Below are positions 1 through 37,374 of a stretch of 37,374 nt of DNA, in pieces. The DNA lies in IMG/VR virus record IMGVR_UViG_3300042261_000582, positions 1-37,374 of that record; one strand, given 5' to 3'. Position numbers and translations under genes: made by a program. The first letter of the stretch is position 1. Each line of letters starts with the position of its first letter. A model generated the notes under the pieces. The model was given only the letters and a program-made list of their open reading frames with translations. It was not told the DNA's origin and did no database searches. This stretch comes from a virus.

Positions 1-308
1 ATCATAGGTTCTACCGAAGAATTAGATTCTTCTTGTGAAGAATTAGGAATAGCAACCGGATTTTTCAAATCTATATTTTTTATTTTACAATACCTCAATA
101 CACCAGCAAAATATTCATTTTCTAATTTCTTTTTATAATATTCTAATTTAACTACATTAACACCCTTTCCTATTAAGCTAAAAATACTATTAACGCCTTT
201 TCCTAATAATGTATCATTCCATTTAGCAGTGTTACTAAATTCGTTTCCTATATCTTCATATAATTTTTTAAAATCTTCGAATTGTGTTAAATTATTAAGT
301 TGTTTCAT
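1..308 (-). CDS. Hypothetical protein, C-terminal end outside window
   Basis: The reading frame starts with ATG at 308 and stays open to the left edge, giving 102 visible residues. The protein is hydrophilic and lysine-rich, beginning MKQLNNLTQFEDFKKLYED, then a Gly/Lys segment (LLGKGVNSIFSLIGKGVN), and a Ser/Glu/Pro-rich stretch at the edge. No family is recognised. The N-terminus loosely resembles the capsid-targeting-like leaders seen elsewhere in the window (QFEDFKKLYE), but the match is weak. It is divergent from the gene at 384, across an AT-rich spacer (309-383) that contains TATATATA tracts able to serve both directions. Confidence 0.6.
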   Translation of the reverse strand, partial: MKQLNNLTQFEDFKKLYEDIGNEFSNTAKWNDTLLGKGVNSIFSLIGKGVNVVKLEYYKKKLENEYFAGVLRYCKIKNIDLKNPVAIPNSSQEESNSSVEPM

Positions 309-365
309 TACGAAATTTTTTTTTTTGATTTATTATATATATATATAAAAATGATAATATAAAAT

Positions 366-376
366 TTATATATAAA
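366..376 (+). promoter_or_regulatory. TATATATAAA late-promoter-like motif
   Basis: TATATATAAA lies 8 nt before the ATG at 384, inside an AT-only spacer. It resembles the T4 late -10 element TATAAATA, which is read by RNA polymerase carrying gp55; a gp55-like gene is present at 17111. Being so close to the ATG, it would give an almost leaderless message, so another copy of the TATA tract upstream (about 338-347) may be the one used. The same tract can serve the divergent gene ending at 308. Confidence 0.35.
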
Positions 377-383
377 ATAGAGT

Positions 384-1166
384 ATGGATAAAAATATTAT
401 AATAACAAATTTTAAAGATTTCATTAATGAAAATTCTGAATTTAATCAATTCACAAATGGCGATGGTGGAAATTTAGGGATGTCTACATTTGGTTCGATG
501 GGTTGGGGGTTTGCGCAAGATCCATCATTGTCGATATATTCAGATGATAATAGACCTTACCAAGATCAATATGCTCGTCAAGCCGGAACAACTAATAAAT
601 TAATACAAATGGGTCAAAAAGCTAGTCGAGATTTATTTAGTGTTTCAAGATTTAATATAAAAAATGATATTTTTTTAGAAGATATTAGCGAATATAAAAA
701 AATAAAAATTTTAAGAATAGTTCAAAACGAATCACTAAAATTAGACATTTATATATCATTTGAATTTAATGATGAAGAATTTTTTGGGTCTTTTAAAAAT
801 TTCAACGGACTAATAACGCCACCAAATTTCACATGTCCAGAATTATTAAATGAGTTTAAATATCCATATATAGATAAAGAATATTTTTTAAAATTGAATA
901 ATTTTTTATATAAAAAATTGTTAAAATGGTTCAAACCAGAAATAGGTCTTTATATAAATTTAAAACCTAATAATTTAATTAAAGATGAAATGGGAAGACA
1001 ATTATTTCTTAAAGAAGGAAAAATTGTTGAGGTTTTAGGACAAAACGAAGATGAAAATGGCGAATATTATATAACACTTAAAATAAAAGATCAAAAGTTT
1101 TATATAGAAAAAAATAATTACTACTGGTTTAAATGGAGATTTAAATTAGCAAACGAAAAAAATTAA
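384..1166 (+). CDS. Unknown protein with capsid-targeting-like N-terminus
   Basis: This is a 260-residue protein of unknown family. Residues 9-16 (NFKDFINE) followed by Asn resemble the T4 internal-protein capsid-targeting sequence (MKTYQEFIAE) and its I/L-x-E cleavage rule. The same INE-Asn junction occurs in the capsid protein at 24671 and in the protein at 35182. Residues 20-60 are Gly/Ser-rich and low in complexity, and the rest is mixed alpha/beta with many aromatic and charged residues. There is no signal peptide or membrane segment. It ends on TAA directly abutting the stop of the convergent gene at 1167, with no terminator between. The inference is a possible internal head protein; that rests only on the N-terminal motif. 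Confidence 0.55.
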   Translation: MDKNIIITNFKDFINENSEFNQFTNGDGGNLGMSTFGSMGWGFAQDPSLSIYSDDNRPYQDQYARQAGTTNKLIQMGQKASRDLFSVSRFNIKNDIFLEDISEYKKIKILRIVQNESLKLDIYISFEFNDEEFFGSFKNFNGLITPPNFTCPELLNEFKYPYIDKEYFLKLNNFLYKKLLKWFKPEIGLYINLKPNNLIKDEMGRQLFLKEGKIVEVLGQNEDENGEYYITLKIKDQKFYIEKNNYYWFKWRFKLANEKN

Positions 1167-2138
1167 TTATTTTACAAATTCTTCAAATTTATATAATGGG
1201 AATTCACTTTTACCGTCTAACACGAAACAAGGTCTATCTGTTTGATTTTGTGCTTGAACGATAATTGTTTCTACTAAATTGTTATTATTGGATGCTATTT
1301 TAGTTAAATATCTCAATACAAAATAATTACCCAATTCTCTTGAACCACCACTTTCTTTTGTATAAATTTTTGTTCTATGGTCTTTGATACCCTTTACTCC
1401 AACAACAGCGATATAATTGTTTTCTGCTTTTGTAAATAATGATTTTAATATTGTTATTTCAAGTTTATCTAAATCTTTTTTATCAAAATTTTCAAATGGC
1501 TTTTTAAGATTTAATATCTTATCTAAATTTGTAATTTGAATTTTTTTAGGTTGATCTTCAACGACTTTTTCTATTTTTCCTTCATTAATAAGACTTTGTT
1601 GATTTCGTCTAATTGTTGAAAAATCCGCTTGTGCAATTAACCTTTCGGTCATAATTCTATCATTTAAACGATAACCCGCAGGTGACATTCTATAAAAATT
1701 TCCAGTAAACATTATAGAAACTATATTTACTGTTTTCATTAGTCGCCATTCATCATTCACCTCTTTTTTCTTATGTACTGACCAGCCATCAACATGAAAA
1801 GTCCTTAATAGCTTATTACCTGTATTATGATTAACACCTAATGACATAGGATATATTGTACGAATACGACCACCACGCCATTTATCTTTATCGCCACGAT
1901 AACTAATCGTTAATGCCATACCATATTGTATAGCTTTTATTAAATATGATTCTAATTTAGCATCCATAGATGGTGTGAATTTCATCAATTTATTTATTGG
2001 AAAACCTGGTACTAAATCGTTATTTGAATCTTCTGTAATTAAATTTTTATTTTCGTTTAATCTCCAATTATTATATTTAGGTACAAATGCAACATCAGTT
2101 AAATTATTATATGTGTCGTATGAATTCGTAGTTATCAT
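1167..2138 (-). CDS. WYL-domain-like protein
   Basis: This 323-residue protein has residues of about 60-150 laid out like a WYL domain. There is a helix with KAIQYGMALTISYRG, then R-x-I-x-P (RTIYPMSLG), then LLRTFHVDGWS, then EWRLMKTVNIVSI, matching the family order 'Y-x-G ... R-x-I-x-P ... L-x-A-y ... R-x-F-x-l-x-r-I'. WYL domains bind nucleic acid or ligands and occur in regulators linked to phage and defence biology. The C-terminal half is Lys-rich and unassigned. No helix-turn-helix was recognised at the N-terminus, which is unusual for bacterial WYL regulators. A TATATAATTA-like motif lies upstream (about 2156-2166). It abuts the convergent gene ending at 1166. The domain call is from pattern recognition only. 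Confidence 0.5.
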   Translation of the reverse strand: MITTNSYDTYNNLTDVAFVPKYNNWRLNENKNLITEDSNNDLVPGFPINKLMKFTPSMDAKLESYLIKAIQYGMALTISYRGDKDKWRGGRIRTIYPMSLGVNHNTGNKLLRTFHVDGWSVHKKKEVNDEWRLMKTVNIVSIMFTGNFYRMSPAGYRLNDRIMTERLIAQADFSTIRRNQQSLINEGKIEKVVEDQPKKIQITNLDKILNLKKPFENFDKKDLDKLEITILKSLFTKAENNYIAVVGVKGIKDHRTKIYTKESGGSRELGNYFVLRYLTKIASNNNNLVETIIVQAQNQTDRPCFVLDGKSEFPLYKFEEFVK

Positions 2139-2153
2139 TAATAAAAAATATTT

Positions 2154-3875
2154 TTAATTATATATTAATTTTTTATAGACATATTTCAAACTACCGGAAT
2201 CGTATATTCTATAAATTTTACGTTCAAGCATAATTTCATGCTCTGATTTGTTTTTATCAAAGCCTTGTTTAACTAATATGTCTTTTCTATAATTAAAACG
2301 ATATTCACGAATACCATCAACAACATAATAATAATTAGGTATTGTTTTACCCATATATTCGAATCCTAATACTTTATATAAATTACCTTGACTCCATGAA
2401 CGGTCAGCATAACTTATAACTTCTTTTGGTTTATAATTTTTAATAAAATAATTAAATAATTTATTCGCACTACCTATAACGGTTGTGTTTAATTTGTTAC
2501 AGAATCTAAGCATTTCATATACATTATCTTCGCTTTTAATACCCATCGCTTTTCTTTGTTTTCCGAATGTCATTAATGATACTAATTCGTTGTTGTAATA
2601 TAAACCCAATTTTATTTGGCTACCGACAAATCCTTGTAGATGGTTATTTTCGAGAAATCTTTTAATTTCTTTATTATCACTGATTTCCTTTACAATACAT
2701 TTTCTTGCGTATAATTTAATATCATTTTTACCAAGTAAATTGAGTATTCTGGATTTAACTATTTCTTGCTTAAATTTCCAATCATCTTCATAGATATGTA
2801 TTAACTGAATACCTTGTGCTTCACACATTTGTGTTTTATTATAATGATAATTTGATGCTTTGCTTGTTTCGTCATGATAATATAAACCATTAAATTCGAA
2901 AGCTAATTTTAAATCCGGTAAATAAATGTCTAATTCTAACGGTGATATTATTTTTTTAGAATTTATAATAACTTCTTTATTGTAATTATTTTTGATAAAT
3001 TCTGTTAATAATATTTCTTGACCTGATGAATGATGTCCAATAGGATTACATACAGTACATAATTTAGTGTTGTATTTTAATCTATTTAAAATTAAACTAT
3101 TTGAAATTTCATATATATGTTTTTCTTCACACTCAAATGTTAAAATATCCAAATCAATATTAACACTTATTATACCTAATTTTTTATATTTTAATAATTT
3201 ATTTTTAATCATAGTTTTTTTATAGTTTTGAATTCTTTTTTGAATAAATTCAGAAACCATTGATGGGTGTGAAACTTCATATTTTTCTAAAAATGTTTTT
3301 ACTAATTTATCATGATTATTTAAATTGCCATATTTTTCTATTTTAATTTTTTTTGTTTTTATTTTTTGTTCTTCAGTATTCAATAAACATTCAACACCGT
3401 ATTTTTTTAAAAGACTTATTTTTTTATTATTTTTAACACTTTCATCGCTATTAGCACTTTCAACACCGTATTTTATAATGTTGTTTTTTTTAATCGTTTC
3501 TTTAATAACATCATTTTGAAAAACATTTTCAACACCATATTTATTTATATTGGTTTTTTTTATTTTTTCAACATTTACATAATTTTCATCGCCATATAAT
3601 TCTAATTTAGTTTTTTTATTTTTAAAAATAGCACACTTATTAGAACAAGCATATAAATTATATTTATTTATATTTTTTTTATATACATTATATGGTATTT
3701 CTTTTTCCGTATTGCATATATCACATGCCACTTTTATTTTATAATTTGATGATTTAGTCAAATCAGAAACATTTACATCAATTTCATCCAGTATATTTAC
3801 ATTATAACCTTTTTCTCTATAATATTTTAATGTAGTGGAATTTATTTTTATTTTTATTTTATCAACTAGTATCAT
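2154..3875 (-). CDS. Free-standing homing endonuclease, EDxHD (Vsr-like) family
   Basis: The protein has 573 residues. The N-terminal region (about 1-90) holds a Cys4 zinc-ribbon-like unit (CDIC then CSNKC). It is followed by repeated K-Y-G-V-E units (about 95-200), typical of DNA-recognition repeats in phage homing endonucleases. The nuclease core around residues 312-350 has E314-x-D316, E327-F-N-G and H333, matching the EDxHD fold of I-Bth0305I-type enzymes. The C-terminal third resembles a domain found in Hef-like proteins and ends in a GNAT-like arrangement. The predicted role is cleavage of a related allele to spread itself. It lies leftward, 8 nt downstream of the resolvase gene, so is probably co-transcribed. 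From about residue 300 onward it is nearly identical to the protein at 26565, while the N-terminal halves differ. Confidence 0.85.
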   Translation of the reverse strand: MILVDKIKIKINSTTLKYYREKGYNVNILDEIDVNVSDLTKSSNYKIKVACDICNTEKEIPYNVYKKNINKYNLYACSNKCAIFKNKKTKLELYGDENYVNVEKIKKTNINKYGVENVFQNDVIKETIKKNNIIKYGVESANSDESVKNNKKISLLKKYGVECLLNTEEQKIKTKKIKIEKYGNLNNHDKLVKTFLEKYEVSHPSMVSEFIQKRIQNYKKTMIKNKLLKYKKLGIISVNIDLDILTFECEEKHIYEISNSLILNRLKYNTKLCTVCNPIGHHSSGQEILLTEFIKNNYNKEVIINSKKIISPLELDIYLPDLKLAFEFNGLYYHDETSKASNYHYNKTQMCEAQGIQLIHIYEDDWKFKQEIVKSRILNLLGKNDIKLYARKCIVKEISDNKEIKRFLENNHLQGFVGSQIKLGLYYNNELVSLMTFGKQRKAMGIKSEDNVYEMLRFCNKLNTTVIGSANKLFNYFIKNYKPKEVISYADRSWSQGNLYKVLGFEYMGKTIPNYYYVVDGIREYRFNYRKDILVKQGFDKNKSEHEIMLERKIYRIYDSGSLKYVYKKLIYN

Positions 3876-3883
3876 CTTTTTAT

Positions 3884-4594
3884 TTAATTTTTCAATAACA
3901 TCAATATAGATAAACTATCTAGTACGTCATCAAAAGGTTTCGGTAATTCTTTCATTTTCAATAAAATATCTTTATTTTCCATTAAAAATGGTGTTAATTT
4001 GGTATCTATGTTTAAATTAATAATAGCTTTCATAACATCAAATTTATCAAAATTACCACCAGATACATTATCTATACTTTGATTAATAGTTTTTGTGATT
4101 TTTTTAACACCTTTTTTATTGACTTTTTCTATTATTGTTTCACCATAAACTAATTTACATAGCATAGACTTAATATTTTTAGGACTCCAAATAATAATAT
4201 TTTCTAAGTTATGAATAACTAATAATTTTTTACGAATTAAAGTACTAAGAGTAACTATATCTATAATACTATTACTTTGCTGATTAAAACCAAAATTATA
4301 GCCTTCTATTGCAATAATTGTTTTTTGATCAGTATCGATATTTTCAATGATTTTATTAACAATTAATGTAGAAACATTATCAAATTCACGAAGTTTCATT
4401 AATTCTTTTTCTGAATATGTATCTATGTTTTTATAATTATAGCTAATAAAATCATAATTTATATAATTTAATGTCTTTTTTATCCAGATATAATCTTTCT
4501 TTTTCGTTGAAAAATTAAACAATTTGATTTCATCATTTTTTAATATAGAAACACCTGTACTATCTATTGATATGTCAATTCCAATTAAATTCAT
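3884..4594 (-). CDS. RuvC-like Holliday junction resolvase
   Basis: This 236-residue protein has an RNase H-like fold signature. It starts with M-N-L-I-G-I-D7-I-S (first catalytic Asp), has a central I-A-I-E97-G-Y strand, and a C-terminal P-F-D-D-V-L-D-S-L helix carrying Asp222, 223 and 226. That is the D..E..D/D order of RuvC-type resolvases. The expected role is metal-dependent cleavage of branched DNA before packaging, the job done by gp49 (endonuclease VII) in T4. It is longer than E. coli RuvC (about 173 residues) because of an insertion around residues 115-190. The homing endonuclease gene follows 8 nt downstream on the same strand. A divergent TATATATAA motif separates it from the kinase gene. 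Confidence 0.75.
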   Translation of the reverse strand: MNLIGIDISIDSTGVSILKNDEIKLFNFSTKKKDYIWIKKTLNYINYDFISYNYKNIDTYSEKELMKLREFDNVSTLIVNKIIENIDTDQKTIIAIEGYNFGFNQQSNSIIDIVTLSTLIRKKLLVIHNLENIIIWSPKNIKSMLCKLVYGETIIEKVNKKGVKKITKTINQSIDNVSGGNFDKFDVMKAIINLNIDTKLTPFLMENKDILLKMKELPKPFDDVLDSLSILMLLKN

Positions 4595-4611
4595 ATTTTT
4601 TCATTTTATTT

Positions 4612-4626
4612 TTAATTATATATAAA
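4612..4626. promoter_or_regulatory. Shared divergent TATATATAA promoter motif
   Basis: AATTATATATAAAC lies between the leftward resolvase gene (start 4594) and the rightward kinase gene (start 4646), about 20 nt from each ATG. The core is nearly palindromic, so both strands present a TATATAA element. It fits the T4-like late consensus, but there is no experimental support. A four-codon frame (ATG at 4639, TAA at 4651-4653) overlaps the kinase start in another phase. Confidence 0.4.
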
Positions 4627-4645
4627 CAAAACAGAGGTATGAAAT

Positions 4646-6613
4646 ATGTGTAATAAACATGTGAACTATGAAACTTTTTTTAATACGATAGATGATTTTC
4701 TATTTGTATTAGATATTGATGGCAATATAATTCAAATAAACGATACAGTTAAAAAAAGATTAGGATATACCCAAGATGAATTAATCGGAAAAAGTATTCT
4801 CATGATTCATCCAAAAGAAAGATACGATGAAGCAAATGAAATATTAAAGGGTATGTTAAATGGTACAATAGATTTTTGTCCTATCCCAATTATAACGAAA
4901 GATGGCATCCAAATACCTGTTGAGACACGTGTATCAATAGGTACGTGGAATGAAAAAACAGCACTATTCGGTGTAACTAAAGATATAACAAAAATAGTAT
5001 TATCGGAGGAAAAATTTTCTAAAGTTTTTTATTTAAATCCGTCTGCTTGTGGATTGAGTGATATTAACACTGGAAAATACATTGAAGTAAATGACGCATT
5101 TTACAAATTATTAGAATTCGAAAAGAATGAAGTAATAGGCAAAACTGCAATAGAATTAGGAATATTAACTAAAGAAACAATAAATGATGTATTAAGTGAC
5201 ATAAAAGATGGTGTGGTTTTTAATAAAAATGCTAATTTGAACACTAAAAATGGAAAAACTAAACACGCAATCTTATCTGCTGAAAATATCAATATTCAAA
5301 ATAAAAAATATCGTTTTACAGTTGTTACGGATATTACGGAGCGTAAAGAAGCAGAAAAATTACAATTATTATCTAACAATATATTAAGTAAATTAAACAG
5401 TAACTTAATTTTAAAAGAAATACTTTATGACGTATCAACCCTTATTAAAAATGAAATGAATTATTCATCTGTTGGTTTTAGATTTAAATCAGATAATGAT
5501 TATCCATATTATGTACAAAATGGTTTTGAAGATAATTTTATTTTAACTGAAAATTCAATAATCAACAATGAATGCGCAACATCTGATTTAGAATGCTATT
5601 GTGGTTTAGTAATATCTGAAAAAATAAATTCTTTTTTTGGTAGTTTTTGGACTAATAATTTAGAAGGAATAACACTCGATAATATTATAAATCCACGTAA
5701 AACGTGTATAAATAATGGTTATAAATCAATAGCACTTATTCCAATTAGAATTAATGATCAAATAGAGGGGCTTTTACAATTAAATGCAAAAAATAAAAAC
5801 ACATTTAATGATATTATTATAAAGTTTTTTGAGGGTATTTGTTTAAATATAGGAACGACAATAATGCGAAAAAAAGCAGAAGAAGATTTAATAAAAGCTA
5901 AAGAACGTGCAGAACAATCTGAAAAATTAAAAATAGATTTTTTAACAAATATGAGTCATGATTTAAGAACACCGATTAATAGTATTATTGGTTTTTCTGA
6001 ATTATTAAAAAATAATAATATCGATTTAATTGAAAAAAATCAATTTTTAGATATTATAATTGAAAATGGCGATATATTAACTAATTTAATAAATGATATT
6101 ATAGATATAACCAAAATAGACGCAGGAAGGTTAAATATACAAAAAACAGAATTAAATATTAATAAATTAATACACGACTTAAATTCACAATATATTAAAT
6201 TAATAAAAAATGATAATGTAAAATTAATTAACGATGTTAAAGATTTTGATGTTTTTATAATATCAGATAAATACAGGTTAAAACAAATATTAATGAATTT
6301 ATTAAGTAATGCCGTAAAGTTTACTAAAAAAGGGTATATCAAATTTGGTTATGATATTATAGACGATAAAAATTTAAAAATATACGTAAAAGATACAGGT
6401 ATAGGTATATCTGGAAATAATTTAAATATTATTTTTAATCGTTATACACAATTTTGTAACAGTGAAGCAAAAAAAGGTTCGGGTTTAGGGTTATCAATAT
6501 CTAAATCGTTAGTGAGTTTATTAGAATATGGCGATCTAATGGTAGAATCTAAATTAAATAAAGGTACAACTTTTTATTTTATTGTACCATATAATAAAAT
6601 TAAAAAACAATAA
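4646..6613 (+). CDS. PAS-PAS-GAF sensor histidine kinase
   Basis: The 655-residue protein is an apparently intact cytoplasmic histidine kinase. PAS 1 is at about 8-115 (VLDIDGNIIQINDTV) and PAS 2 at about 125-235, ending DITERKEAEK. A GAF-like region follows at about 245-412, with a linker coiled coil (RAEQSEKLK). The HisKA H-box is MSHDLRTP with His438. The HATPase N-box is MNLLSNAVKF with Asn551 and Asn555. The G1 box is DTGIGIS (Asp583), followed by the F-like box IFNRY and the G2 box GSGLGLS. All motifs needed for ATP binding and autophosphorylation are visible. There is no transmembrane segment and no receiver domain, and no response regulator gene is seen in the window. The partner must be a host regulator or lie elsewhere in the genome. 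The gene at 6620 follows after 6 nt. Base composition matches its neighbours, so recent acquisition is not obvious. Confidence 0.95.
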   Translation: MCNKHVNYETFFNTIDDFLFVLDIDGNIIQINDTVKKRLGYTQDELIGKSILMIHPKERYDEANEILKGMLNGTIDFCPIPIITKDGIQIPVETRVSIGTWNEKTALFGVTKDITKIVLSEEKFSKVFYLNPSACGLSDINTGKYIEVNDAFYKLLEFEKNEVIGKTAIELGILTKETINDVLSDIKDGVVFNKNANLNTKNGKTKHAILSAENINIQNKKYRFTVVTDITERKEAEKLQLLSNNILSKLNSNLILKEILYDVSTLIKNEMNYSSVGFRFKSDNDYPYYVQNGFEDNFILTENSIINNECATSDLECYCGLVISEKINSFFGSFWTNNLEGITLDNIINPRKTCINNGYKSIALIPIRINDQIEGLLQLNAKNKNTFNDIIIKFFEGICLNIGTTIMRKKAEEDLIKAKERAEQSEKLKIDFLTNMSHDLRTPINSIIGFSELLKNNNIDLIEKNQFLDIIIENGDILTNLINDIIDITKIDAGRLNIQKTELNINKLIHDLNSQYIKLIKNDNVKLINDVKDFDVFIISDKYRLKQILMNLLSNAVKFTKKGYIKFGYDIIDDKNLKIYVKDTGIGISGNNLNIIFNRYTQFCNSEAKKGSGLGLSISKSLVSLLEYGDLMVESKLNKGTTFYFIVPYNKIKKQ

Positions 6614-6619
6614 CAAAAA

Positions 6620-6916
6620 ATGGACGAATTAGTTAATTTTAAAAAAATACAAATAAACAATTATTTTTCAAGTCAATATGACTTATCAGAAAGCAATTTA
6701 AATATTTATCAAATAAAAAAAGATTTACACATGTTAATTGGTGAAGAACCAGGTGTACAGTTAAATTATGAAACTGAAAATCTTATAATGGAAGATGGTA
6801 CAGAAAGTAAAAAAATTCAAAAATTGAATTCGATTAGTATATATTTTACTTATGATATAAATATTGGATCAACAGAAACAATTCCACGTTTTGAAAAAGT
6901 AACATATTTAATCTAA
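6620..6916 (+). CDS. Small unknown protein following the kinase
   Basis: This 98-residue acidic protein starts 6 nt after the kinase stop codon, so the two are probably co-transcribed and perhaps translationally coupled. Secondary structure looks mixed alpha/beta, with a C-terminal beta-rich part (SISIYFTYDINIG). No cysteine clusters, membrane segments or known motifs are seen. It carries no phosphoacceptor pattern of a receiver domain, so it does not look like the missing response regulator. The function is unknown. Confidence 0.6.
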   Translation: MDELVNFKKIQINNYFSSQYDLSESNLNIYQIKKDLHMLIGEEPGVQLNYETENLIMEDGTESKKIQKLNSISIYFTYDINIGSTETIPRFEKVTYLI

Positions 6917-7030
6917 ATGAACTACCTAGCCGCAAGTAGCGTGGTTATAAGACTCATAGAGGCTGATTTTTGACGTTTCACAGAACAACCGATGTTCCAT
7001 CGGTCTTTATGTTTTATCCGTCAACGGGGA
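6917..7030 (+). ncRNA. Candidate structured RNA, pseudoknot plus nested hairpins
   Basis: This stretch is clearly richer in G+C than its surroundings and has no good reading frame. Visible pairings are: CTAC 6922-6925 with GTAG 6936-6939 (hairpin); loop TAGCC 6927-6931 with GGCTG 6961-6965 (H-type pseudoknot, one G-U); TTGACG 6970-6975 with CGTCAA 7019-7024 (long stem); and inside it ACCGATG 6988-6994 with CATCGGT 6998-7004 around a 3-nt loop. An alternative pairing of ACTAC 6921-6925 with GTGGT 6941-6945 uses a wobble. The wobbles pair only if the plus strand is transcribed, which favours that strand. It is not a tRNA, terminator or group I core that I recognise. A TnpB/IscB-type guide RNA scaffold, a cis-regulatory leader or an orphan ncRNA are possibilities. 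Confidence 0.45.
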
Positions 7031-7046
7031 ATTTATTGATTAAAAC

Positions 7047-7145
7047 TTAAATTTTCATCTGTGAGTTTTTTATCATAATCGAATCAACCAAATTAAAACC
7101 ATCTTTTTGATCTTCTCTATAATCACTTATTAAAAATATACACAT
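7047..7145 (-). CDS. Possible 32-residue protein
   Basis: ATG at 7145 opens a 32-codon frame (MCIFLISDYREDQKDGFNLV, then DSIMIKNSQMKI) ending TAA. The composition is protein-like, and the frame extends six codons upstream of the ATG without one. It could be a remnant of a longer leftward gene. The rest of the 6917-7215 spacer holds only the structured element and a TATATAAAA motif near 7194. Weak call. Confidence 0.2.
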   Translation of the reverse strand: MCIFLISDYREDQKDGFNLVDSIMIKNSQMKI

Positions 7146-7193
7146 AATATCATTTTCATATTTTTATATATTAAACTTTTTTTTTAATTATTT

Positions 7194-7206
7194 TTATATA
7201 AAAATA
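7194..7206 (+). promoter_or_regulatory. TTATATAAAAATA promoter-like motif
   Basis: TTATATAAAAATA ends 10 nt before the ATG of the 5' nuclease gene at 7216. It matches the general pattern of T4-type late -10 elements found before other genes in this window. A TATATTAA tract is also present near 7165. No ribosome binding site of the GGAGG type is visible. Confidence 0.3.
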
Positions 7207-7215
7207 AAACCCAAT

Positions 7216-8169
7216 ATGGTATTAATTTTAGATGGTAATTATTTATTACAAAAAAATATAAGTTTTTTATGGAAAAGTAAAATTTTATATTCTGAATTGT
7301 ATAATGTAATAGAAAAGGATTTTAATATTTTAACTCGTTTGTTTAATTTTAAAGAAATATATTTTATATCAGATAGTGGTTCATGGCGCAAAGAATATTA
7401 TCCAGATTATAAAGGCACGAGGAAAAAAGATGATGATATTGATTGGAAATTTGTTTATCAAGAATATGATGAATTAAAAAAAGCATTAAGTGGCAAAAAA
7501 ATGGTGCAGCAAATCCAAATAGATAAGATGGAAGGTGATGATATTATAGGTTTCTTGGTCAATAATTTAAATAAAAAAGGTATATCAACTTTTATTGTAA
7601 CATCTGACAGCGATATTTATGAACTTATAAAAAAGGATGATAAAGAATTAAAATACATTAATATAATGTACAATTATAAATACAATGATGAAAAAGTATT
7701 TGTTCCATTACATTATAAAATGTATATTGATAATGTAATTAACTCAATTGATGATAATATTTTCAAATCCAATGATGATTACGATTTTATTGAGTTTTTT
7801 CAAAAATTTATACAAGGAAAGCAAATTGTCGAAATTGATTCTGAATTTGAATTATTTCGTAAAATAATGGGTCATGGTAAAGATAATATCAAATCGATAT
7901 TTATTCAAGGCAATCGTGGAATCGGTGAAGTAGGCATAAAAGCTGTTTATAGCTTATATAAAGCTACATATCCAAAGCCTATTGATTTTGATTCACAAGA
8001 ATTTCAAAACAATCTTATTAATATAATATTATATATGAAAAAAGTAGATAATAGTTTTGATACATCTATTAGGCAGAGATTAAGGCGAAATTTAAAAATC
8101 GTAAAATTAGATGAAAAATCTACACCACCACATCTTTATGAAAATATGAAAAATATAATAAAACTATAA
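7216..8169 (+). CDS. rnh: T4 RNase H-like 5'-3' exonuclease (FEN family)
   Basis: The 317-residue protein matches the phage T4 RNase H / flap endonuclease layout. It shows Asp6 in ILDGNYLL, Asp53 in FISDSGSWRKEYYPDYKGTRK, then MEGDD (Glu106, Asp108, Asp109) and TSDSD (Asp131, Asp133). A helix-hairpin-helix-like GNRGIGEVGIKAVYSLYK follows in the C-terminal third. These are the metal-binding acidic residues and the arginine/lysine bridge region of the family. The role is removal of RNA primers and 5' flaps during lagging-strand synthesis. Length is close to that of T4 RNase H (305). A strong bidirectional terminator follows, so it is probably a single-gene unit. Confidence 0.9.
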   Translation: MVLILDGNYLLQKNISFLWKSKILYSELYNVIEKDFNILTRLFNFKEIYFISDSGSWRKEYYPDYKGTRKKDDDIDWKFVYQEYDELKKALSGKKMVQQIQIDKMEGDDIIGFLVNNLNKKGISTFIVTSDSDIYELIKKDDKELKYINIMYNYKYNDEKVFVPLHYKMYIDNVINSIDDNIFKSNDDYDFIEFFQKFIQGKQIVEIDSEFELFRKIMGHGKDNIKSIFIQGNRGIGEVGIKAVYSLYKATYPKPIDFDSQEFQNNLINIILYMKKVDNSFDTSIRQRLRRNLKIVKLDEKSTPPHLYENMKNIIKL

Positions 8170-8202
8170 AAAAAAGGCGATGAATTTCATCGCCTTTTTT
8201 TC
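8169..8202. terminator. Bidirectional rho-independent terminator
   Basis: An A-run is followed by GGCGATGA (8176-8183), a 3-nt loop, TCATCGCC (8187-8194) and a T-run. The perfect 8-bp GC-rich stem flanked by A and T tracts ends transcription from both the rightward nuclease gene and the leftward gene whose stop is at 8219. Confidence 0.9.
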
Positions 8203-8218
8203 ATATACTTGTAATTAT

Positions 8219-8758
8219 TTATTTAACTTCATCCACTAAAATATTAGCAGAATTTTTCTGACGTTCTTGAAATTCTTTTATGATAATAGATAAACTGGTA
8301 GTGACGTTTTTGTTACATACGGTTTCCATTTTTTTCCTATCACGTTTAACTGCATTGATAAACAAAGTATACATTTTATGTGCAGTTTTTGGCGGAAAAG
8401 AAAAATCATATGACCAATGATGATTAACTACAGTTAGCCAACCACCTTTGTTTTCGTTATACAAAAATGTCATAAATGTTTCTGGATCGTAATTTACAAA
8501 ATAATCTTTAGAAACGATATAATACTTTTTATATAAATCTACATCTACATCCACATCATCATCATCATCGGATCTTACTTCTAATTGACCATCAATATTC
8601 AATAACCTTACATTATTGTCGTCATTAATTCCGGTTAAAAATATCTCAAACCCTTGTTCGTTTTTCTTTGCCAAAATGTCTTCTGGATCAAATTGTTCAA
8701 TAATTTTTTTCTTGAACCTTTTCAAAAATTTTACTATAAAATTTTCTACGATTTTCAT
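8219..8758 (-). CDS. Unknown protein with Asp/Val tract
   Basis: This is a 179-residue protein of unknown family. It has a basic N-terminal helix (VKFLKRFKKKI) and a striking acidic run at about 64-75 (DDDDDVDVDVD, encoded by ATC/ATG-rich repeats that could slip). A Trp-rich segment (GGWLTVVNHHWSYDF) and a C-terminal charged helix follow. There are no cysteine clusters or membrane segments. It is downstream of the IF3 gene on the same strand, with a 56-nt spacer lacking a hairpin, so the two may be co-transcribed. The function is not inferred. Confidence 0.6.
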   Translation of the reverse strand: MKIVENFIVKFLKRFKKKIIEQFDPEDILAKKNEQGFEIFLTGINDDNNVRLLNIDGQLEVRSDDDDDVDVDVDLYKKYYIVSKDYFVNYDPETFMTFLYNENKGGWLTVVNHHWSYDFSFPPKTAHKMYTLFINAVKRDRKKMETVCNKNVTTSLSIIIKEFQERQKNSANILVDEVK

Positions 8759-8814
8759 ATTATTATTTTTATATTAATGATTATAAAATTACAAAAAATA
8801 TTTGAATAAAAAAA

Positions 8815-9333
8815 TTATTTTTTTGGTTGGATAATAGCCCACATACGATTACCTTCTAATTTTGGCATATTTTCAACTTTACCAAAAGCTTGAAGTTCAT
8901 TGATAAATTTTAACAATAGAAGTTGACCAATATCTTTAAAATTTATCTCTCTTCCTGCAAAAAATATAAAGACCTTAACTTTGTCACCGTCTTTTAAAAA
9001 TTCGATAGCATGATTCAATTTAAATTTAAAGTCGTGTTCACCCGTATTATATGTCATTCGGATTTCCTTTATTTTAGTCTTTTTATTATTTTGAAGATTT
9101 TTTTTCTCGATTTGCCCTTTTTCATATAGGTATTTAGAATATTCCATAATCTTACAAATGCCAACTCCATCCTTAGTTACACTTAATAAGATTAAATCCT
9201 TACCCATATCATTAGCATATTTAATAGCCAAATCTTTAGCTATTTCATTGGTTGGGTTTATATTACCCACGATTCTAACAATCGGTGTTTTAATTTCTTT
9301 ATTGATTAAAACATCATCAACGTTTTTCTTCAT
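8815..9333 (-). CDS. infC: Translation initiation factor IF-3
   Basis: The 172-residue protein is a full-length IF3. The N-domain is at about 8-75, with the VRIVG strand and VGICKIMEYSKYLYE, matching the bacterial P-x-C-K-I-M-D-Y-G-K-F-x-Y-E box. A Lys-rich linker helix is at about 75-90. The C-domain has KEIRMTYNTGEHDF, a KLNHAIEFLKDGDKVKV helix-strand and GRE, ending MPKLEGNRMWAIIQPKK. IF3 binds the 30S subunit, prevents premature 50S joining and proofreads initiator tRNA. Its presence in a phage suggests control of host translation initiation. It has a host-type promoter immediately upstream, unlike most neighbours, which suggests early expression. It uses ATG, whereas many bacterial infC genes start with AUU. 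Confidence 0.95.
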   Translation of the reverse strand: MKKNVDDVLINKEIKTPIVRIVGNINPTNEIAKDLAIKYANDMGKDLILLSVTKDGVGICKIMEYSKYLYEKGQIEKKNLQNNKKTKIKEIRMTYNTGEHDFKFKLNHAIEFLKDGDKVKVFIFFAGREINFKDIGQLLLLKFINELQAFGKVENMPKLEGNRMWAIIQPKK

Positions 9334-9355
9334 TCGATTTTATTAAATTAGGCTG

Positions 9356-9363
9356 CAAAGATA
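9356..9363 (-). promoter_or_regulatory. Host-type (Bacteroidota) -7 promoter element
   Basis: On the minus strand the sequence reads TATCTTTGCA, a precise match to the Bacteroidota primary sigma -7 consensus TAnnTTTG. It sits 23 nt before the IF3 ATG. A T-rich run lies about 20 nt further upstream, where a -33 TTTG-type box would be expected. This suggests transcription by unmodified host RNA polymerase early in infection. Confidence 0.6.
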
Positions 9364-9386
9364 AACACTTTTTTCAGAAAAAAAAA

Positions 9387-9548
9387 TTAATCCGATTCTA
9401 AGTTAAAATTATAAAGTTTATTTGTGTCTTCAATAGCAATTTGCCTTAAATTATCTTTTTGTTCATCTGTCAATTTCATTTCTTTTGAAATTTCATCAAT
9501 GAAATTTTTTAAAACAAATGATATCCTTTGTGTTTGTTGTTCTGACAT
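9387..9548 (-). CDS. Small 53-residue unknown protein
   Basis: ATG at 9548 opens a 53-codon frame ending TAA at 9387-9389. The protein is helical and charged (starts MSEQQTQRISFVLKNF, then KEMKLTDEQKDNLRQIA). It has the regular composition of a real small phage protein, perhaps a coiled-coil or DNA-mimic type. It lies between the M16 peptidase gene and IF3 on the same strand. The IF3 promoter lies just downstream of its stop. No function is inferred. Confidence 0.55.
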   Translation of the reverse strand: MSEQQTQRISFVLKNFIDEISKEMKLTDEQKDNLRQIAIEDTNKLYNFNLESD

Positions 9549-9617
9549 TTTAATGTTTTTATTTTTTGTACATGAGCTAATTTAACTTATATATTATAAA
9601 AAAAATTCATTTTTTGT

Positions 9618-10721
9618 TTAAATAAATTCTGTTTTATTTACACTAATACGATACTTATTGATATTGAAATAGTTATCAAAAGCTAATATGATATCATCAA
9701 ATGTGATAATATCGATATAATTTTCAAGTAACCATTCATATGGTAATATATATCTATCTTCATTATCTTGTAAATTTATATTACTTTTTAATATTGTTAT
9801 CTTAATATAATTTTTAATAGTTTCAAATTTTTCTTGTGTTAAATATGATTTATCTTTAAAAACATCTTTTATAACATCTATTGTTTTATTTACATTGCTA
9901 TCTGTAGTTTCTGTTGAAATTGTGACAAATCCAATTTTATCTATTCGTTCTATTCGACAATTTATATAATATGCTAAACTGTTTTTTTCTCTTATTGCTT
10001 TATATAAAGGTGATTTTAAACCGCCTGATAAAAGTAATGTGATAAATATTATTTTATGAAAATCTGTTTCTATGATAGGTGATATAAAAACAATTGATGA
10101 TTTATTATTAGAATAAATAGGTGTTTCTAAAATATTATCATATGTATTAAAACTAATAATTTTTTTATCTACATTAGTTGAATGTGTAATATCGGACTCG
10201 TGCTTATATTTTTTAGAAAAATAAATTATTTTTGATGGTTTATCGTAATATTTTGAATAATAATTTAAACAATCTTCAATAGTTATGTTTTGTATATCTT
10301 CTTTCTTCCCAACAGAATTAAAGTTATTTAATATTTTCCTATGTAAATTAAGAATATGGTTTTTGCTATATTTGTTAAATAAATCAGAATATTCTTCTAA
10401 TATTACTTTTTTTTCAATTTCAAATACATCGGTATCTATTTTAAAATTATTCACTTTTAATAAAAAATCGTTTTTAAATTTATACACATATTCATCCAAA
10501 CCTTTAATATGAAAAATAATATTATTTGTTGTAGTAAAAGCATTCCACGAAATTCCATTTTTTTCTAATTTATCAATGAAATTATCATCTAAATTTTTAC
10601 AAATTAAATGTTCTATAAAATGACTTATACCATAAATTCCATTTGTTTCATTTATTACAACACCGTCATAAATTATATAAAAACTCGACAAATCGTTTGT
10701 GTTTGCTATATTATATATCAT
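9618..10721 (-). CDS. M16 (insulinase/pitrilysin-like) zinc peptidase
   Basis: The 367-residue protein carries the inverted zinc motif H34-F-I-E37-H38 within GISHFIEHL. The third ligand is Glu109 or 110 in VILEEY, at the spacing usual for M16 (about 70-75 residues). The region ISWNAFTTTNNIIFHIKG matches the strand after the motif, and KSPLYKAIREKNSLAYYI in the C-terminal domain matches the conserved R-x-Y region of the second M16 domain. It therefore looks like a complete two-domain, single-ring-half M16 enzyme, slightly short compared with processing peptidases of about 420 residues. The substrate is unknown; degradation of small host or phage peptides or processing of a virion protein are possibilities. 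No signal peptide is seen, so it is probably cytoplasmic. Confidence 0.85.
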   Translation of the reverse strand: MIYNIANTNDLSSFYIIYDGVVINETNGIYGISHFIEHLICKNLDDNFIDKLEKNGISWNAFTTTNNIIFHIKGLDEYVYKFKNDFLLKVNNFKIDTDVFEIEKKVILEEYSDLFNKYSKNHILNLHRKILNNFNSVGKKEDIQNITIEDCLNYYSKYYDKPSKIIYFSKKYKHESDITHSTNVDKKIISFNTYDNILETPIYSNNKSSIVFISPIIETDFHKIIFITLLLSGGLKSPLYKAIREKNSLAYYINCRIERIDKIGFVTISTETTDSNVNKTIDVIKDVFKDKSYLTQEKFETIKNYIKITILKSNINLQDNEDRYILPYEWLLENYIDIITFDDIILAFDNYFNINKYRISVNKTEFI

Positions 10722-10790
10722 ATATTAATTTATAAATATTTTATTTTATATATTTAATAAAAAAAATGTTTTTTACACTTAAATAAAAAC

Positions 10791-10802
10791 AATATATAAA
10801 TA
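10791..10802 (+). promoter_or_regulatory. Exact T4-type late promoter TATAAATA
   Basis: AATATATAAATA contains TATAAATA at 10795-10802, the exact T4 late promoter -10 element, 21 nt before the ATG at 10824 of a structural gene. This is the best individual match in the window and supports gp55-dependent late transcription. Confidence 0.6.
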
Positions 10803-10823
10803 AAAACATTGATATTTTAAAAT

Positions 10824-13412
10824 ATGAAAGATATATGGAATATTGAATCAAATTGGTCATTAGATAATAACACATGGGTAAAAATAGAGCAATTGGACAC
10901 TAATTGGAGTGGTGTAACATACATTCCAGATAATTATTTCAAATATCAAAAATGCTTATCTGGAATATCATATCAATATGTTAATGTTCTTGATGATATA
11001 TACACAAAAAACGAAATGGTTGGTAAAAGTTGGTGTATTTATAACATGTATAATGAATTTGACATTATAAATAATTTTATGATTAATATGGATACTGTTG
11101 ATGTGTGCAGTACTATAAATTTAGATTTGTCGCAAAGATATTACACAATAGATAACGTAAATTTAAAAACAAAACATAAAGTTTTACTCGTTAATCAAAC
11201 AAATAATATTGAAAACGGTTTATATAATATAGATCAACGTGGTTATCTTATATCATCCAATTATTTAGCTGATAGTGGTAACACATATCGTTATAAAGCA
11301 TACACTAAATTAGGTGATAATAAACATAAAGAATTCCATTTATTAAATAGTGGAAACGTCTTTCCTATTTTAAATGAACCATCTATATATATAACTGGAA
11401 AAACATATATTATAAAAAATTTTTTTAATTATAATTTAGAATCAGAATCTGCTAAATTAATATTTACAGATTATGATATAGCAAGACATACTCAATCATC
11501 TAATTATTTATTTTATTCTGGTTTTAGTTTTTTATATAATTTTTCTGATACTGAAAATATAATTATAAAGTATCATGATAATAATTATATTGTAGCAATA
11601 GACCCAGATATAAATAAGTTTATTTATACAGATACAATAATATCTGGTACAACAGTAGATAGTTTAACGTTAGGTACTACTATTATTAATTTGTATGATA
11701 CTTTTTGGCTCACTAATGCCAATGCTGTATATACATTTGTTAAAGTTAGTGCAGATTTTTATAATGCTGTTAATTTAAATGATTATATTAATTTTGAAAT
11801 AAGCGGTGTTACTAATCTTAGTTATAAAACTTTTATACAAAGTAAATATAACCCAAGTGATTATTATGTTTCTTTAAAAAATATTATTCCAAATAATATA
11901 ATAACCGATTTAAATAATGCTACATATACCATAACAAATCTTCAATGGTCTTTATCCGGCACAAGTGATATACAAACTACCTTAAACGCATCGTATTTTT
12001 CAAAATATTTTGATATAGATTCTATGTTAAATATATCACCTAAATATTATAAATATAACCATTATTTTGATTATGACGGATTAGAATTTATTTATAGTGG
12101 TTCTACTACATATATAATAACAGGTTTTACAACAAATAATCATTATGTTAAATATAAATTATATGAGCATTTAAATTATATAAATTCTACTATATTTAAT
12201 AATAGTTATTCATTTTTAAATTCTATCAATATAACTGGTTTTACAACTGGTTTTACTGTATTGAATCCGGCTGTACAAAGCTCAGAATACTATGATCAAT
12301 ACCCCAAAGGCACTTATATAAAAATTATACCTGAAAATTCATCAGATATGAATTTTTTTAAAAAAAACACGTTTGTTAATTTAAATGGTTTATATAAAAC
12401 ACTCATTGTTGATTATCAACCAAATGAATATTTTATCATAGAAACATATAAACAAGATAGTGGTTTAACTATAACATCGATTGAAAACATATACACGTTA
12501 ACTGGTATATCCGAAATGCTTTATTATATTTATATAAATGAAGAAAATGATTGGTATAGAAAAAAAGATGATAGTTTGAGAAAAAGTATTTGTGTAGCAT
12601 ATTCAAGGATCATAGAAAATGATATAAATATAACGAAATACACAACAGCTTTATTAACACAAGACAACAAACACAAGTTTATACTCGAAATGTATAATCC
12701 GGAAAACTTATATAATAATGGTGGCAATGTTACTTTAAGTTATGATTCTAATTTAACATATAAGCCAATTGAATTAATTGAAATTGGGGTTGATAAACAT
12801 ACAAAAATACCAATACCTATATTAAATGAAAATTTATTGATTTCATATGACACCATTATTATAGTTACTGGTGATACAACTGGTATCACATCAACCAATA
12901 AATTCACTTTTTACATTAAAGCTACAATTGGAATGAATTTTAATTGCATTTTTTATAGTACAAATTCAACATCATTAAATATAAATTGGGGTGATGGTAC
13001 AATAGAAGATATAAATTTTAATACGTATCATTTAATTGGGCATACGTATTTAGATAATGAATTTTTCACTATTACTTTTATTGGAGATTTGCAATACATA
13101 ACATCATTAACAGCAGATGGTGCTATAATTAACACTGATATTATAACTATTAAAAATTTATCATCTTTAACGTTGGCTAATAATCTTTTATTAGATTTAA
13201 ACATTAATAATTTAATGTATTTAACATATTTAAACTTAGAAAATAATAGTTTATTAGATGTAGATAAATATTATAATTCGTTAAGTTCTAATGGTCTATT
13301 ATCTGGGTATATAAATACAAGTGGAAATAATAATAGTGTAGTAACCAGTTTATCAAATGCGAGTAGATCTAATTTAATTTCATATGGTTGGAATTTAATT
13401 TATAATATTTAA
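10824..13412 (+). CDS. Large virion structural protein, tail or baseplate
   Basis: The 862-residue protein is rich in Tyr, Asn, Thr, Ser and Ile, with many short beta strands and SGTT/TGFTTG turns, as in phage tail fibre or baseplate proteins. The C-terminal region (about 715-760) has a PKD-like block (INWGDGTIEDINF ... HTYLDNEFFTITFIGD). It is followed by leucine-rich-repeat-like lines (SLTLANNLLLDLNINNLMYL) at about 770-830, an arrangement seen in Bacteroidota surface and phage adhesion proteins. No enzyme motif is seen. It is probably in one unit with the adhesin gene 18 nt downstream, under a T4-like late promoter. It could be a baseplate wedge component or a fibre; the sequence does not decide. 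Confidence 0.65.
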   Translation: MKDIWNIESNWSLDNNTWVKIEQLDTNWSGVTYIPDNYFKYQKCLSGISYQYVNVLDDIYTKNEMVGKSWCIYNMYNEFDIINNFMINMDTVDVCSTINLDLSQRYYTIDNVNLKTKHKVLLVNQTNNIENGLYNIDQRGYLISSNYLADSGNTYRYKAYTKLGDNKHKEFHLLNSGNVFPILNEPSIYITGKTYIIKNFFNYNLESESAKLIFTDYDIARHTQSSNYLFYSGFSFLYNFSDTENIIIKYHDNNYIVAIDPDINKFIYTDTIISGTTVDSLTLGTTIINLYDTFWLTNANAVYTFVKVSADFYNAVNLNDYINFEISGVTNLSYKTFIQSKYNPSDYYVSLKNIIPNNIITDLNNATYTITNLQWSLSGTSDIQTTLNASYFSKYFDIDSMLNISPKYYKYNHYFDYDGLEFIYSGSTTYIITGFTTNNHYVKYKLYEHLNYINSTIFNNSYSFLNSINITGFTTGFTVLNPAVQSSEYYDQYPKGTYIKIIPENSSDMNFFKKNTFVNLNGLYKTLIVDYQPNEYFIIETYKQDSGLTITSIENIYTLTGISEMLYYIYINEENDWYRKKDDSLRKSICVAYSRIIENDINITKYTTALLTQDNKHKFILEMYNPENLYNNGGNVTLSYDSNLTYKPIELIEIGVDKHTKIPIPILNENLLISYDTIIIVTGDTTGITSTNKFTFYIKATIGMNFNCIFYSTNSTSLNINWGDGTIEDINFNTYHLIGHTYLDNEFFTITFIGDLQYITSLTADGAIINTDIITIKNLSSLTLANNLLLDLNINNLMYLTYLNLENNSLLDVDKYYNSLSSNGLLSGYINTSGNNNSVVTSLSNASRSNLISYGWNLIYNI

Positions 13413-13430
13413 AAATAATATCATGAATAA

Positions 13431-15170
13431 ATGAGTTTTAAAGTTCAAATAGTAAATATAGAAAATAATGTTAATAATATACTTTTAACGGATGATTTAA
13501 CAATAGAAATATTAAAAGTTAAATACAATTGGATATTAAATGCTTCTATAAAAAATGTTGTTTTAGGATTAGATGATTATGGTTTAGTATGGTATTCTGG
13601 CGAATGGATTTGCGGCGAATGGGAAGATGGTACATGGTATTCTGGAATTTGGCATAACGGTATATGGAAAAATGGCAAATGGTATTCTTATTTGTTAGAT
13701 AAAGCTATGATATTATCAAGAAGATTTGTTATTGTAGAAGAAGATAAAATATATTCACAATTTTTAAATGGTAAATGGTATAATGGCGATTGGTATAATG
13801 GAATATTCGGTAATGATATTGATGTATCAAGTTATTCTGGTATAACTATACCAACAGAATGTCCTTATTGGATTAATGGTAATTTTTATAATGGTTTATT
13901 TAAAAATTCAGTTTGGTTAAATGGTAATTTTTATAATGAGTTTTTTAAAAATTCTTATTGGTTAAGTGGAAAATTTTATAATGGTAAATTTGACAATTTT
14001 GAATGGCACAATGGAAATTTTTATGGAGGTGATTTTGTTAAAGGTGTATGGAAAAATGGTTCATTTAATCAAATAAATATAAATATATTGTCAAGATTTG
14101 GTGTTCAAAGTGGAGTTACATCAGATGGTGTTTTAACAACATGGGAAAATGGTGTATTTGAAAATGGTATGTTTATGTCTGGTTTAAATGTGGATGTCAG
14201 TGGTAATACAATTGCAAGTATTTGCCATAACACAACTCATTGGTTAAATGGTAAATTTAACAATGGTTTTTGGTATGGTGGTCACTTTAAAAAAGGAACA
14301 TTTAATTATGGTAAATGGTATGGTGGTGTATTTAATACTGATTTTGAATACCATCACACGCAAGAAACCACTTGGGTTAATGGCTATTGGTATGATGGAC
14401 TTTGGATGAATGGTACATTTAAATCTGGCATGTTTATGTCTGGTATGTGGCTAAATGGCATTTTTGAAAATGGTTTTTTAGTGAGTGAATATACTGATGT
14501 GATTACACCAGATTTAAAAGAAAATATAATACCACAACAATTACCAACACCACCAACACCACCAACATATTATTCACCTACAGTGACAACAAATTCTATT
14601 GGTACGCCAGCATATAATTCGTGTGATGTGATATGTGAAGTTACAAATACTGGTGGATTATCAACAACACGTGGTATTTGTTATTCTACAAATAACACAC
14701 CTACATTAAACAATACAGTTATTTATGACAATAATAATGGGTTGGGTGTATATACTAATACTATGATTGGGTTGTCACAAAATACAACTTATTATGTCCG
14801 TGCGTTTGCTATAAATTCACTTGGTGTTAATTATGGTACTATTAAAAATTTAATTACTGCTGCATTGCCAGTACCGACAGTTGAAACATATCAAGCAATT
14901 ACACTTAATAATAATGCGACAGTAAGTGGTTATTTATCAGATAATGGTGGCAGCGCAATAACTGCGATAGGTTTTATATATTCTACGACCAATCCACCAA
15001 ATAACGGAATAGTTCATAATATAGGCACAGCTAATGCACCTTGGAATTTTGGCTGCACATTAACTTTATTATATGGTACTACATATTATTATGTAGCATT
15101 TGCCGATAATAGTAGCGGGAGAGGCACTGGTAGTGTTAAAACATTTACAACAACATCATATGCGCCATAA
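13431..15170 (+). CDS. Tail fibre/adhesin with W-x-N-G repeats and FN3-like domains
   Basis: The protein has 579 residues. After an N-terminal attachment region (about 1-50), residues about 53-350 consist of many short imperfect repeats of the form W-x-N-G-x-[FW]-Y-N-G-x-[FW], MORN-like and likely to build a long beta-solenoid. A Pro/Thr linker (about 365-378) leads to two fibronectin III-like domains (about 380-475 and 480-575) with the usual YYVRAFAINSLG and TYYYVAFADN strands. This architecture suggests a receptor-binding fibre or a whisker. It lies 18 nt after the large structural protein, with a second ATG 6 nt upstream in another phase. The start chosen gives MSFKVQIVN. Assignment as a fibre is inference from architecture. 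Confidence 0.7.
   Translation: MSFKVQIVNIENNVNNILLTDDLTIEILKVKYNWILNASIKNVVLGLDDYGLVWYSGEWICGEWEDGTWYSGIWHNGIWKNGKWYSYLLDKAMILSRRFVIVEEDKIYSQFLNGKWYNGDWYNGIFGNDIDVSSYSGITIPTECPYWINGNFYNGLFKNSVWLNGNFYNEFFKNSYWLSGKFYNGKFDNFEWHNGNFYGGDFVKGVWKNGSFNQININILSRFGVQSGVTSDGVLTTWENGVFENGMFMSGLNVDVSGNTIASICHNTTHWLNGKFNNGFWYGGHFKKGTFNYGKWYGGVFNTDFEYHHTQETTWVNGYWYDGLWMNGTFKSGMFMSGMWLNGIFENGFLVSEYTDVITPDLKENIIPQQLPTPPTPPTYYSPTVTTNSIGTPAYNSCDVICEVTNTGGLSTTRGICYSTNNTPTLNNTVIYDNNNGLGVYTNTMIGLSQNTTYYVRAFAINSLGVNYGTIKNLITAALPVPTVETYQAITLNNNATVSGYLSDNGGSAITAIGFIYSTTNPPNNGIVHNIGTANAPWNFGCTLTLLYGTTYYYVAFADNSSGRGTGSVKTFTTTSYAP
13587..14480 (+). repeat. Degenerate W-x-N-G coding repeats
   Basis: The DNA repeats variants of a tgg-tta-aat-ggt-aat-ttt-tat-aat-ggt core, encoding W-L-N-G-N-F-Y-N-G units, roughly every 30-60 nt. 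Closest copies are at about 13869-13900 and 13913-13940. Such tracts can recombine to change adhesin length. Confidence 0.7.
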
Positions 15171-15244
15171 TTTTTTTAAACTTTCATTTAAAATATATAG
15201 TATCATAAAAACAATTTCACACAATTAAAAAAATAATAACTTCT

Positions 15245-15499
15245 ATGGATAAAGAATCAAGGTTTAAAAACTTTGACTCAATTGTTATTACTAATAATCA
15301 AATTGATAAATGCTTAAATATACAATTAACAAATTTATCTGAAAATATAAATATTCGAAATTTATTACAATATTTAAAGAATAATGGATGGTGTAATTAT
15401 AAATTTAACGAATATAGTATTAAAAAACAAGATAATATAAATTTACCAACATTAGTAATATTGAGTTACACACCACCCACAACAACAATTTTCAAATAA
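15245..15499 (+). CDS. Small unknown protein in the structural block
   Basis: The 84-residue protein has no recognised family. It is hydrophilic, with a predicted helix (NIRNLLQYLKNNGW) and a Thr/Pro-rich C-terminus (YTPPTTTIF). The AATATATAG-like tract about 45 nt upstream may be its promoter. Its position between the adhesin and a candidate internal protein suggests a minor virion or assembly role. It ends with adjacent TAA and TAG. Confidence 0.55.
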   Translation: MDKESRFKNFDSIVITNNQIDKCLNIQLTNLSENINIRNLLQYLKNNGWCNYKFNEYSIKKQDNINLPTLVILSYTPPTTTIFK

Positions 15500-15589
15500 T
15501 AGAAAAAACTCACTTTTTAAATAAAATATATACATTTTGATACAATTTTTTAAAAATGTAAAAGATTGCTAAAAAATAACAATAAATGT

Positions 15590-16876
15590 ATGAAAAATTT
15601 AAAAATGGAATTGTTCAATTTTAAACAAAATTTAGTATTTGAACAAGCTGAAATATCATCAGTCGTTGAAACTTATCTTATTAATTTCGACAACATATCC
15701 GAAATCGAATTAAAAAAAGGTTTAACAGAAAGATTATTGCCATATTCTTATGATAAAGATGTAAAAGATCTTTTAGAAATGGTAGACCAAGAAATTAAAT
15801 CATTTAACCTTATATATGAATTGAAAGATTTATATAAAAGAATCGAAAGAAATAACTTGGGTGGTTTATATAGACACCCTATGAAAGTTATATTAGAAAT
15901 AATACAACTTCCTGATGATAATACAAGAATGGAACAAATTTTACACGAATTAAAAATATACGATTGGATTCCGGAAATTAAAAAATTCGTTTGGAATTTA
16001 ACTAAAAATCCACTTGATGTTCAAAATATGTCAAATTCAGGCAAAGGTGAAAAAATATACACATTGATTGAAAAAACAGAAAATGGATATATGGCTTTTA
16101 TTTCTGATCGTTGGTTTATGATAGATGACGGTATTAAACAAGTTTTAGTCGAAGATTACGTAAAAGATGACGATAGAATAAGAGAATTAAGACTTTTAGA
16201 ACAAGCATTAACAATAGGTGAGGTTGTAAAAGATAAATTTTTAATTCGCCTTAATGAAGATATTGTAATTGGTATATCAACGAAAAATGACAATTCTTTA
16301 TATATAAACGAAGAAAAATTAGATTCCGAATCAACACTTGAAAGTGTTTTCGCATCGCCTATTATTCCGTTTTTGAAGAAAGATTATTTTAAAATGATTA
16401 GTGCAGTTAAGGAAAATATTTCTAATTTAATAGAATTGGATATAGCTTTAAAAATTTATAATGTTCTACAACCAGCTTTGGAATGTTATGTGTTTAATTA
16501 TAAAGATGGTATGTATTTATATTCAAAAGATATTAGAACTGGTAGCTCATTTTATGAATATGAATCAGTATCCGAACTTATACATGATATTAAAAAAGAT
16601 TTAGATTTTGATGCTACTCACTTTTTTGAAAATAAATTATCTAAAGAATTGAAAAAAATTAAAAGTTTAGAAGATCAAGAAAAAGTGATCGAATCACAAA
16701 TTATAGATAACACCAATGCTATTGATGAATTAAAATATGAAAAAGAATTATTAGAATCTGATAAAAGTTTTAGGTTATTGTTCGACAATTTATTAAGAAA
16801 TAGAGAAGGTCTTTATCAAAGTTTGAATAAAATTAAAAACGAAAAAACACAATTTAAAAAAACAATGGTTCGTTAA
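15590..16876 (+). CDS. Unknown coiled-coil protein, possible internal or structural protein
   Basis: I place the start at the ATG at 15590 rather than at the in-frame TTG at 15566, because ATG dominates here; this gives 428 residues. The N-terminus, MKNLKMELFNFKQNLVFE then Gln, is a weaker version of the capsid-targeting-like leaders found in other proteins here. The body is alpha-helical and acidic. The last 90 residues form a coiled coil (KELKKIKSLEDQEKVIESQI ... NKIKNEKTQ). Two blocks, ENGYMAFISDRWFMIDDG and YVFNYKDGMYLYSKD, look like beta domains. No enzyme motif is seen. It is followed by a clear terminator, so it closes the structural operon. A virion role is inferred from position and leader only. 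Confidence 0.6.
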   Translation: MKNLKMELFNFKQNLVFEQAEISSVVETYLINFDNISEIELKKGLTERLLPYSYDKDVKDLLEMVDQEIKSFNLIYELKDLYKRIERNNLGGLYRHPMKVILEIIQLPDDNTRMEQILHELKIYDWIPEIKKFVWNLTKNPLDVQNMSNSGKGEKIYTLIEKTENGYMAFISDRWFMIDDGIKQVLVEDYVKDDDRIRELRLLEQALTIGEVVKDKFLIRLNEDIVIGISTKNDNSLYINEEKLDSESTLESVFASPIIPFLKKDYFKMISAVKENISNLIELDIALKIYNVLQPALECYVFNYKDGMYLYSKDIRTGSSFYEYESVSELIHDIKKDLDFDATHFFENKLSKELKKIKSLEDQEKVIESQIIDNTNAIDELKYEKELLESDKSFRLLFDNLLRNREGLYQSLNKIKNEKTQFKKTMVR

Positions 16877-16913
16877 ATATATACAGTAATAACTGGAAGT
16901 TCAGCAATTAAAA

Positions 16914-16940
16914 ACTATCGTTTATCGATAGTTTTTTTTT
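16914..16940 (+). terminator. Rho-independent terminator
   Basis: ACTATCG (16914-16920), loop TTTAT, CGATAGT (16926-16932) and then a run of T. It ends the unit finishing at 16876. The following stretch to 17018 is AT-only, with further TATATAA tracts (16983-17000). Confidence 0.8.
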
Positions 16941-17018
16941 AAAAAAAAATTAAACAAAAAATTAAACAAAAAATTTAACATAACATATATAAATATATAA
17001 GAAAAGTAACATATTTAT

Positions 17019-17073
17019 AAATCCTTTAAATCCTTTAAATCCTTTAAATCCTTTAATATCCTTTTTATCCTTT
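17019..17073 (+). repeat. Six tandem 9-bp repeats AAATCCTTT
   Basis: Four perfect copies of AAATCCTTT (17019, 17028, 17037, 17046) are followed by two variants: AATATCCTTT at 17055 and TTATCCTTT at 17065. They sit in the spacer 38 nt before the late sigma factor gene, downstream of a TATATAA tract. A run of phased sites suggests a protein-binding array that could control this gene, or simple slippage. Its translation on the other strand (repeated K-G-F) is an artefact. Confidence 0.85.
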
Positions 17074-17110
17074 ATTTTAAAAATAAAAAAAAAATAAAGT
17101 TTACATATAT

Positions 17111-17491
17111 ATGAAAAAAGAATATTTTTTAAATGAAGATGATTTTTATTATGAAATCGTATTATCAAAAGGAAAAGGTTTTTTAACAAAAAAAGCTGAA
17201 AGAATGTTAATATTAATCGGCGAAAATATGATAGTTAAATTTAGAAGCCGATATAAAACCAAAGATGACGAATTTGATTGTTTACAAACTGGTATTTTAG
17301 TTATGTTGTTGAATTGGAATAGTTTTAATCAAAAACGTTTTAAAAAAGCAATGCCGTATTTTTCTGAAATTTTTAAACGTGGCGCAGCAGAAGGTTATAA
17401 TAAAATTTTAAATAAAAAATCAAATAAAGATGGTATACCAACAATAAGTATAGATTCTTGTAATGATGGCGACGGTTTTTTTAATATATAA
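17111..17491 (+). CDS. gp55-like late-transcription sigma factor
   Basis: The 126-residue protein matches the core of T4 gp55 and distant region 2-type sigma factors. The order is a helix with LTKKAERMLILIGENMIVKF, then a D-E-F-D-C-L-Q-T-G-I helix, then NWNSFNQKRFKKAMPYFSEI. The last segment is equivalent to the gp55 stretch where N-F-D-E-x-K is followed by P-x-A-Y-I-T. It would direct host RNA polymerase to TATAAATA-type late promoters, of which many candidates occur in this window. It is shorter than gp55 (185), and no clear C-terminal sliding-clamp-binding tail is seen. The gene has an array of 9-bp repeats upstream and is 13 nt ahead of the head-completion gene. The family is called from pattern; similarity is remote. 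Confidence 0.65.
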   Translation: MKKEYFLNEDDFYYEIVLSKGKGFLTKKAERMLILIGENMIVKFRSRYKTKDDEFDCLQTGILVMLLNWNSFNQKRFKKAMPYFSEIFKRGAAEGYNKILNKKSNKDGIPTISIDSCNDGDGFFNI

Positions 17492-17504
17492 AAACAAAAA
17501 TAAA

Positions 17505-18017
17505 ATGGGAAATACACATATACCAAATAATAAACATTATCAACAAGGAATATATAAATGTATAAATCCAGATAAATATTTAGGTGATTTAGAACGTATT
17601 TATTTTAGATCATCATGGGAAAAAAAATTATATTATTATCTTGATGTAAATGTTAAGGTTTTAAAATGGACAGCAGAAAATGTAACCATACCGTATGAGA
17701 TCAATGAAAATGGTTGTTGGAGTACACATCGCTATTATCCAGACGCTTATTGTGAGTTTAAAAAATCTGATGGTAATACAAGAAAAGTGATTTTAGAAAT
17801 TAAACCTTGGTCTGAATTTAACGATTTAGAACCACCTAAAGAACCAAAAACAAAAACAATTAAATCTTTAAAAAATTATGAGTATGCGCTTAGAACATTT
17901 CAAAAAAATATAATTAAATGGACAGCAGCAAAAAAATACTGTGAAAATAAAGGAATAGAATTTTTTATTATTACAGAAAAATTTTTTAATGATGATCAAA
18001 AAATTAAATTATTTTAA
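17505..18017 (+). CDS. gp4-like head completion nuclease
   Basis: I choose the ATG at 17505 because the family N-terminus follows it; an in-frame ATG at 17463 would overlap the sigma factor gene. The resulting 170 residues match T4 gp4 (head completion, TnsA/PD-(D/E)XK-like fold). They show F-R-S-S-W-E-K (first acidic residue), V-L-K-W-x-x-E, IPY, then R-Y-Y-P-D-A-Y and the E-I-K-P catalytic strand, followed by a KWTAAKKYCENKGIEF helix, all in the T4 order. It acts after packaging to finish the head-neck joint. The next gene begins at its final base (TAATG overlap), showing tight coupling. Confidence 0.85.
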   Translation: MGNTHIPNNKHYQQGIYKCINPDKYLGDLERIYFRSSWEKKLYYYLDVNVKVLKWTAENVTIPYEINENGCWSTHRYYPDAYCEFKKSDGNTRKVILEIKPWSEFNDLEPPKEPKTKTIKSLKNYEYALRTFQKNIIKWTAAKKYCENKGIEFFIITEKFFNDDQKIKLF

Positions 18018-18829
18018 TGAGTTTATATAACGATTGCTATTCTTTATTAGGCGAATATAATTCTAATATAAAAAATTGTATATACGATAGCACTCAAATT
18101 ATATTCGATTTAATTAAAAACAATAATCATGAAGTTAAAATAACTAAATCGTCTAAATTATTACCTGGTAAATTTTATATACTGAAATATGAGTATATAA
18201 GTGATAAATACTACGAAGAAAAATATTTTAATAATAAAACAGTGCCATCATTGAACATATGGTGTCCTGTTTATGTATTGGGTTTTAGAGAATCTGAAAA
18301 AATAATCCAAAGATATTCTAAAAATAAGAAAATGATATTATATGCTTTAAATTTAGATTATTTACCATACAATTATAAAATTGCACTTTTTGATAGAATA
18401 TTTAAATCTAATATAGAACGTGTAGAGAAAAATAAAGATTTACATGCCAGTGGTGAAAATGTTTTAAATGAATACCCTATGGAAGTTGAATCTTTTGCCC
18501 TGTATAACTTATTAAAAAAAAACGGTGGGTATGAGTACTGTTTAACAGCATATGATCCAGATAAAATAGTTAATTTTATAAACGACACACCTGAATTATA
18601 TTCAATATCAACTATAATTGCACATAGATTGATGTTTGTTGATTGTAAAATATTAAATATGAAAAATATAATAGATGTTTATAAAGATTCTGATATTGAT
18701 ATTATTAAAGACAAATTAAAAAGTATATTAGAAGATTTTCAAAAAATATTAAACGATTTAGAAAGCGATGAAAAAACATTATTTAAAAAACTTCGCCAAT
18801 TAGAAAATCATTTTGAATTATTTAAATAA
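18017..18829 (+). CDS. Unknown virion-associated protein in head module
   Basis: The 270-residue protein starts on the last base of the gp4-like gene. Residues 45-125 show a pattern found in phage proteins of unknown function: PGKFYILKYEY, then WCPVYVLGF, then LNLDYLPYNYKI (a G-x-x-Y-x-F-x-Y ... N-L-x-Y-L-P order). The C-terminal 60 residues are a coiled coil. In T4 the gene after gp4 is gp53 (baseplate wedge), but I see no sequence resemblance to it, so I do not make that call. Neck, baseplate or DNA-end-associated roles are possible. It is upstream of the portal gene. Confidence 0.55.
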   Translation: MSLYNDCYSLLGEYNSNIKNCIYDSTQIIFDLIKNNNHEVKITKSSKLLPGKFYILKYEYISDKYYEEKYFNNKTVPSLNIWCPVYVLGFRESEKIIQRYSKNKKMILYALNLDYLPYNYKIALFDRIFKSNIERVEKNKDLHASGENVLNEYPMEVESFALYNLLKKNGGYEYCLTAYDPDKIVNFINDTPELYSISTIIAHRLMFVDCKILNMKNIIDVYKDSDIDIIKDKLKSILEDFQKILNDLESDEKTLFKKLRQLENHFELFK

Positions 18830-18846
18830 ATTAGATCAATTTAAAA

Positions 18847-18857
18847 TTATATATAAG
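18847..18857 (+). promoter_or_regulatory. TTATATATAAG late-promoter-like motif
   Basis: TTATATATAAG ends 19 nt before the portal ATG at 18877, at the same spacing as the motif before the kinase, protease-scaffold and other genes. The stretch between is A-rich with no Shine-Dalgarno. Confidence 0.45.
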
Positions 18858-18876
18858 AAAAAACAATCATTTAACA

Positions 18877-20667
18877 ATGGCAACATATAAAGGTGATTAT
18901 ACATCAAGTCAAAGTCAAAACCCAGCTACATTCAATAGAATATTAAGGGGATTATCAGGTATATTCGGTGGACTTGATTATAATGACATGAAAATAAAAA
19001 ATGCATATGCATTAGGTGTACATGAAGAAACTAATGATATTGTAAATCATCAAAGTACAAATATGTATGATTTATTTACAAAAAAAACGATAGCTCGTTT
19101 TCTTGATAAAAAATCTATAGCATATTTAGATAGAACATATTTAGATAAAAGAAAAATTTTAAGACAATATGCGATTAAAGATGAAATTAAAGAATTCATC
19201 ACACAAATTTGTGACGAATGTATTATTTATGATGAAAATAATAAATTTTGCTACGTAAAGGATTTACCAGATACTTTCGATCAAACAACAAGACAAAAAT
19301 ATCAAGAGAATTTTAATAAAATAATGAATGAATTTAATTTCATCGATGGTGTGGTAGCATGGAATTATCTTAAAACATTATTAATAGATGGTTATATTTC
19401 TTATGAAATTATTTATGATGACCGACAAAAAAATATAATAGATTTAGCACCAATCGATCCATTGACGTTGATTGTAGCAACAGATCCGGTTTCTAATACT
19501 ATGATTTGGATTCAATATCCAGATAATCCACAACTTAGAAGAGTATTGTTAGATTCACAAATAATTTATATATCGTATTCTAATAACAATGAATATGGTG
19601 ATACAAGTTATGTGGAGAATTTAATCAGACCTTACAATCAATTAAAAATGATTGAACAAGCTAAAATTTTATATAATTTAAATCAAGCTTCATTATATAA
19701 AAAGTTTATAATACCAGTTGATGGTTTATCACGAACACAAGCTGAACAACAAATTTATGAATTAATGTCAGATTATCATGAAGATGTTCAATGGGATGAA
19801 CATTTAGGTTTAGTTATGATGAATGGTAGTACTAATATACCACATGCGAAAAACTTTTGGTTTCCTTCATCTGGTGGACAAACACCAACATTTGAAATAG
19901 TTAAACCCGAACAAAACAACCTTGCAGAAGATGTAACATTACAATGGTTTTTTAAAAATTTTAAACGTGCAAGTAAAATACCATTTCAACGTTTTGAAGA
20001 AGAATCAGGCGGTGGTACGTTATATGATTCTTCAACATCTGTGACAAGAGATGAAATAAAATTTAAGAATTACATAGCAAGAATAAGAACTATATTTAAG
20101 GAAATAATCACAAAACCATTAAGAATTCAAATGATTTTAGATTTTCCAGAATTAAAAAAAGATATTGTGTTTTTTAATTCGATAAAATTGTTATTCAATT
20201 CTAATATATTATTTGAAGAATGGGAATATTTATCTAATTTAGATAAAAGAGTGCAAATAGCGGCAAATTTATCAAGTAATTTACAAGATATGGAAGGTAA
20301 ACCATATCTTAGTGTAGAATGGATAGCACGTAATATTATGAAATTTTCTGATAAAGACATAGAAGAAAATGAAAAATATAAAATAATAGAACGTAAAAAA
20401 GCATTATTAAATAATGGTTTAGTACCACCTGAAGGTGGTGGATCACCTATGGGTGGCGGTGGATCACCTATGGGTGGCGGTGGATCACCTATGGATGGCG
20501 GTGGATCACCTATGGGTGGCGGTGGCGGTGGTGAAGCACCTATGAGTGGTGAACCACAAGGCGGTGGCGCACAAACAGGCGGAACTCCGCAAGGTGGCGG
20601 TGGACCACAAGGAGGAGGCGGAACTCCGCAAAATGATAGTCAAGCTGGCGGTACACCAGTGATATAA
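18877..20667 (+). CDS. Portal protein, gp20-like
   Basis: The 596-residue protein matches the T4 gp20 family. It shows the stem/clip region VENLIRPYNQLKMIEQAKIL, the block TLQWFFKNFKRASKIPFQRF and the typical YDSSTSVTRDEIKFKNYIARI. Homologues form the dodecameric portal through which DNA is packaged, and this is the start site for head assembly. The first 90 residues are variable. An unusual C-terminal tail begins at about residue 520: Gly-rich, with repeated GGGSPMG units and ending in Pro/Gln/Gly, much longer than the short acidic end of gp20. It precedes the protease-scaffold gene as in T4, but two minus-strand genes now separate them. Confidence 0.92.
   Translation: MATYKGDYTSSQSQNPATFNRILRGLSGIFGGLDYNDMKIKNAYALGVHEETNDIVNHQSTNMYDLFTKKTIARFLDKKSIAYLDRTYLDKRKILRQYAIKDEIKEFITQICDECIIYDENNKFCYVKDLPDTFDQTTRQKYQENFNKIMNEFNFIDGVVAWNYLKTLLIDGYISYEIIYDDRQKNIIDLAPIDPLTLIVATDPVSNTMIWIQYPDNPQLRRVLLDSQIIYISYSNNNEYGDTSYVENLIRPYNQLKMIEQAKILYNLNQASLYKKFIIPVDGLSRTQAEQQIYELMSDYHEDVQWDEHLGLVMMNGSTNIPHAKNFWFPSSGGQTPTFEIVKPEQNNLAEDVTLQWFFKNFKRASKIPFQRFEEESGGGTLYDSSTSVTRDEIKFKNYIARIRTIFKEIITKPLRIQMILDFPELKKDIVFFNSIKLLFNSNILFEEWEYLSNLDKRVQIAANLSSNLQDMEGKPYLSVEWIARNIMKFSDKDIEENEKYKIIERKKALLNNGLVPPEGGGSPMGGGGSPMGGGGSPMDGGGSPMGGGGGGEAPMSGEPQGGGAQTGGTPQGGGGPQGGGGTPQNDSQAGGTPVI
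20434..20523 (+). repeat. Four 21-bp repeats encoding GGGSPMG
   Basis: GGATCACCTATG recurs at 20440, 20461, 20482 and 20503, exactly 21 bp apart, encoding the 7-residue unit of the portal tail. Glycine-rich sequence continues to about 20655. The stretch is much richer in G and C than the rest of the window. Confidence 0.9.
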
Positions 20668-20723
20668 AAAAATAAATTATGGTAATTATACTACTTGCGG
20701 CGGGATTATTCTTATGATTTATA

Positions 20724-21752
20724 TTAAAAAAACGAATCAAACTCTTTTTTTAAAGCATCATAATTAATATACGGTTCATCGAATCTTAATGATTTGTACA
20801 ATATATTTATTTCGTTTTTTAAATTTAAATTAAACTGGTTCGCTATCGTATTAACTTTTTTTATTACATCCCATTTAGAATCATCGTAATATGAATTAGC
20901 TAAATTTAATTTTTCCAATAAAAACATTTTCAATTCTTCTTTAAATTTATTAAATGTGTTAATATCAACACCGTATAAAATTGCTTTATTTATGATTTTT
21001 TTATATGGATATAATGTAAAATATGTATAGTTATTATATACATGTGAAACTCCAGATGATTTTCTTCGTAATAATTCGAAAAAAGCAATCAACACTGCCT
21101 CTTTTTCTGTGTTTCTTTTATCGTGTGTGTCATTATAATATTCATTCCATTTTCCACCTATTTCTTTAAATTTTTTTCTATGCTCTTTAAATACGTGTGA
21201 ACGAAATTTATTAAATTCTTGAGATATGTGTGTTAATTCATGCGTTAATGTAGCAAATATTTTATTTTTTGATTTTTCTAAATTTCCTTCGGTGTTTATT
21301 GTTATTTGATAACCATTTTCTATATTTTTTTGAAACGAATATTTAGCTTTAGGATCAAATTTTATAATAATTTTTTTCTTATCGACACTATTCAAATATT
21401 TATTAACATAATTAAAATAATATGTGAAAGATGTTTTACCACTTTTTTCTATTATTTTAATCCATTTTGATTCAATATAATCACGTACATTAGTAGTTAA
21501 ATCGTTGTAATTAGAATAACCTTCATTTGTAATATCTTTTTTTGATATTTTCGCTACTATTGATTTATTATAAATATCTGCTTGTTTTTGGGCTAATTCT
21601 TTTGTTGGATATGTGATTATGCTAACTCCACCGATTGGATCGTATTTATTGGGAAATGTTTTAATTACCCAGCCTTCATCTTCTATAAATATAGGCTCTG
21701 TATATTTACTTTCTTGCACAAAATCATTATAAGTTTTTAAAATAATCATCAT
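20724..21752 (-). CDS. Zinc metallopeptidase with capsid-targeting-like N-terminus
   Basis: The 342-residue protein has a gluzincin-like active site H171-E-L-T-H175, followed by Glu218 in a TEKEAVLIAFFELL helix, a plausible third zinc ligand. The N-terminus, LKTYNDFVQE then Ser, closely matches the T4 internal-protein leader MKTYQEFIAE, including Glu at the expected cleavage point. No signal peptide is seen. It lies on the minus strand inside the head operon, between portal and protease-scaffold genes, where T4 carries small prohead core genes. The inference is an internal, injected peptidase. ATG at 21752 or 21749 could both be the start. A TATATAATT-like motif upstream overlaps the truncated gene that ends at 21758. 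Confidence 0.7.
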   Translation of the reverse strand: MMIILKTYNDFVQESKYTEPIFIEDEGWVIKTFPNKYDPIGGVSIITYPTKELAQKQADIYNKSIVAKISKKDITNEGYSNYNDLTTNVRDYIESKWIKIIEKSGKTSFTYYFNYVNKYLNSVDKKKIIIKFDPKAKYSFQKNIENGYQITINTEGNLEKSKNKIFATLTHELTHISQEFNKFRSHVFKEHRKKFKEIGGKWNEYYNDTHDKRNTEKEAVLIAFFELLRRKSSGVSHVYNNYTYFTLYPYKKIINKAILYGVDINTFNKFKEELKMFLLEKLNLANSYYDDSKWDVIKKVNTIANQFNLNLKNEINILYKSLRFDEPYINYDALKKEFDSFF

Positions 21753-21757
21753 AAAAA

Positions 21758-22102
21758 TTATATATTAATTTTTTTTAAAGAATTACTGATTTTTTCTTTA
21801 ATTATATCATTTTTTGATGGATTGTCTACACCCCAATTTTTCAAACTCGTTTCTCTGCGTTTTTTTTCTGAGCATTTTCTACATAAATAATTATTATCAT
21901 ATCTTCTATATTCAAAATAACTAATCATTCTTTGTTTTCCGCAAATATCACAAGCGCATTCTATTTTTGTTTTACTGTATAATGGTAAATCTTTAACATT
22001 TACAATTAAAAAATTAAATATTTCTGCATCATATCCTTTATTTTTATAATATTTTATATTTCGTCTTGAAATATATATTGTGACTTCTTCTACAATTATC
22101 AT
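21758..22102 (-). pseudogene. Truncated homing endonuclease, N-terminal domain only
   Basis: The 114-residue product aligns with the N-termini of the proteins at 2154 and 26565. It has a V-T-I-Y-I-S-x-R-N-I-K-Y-Y-K-N-K-G start, zinc-ribbon cysteines (CDIC and CRKC) and a single G-V-D-N-P-S-K-N-D-I-I-K-E unit. The repeat series, EDxHD nuclease core and C-terminal domain are all absent, and it ends with ordinary TAA. It is therefore a remnant, or a free DNA-binding fragment that could still act as a repressor. A TATATATAAAT motif lies upstream (about 22117-22130). Confidence 0.75.
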
Positions 22103-22171
22103 AATGTTTTTAATTTATATATAAATAGTCAAAAGTTTCTTTTTAGTGGAAATATATTGATTATTAATATG

Positions 22172-22182
22172 AATATATAAAC
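22172..22182 (+). promoter_or_regulatory. AATATATAAAC late-promoter-like motif
   Basis: AATATATAAAC ends 18 nt before the ATG at 22201. The following leader (AAAAACATTGA) is shared almost exactly with the leader before 10824, which also follows a TATATAAA element. Confidence 0.45.
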
Positions 22183-22200
22183 AAAAACATTGAAACCACG

Positions 22201-24573
22201 ATGAAAAACGTAATGATTATCGATAATTGCTTAGGCGGTTTAGAAAAAATAAATGAAATGGTAAGTAAAAAAGGTAATATTTTATATATTATGCAGGGTA
22301 TTTTTACAGAATTTATGATAAAAAATCGTAATGAAAGAGTTTACACACCAGAAAAATTTCTTCCCCATTTAAGTGAATTGTTAGAAAGAAAGTCTTTATT
22401 AAAAGTTGTTTATGGTGAATTTGATCATCCAGAAGTATTTGATACAAGTTTAACACGTATTTCACATACTATACACAATGCTTGGTATGTAAAGGAAACC
22501 AACAGAGTTGATGGTGAAATAAGATTAACTAATACTTTTTATGGAAAAGAAGCAAAAGCACTTGTTGATGACGATATGCCACTTTTTGTTTCTAGTAGAG
22601 CAGCAGGTGTAACAGAATCAAATGGCGAAGTAACAGTTAAAAAATTATTCACTTATGATTGTGTTGCTGACCCTGGATTCTCATCTGCAAGAATGGAATT
22701 GAAAAACATGAATGAATCACTTGGTTACAATGAAAATTCAAACTTTAGGATATTCGAAATGTCCGATGAGTCAAAAATTAATGAATTATTCAATATGGAA
22801 AAAAACGAAAATGGAACTCAACACAAATTAGAGGAGTTCAAGTCCTATTTAGATAGTGAGTTACAAAAAACAAGAAAATCCATTGACGAAACACTTAAGG
22901 ATAAGAATTTCGATCCGGATAAACTTACTCGTCTTTATGAAGAATTCGAAACATTGTCAGAAGGACAGAAACAAATGATTGGATATCTTGATCATATTTC
23001 TGATACTATTAATGTTTTAGTTCAAGAAAACAACGATTTAAAAGAAAAAGTTCAAAAAAATAAAGAAAAAACAAAACTTATTATTGAACACAGCGATCAT
23101 TTAGCTGAATCTGTCGAAAAAACAGTTGGTTATGTTGATTATTTAGCAAAAACTACCGATAAGGTTATCGATTATCAAAAATACATCGCAGAAAAATTAG
23201 ATAATGGTATTAGCTTTATTGAATATGTTGCTGAACAAACAAGTAACACAATTAAATATAGTGAATATATAGCTGAAAACTTTGATAAAATTGCAGATTA
23301 TGCTGAATATATAGCTGAACATCTTGATAAGAACATTATGTATGCTGAATATGTAGCTGAAACTGTTGATAATTTAGTTGATTATACAGAATATATTGGT
23401 GAAAGTGCCGATAAAATTGTCGATTATGCACAATATATCGCTGAACACGTAGATAATTCAATTAGATACGGTGAATATGTAGCAGAACAAACTGATAATG
23501 GAATTAAATATGCTGAATATGTAGGTGAAAATCTTACAGATGCTATTGCATATCAAAAATATAACGCAGAAGTTCTTGACAGAACTATTGATTTTACTAA
23601 AAAAATTGTAGAAAAAATTAACAACGGTGGTAATATTCTTATTACAGAAGAACTTGGTGATATGACTGCTGATGAACCGTCAAAATATTATGATGATGAC
23701 GATGATTCAGAAATAGATAACACAGGTGAAACAGAATCAGAAGATGTAGAAGAAACACCAGAAGAAACACCAGAAGAAACACCAGAAGAAACACCAGAAG
23801 AAACACCAAAAAAAACAAAACGTGTAAATATAGAAGAAGAACCGATTCAAGATGAAGAAGAAGACGAATTAGGTATCACACCTGGTATGATCGTAAAAGT
23901 TGGCGATGATGAAAATGCACGTACTGGTGAAGTTCTTGCAACAAACGATGATACTAAAATAGTAGTAATAAAAATGGGCGATACTGGCGAAGAAGTAGAA
24001 ATAGATGAATGTAAAGTCTCTATTTTAGGTTCTACTAAAATTTATGAAAATAAGAATCAAATAACAAAAGATATAAAAAGACTTATCTTAGAAGCAAAAA
24101 AACGTGATGCGTCGAAGACAGAAGATCCACACTTTCTTTTATTTTTAACAGAGAAGAAAAAAGCCGCATATTATGGTTTAACTCCTGAAGATAAAGAAAA
24201 GGTAAACTTTATAATGAACGAAAATAAAGGAACTTATTCTAACGAAAGTGACGTTCTTAAATTAATGCAAACAGCATTATTTAAACAAACCAGAACATTA
24301 AATGAAATGTTGGTTGAAAATATTCCATTAGATTTAAAACCAATATGGTCTAGTTTAAATCCAAAAGTTCAAGAAAGTATATTAGAAAGCGCAGAATTTT
24401 ATAAAAACTTGACTGAGGATAAAGTTGAATCTTTTTGGGTAACCAGAGATTTACTTAAGTATTCGAAAACCCCAAGTAAAAAAGTATTGAATGAAAACGT
24501 AAACCAATATGATAATTACAAATTAAGTGAAGATCAATTAGATCTTTATAAAAGCATACTTAACAGATATTAA
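22201..24573 (+). CDS. Prohead protease fused to scaffold (gp21-gp22-like)
   Basis: The protein has 790 residues. Residues 1-165 form a herpes/T4-type (S78/U35-like) prohead serine protease: YGEFDHPE with His76, LFVSSRAAG with Ser131 or 132, and the KLFTYDCVADPGF strand. A coiled coil follows (about 200-295), then twelve 14-residue repeats (297-464), then an acidic T-P-E-E stretch (about 515-535). The last 240 residues are a globular, helical scaffold-like end. In T4 the protease and scaffold are separate genes 21 and 22, in the order 20-67-68-21-22-23, so this is a fusion of both functions placed between portal and capsid. Possible self-cleavage sites of I/L-x-E type are KINE19-Met and VLNE-Asn near the C-terminus. 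Confidence 0.88.
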   Translation: MKNVMIIDNCLGGLEKINEMVSKKGNILYIMQGIFTEFMIKNRNERVYTPEKFLPHLSELLERKSLLKVVYGEFDHPEVFDTSLTRISHTIHNAWYVKETNRVDGEIRLTNTFYGKEAKALVDDDMPLFVSSRAAGVTESNGEVTVKKLFTYDCVADPGFSSARMELKNMNESLGYNENSNFRIFEMSDESKINELFNMEKNENGTQHKLEEFKSYLDSELQKTRKSIDETLKDKNFDPDKLTRLYEEFETLSEGQKQMIGYLDHISDTINVLVQENNDLKEKVQKNKEKTKLIIEHSDHLAESVEKTVGYVDYLAKTTDKVIDYQKYIAEKLDNGISFIEYVAEQTSNTIKYSEYIAENFDKIADYAEYIAEHLDKNIMYAEYVAETVDNLVDYTEYIGESADKIVDYAQYIAEHVDNSIRYGEYVAEQTDNGIKYAEYVGENLTDAIAYQKYNAEVLDRTIDFTKKIVEKINNGGNILITEELGDMTADEPSKYYDDDDDSEIDNTGETESEDVEETPEETPEETPEETPEETPKKTKRVNIEEEPIQDEEEDELGITPGMIVKVGDDENARTGEVLATNDDTKIVVIKMGDTGEEVEIDECKVSILGSTKIYENKNQITKDIKRLILEAKKRDASKTEDPHFLLFLTEKKKAAYYGLTPEDKEKVNFIMNENKGTYSNESDVLKLMQTALFKQTRTLNEMLVENIPLDLKPIWSSLNPKVQESILESAEFYKNLTEDKVESFWVTRDLLKYSKTPSKKVLNENVNQYDNYKLSEDQLDLYKSILNRY
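23089..23592 (+). repeat. Twelve tandem 42-bp units coding 14-residue repeats
   Basis: Residues 297-464 divide without gaps into twelve 14-mers with consensus Y-x-x-Y-[IV]-A-E-x-x-D-x-x-I-x; the first unit begins HSDHLAESV and the last YQKYNAEVL. Fourteen residues equal two heptads, so a continuous coiled coil with regularly placed tyrosines is likely. DNA copies are diverged, so this is an old, maintained repeat. Confidence 0.9.
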
Positions 24574-24577
24574 CCTG

Positions 24578-24591
24578 TTGAATATATTCAA
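24578..24591. promoter_or_regulatory. Perfect 14-bp palindrome TTGAATATATTCAA
   Basis: TTGAATATATTCAA lies just after the protease-scaffold stop in the 97-nt spacer before the capsid gene. It could be a dimer-binding operator or a weak hairpin. No T-run follows, so it is not a standard terminator. Confidence 0.35.
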
Positions 24592-24632
24592 TTAAATAGT
24601 CTAAAAATGGAAAAAAACGGCTTTTTTAATTA

Positions 24633-24641
24633 AATATATAA
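24633..24641 (+). promoter_or_regulatory. AATATATAA motif before capsid gene
   Basis: AATATATAATA lies about 28 nt before the capsid ATG and after an A/T stem-like AAAAAACGGCTTTTTT. It is the likely late promoter of the most expressed gene in the window. Confidence 0.4.
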
Positions 24642-24670
24642 TAAAAATTAAAAAATAATAATAACAACAT

Positions 24671-26464
24671 ATGAATTATTTCGTAGTAGATAAAGTGAAA
24701 GCTTTAAAAAAATGGTCACCAATCCTTGAAGCGTTAAAAGTAAAGGATGATGAAAAACGTGAATGGATGAGTGAATATGCAGAAATGCATCAACTTCACA
24801 TTAACGAAAATGTTGCATACAATACTTTAAACGGTAATGGTATGGGTAACATATATGCACCAACAGTTGGTACAATACCTGGTAGCGTATGGCAAGGTGG
24901 TGCTGGTGGAATTGGTTCTGGTGACGTAGCACAAAATTTACTTCCAGTAAGTATGAAGATTGCTGCTCAAACAATCGGTTTAGATTTAGTTGCTGTAAAA
25001 CCAACAGCTTCTCCAAGAATCGAATTACTTTTCGTTGACTTCAAATATGACAATGCTTATGGTCATAACACAGAAGATCCAGATGATACTCAAAGACCTT
25101 TAGTATTTAAATTGCAAGGTGTTTCAACAACAGAAACGAATACTTTAATCACTGATCTTAAATGGCAATTAAGTGTACTTAGTATCACTGAACGTGTTGG
25201 TGGTATTAGTCAAAGAACATGGGTTTATCTTGGTTCAGCTGGTAAAACTGCTGCTCAATTAGCTGCCGGACCTGGTTCAGGTTCTAAACAAAATTGGCTT
25301 GAGTTTTTAGGTTTTTCACGTATAGATGGTTTCCCAATTTTCAGATGTTATCGTGAAGCTGGGTTTACAGTTGGAGCATTACAACCACAAGGCGTATTTA
25401 ATCAATTGAAAAATACTTTTGATCAAACAACTGCAATAACAACAACATTGAATTCTGGTTTTATTTTTATTACTGGTACTACTGCTGCACAATCAACTGG
25501 CGCAACTGGTTCAATTACTGCAACTGTAACTTTAATTTCATTGTTAGAAGATCAACTTCCTGGTTTTAGTGCAGGTTGGAATGACATGGAAACTCCTTGG
25601 TCAACTTCTCATGCAAATGATAATTATAAAGGAACAGGTTCTGGTCCTATGAATCGTTATCAAGACGAAAAAACCTACCCAGGTGTTATCGGTCCTGATG
25701 TATTCACGAAAGTTGTTACCGTAGGTGACATCGAAATCAGTTCAACTTTAAAACGTACTCAAATCGAGGATATTAAAGCTGCAACTGGTATGGATATTGT
25801 TCAAAAACTTGAAGGCGTTTTAATTAACGAATTGACACAAGTTATTTCTAAAGAAATCGTTTCAAAAATCAGAAGTTTAGCTGGTAAAAACAGAATTTCT
25901 AACACAGCACCTAAAAATGCAGACGGTACAAGTAAGTTTGACTTTAATGTTGATAATTATTTAGGTTCTGGCGGTAATGCACCTGGTGGTGAAACTACAC
26001 ATAGCGTTCAACGTAAGTTGGTTGCTAAGATTAACAACGCAAGTAACTTTATAGCTACCGATGGTAGAATAGGACCTGCCCAATATATCGTAACAAACGG
26101 TAATATCGCATCAGTATTACAAGACATCGCTGGTTACACACTTAATCCAACTAACGTTGGTAAATTGAATACAAACGGTCAATTATACCCAATGGGTAAT
26201 ATCGGTAATATTCAAATTTATGTTGATCCATTTATGAGATGGGATGATAATCAGATATTTATAGGTCGTAAAAACACCATTGATCAACCTGGTTTACTTT
26301 TCATACCTTATCTTATGGCACAGTCAATTAGCTTAATTTCCGAATCAACATGGGCTCCTCGTATGTTAATTCGTTCACGTTATGCCGTTTCTGATATTGG
26401 TTTCTTCCCAGAAAAACAATTCATGGCAATAGAAGTAACTGATACTCATGGTTATTTAATCTAA
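24671..26464 (+). CDS. Major capsid protein, gp23-like
   Basis: The 597-residue protein belongs to the T4 gp23 family. Its N-terminus, KVKALKKWSPILE, matches LLNKWKPLLE of T4 gp23. The C-terminal half has MRWDDNQIFIGRKN, TWAPRMLIRSRYAVSDIGFFPEKQFMAIEV and similar blocks of the HK97-fold core. The precursor propeptide probably ends at HINE46-Asn47, an I-x-E site, giving a mature chain of about 551 residues; T4 gp23 is cut after Glu65. It is larger than T4 gp23 (521), with Gly/Thr-rich inserts at about 195-290. Codon use is visibly less AT-extreme (more GGT, CTT, GCT), as expected of a highly expressed gene. A strong terminator follows directly. Confidence 0.95.
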   Translation: MNYFVVDKVKALKKWSPILEALKVKDDEKREWMSEYAEMHQLHINENVAYNTLNGNGMGNIYAPTVGTIPGSVWQGGAGGIGSGDVAQNLLPVSMKIAAQTIGLDLVAVKPTASPRIELLFVDFKYDNAYGHNTEDPDDTQRPLVFKLQGVSTTETNTLITDLKWQLSVLSITERVGGISQRTWVYLGSAGKTAAQLAAGPGSGSKQNWLEFLGFSRIDGFPIFRCYREAGFTVGALQPQGVFNQLKNTFDQTTAITTTLNSGFIFITGTTAAQSTGATGSITATVTLISLLEDQLPGFSAGWNDMETPWSTSHANDNYKGTGSGPMNRYQDEKTYPGVIGPDVFTKVVTVGDIEISSTLKRTQIEDIKAATGMDIVQKLEGVLINELTQVISKEIVSKIRSLAGKNRISNTAPKNADGTSKFDFNVDNYLGSGGNAPGGETTHSVQRKLVAKINNASNFIATDGRIGPAQYIVTNGNIASVLQDIAGYTLNPTNVGKLNTNGQLYPMGNIGNIQIYVDPFMRWDDNQIFIGRKNTIDQPGLLFIPYLMAQSISLISESTWAPRMLIRSRYAVSDIGFFPEKQFMAIEVTDTHGYLI

Positions 26465-26483
26465 ACGATAGATTACTAATATT

Positions 26484-26512
26484 AAAAAGTCGGAATTTAT
26501 TCCGACTTTTTT
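26484..26512 (+). terminator. Strong terminator after capsid gene
   Basis: AAAAA, then GTCGGAA (26489-26495), loop TTTA, TTCCGAC (26500-26506) and a T-run. The 7-bp stem extended by A-T pairs separates the capsid gene from the homing endonuclease gene. Confidence 0.92.
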
Positions 26513-26532
26513 ATTTGAAAACTATTTTAAAC

Positions 26533-26547
26533 ATATAATATATAATA
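26533..26547 (+). promoter_or_regulatory. ATATAATATATAATA promoter-like motif
   Basis: Two overlapping TATAATA elements lie 18-30 nt before the ATG at 26565, so the homing endonuclease gene appears to bring or use its own late-type promoter despite the terminator upstream. Confidence 0.4.
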
Positions 26548-26564
26548 GAAAAAAACCAATAATC

Positions 26565-28373
26565 ATGATTAAATCCGAAAAATTAGAAATTATTATTTAT
26601 AATAAGCAATTAAAACATTATAACCAATATTTTTCTGATAGATTATTAAAACAAGGTGATAAGATTGTAATCGATTTGTATATGTTAACAGAGCATTCAA
26701 AACAAAAAATAGATGTTATGTGCGATATTTGTGGCAATGAAAAAAATATGAATTATAAAGATTATAAAAGAATAACAAACGATTTAAAAGAAAAATATTA
26801 TTGCAAAAAATGCAAATGGATTAAAACAAAAGAAACAAACATGAATAAATATGGTTGTGAAAATGTATTTCAAAACAATGAAATTAAAGAAAAAATAAAA
26901 ATCACAAATATTGAAATTTTTGGTGTTGATCATCCATTAAAAAATGAAAGTGTTAAACAAAAAAGAAAAGAAACAAACACAAATAAATTTGGGTTTGAAC
27001 ATCACTTGCAAAATAAAGAAATATTAAGTAAATTGCAACACACAAATATATTAAAATATGGCAATAAATGTTCATTAATAAATGATGAGGTTAAATTAAA
27101 AACAACACAAACAAATTTAGAAAAATATGGTGTTGATATACCACTAAAAAATAAAACAATTATCGAAAAATTAATTCAAACAAACAATATAAGGTATGGT
27201 GATAATTCCCCTTTACAAAATGTTGATATACACAACAAATCAGTAGACACTTTATTTGAAAATTATGGTGTTTCTAATCCATTAAAATCAGAATATATTA
27301 AGGATAAAGTTAAAAAAACTAAAATAAATAATTTATTTAAGAAATATGAAAATTTAGATATAATTAATATAAATTATGATACACACGAATATGAATTTAA
27401 ATGCGATTGTAATAAAGAACATAATTTTTTAATATCATCTAATTTGTTATACAATCGATTAAAAATTAAAACCATTTTATGTACTATATGTAATCAAATA
27501 AATAGTTATAATAATTCAGGGATGCAAATTCAATTATATGAATATATCAAAAATAATTATGATAAAGAAATATTAATAAATAATAGAAATATTATCAATC
27601 CACATGAACTGGATATTTATTTACCGGAACTAAAATTGGCTTTTGAATTTAATGGATTATTCTGGCATAATGAATTAAATAAAGATAATAATTATCATTA
27701 CAATAAAACAGAAATCTGTGAAGCACAAGGCATTCATCTTATACATATTTATGAAGATGATTGGATTTATAAGCAAGAAATAGTTAAATCCAGAATACTC
27801 AATTTACTTGGCAAAAATGTTATTAAATTATATGCACGTAAATGTATTATAAAAGAATGTAACAATAGTGAAATTCGTGATTTTCTTAATACAAATCATC
27901 TACAAGGATTTGTTGGAAGCCAATTTAAATTGGGTTTATATTACAACAACGAATTAGTCTCATTGATGATATTTGGAAAGCAAAGAAAACCATTAGGTTC
28001 TAAAAACAAAGATGATATTTTCGAAATGCTTAGATTTTGCAATAAAATCAACACAACTGTTGTTGGCGGTGCAAATAAACTGTTTAATTATTTTGTTAAA
28101 AATTATAAACCAAAAGAAGTTATATCGTATGCCGACCGTTCATGGAGTCAAGGCAATTTATATAAAGTATTAGGATTCGAATATATGGATAAAACGAAAC
28201 CCAATTATTATTATATTGTTGATGGTATTCGTGAATATCGTTTTAATTATAGGAAAGATATTTTAATAAAACAGGGATTTGAACAATACAAATCTGAACA
28301 TGAAATTATGCTTGAACGTAAAATTTATAGAATATATGATTCCGGTAGTTTGAAATATATTTATAAAATATAA
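26565..28373 (+). CDS. Free-standing homing endonuclease, EDxHD family, second copy
   Basis: This 602-residue protein has the same plan as the one at 2154. It has an N-terminal zinc-ribbon (CDIC, CKKC), about seven K-Y-G / F-G-V-D recognition repeats (about 90-235), then the nuclease core H-E-L-D-I-Y-L-P ... L-A-F-E-F-N-G-L-F-W-H, and the long C-terminal domain ending GSLKYIYKI. From the nuclease core onward it is nearly identical to the protein at 2154. The recognition repeats are much more diverged, fitting a shift in target site. It sits just after the capsid gene terminator, a typical site for an endonuclease that targets a conserved capsid gene of related phages. Confidence 0.88.
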   Translation: MIKSEKLEIIIYNKQLKHYNQYFSDRLLKQGDKIVIDLYMLTEHSKQKIDVMCDICGNEKNMNYKDYKRITNDLKEKYYCKKCKWIKTKETNMNKYGCENVFQNNEIKEKIKITNIEIFGVDHPLKNESVKQKRKETNTNKFGFEHHLQNKEILSKLQHTNILKYGNKCSLINDEVKLKTTQTNLEKYGVDIPLKNKTIIEKLIQTNNIRYGDNSPLQNVDIHNKSVDTLFENYGVSNPLKSEYIKDKVKKTKINNLFKKYENLDIININYDTHEYEFKCDCNKEHNFLISSNLLYNRLKIKTILCTICNQINSYNNSGMQIQLYEYIKNNYDKEILINNRNIINPHELDIYLPELKLAFEFNGLFWHNELNKDNNYHYNKTEICEAQGIHLIHIYEDDWIYKQEIVKSRILNLLGKNVIKLYARKCIIKECNNSEIRDFLNTNHLQGFVGSQFKLGLYYNNELVSLMIFGKQRKPLGSKNKDDIFEMLRFCNKINTTVVGGANKLFNYFVKNYKPKEVISYADRSWSQGNLYKVLGFEYMDKTKPNYYYIVDGIREYRFNYRKDILIKQGFEQYKSEHEIMLERKIYRIYDSGSLKYIYKI

Positions 28374-28424
28374 AACAAAAAAGATTCATAACAATATAAA
28401 TAGAAAGTACAAAAAATCCAATTA

Positions 28425-28456
28425 TTTGTATTTGTAAAAACTTCTTTGTATAATTG
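28425..28456 (+). promoter_or_regulatory. Possible host-type promoter
   Basis: TTTG (28425-28428), 20 nt spacer, TATAATTG (28449-28456). This nearly fits the Bacteroidota layout TTTG-N19-21-TAnnTTTG and lies about 48 nt before the ATG at 28504, which has no TATATATAA motif. Confidence 0.35.
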
Positions 28457-28503
28457 CGAAAACGATTAACAGATTTAATAATATTAATAAACATTTAAAA
28501 TTT

Positions 28504-28911
28504 ATGAAAAAGAAAACGTTTGAAATTTTTATTAACACCGCAATTGAAAGCGGCAAAAAGGAAAAAAGAATCTACGATAATGGTTTAGATCTTATTAATA
28601 TTATAGATGATTATTTAAAAATCATAAATATATTATCTTCATCTATATATGGTGTTGATGTATCTGATATAATACATGATTATATTTTCGATAGTATATA
28701 TGGGGTATTAGAGATAAATAAAGAAAATTATGTAATAAGAAATTTAGAAAACGAAATTTTAGCTGATTGTTCGACGTTAGATGGTTTATATGAATATGCT
28801 GAAAAAACAAGATTAGAATTAATTAACAATAAATTTAACTATGAAATGAAAGATCCATTAAGTGAAGAAGAAAGAGATAACATATTAAAGAATATTTTTA
28901 AAATGAAATAA
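28504..28911 (+). CDS. Unknown 135-residue protein
   Basis: No family is recognised. It is acidic and helical, with SSSIYGVDVSDIIHDYIFDSIYG in the middle and a charged C-terminus. The start MKKKTFEIFINTAIE then Ser loosely resembles the capsid-targeting-like leaders, but spacing differs. It is preceded by a possible host-type promoter, so early expression is possible. The protein has no cysteine and no membrane segment. A non-coding or remnant stretch follows before 29082. Confidence 0.55.
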   Translation: MKKKTFEIFINTAIESGKKEKRIYDNGLDLINIIDDYLKIINILSSSIYGVDVSDIIHDYIFDSIYGVLEINKENYVIRNLENEILADCSTLDGLYEYAEKTRLELINNKFNYEMKDPLSEEERDNILKNIFKMK

Positions 28912-28967
28912 ACAACATGGGTATATTTTTAATTTATTGTTAGATACTTTACACAGATATAGGTTTT

Positions 28968-29030
28968 ATGACTGGTAGTTTTAAAAGTAAAAAAGAAGCT
29001 GTTTCTTGGTTTAGAGATGGTGGCAGATAA
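28968..29030 (+). CDS. Possible 20-residue fragment
   Basis: A 20-codon frame (MTGSFKSKKEAVSWFRDGGR) stands in the spacer 28912-29081. The in-frame codons before its ATG stay open for eight more residues (ILYTDIGF). The pattern S-F-K-S-K-K-E-A looks like the end of a small domain, so it may be the tail of a lost gene. Weak call. Confidence 0.2.
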   Translation: MTGSFKSKKEAVSWFRDGGR

Positions 29031-29081
29031 TGCAAATGAATAAAAGCAAAGTAAAGACGATAAAAAATTAATAGTGAAAAA

Positions 29082-29354
29082 ATGAATAAACAATGGGTTA
29101 ATTTTTATTCTGGTTATTATGAAGATGAAGGTTGTAAAAAACCACCATTTCAATTTTTAATTAGAAATTATTGCACTCGACGACCACATTTACCGCAATA
29201 TTTTAAAGAAAAAAATGGTGAAAATATGATAGATGATGATGGTAATATAATGAAAAAAAATGATTGTGTTATATGCGCAATGATCGAGGCAAATAGTGAA
29301 ACTGAAATATGGGAATTAGTTGGTAAATATTTTCCAGATTATAGTAAAATATAA
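29082..29354 (+). CDS. Unknown 90-residue protein
   Basis: The protein is unrecognised, with four cysteines: one in EGCKKPP, one in NYCTRRPH and a C-V-I-C pair in NDCVICAMIEAN. This layout could bind zinc but does not match a ribbon I know. The C-terminal helix ETEIWELVGKYFPD is well formed. It is 60 nt before the polymerase gene on the same strand, so possibly part of the replication unit. Confidence 0.55.
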   Translation: MNKQWVNFYSGYYEDEGCKKPPFQFLIRNYCTRRPHLPQYFKEKNGENMIDDDGNIMKKNDCVICAMIEANSETEIWELVGKYFPDYSKI

Positions 29355-29414
29355 TTCAACTTTTCTTGATAGTTTATATATGAAAAATATAAACTTAAAA
29401 AATAATTAAATAAA

Positions 29415-30878
29415 TTGATAGTAGATTATGAATATAAATTTGGTAAATTAATTGTATCGCATGTTGATGAAACAAAAAAAATTAAATTAAGATATTATAA
29501 TTGGCTTAATCCGACAAATTATGTAGTTACATCAGATGATGATAAACAAAAAGATGGTAGATTTGTTACATGGAATGGTAATTCTGTAAAAAAGATATCA
29601 ACAAAAAATCCAAATAGATATTCTGTTTATGATTTTTTAGAAGAATTGCCCCAAGAAGAACAAGATATTTTATTTAAATATAATGAACCTGAGATTTTCT
29701 TTATTGACATTGAAAATGAAATTATAGATAAAAAACCAAAAGCACATTTAGCTGAAAGTGCAATATTAAGTATCTCAATAGTAAATAAAAATATAGTAGA
29801 GGTTTTTGGTTTAAACGAAATGTCTGAAAAAACACGAAAATCTATTGAAGATGATATAAATAATTATTTTATTAAATTCGGTGTAATATATACATTCAGA
29901 TTTCATCATTTCAAGAGCGAATTTGATATGTTATATAAATTCTTTTCATATGTACAATTTATGCCAGTTTTAACTGGTTGGAATTTCACCGAATATGACT
30001 GGACTTTTTTAGTTAATAGGGCAAGAAAAATAGGGGTTGATCCAAAAGTAGCCTCCGTAACTAAATTGTTGAGAGAACCTTGGAATATGGAAAAAAAGAC
30101 ATATGCTGAATTACCTGCACATCGTATGATAATTGATTATATGGAATTATTTAAAAAATGGGACACGTCTATTAGGGTAAAAGAATCAACAAGTTTAGAT
30201 TTTATATCAGATAGTGTATTGGGTATAAAAAAAGTAAATTATGAAGGTAGTTTAAAAACATTACACCATACAGATTACAAGAAATTTATATTTTATAATG
30301 CTGTTGACTCATTACTTGTTCAAAAAATACATGAAAAAACAAAATTAATTGATATATTATATGGTATATCGACATTATCACGAGTAAAAATACAAGATAG
30401 TTTTTCTACATTACCAGTAACTGAAGGTATTCTTAGAAGAAAATTAAAAAACGAAAAAAATGTTATACTTTGCAAATTAGGCGATTCCGATGGTACATCT
30501 GAACATGTAGCTGGTGGTTTTGTAAAAGAACCCATAAAAGGAATGTCTAAATACACCGTATGCTACGATTTCGCATCACTTTATCCGACTTCAATGCGTA
30601 TGTTTAATATATCAGTTGATAGTTATAAAGGTGTAATATCAAAAGATCGAAAATATGCTATATTCAATTCTAAAAAAATAGAATTAGAACCTAATGATAT
30701 TATTTTGTTAAATGGCACAGTGTTTAGGAATGAAGTTGGTGTAGTAAATCAAGTTATGACTAATATATATGGTGATAGAAAAAAATATAAAGATTTTATG
30801 TTAAAAGATCATATGGTATTAGATGAATTAAAAAGCGAAGAAGAAGCATTAATAAAAGAATTAATGAATGAAATATGA
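29415..30878 (+). CDS. DNA polymerase family B, N-terminal half (split gp43-like)
   Basis: The 487-residue protein carries the 3'-5' exonuclease motifs and only the first polymerase motif. Exo I is FIDIE (Asp98, Glu100), Exo II NFTEYD (Asp195) and Exo III YNAVDS (Asp298). Motif A is YDFASLYPTS (Asp385). It ends at residue 487 in the fingers (GDRKKYKDFMLK and a Glu/Leu helix). Motif B (K-x3-N-S-x-Y-G) and motif C (D-T-D-S), present in full-length T4 gp43 (898), are absent. They are not found elsewhere in the window, so the C-terminal half must be encoded outside it, or the gene is broken. The start is TTG at 29415, since no in-frame ATG precedes the conserved part. The ATGA overlap with the next gene indicates coupling. 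Confidence 0.88.
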   Translation: MIVDYEYKFGKLIVSHVDETKKIKLRYYNWLNPTNYVVTSDDDKQKDGRFVTWNGNSVKKISTKNPNRYSVYDFLEELPQEEQDILFKYNEPEIFFIDIENEIIDKKPKAHLAESAILSISIVNKNIVEVFGLNEMSEKTRKSIEDDINNYFIKFGVIYTFRFHHFKSEFDMLYKFFSYVQFMPVLTGWNFTEYDWTFLVNRARKIGVDPKVASVTKLLREPWNMEKKTYAELPAHRMIIDYMELFKKWDTSIRVKESTSLDFISDSVLGIKKVNYEGSLKTLHHTDYKKFIFYNAVDSLLVQKIHEKTKLIDILYGISTLSRVKIQDSFSTLPVTEGILRRKLKNEKNVILCKLGDSDGTSEHVAGGFVKEPIKGMSKYTVCYDFASLYPTSMRMFNISVDSYKGVISKDRKYAIFNSKKIELEPNDIILLNGTVFRNEVGVVNQVMTNIYGDRKKYKDFMLKDHMVLDELKSEEEALIKELMNEI

Positions 30879-31552
30879 TAGAAGAAGAAATATTAGAAAT
30901 AGAAATTCAACAAGAATGGATAGATGAATCAAAATTAGCAGCAGAAAAATTAGGTATTTTAAATAATTCAATTAGAGGTGGTGAAGGTAATCAAATAGGA
31001 TTTATAGGTGAATTGGCAGTTATAAAAACATTGGGTTATAGTAGAACGAATATATATGAAAGTGATGTTTCTAAATATCACTATGATATGATTGATTTAA
31101 ATGGTAGAACCATTGATATTAAAACTAAAGAATGTATTTTTAAACCACGTATAAATTATGCTGTGTGTGTTTATGATATGCAAGTATTTAAACAACATTG
31201 CCAACATTATATTTTTGTAAGAGTTGATAAATCCTTAAAATATGTTTGGATATTGGGTTGGTTAGATAAAATTGAATTTTTCGAAAAAGCTAAATTTTGT
31301 ATAAAAGGTGAACGTGATCCAGATGATATTTATCATATATTTGAAGCAGATTGCTGGAATTGTTATATATCAGAATTAAGACCAATAACAGAATTGAATA
31401 CATATATTAGCACATATAATTATCATGATATAGATGGCATTAAAGAAATATTACATAATATAATTTATAATAAAAAAATAGAAGAACGAAAAAAATTAAC
31501 AACTAAAAATATGATGTTGTCTAAATCTGATCCGTTCTTTGATGACTTATAA
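30875..31552 (+). CDS. PD-(D/E)XK-like nuclease, possibly the polymerase-splitting endonuclease
   Basis: The 225-residue protein begins within the polymerase stop (ATGA). Residues 40-90 read G-F-I-G-E46-L-A-V-I-K, then H-Y-D71-M-I-D, then T-I-D81-I-K83-T-K. This is the glutamate / aspartate / D-x-K order of restriction-like nucleases, similar to predicted Holliday junction or restriction endonuclease-like folds. The rest has several Trp and Cys (ADCWNCYISEL). Free-standing endonucleases sit at the break of split gene 43 in some T4-like phages (Aeromonas phages), so its place right after the polymerase half is suggestive. The alternative is a DNA repair nuclease. The convergent nucleotidase gene ends 3 nt away. 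Confidence 0.55.
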   Translation: MIEEEILEIEIQQEWIDESKLAAEKLGILNNSIRGGEGNQIGFIGELAVIKTLGYSRTNIYESDVSKYHYDMIDLNGRTIDIKTKECIFKPRINYAVCVYDMQVFKQHCQHYIFVRVDKSLKYVWILGWLDKIEFFEKAKFCIKGERDPDDIYHIFEADCWNCYISELRPITELNTYISTYNYHDIDGIKEILHNIIYNKKIEERKKLTTKNMMLSKSDPFFDDL

Positions 31553-31555
31553 TAT

Positions 31556-32002
31556 TCATCTATTATTTTTTAATAAGTAGTTTTTTATTTTCTTCCAATT
31601 ACTAAATTCATTACTACCAAAATGAATATGCTTCCATATTGGTTCGAATATACCTGTTTGTATTTTATCGTCAATTAAATAATCACCCATTACCATCGTT
31701 TTATCCGAACATAATATTAATTTCTTACACATATCCATTCCTAAATACTTTTCAACCCATACCCTTTTTTCCGTATAACATAATGGATTTAACACAGATG
31801 GTCTTGTTAAAATATACACTTCATATAAATCATTTAAAATATTAATAGTTTCTATTGAATCTTCAATAGGTTCTAAATTTTCAAAAAATTTATATTTACA
31901 TTGCGGATATAATATTTCTGGCGTGATTTTTAATTCACTTTTATATGCTTTTTCAAAATTAGCTATAACATCGTCAAGATCAATTAATAGTATTTTCTTC
32001 AT
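31556..32002 (-). CDS. 5'(3')-deoxyribonucleotidase-like HAD phosphatase
   Basis: The 148-residue protein has the NT5C-type HAD motifs: DLDDV with Asp8 and Asp10 (motif I), VYILTRPS with Thr66 (motif II), Lys101 in CSDKTMVMGD (motif III) and DYLIDDK with Asp107 and Asp111 (motif IV). Length fits the short deoxyribonucleotidases of phages and bacteria. It would remove phosphate from dNMPs and tune nucleotide pools during replication. It is the last gene of a leftward unit, 6 nt after a possible 24-residue gene. Confidence 0.82.
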   Translation of the reverse strand: MKKILLIDLDDVIANFEKAYKSELKITPEILYPQCKYKFFENLEPIEDSIETINILNDLYEVYILTRPSVLNPLCYTEKRVWVEKYLGMDMCKKLILCSDKTMVMGDYLIDDKIQTGIFEPIWKHIHFGSNEFSNWKKIKNYLLKNNR

Positions 32003-32008
32003 AGTTTT

Positions 32009-32083
32009 TCATGCTATATATTTATTATCAATATGTGACCAAATGAAATCGTATTTTTCTGTTGTGATTATAGTTCCTGCCAT
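32009..32083 (-). CDS. Possible 24-residue protein
   Basis: ATG at 32083 gives 24 codons (MAGTIITTEKYDFIWSHIDN then KYIA) ending TGA, 6 nt before the nucleotidase ATG. The spacing and protein-like composition favour translation coupled to the neighbour. It may be a leader peptide. Nothing more can be said. Confidence 0.35.
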   Translation of the reverse strand: MAGTIITTEKYDFIWSHIDNKYIA

Positions 32084-32107
32084 ATTTTTATTTATTATTT
32101 TTTATTT

Positions 32108-32875
32108 TCATTTTGCATAACAGTAGGTACAATTATGCTTGCATGATTTAAATGAACCAATATCACCACTTTGCATACAACCGCAAGCAAGACGTTGATT
32201 TTTATCTTTTGTGTCAGTAATCCATCTTTGTTTACCACATATTCTTTTGATTAAATCTGGATCAATGCATTTATTATGTTCAATACCATCAAGATTTATT
32301 ACTTCCGCACATGTAGCTAAATCTAATTCCCATTCTTTATTAAATTCAATTAATTTTTCAGCAATTCTAATTTTAACATCATCTGGTATTTCTTTAAATG
32401 AATCCCCCAATTTTTTATATGGATCTATATAACTAAATACAAGTTTTTCAGTATATGGATGTATTATATCGCCTATTTTTTTAATTCTATCTAATATATC
32501 CACTTCTGAAATTTGATCGTTCACAATCACCGGATCGAATCTCCATATAATACGTTTTTTCCCAATCTTTTTAGATAACTCTATAAATGTTTCTATTCTT
32601 TCATTAAGTGCTGGTATATTTAATTCATATTCTGGATAATCATTTAATGTGAATTGAAAATAATATTTAAAAGGTATATCATTTAAATATTGCATTAAAG
32701 GTCTTGGATTTTTAGTCCAAAATACCGCTAATTTCACTTTATCAAAATACACAGTATAATCTGAATAAAAATTAGTTAAATTTATATACCCTTTCTGAAC
32801 ACATTTCATGAAATATTCCGATTTAAATGCCGGAAAATCTTCACGTCTACTCACTGAAATTACATATGGGTGCAT
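32108..32875 (-). CDS. DUF1848 family Fe-S protein
   Basis: The 255-residue protein follows the DUF1848 pattern throughout. The N-terminus is VISVSRREDFPAF, then VFWTKNPRPLMQYL, YYFQFTLNDYPE, RIIWRFDPVIV and CAEVINLDGIEHNKCIDPDL. The C-terminal cysteine cluster is RLACGCMQSGDIGSFK, SCKHNCTYCYAK. The closing C-x2-C-x2-C-like cysteines are thought to bind an Fe-S cluster, and the family is related to SPL-like radical SAM proteins by analogy. The function is unproven. It is a little shorter than usual (about 290). A possible 44-residue gene overlaps its first 29 nt. Confidence 0.85.
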   Translation of the reverse strand: MHPYVISVSRREDFPAFKSEYFMKCVQKGYINLTNFYSDYTVYFDKVKLAVFWTKNPRPLMQYLNDIPFKYYFQFTLNDYPEYELNIPALNERIETFIELSKKIGKKRIIWRFDPVIVNDQISEVDILDRIKKIGDIIHPYTEKLVFSYIDPYKKLGDSFKEIPDDVKIRIAEKLIEFNKEWELDLATCAEVINLDGIEHNKCIDPDLIKRICGKQRWITDTKDKNQRLACGCMQSGDIGSFKSCKHNCTYCYAK

Positions 32876-32981
32876 TTTTTATATCTTTAATTATTTTTTC
32901 AACTTCTTTAATGTCATATGTTATTGGTACAAGCGAATTGTGTATAATTATAACATTCGTATTTGTCTTTTGGTTTGTCAT
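32847..32981 (-). CDS. Possible 44-residue overlapping protein
   Basis: ATG at 32981 opens 44 codons (MTNQKTNTNVIIIHNSLVPI, then TYDIKEVEKIIKDIK and NAPICNFSE) ending TAG. It has a convincing helix and composition. But it overlaps both the zinc-ribbon frame at 32914 (another phase) and the start of the DUF1848 gene, so at most one of the two small frames is likely to be real. Confidence 0.25.
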   Translation of the reverse strand: MTNQKTNTNVIIIHNSLVPITYDIKEVEKIIKDIKNAPICNFSE

Positions 32982-33090
32982 TATAAATTCTTTCTTTTGT
33001 AGTTTTACCACAACCACATAGTACGCATTCAGTTATTGTAAATTTATAATAATATTGATTCGTTGTTTTGATTTTTTATTGAATTGACAT
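32914..33090 (-). pseudogene. Small zinc-ribbon protein interrupted by a stop codon
   Basis: From ATG at 33090 the frame reads MSIQ, then TAA at 33076-33078, then 53 open codons with clear zinc-ribbon character (TITECVLCGCGKTTKERIY ... DKYECYNYTQFAC) and TGA at 32914. The C-x-x-C-x-C-G, R-I-Y and K-P-K-D order resembles small zinc-ribbon proteins of phages. No other ATG opens it. Either the gene is a pseudogene, it starts on a rare codon (ATC or ATA), or the A-run holds an error. It follows the methyltransferase fragment closely. Confidence 0.45.
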
Positions 33091-33092
33091 GT

Positions 33093-33365
33093 TTACATGT
33101 TAATTTTTTTATTTTGATAATCCTTGAATATAATTTCTATATCCATTGGAGTGAACGGTGGATTCATAACTACAAAATCATATTTACTTTTTGGTAAATC
33201 CCAAAAATTTTCAGGAGTTGTAATAATAGAATCTGGAACATGTTTTTGTATAGCAGCAACAAGATTGCCTTCACCTTTAGTTGGTTCTAATATTGTAAAT
33301 TTTTGAAATTTTGGTATAAATCCTACCATATAATCACAGACATCTGGTGGTGTTTGAAAATCCAT
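33093..33365 (-). pseudogene. Truncated adenine DNA methyltransferase, N-terminal part
   Basis: The 90-residue product begins MDFQTPPDVCDYM and has motif I (ILEPTKGEGNLV, the AdoMet-binding loop) and motif IV (VVMNPPFTPMD, the catalytic NPPF). It stops after only about 15 further residues with a Lys-rich end (YQNKKINM). The rest of the fold, including the motifs after NPPF, is missing, compared with about 200 residues in phage homologues. Sequence just downstream holds two ACATGT palindromes around its stop, perhaps a deletion junction. Methylation activity is not expected from this fragment. Confidence 0.75.
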
Positions 33366-33517
33366 TTTTAATTGTTATAAAGTTAAATATAAAAAAAGTT
33401 TATAGAAAATTTTTATCTAATATTTTTATATATTTTGAATCGATGGAATTAAAATTACCAGCATATGCTTTTGCAAAATCATAGTATTATTCTAATTTAA
33501 AAAATTGTAAACGTGTT

Positions 33518-34066
33518 TCATTTTAAACTTGTAATTTCATTTGATATTTTCCAATATTCAGTTTCGTTGTATTGTTTACCTTCGAACCAATATTGTTTTT
33601 CATCATAATTTTCATATGCCGCACCACCTATACGGTGTCTTATTCCATTTTTAAAATATTCTTTTGCACCATAGAACCATTCAATTGCTGGGGCATCATT
33701 ATTATGATATTTTCCGGCTTTATTAAGAAAAAATTTACTACCATTTTCACTTTCTAATAATAATGTTGCACTTTCTTTTGCTATGCCATTTTCACCATCT
33801 AATTTATCTGTCAAATATGCTTGACAAAAAGAAATACCAGATAATTTTTCTTTTAACCAAATAAATAATCTTTCTTTATCTTTTTTTTCAAAATCAGTAT
33901 TATCAAAATCTTCAGATATTTGTTTCCATATATCTAATTCTTCATTTGATATAATAGGCTTAATTTCTTCTTTATTATTTTCTAATACAGGTATGTTTTT
34001 TGGTATTTGAAAAGATTTATAATCTTCTGGTTTATCAATAACCATTATATTCGATGGGATATTCAT
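33518..34066 (-). CDS. Unknown protein with GxxHxxDxPA-type repeats
   Basis: The 182-residue protein has an acidic N-terminal half (EEIKPIISNEELDIW). The C-terminal 70 residues have the repeat seen in many phage proteins, N-K-A-G-K-Y-H-N-N-D-A-P-A-I-E-W-F-Y-G, then K-N-G-I-R-H-R-I-G-G-A-A, then Y-W-F-E-G-K-Q. Each unit is a Trp/Tyr-containing beta hairpin, MORN- or YwqK-like. The function is unknown; such proteins often accompany toxin-antitoxin or host-takeover genes. A TATATATA tract lies upstream near 34083-34092. Confidence 0.6.
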   Translation of the reverse strand: MNIPSNIMVIDKPEDYKSFQIPKNIPVLENNKEEIKPIISNEELDIWKQISEDFDNTDFEKKDKERLFIWLKEKLSGISFCQAYLTDKLDGENGIAKESATLLLESENGSKFFLNKAGKYHNNDAPAIEWFYGAKEYFKNGIRHRIGGAAYENYDEKQYWFEGKQYNETEYWKISNEITSLK

Positions 34067-34172
34067 TGTGTCTTTTTTATCGTATATATAAAAAATTATA
34101 GAATAAAAATTATCTATAGTAATTTTTCTGAATATTTAATTCAATATTTAAAAAACAACTTTTAATCAATAA

Positions 34173-34511
34173 CTATTTTTTACGATACATTTCTATAAAT
34201 TCATCTATATCGCCTTTAAATACGGTTTTTTCTTTTTTACCATCAGTTGATACTATTTTAATTTTAGTTTTAGTATCATTATAAAATTGAATATACATAT
34301 AAAGTATTTTACTGTCGTAAAGTATTGCCAGAAAAGAATAATTATTCGATGGGTTAAATGTTATTGTTGCAGATTTTGGTGAAAATTCATCAACAATGAA
34401 ATTTATTATACGATTAGTGTCTGATTCTAAATGAGGCAATAAATTCACATTTTCGTGCTGTTTTTGAAAAGATGATAATAATTCTTGTTTAATAAAAACG
34501 TCTATGTTCAT
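34173..34511 (-). CDS. Unknown 112-residue protein
   Basis: No family is recognised. An N-terminal helix (DVFIKQELLSSFQKQ) is followed by alternating strands (ATITFNPSNNYSFLAILYD, KILYMYIQFY) and a basic end (EMYRKK), so an alpha/beta fold is likely. It has no cysteine and no membrane segment. It is independent of its neighbours by spacing (106 nt to the gene ending 34066). Confidence 0.55.
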   Translation of the reverse strand: MNIDVFIKQELLSSFQKQHENVNLLPHLESDTNRIINFIVDEFSPKSATITFNPSNNYSFLAILYDSKILYMYIQFYNDTKTKIKIVSTDGKKEKTVFKGDIDEFIEMYRKK

Positions 34512-34603
34512 AAAAAATGATTATTTTTTTATGTTGTAAAAATTATATTTGTTTTTGTTTTAAAAAAGTTATATTTTTGCGTGATTTTTAAAATTCAAAA
34601 GTT

Positions 34604-34613
34604 TATATATAAA
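34604..34613 (+). promoter_or_regulatory. TATATATAAA late-promoter-like motif
   Basis: TATATATAAA at 34604-34613 ends 20 nt before the J-domain gene ATG, at the standard spacing seen elsewhere. A second TTTATATAA directly abuts the ATG. Confidence 0.45.
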
Positions 34614-34632
34614 GATAAAAAATCTTTATATA

Positions 34633-34980
34633 ATGAAAAACATACTAAATTACGATAATTATTTATTAGAAATGGCAAAAAAGGGATTCATGGATGTTTA
34701 TACTAAACGTTATAAACCAGAAGAAACAGGATATGGTAATGCAGATAAATGGAAACATGCGTTTGATGAACGTATGGATCGTGAAACCGCTAAACGTATA
34801 TTGGATGATAAAGACCCATATAAAATTCTTGGTGTATCTCATGATGCAGATAAATATGAAATAAAATCTGCATATCGTAAATTAGCAATGGAATTTCACC
34901 CAGATAGAAATCAAGATCGTGATACAACAATAATATTTCAAGAAATACAAGCAGCATACGAAATGTTACGTGATAATTGA
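34633..34980 (+). CDS. J-domain (DnaJ-like) protein with capsid-targeting-like start
   Basis: The 115-residue protein ends in a complete J domain (about 61-115: DPYKILGVSHDADKYEIKSA, then HPD at 89-91 and an AAYEMLRD helix). The HPD motif stimulates Hsp70 ATPase, so it could recruit host DnaK. It lacks the G/F and zinc regions of DnaJ. The N-terminus, MKNILNYDNYLLE then Met, matches the leader pattern of T4 internal proteins. If real, this small co-chaperone would be packaged and injected. A start at Met14 (MAKKGF) would remove the leader. A terminator follows. Confidence 0.85.
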   Translation: MKNILNYDNYLLEMAKKGFMDVYTKRYKPEETGYGNADKWKHAFDERMDRETAKRILDDKDPYKILGVSHDADKYEIKSAYRKLAMEFHPDRNQDRDTTIIFQEIQAAYEMLRDN

Positions 34981-34983
34981 ATG

Positions 34984-35011
34984 AAAAAACCGGATTCGTT
35001 CCGGTTTTTTT
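34984..35011. terminator. Bidirectional terminator
   Basis: AAAAAA, CCGGA (34990-34994), loop TTCGT, TCCGG (35000-35004), TTTTTTT. The A and T tracts extend the stem. It separates the J-domain gene from the convergent leftward gene at 35182. Confidence 0.9.
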
Positions 35012-35020
35012 AAGGCTTCA

Positions 35021-35167
35021 ATGTCGGTTAAACATGTCGAAATCGACACTTTTGTGGAACTCTTTTGTAATACCACCAAAAAACAATGTGATTTTATTTA
35101 TAATCAAAAAATCAACATTAGAATAATGATTTACTTGGTGATAATGAAAAACTTTCAAACAATTTAA
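35021..35167 (+). CDS. Doubtful 48-codon frame in spacer
   Basis: ATG at 35021 gives 48 codons (MSVKHVEIDTFVELFCNTTK ...) ending TAA in the spacer between convergent genes. A short hairpin TGTCG-AAAT-CGACA (35035-35048) lies in it. Without an obvious promoter this is weak; otherwise the spacer holds nothing I recognise. Confidence 0.15.
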   Translation: MSVKHVEIDTFVELFCNTTKKQCDFIYNQKINIRIMIYLVIMKNFQTI

Positions 35168-35181
35168 ATTTGCATATCATT

Positions 35182-36834
35182 TTACATATCTTCTTTTTTA
35201 TATAATTCAGTTTCCTTAATCAATTTATCGAACATTTCTTTAGATATTACAAATTGTTTTACGTTTTTAGCAGTTCTTGCTATTGTGTAATGATTAAGTT
35301 CATACATATTAGTTTTCCCCATATATAAAGTAATAGGCTTAGATGCAATTGATAACGATTTTACTGCTGCAACCCAGAATTTTTCACACTCTTCTTTAAC
35401 TGAAAATGGACATAATATAAATTCGCTTCTATAATTAAAAAATATAACATAAAAATCTTTTTCTTTTTTTAAATCTTTTCGTTGTTGTGATGGTTCTATT
35501 GCATCATTAGTTGGTGTTATTTTTATATTAACATTCATCATATTGATTCTATCCATTTCATGTGTAAAAAACAACCCATGATCACCACCCCTATCGTTTA
35601 ATATTTTTTTATGAAATTGATATAAGTGAATCATTTCATGCGCTAAAGTGTTCATAAATTGTTCAGGTGTAAATATATAATTTTTACTAAAATGTAATAC
35701 TATATTAGTTATATCTATAGCTGTTCCATACTTATTTCTTATTATATTGAATGACACCCAAGCAGAACGATTTTTATTCATATTAAATGAATAGATTGGC
35801 ATTTTCAATTCGTTATTAAACAATAATTTATTTAAATAATTAAATTGCTTTTCTATATCGTGTTCAAATTTAAAATCATTTTTTTCATTTAAAAAATCTG
35901 AAAACTTTAATATTTTATTTTCTATTTTCATATTAAAATAATTTATTTCATCACAAGCAGCCTTAATATCTTTAATTATATTTTTATTAAAATAATTCCA
36001 ATCAGCTTCGTGAATATTTAAATGCACACCCATTGAATAATTTTTTATTCTATATGGATTTATATTAACAAATATATCACGTGGCTTAATTACTTTTATA
36101 TCAATTGAAAAATATATATCACCTTTACCTATTTTAATATACATACGTTTTAAACAATTTATACTATATCTCTTTTCGCTTATTTCAAAATCTTTTGGAA
36201 CATGTTCTTTTATTAAATTCGATAAAATAATAAAAACTTTTTTATAATATTTTTCAATAGAAAAAATTTTTTCGGTTTTTTCTTTTTTTAAAATTATTAA
36301 ATTTTTAAGATCGAATATAACCAACTGTGGTTCAAGAATATGTATAGTTTTGGTACTATATATACCATCATATCCTAATTTTTTAAAATCGTCTGTCATT
36401 TTAAATGATCTTTGATAACCATATACATTTCTTATATATGTCCAAAAATTACAATAGCCATATCCATCTTCATAATCATTATGATAATACTTCATAAATA
36501 AAACATAATAATTTTTGTTTAAATCTGAAACAGAATTTAATTTATTAACAATATCTAATTCTTCGTCTTTAGTAATTGTATCTAAATTTAATATGTTTAA
36601 ATTAGACTTTATTTTAATTGTAAAAAGGTTTTTTTTAATTTTCCAATATCCAACTGCACTATCAAAACTAGTTTCTGGAAACATATAAATTCCAGATGGA
36701 TCTGAATGTATAGGATTCGGATTTATGTTTATATCATCAGTATCAGTATAATGTCGCCATTTTTGTTTTGAAAAGTCAGCTACATTTACATTTACATTTT
36801 CATTTATTTTAATAAATTCTAAATAATTTTTCAT
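35182..36834 (-). CDS. ART-like plus SprT-like metallopeptidase fusion, candidate internal protein
   Basis: The 550-residue protein starts MKNYLEFIKINE then Asn, a capsid-targeting-like leader. Residues about 20-185 resemble ADP-ribosyltransferase-like domains of polyvalent phage proteins: RHYTDTDD, SGIYMFPETSFDSAVGYWK, LGYDGIYSTKT and EPQLVIFDLKNLIIL. Residues about 320-450 are a SprT-like zinc peptidase: LFNNELKMPIYSF, then H399-E-M-I-H403, and the downstream GGDH419G. Between them, residues 310-317 (KFSDFLNE) repeat the leader motif and could be cut by the prohead protease to free two proteins. The C-terminal 100 residues are unassigned. By analogy, T4 Alt is a packaged, injected ADP-ribosyltransferase. 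The ART call is less secure than the SprT call. Confidence 0.7.
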   Translation of the reverse strand: MKNYLEFIKINENVNVNVADFSKQKWRHYTDTDDININPNPIHSDPSGIYMFPETSFDSAVGYWKIKKNLFTIKIKSNLNILNLDTITKDEELDIVNKLNSVSDLNKNYYVLFMKYYHNDYEDGYGYCNFWTYIRNVYGYQRSFKMTDDFKKLGYDGIYSTKTIHILEPQLVIFDLKNLIILKKEKTEKIFSIEKYYKKVFIILSNLIKEHVPKDFEISEKRYSINCLKRMYIKIGKGDIYFSIDIKVIKPRDIFVNINPYRIKNYSMGVHLNIHEADWNYFNKNIIKDIKAACDEINYFNMKIENKILKFSDFLNEKNDFKFEHDIEKQFNYLNKLLFNNELKMPIYSFNMNKNRSAWVSFNIIRNKYGTAIDITNIVLHFSKNYIFTPEQFMNTLAHEMIHLYQFHKKILNDRGGDHGLFFTHEMDRINMMNVNIKITPTNDAIEPSQQRKDLKKEKDFYVIFFNYRSEFILCPFSVKEECEKFWVAAVKSLSIASKPITLYMGKTNMYELNHYTIARTAKNVKQFVISKEMFDKLIKETELYKKEDM

Positions 36835-36846
36835 ATGTGTATATAT

Positions 36847-36880
36847 AAAAAAAAAACACTCAATTTTTTCAAATTAAGTG
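36847..36880 (-). terminator. Minus-strand terminator after the flotillin gene
   Basis: On the minus strand CACTTAATTT, loop GAAA, AAATTGAGTG (one mismatch) is followed by ten T. It lies just downstream of the flotillin-like gene end and just before the ART/SprT gene start, whose TATATATA motif is at 36839-36846. Confidence 0.75.
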
Positions 36881-36956
36881 AATTTTTTATTCGTTCTAAC
36901 CGTTTGTGAGGCCGTTTTTAACGATATCGAAGCGTTACTTTCCTCTAATTATATTA

Positions 36957-37374
36957 TTACTTCTTTTCAGGAGCTTTTTCAGATGTTATCATTTTAGATA
37001 GATAAGTAGAAATTAAAGGTATCATTCCACTTTCACCATTACCTCCACCAATTATCAACGTTTCTGGAACAATTTTAACATTACCTTGCGAGATTTTTTC
37101 AGCAATTTGTACTTGAATTACACCTTCTTCACCGATAGCTTGTTTCTGTTTTTCATAGGATTCTGCGGTAGCTATACCTTTAGCTTCAATAGCAACACCC
37201 TCTGCTTTACCAACAGCTTCAATACCAGCAGCTATACCCTCTTGTCTCAATTTAGTAGATAGACCATCACCTTCAGCCATTTTTATGGATTTCAATTTAA
37301 TATTATCAGCAATCTGAACTTCTATTTCTGATTGTACAAGTAGTTTTTGACTATCTGCGGTAGCTGTAGTTTTT
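36957..37374 (-). CDS. SPFH/flotillin-like protein, C-terminal part
   Basis: The frame is open to the right edge with no start codon required in the window; 138 codons are visible, the last 137 before TAA. The sequence shows a flotillin-type region: heptad Lys/Gln/Ala/Glu runs (QIADNIKLK, GIAAGIEAVGKAEGVAIEA, ATAESYEKQKQAIGEEGV). It continues with VQIAEKISQGNVKIVPETLIIGG, then GNGESG and a short Met-rich tail. In flotillins this coiled coil follows the membrane-anchored SPFH domain and mediates oligomer assembly; the SPFH domain would lie outside. In the phage it may build a membrane ring or scaffold in the host. A TTG at 37295 also opens the frame but is probably internal. Confidence 0.82.
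   Translation of the reverse strand, partial: KTTATADSQKLLVQSEIEVQIADNIKLKSIKMAEGDGLSTKLRQEGIAAGIEAVGKAEGVAIEAKGIATAESYEKQKQAIGEEGVIQVQIAEKISQGNVKIVPETLIIGGGNGESGMIPLISTYLSKMITSEKAPEKK

Follow-up and report, generated by a model that had tools for sequence, protein, structure and literature searches.

Phages eavesdrop via quorum-sensing receptors. Complete sensor histidine kinases are rare in phages, as stated in a preliminary description of the locus studied here, and the present count agrees: 37 of 50,697 phage records match such a kinase, and many of these look bacterial. One of them, MW462191, was considered as a further phage kinase and discarded, as its neighbours (an MFS transporter, aminopeptidase N and GlnE) look cellular. 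Among the precedents found, AgrC of phage phiCDHM1 (PMC3901668) comes closest to a phage kinase that lacks a regulator of its own. With respect to huge phages, genomes of more than 634 kb belong to the Mahaphage clade, and Bacteroidetes are their predicted hosts (Al-Shayeb et al. 2020, PMC7162821); the terms 'kinase', 'two-component' and 'sensor' are absent from the main text of that paper. A comparative survey covering 224 jumbo phages brings up histidine kinases solely to set them against a divergent receiver linked to NAD systems (PMC7824862). No description of the present locus was found in the open-access journal literature on phage-encoded histidine kinases.

The window analysed here is the whole stretch of 37,374 nucleotides of the IMG/VR virus record IMGVR_UViG_3300042261_000582. 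It comes from a T4-type huge phage, of which it covers only a fragment, and this phage is a relative of the 735-kb Mahaphage LR756501. The major capsid protein is 67.5% identical over 99% to those of LR756501 and LR756503, and comparison with PHROG assigns the genes for portal, prohead protease and capsid to head families. Capsid similarity together with the gene order in common with LR756501 places the window in the 735-kb branch of the Mahaphages. If its genome falls into the size class of LR756501, the window represents about 5% of it. The kinase gene starts with ATG, carries a ribosome-binding site (AGAGG) 8 nt 5' of the start and encodes 655 amino acids. The following features were assigned to the gene, its surroundings and other parts of the window:

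3884-4594, minus strand: RuvC-like resolvase, conserved divergent upstream neighbour (PHROG 159, 1.8e-4)
4607-4627, plus strand: AT-rich promoter-like element TTTTTAATTATATATAAAC, counterpart of TTTTTATATATA in the sister loci (putative function)
4646-6613, plus strand: soluble sensor histidine kinase, PAS-PAS-GAF-like-HisKA-HATPase_c, without receiver (open reading frame, Pfam, same-locus orthologues)
4646-4993, plus strand: PAS domain 1, residues 1-116 (Pfam PAS_9, 6.6e-18)
4997-5341, plus strand: PAS domain 2, residues ~118-232 (second PAS_9/PAS stretch; secondary structure of a low-confidence model)
5348-5863, plus strand: GAF-like region, residues 235-406 (sub-threshold Pfam GAF; homology to the GAF domain of sister kinase L058)
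5930-6127, plus strand: HisKA dimerisation/phospho-acceptor domain (Pfam; SHDLRTP invariant in eight orthologues)
5957-5959, plus strand: codon of H438, inside HisKA
6266-6592, plus strand: HATPase_c with N-box N551/N555 and F-box F597 (Pfam; invariant across orthologues)
6392-6412, plus strand: G1 box DTGIGIS in HATPase_c
6476-6496, plus strand: G2 box GSGLGLS in HATPase_c
6620-6916, plus strand: core gene of huge phages (98 aa) that follows the kinase, syntenic (98-aa scan, locus comparison)
8815-9333: IF-3 gene
9618-10721: M16 peptidase gene
32108-32875: DUF1848 gene
34633-34980: DnaJ-domain gene

The Pfam matches of the window kinase to HisKA (1.6e-17, residues 429-494) and HATPase_c (2.8e-21, residues 541-649) score far above the cut-offs and are thus not due to chance. 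H438, N551/N555, D583-G585-G587, F597 and G611-G613-G615 do not vary among the eight phage orthologues; the phospho-acceptor histidine and the N, G1, F and G2 boxes of a HisKA-type sensor histidine kinase are all present. With the open reading frame, the Pfam domains and all catalytic boxes found, the intact phage kinase of the preliminary description was confirmed. The protein is predicted to be catalytically active and to autophosphorylate at H438, and it is probably cytoplasmic, as no strongly hydrophobic segment is evident in its sequence. The sensory part had been described as PAS-PAS-GAF, which stands for the PAS domains, since these exceed the Pfam cut-off. The GAF domain scores 12.7 bits in the window protein alone, below the cut-off of 22.4, and its assignment to residues 235-406 comes solely through the alignment of residues 107-649 to L058 (48% identity), whose GAF domain clears the cut-off with 26.0 bits. 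Within the compared set, a C-x-C-G-x-V-I motif in this region is present in the window kinase and L058 only. No relative was found in a search of the PDB. The full-length AlphaFold model from a seven-row alignment was too poor for use (mean pLDDT 49), with the GAF region unfolded and hence no structural confirmation of GAF.

In LR756501 the kinase is encoded at 36067-38280, and its core is 53% identical to that of the window kinase. The gene order of the locus is the same in both phages (384 gene, 1167 gene, divergent RuvC-like gene, kinase, 98-aa gene), and beyond the 98-aa gene both carry an exonuclease, IF-3 and M16 peptidase genes and then tail genes. While an IMG/VR scan with patterns from the window kinase alone, consisting of poorly conserved peptides, gave no matches, a scan with the aligned kinase core identified seven loci with six distinct kinases that are 52-67% identical. 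The flanking genes of all seven are the same as in the window, and the contigs recovered by scanning with the 98-aa gene were these seven again. Kinase orthologues are therefore present at one locus in the window, in LR756501 and in six further distinct viral loci. No kinase was found in the fetched stretches of ten contigs with a more distant 1167 gene, three of which (L175, L176 and L179) include the RuvC-like gene with several kb of sequence past it, and a HisKA search of LR745206, LR756502, LR756504, LR756500 and Lak-A2 gave no match. As the kinase recurs in LR756501 and the IMG/VR loci and was not found in the other huge-phage sequences compared, it is assigned to a single branch of huge phages, and a host-phage chimera is rejected. 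Phage genes flank the kinase on both sides in eight loci. The joining of host and phage DNA by misassembly, against which the preliminary description had cautioned, is contradicted by the recurrence of the locus and its flanking genes in independent assemblies. The window kinase is an inherited locus of a huge-phage lineage and not a lone acquired host gene. The 98-aa neighbour was dismissed as a dedicated kinase partner, as it is also encoded in the kinase-less phages LR745206, LR756502 and LR756504; its AlphaFold model (pLDDT 87) gave no confident match in the PDB.

Some further genes were observed in the window and its relatives. The genes at 2154-3875 (minus strand) and 26565-28373 (plus strand) are similar to each other and homing-endonuclease-like by eye; the first matches DUF7487 and adjoins the RuvC-like gene, where no counterpart was seen in LR756501, L056, L057 or L059. 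Beside kinase loci of the 735-kb type, genes at L001 8580-9530 and L061 9451-10401 are glycoside-hydrolase-16-like by reading of the sequence. Many NG-x-WYNG (MORN-like) repeats are present in the protein encoded at 13431-15170, and the LR756501 region contains extra nearby copies of the C-terminal part of this repeat protein. The prohead protease reading frame (22201-24573) includes a long stretch of about ten imperfect (Y)AEYIAE-type repeats. The Family B DNA polymerase reading frame (29415-30878, 487 aa) contains the exonuclease domain, breaks off within the polymerase domain, of which the first part is present, and is followed at 30875 by a 225-aa reading frame without Pfam match; the remainder of the polymerase was not seen in the following reading frames scanned. 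This polymerase gene is split or truncated.

In LR756501, L056, L057, L058, L060 and L061, the start codon of the kinase gene is preceded, at a distance of 20-47 nt, by the element TTTTTATATATA or a close variant of it, and near-variants are located upstream of the L059 and window kinases. The exact element occurs three times in 50 kb of LR756501 (0.22 expected) and with one mismatch 30 times in the window (10.8 expected); it is also found upstream of a few other genes. A promoter of its own is suggested for the kinase. Matches to a late-promoter pattern, ATATAADMAAAAMA, were near chance level.

The eight distinct phage kinases compared (REC, receiver) have the following domain architectures:

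LR756501 and L061: PAS domains-HK-REC
L056: REC-PAS-PAS-HK-REC
L057 (identical in L062): PAS-PAS-HK-REC
L058: several PAS-GAF-HK-REC, 1051 aa
L059: PAS-PAS-HK-REC, with different PAS types
L060: REC-several PAS-HK-REC, 981 aa
Window: PAS-PAS-GAF-like-HK, without REC

The kinase core can be aligned over its full length in all eight, and the inputs vary in number, type or order. In LR756501 and L061, which have the same architecture, dN amounts to 0.12 in the sensor part as compared to 0.02 in the core and REC. The phage kinases thus have a constant output and sensors that differ between most members. The sister kinases L056 (6882-9143) and L060 (6204-9149) carry an extra N-terminal receiver (REC-PAS-HK-REC). 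A C-terminal REC is present in all seven phage sisters and, among the matches listed, in 63 of the 76 nearest bacterial kinases, and by parsimony its lack in the window kinase points to a loss. No fused receiver was found in the window kinase; it terminates with ...FYFIVPYNKIKKQ, and the next gene starts at 6620, directly past the stop codon. We regard the window kinase, judging from these comparisons, as a former hybrid kinase whose C-terminal receiver was cleanly lost in the window's line.

The best 80 cellular matches, among those listed, all come from records labelled as Bacteroidota/Bacteroidetes groups or Chlorobiota. Bacteroidales kinases are the nearest cellular relatives among these matches, with cellular cores at most 52% identical to the window core over ~242 aa. 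In a quick maximum-likelihood tree of kinase cores, the eight cores from phages group in a single clade (SH-aLRT 99) as against 76 Bacteroidota/Chlorobiota cores, indicating a single origin of the phage kinases among the sampled sequences. The phylogenetic check against Bacteroidota kinases proposed earlier was thereby carried out and placed the phage clade among such kinases; Bacteroidota ancestry of the window kinase is probable. The core dN/dS is ~0.02 between LR756501 and L061 and ~0.15 between the window and L056, where dS is near saturation. In the same comparisons, the window kinase diverges at about the rate of neighbouring phage genes. The low core dN/dS and the neighbour-like divergence show that the window kinase stays under constraint, in keeping with purifying selection on the phage kinases, and accelerated decay found no support, as the relative rates match those of the neighbours.

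The interpretation given in the preliminary description was upheld in part. It had emphasized that neither a receiver nor a partner is present in the window. The absence itself is correct, no receiver being found in the 37-kb fragment, and its significance is not, since the window covers about 5% of such a genome and relatives encode receivers. When the search for receiver and HPt proteins was run on the relatives, each of the seven sisters proved to have a fused receiver, and two phage lineages a stand-alone one. HPt (PF01627) gave no match in LR756501 and five other huge phages, in a search that a divergent HPt could escape; a multistep phosphorelay was hence not detected, the window genome being incomplete. 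LR756501 contains two receiver matches, one inside the kinase and one in a stand-alone 123-aa protein 312 kb away, of which a 98% identical copy is present on a 108-kb contig (3300028283_000494) from the same metagenome as L061. On the L058 contig, a receiver of 114 aa is encoded separately, 4.3 kb upstream of the kinase. Both stand-alone receivers keep the acidic pair, the phospho-acceptor Asp and the Lys; they are not clearly orthologous to each other. Pattern scans for stand-alone receivers in other members of the clade returned only the near-identical copy. Stand-alone receivers are also encoded by LR756500 and LR756504, both without a HisKA kinase, and can thus serve other purposes. The receiver of LR756500 (L010 1483-1836) aligns with Asn at the expected phospho-acceptor Asp; that of LR756504 is located at L011 1483-1965. 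LR756501 has a single HisKA kinase in its 735 kb. It gives one more HATPase match, at 680 kb and within a 1103-aa frame, which we guess to be a topoisomerase. The phosphate path probably leads from the kinase to its own REC and/or a stand-alone receiver. In the window phage, whose own REC is gone, transfer in trans is the sole possible path.

We lean, with restrained confidence, towards a phage-owned cytoplasmic signalling system, in which an inherited kinase with swapped sensors passes phosphate to a receiver in trans. The kinase activity, the signal, the trans partner and the effect on infection we infer as follows. One ancestor would have acquired, next to the RuvC-like gene, a hybrid kinase of Bacteroidota (PAS...HisKA-HATPase-REC); its descendants would have retained the kinase-receiver output and exchanged sensor modules, and in the window phage the C-terminal receiver would have been deleted, with PAS-PAS-GAF-like as the sensor. 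When an intracellular cue detected by PAS/GAF changes, autophosphorylation of H438 would be altered, and the phosphoryl group would then move to a receiver in trans. This would most likely be a stand-alone phage protein encoded elsewhere, like those of LR756501 and L058's phage; a phage-encoded receiver is more likely than a host one. The phosphorylated receiver may alter phage or host behaviour through protein-protein contact. Only tentatively, and with somewhat more doubt than belief, do we propose that a self-contained two-component system with swapped inputs tunes the infection of each phage to a different cue of its Bacteroidota host.

It appears rather unlikely that the receiver-less kinase instead phosphorylates, or drains phosphate from, response regulators of the Bacteroidota host and thereby rewires host signalling. 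The specificity of kinases for their regulators is usually narrow, which counts against such an activity, as do the receivers kept by all seven sisters, the stand-alone receivers in two phage lineages and the at most 52% identity of the window core to cellular cores among the matches listed. The lack of a receiver within the window and, among the matches listed, the Bacteroidales kinases as nearest cellular relatives would fit a host-directed kinase, as would the predicted Bacteroidetes hosts of phages above 634 kb (PMC7162821) and phiCDHM1 AgrC, which lacks a response regulator and was proposed to use that of the host (PMC3901668). The kinase might also be without output since the loss of its receiver and be decaying, in line with the window being the only one of eight orthologues without receiver and with its tip, the longest in the phage clade (0.49 vs 0.12 for the sister). 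The intact reading frame, the retention of all catalytic residues, a core dN/dS of ~0.15 and a divergence in line with the neighbours make this quite improbable. Even less credible is an assembly artefact, i.e. a fusion of host with phage DNA or the dropping of a receiver domain during assembly: the receiver loss is seen in a single contig only, but the gene order around the kinase is the same in eight separately assembled loci, the G+C content of the kinase resembles that of neighbouring genes, and the deletion ends cleanly at a stop codon shortly 5' of the conserved next gene.

If the favoured reading of a phage-owned signalling system is true, the inherited PAS/GAF kinase locus constitutes a virus-owned stimulus-response system in a lineage of the largest phages known, and our results suggest that these phages monitor their host cell and pass signals to a receiver protein of phage or host. 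With this locus, one can test whether phages gauge the physiology of the host while infecting it, and from which cue, and the sensor swaps and single receiver loss that it offers as a natural series should be helpful in studying the evolution of kinase specificity. Phage kinases themselves are known; new here is a phage-inherited histidine kinase family with exchanged sensors and one member that is missing the receiver.

As compared to known systems, three viral families match the kinase core with 4e-54 to 3e-46 (phrog_20458, phrog_857 and phrog_10912), the first of which also covers the REC of the LR756501 kinase; they are mostly of 'unknown function' and may include prophage or contaminant kinases. 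AgrC of the Clostridioides difficile phage phiCDHM1 resembles the window kinase as a phage histidine kinase reported without its own response regulator, but belongs to an agr peptide quorum-sensing cassette of a 54-kb phage able to form lysogens, and PAS/GAF input was not reported for it (PMC3901668). The Bacteroidales hybrid kinases (L074-L153) share the core, with the identity of at most 52% over ~242 aa among the matches listed, but are cellular, fall outside the phage clade and mostly have one C-terminal REC. The LR756501 kinase has the orthologous locus, the flanking genes and a 53% identical core in common with the window kinase, and differs from it in having another PAS set, a C-terminal REC and a stand-alone receiver elsewhere in the genome.
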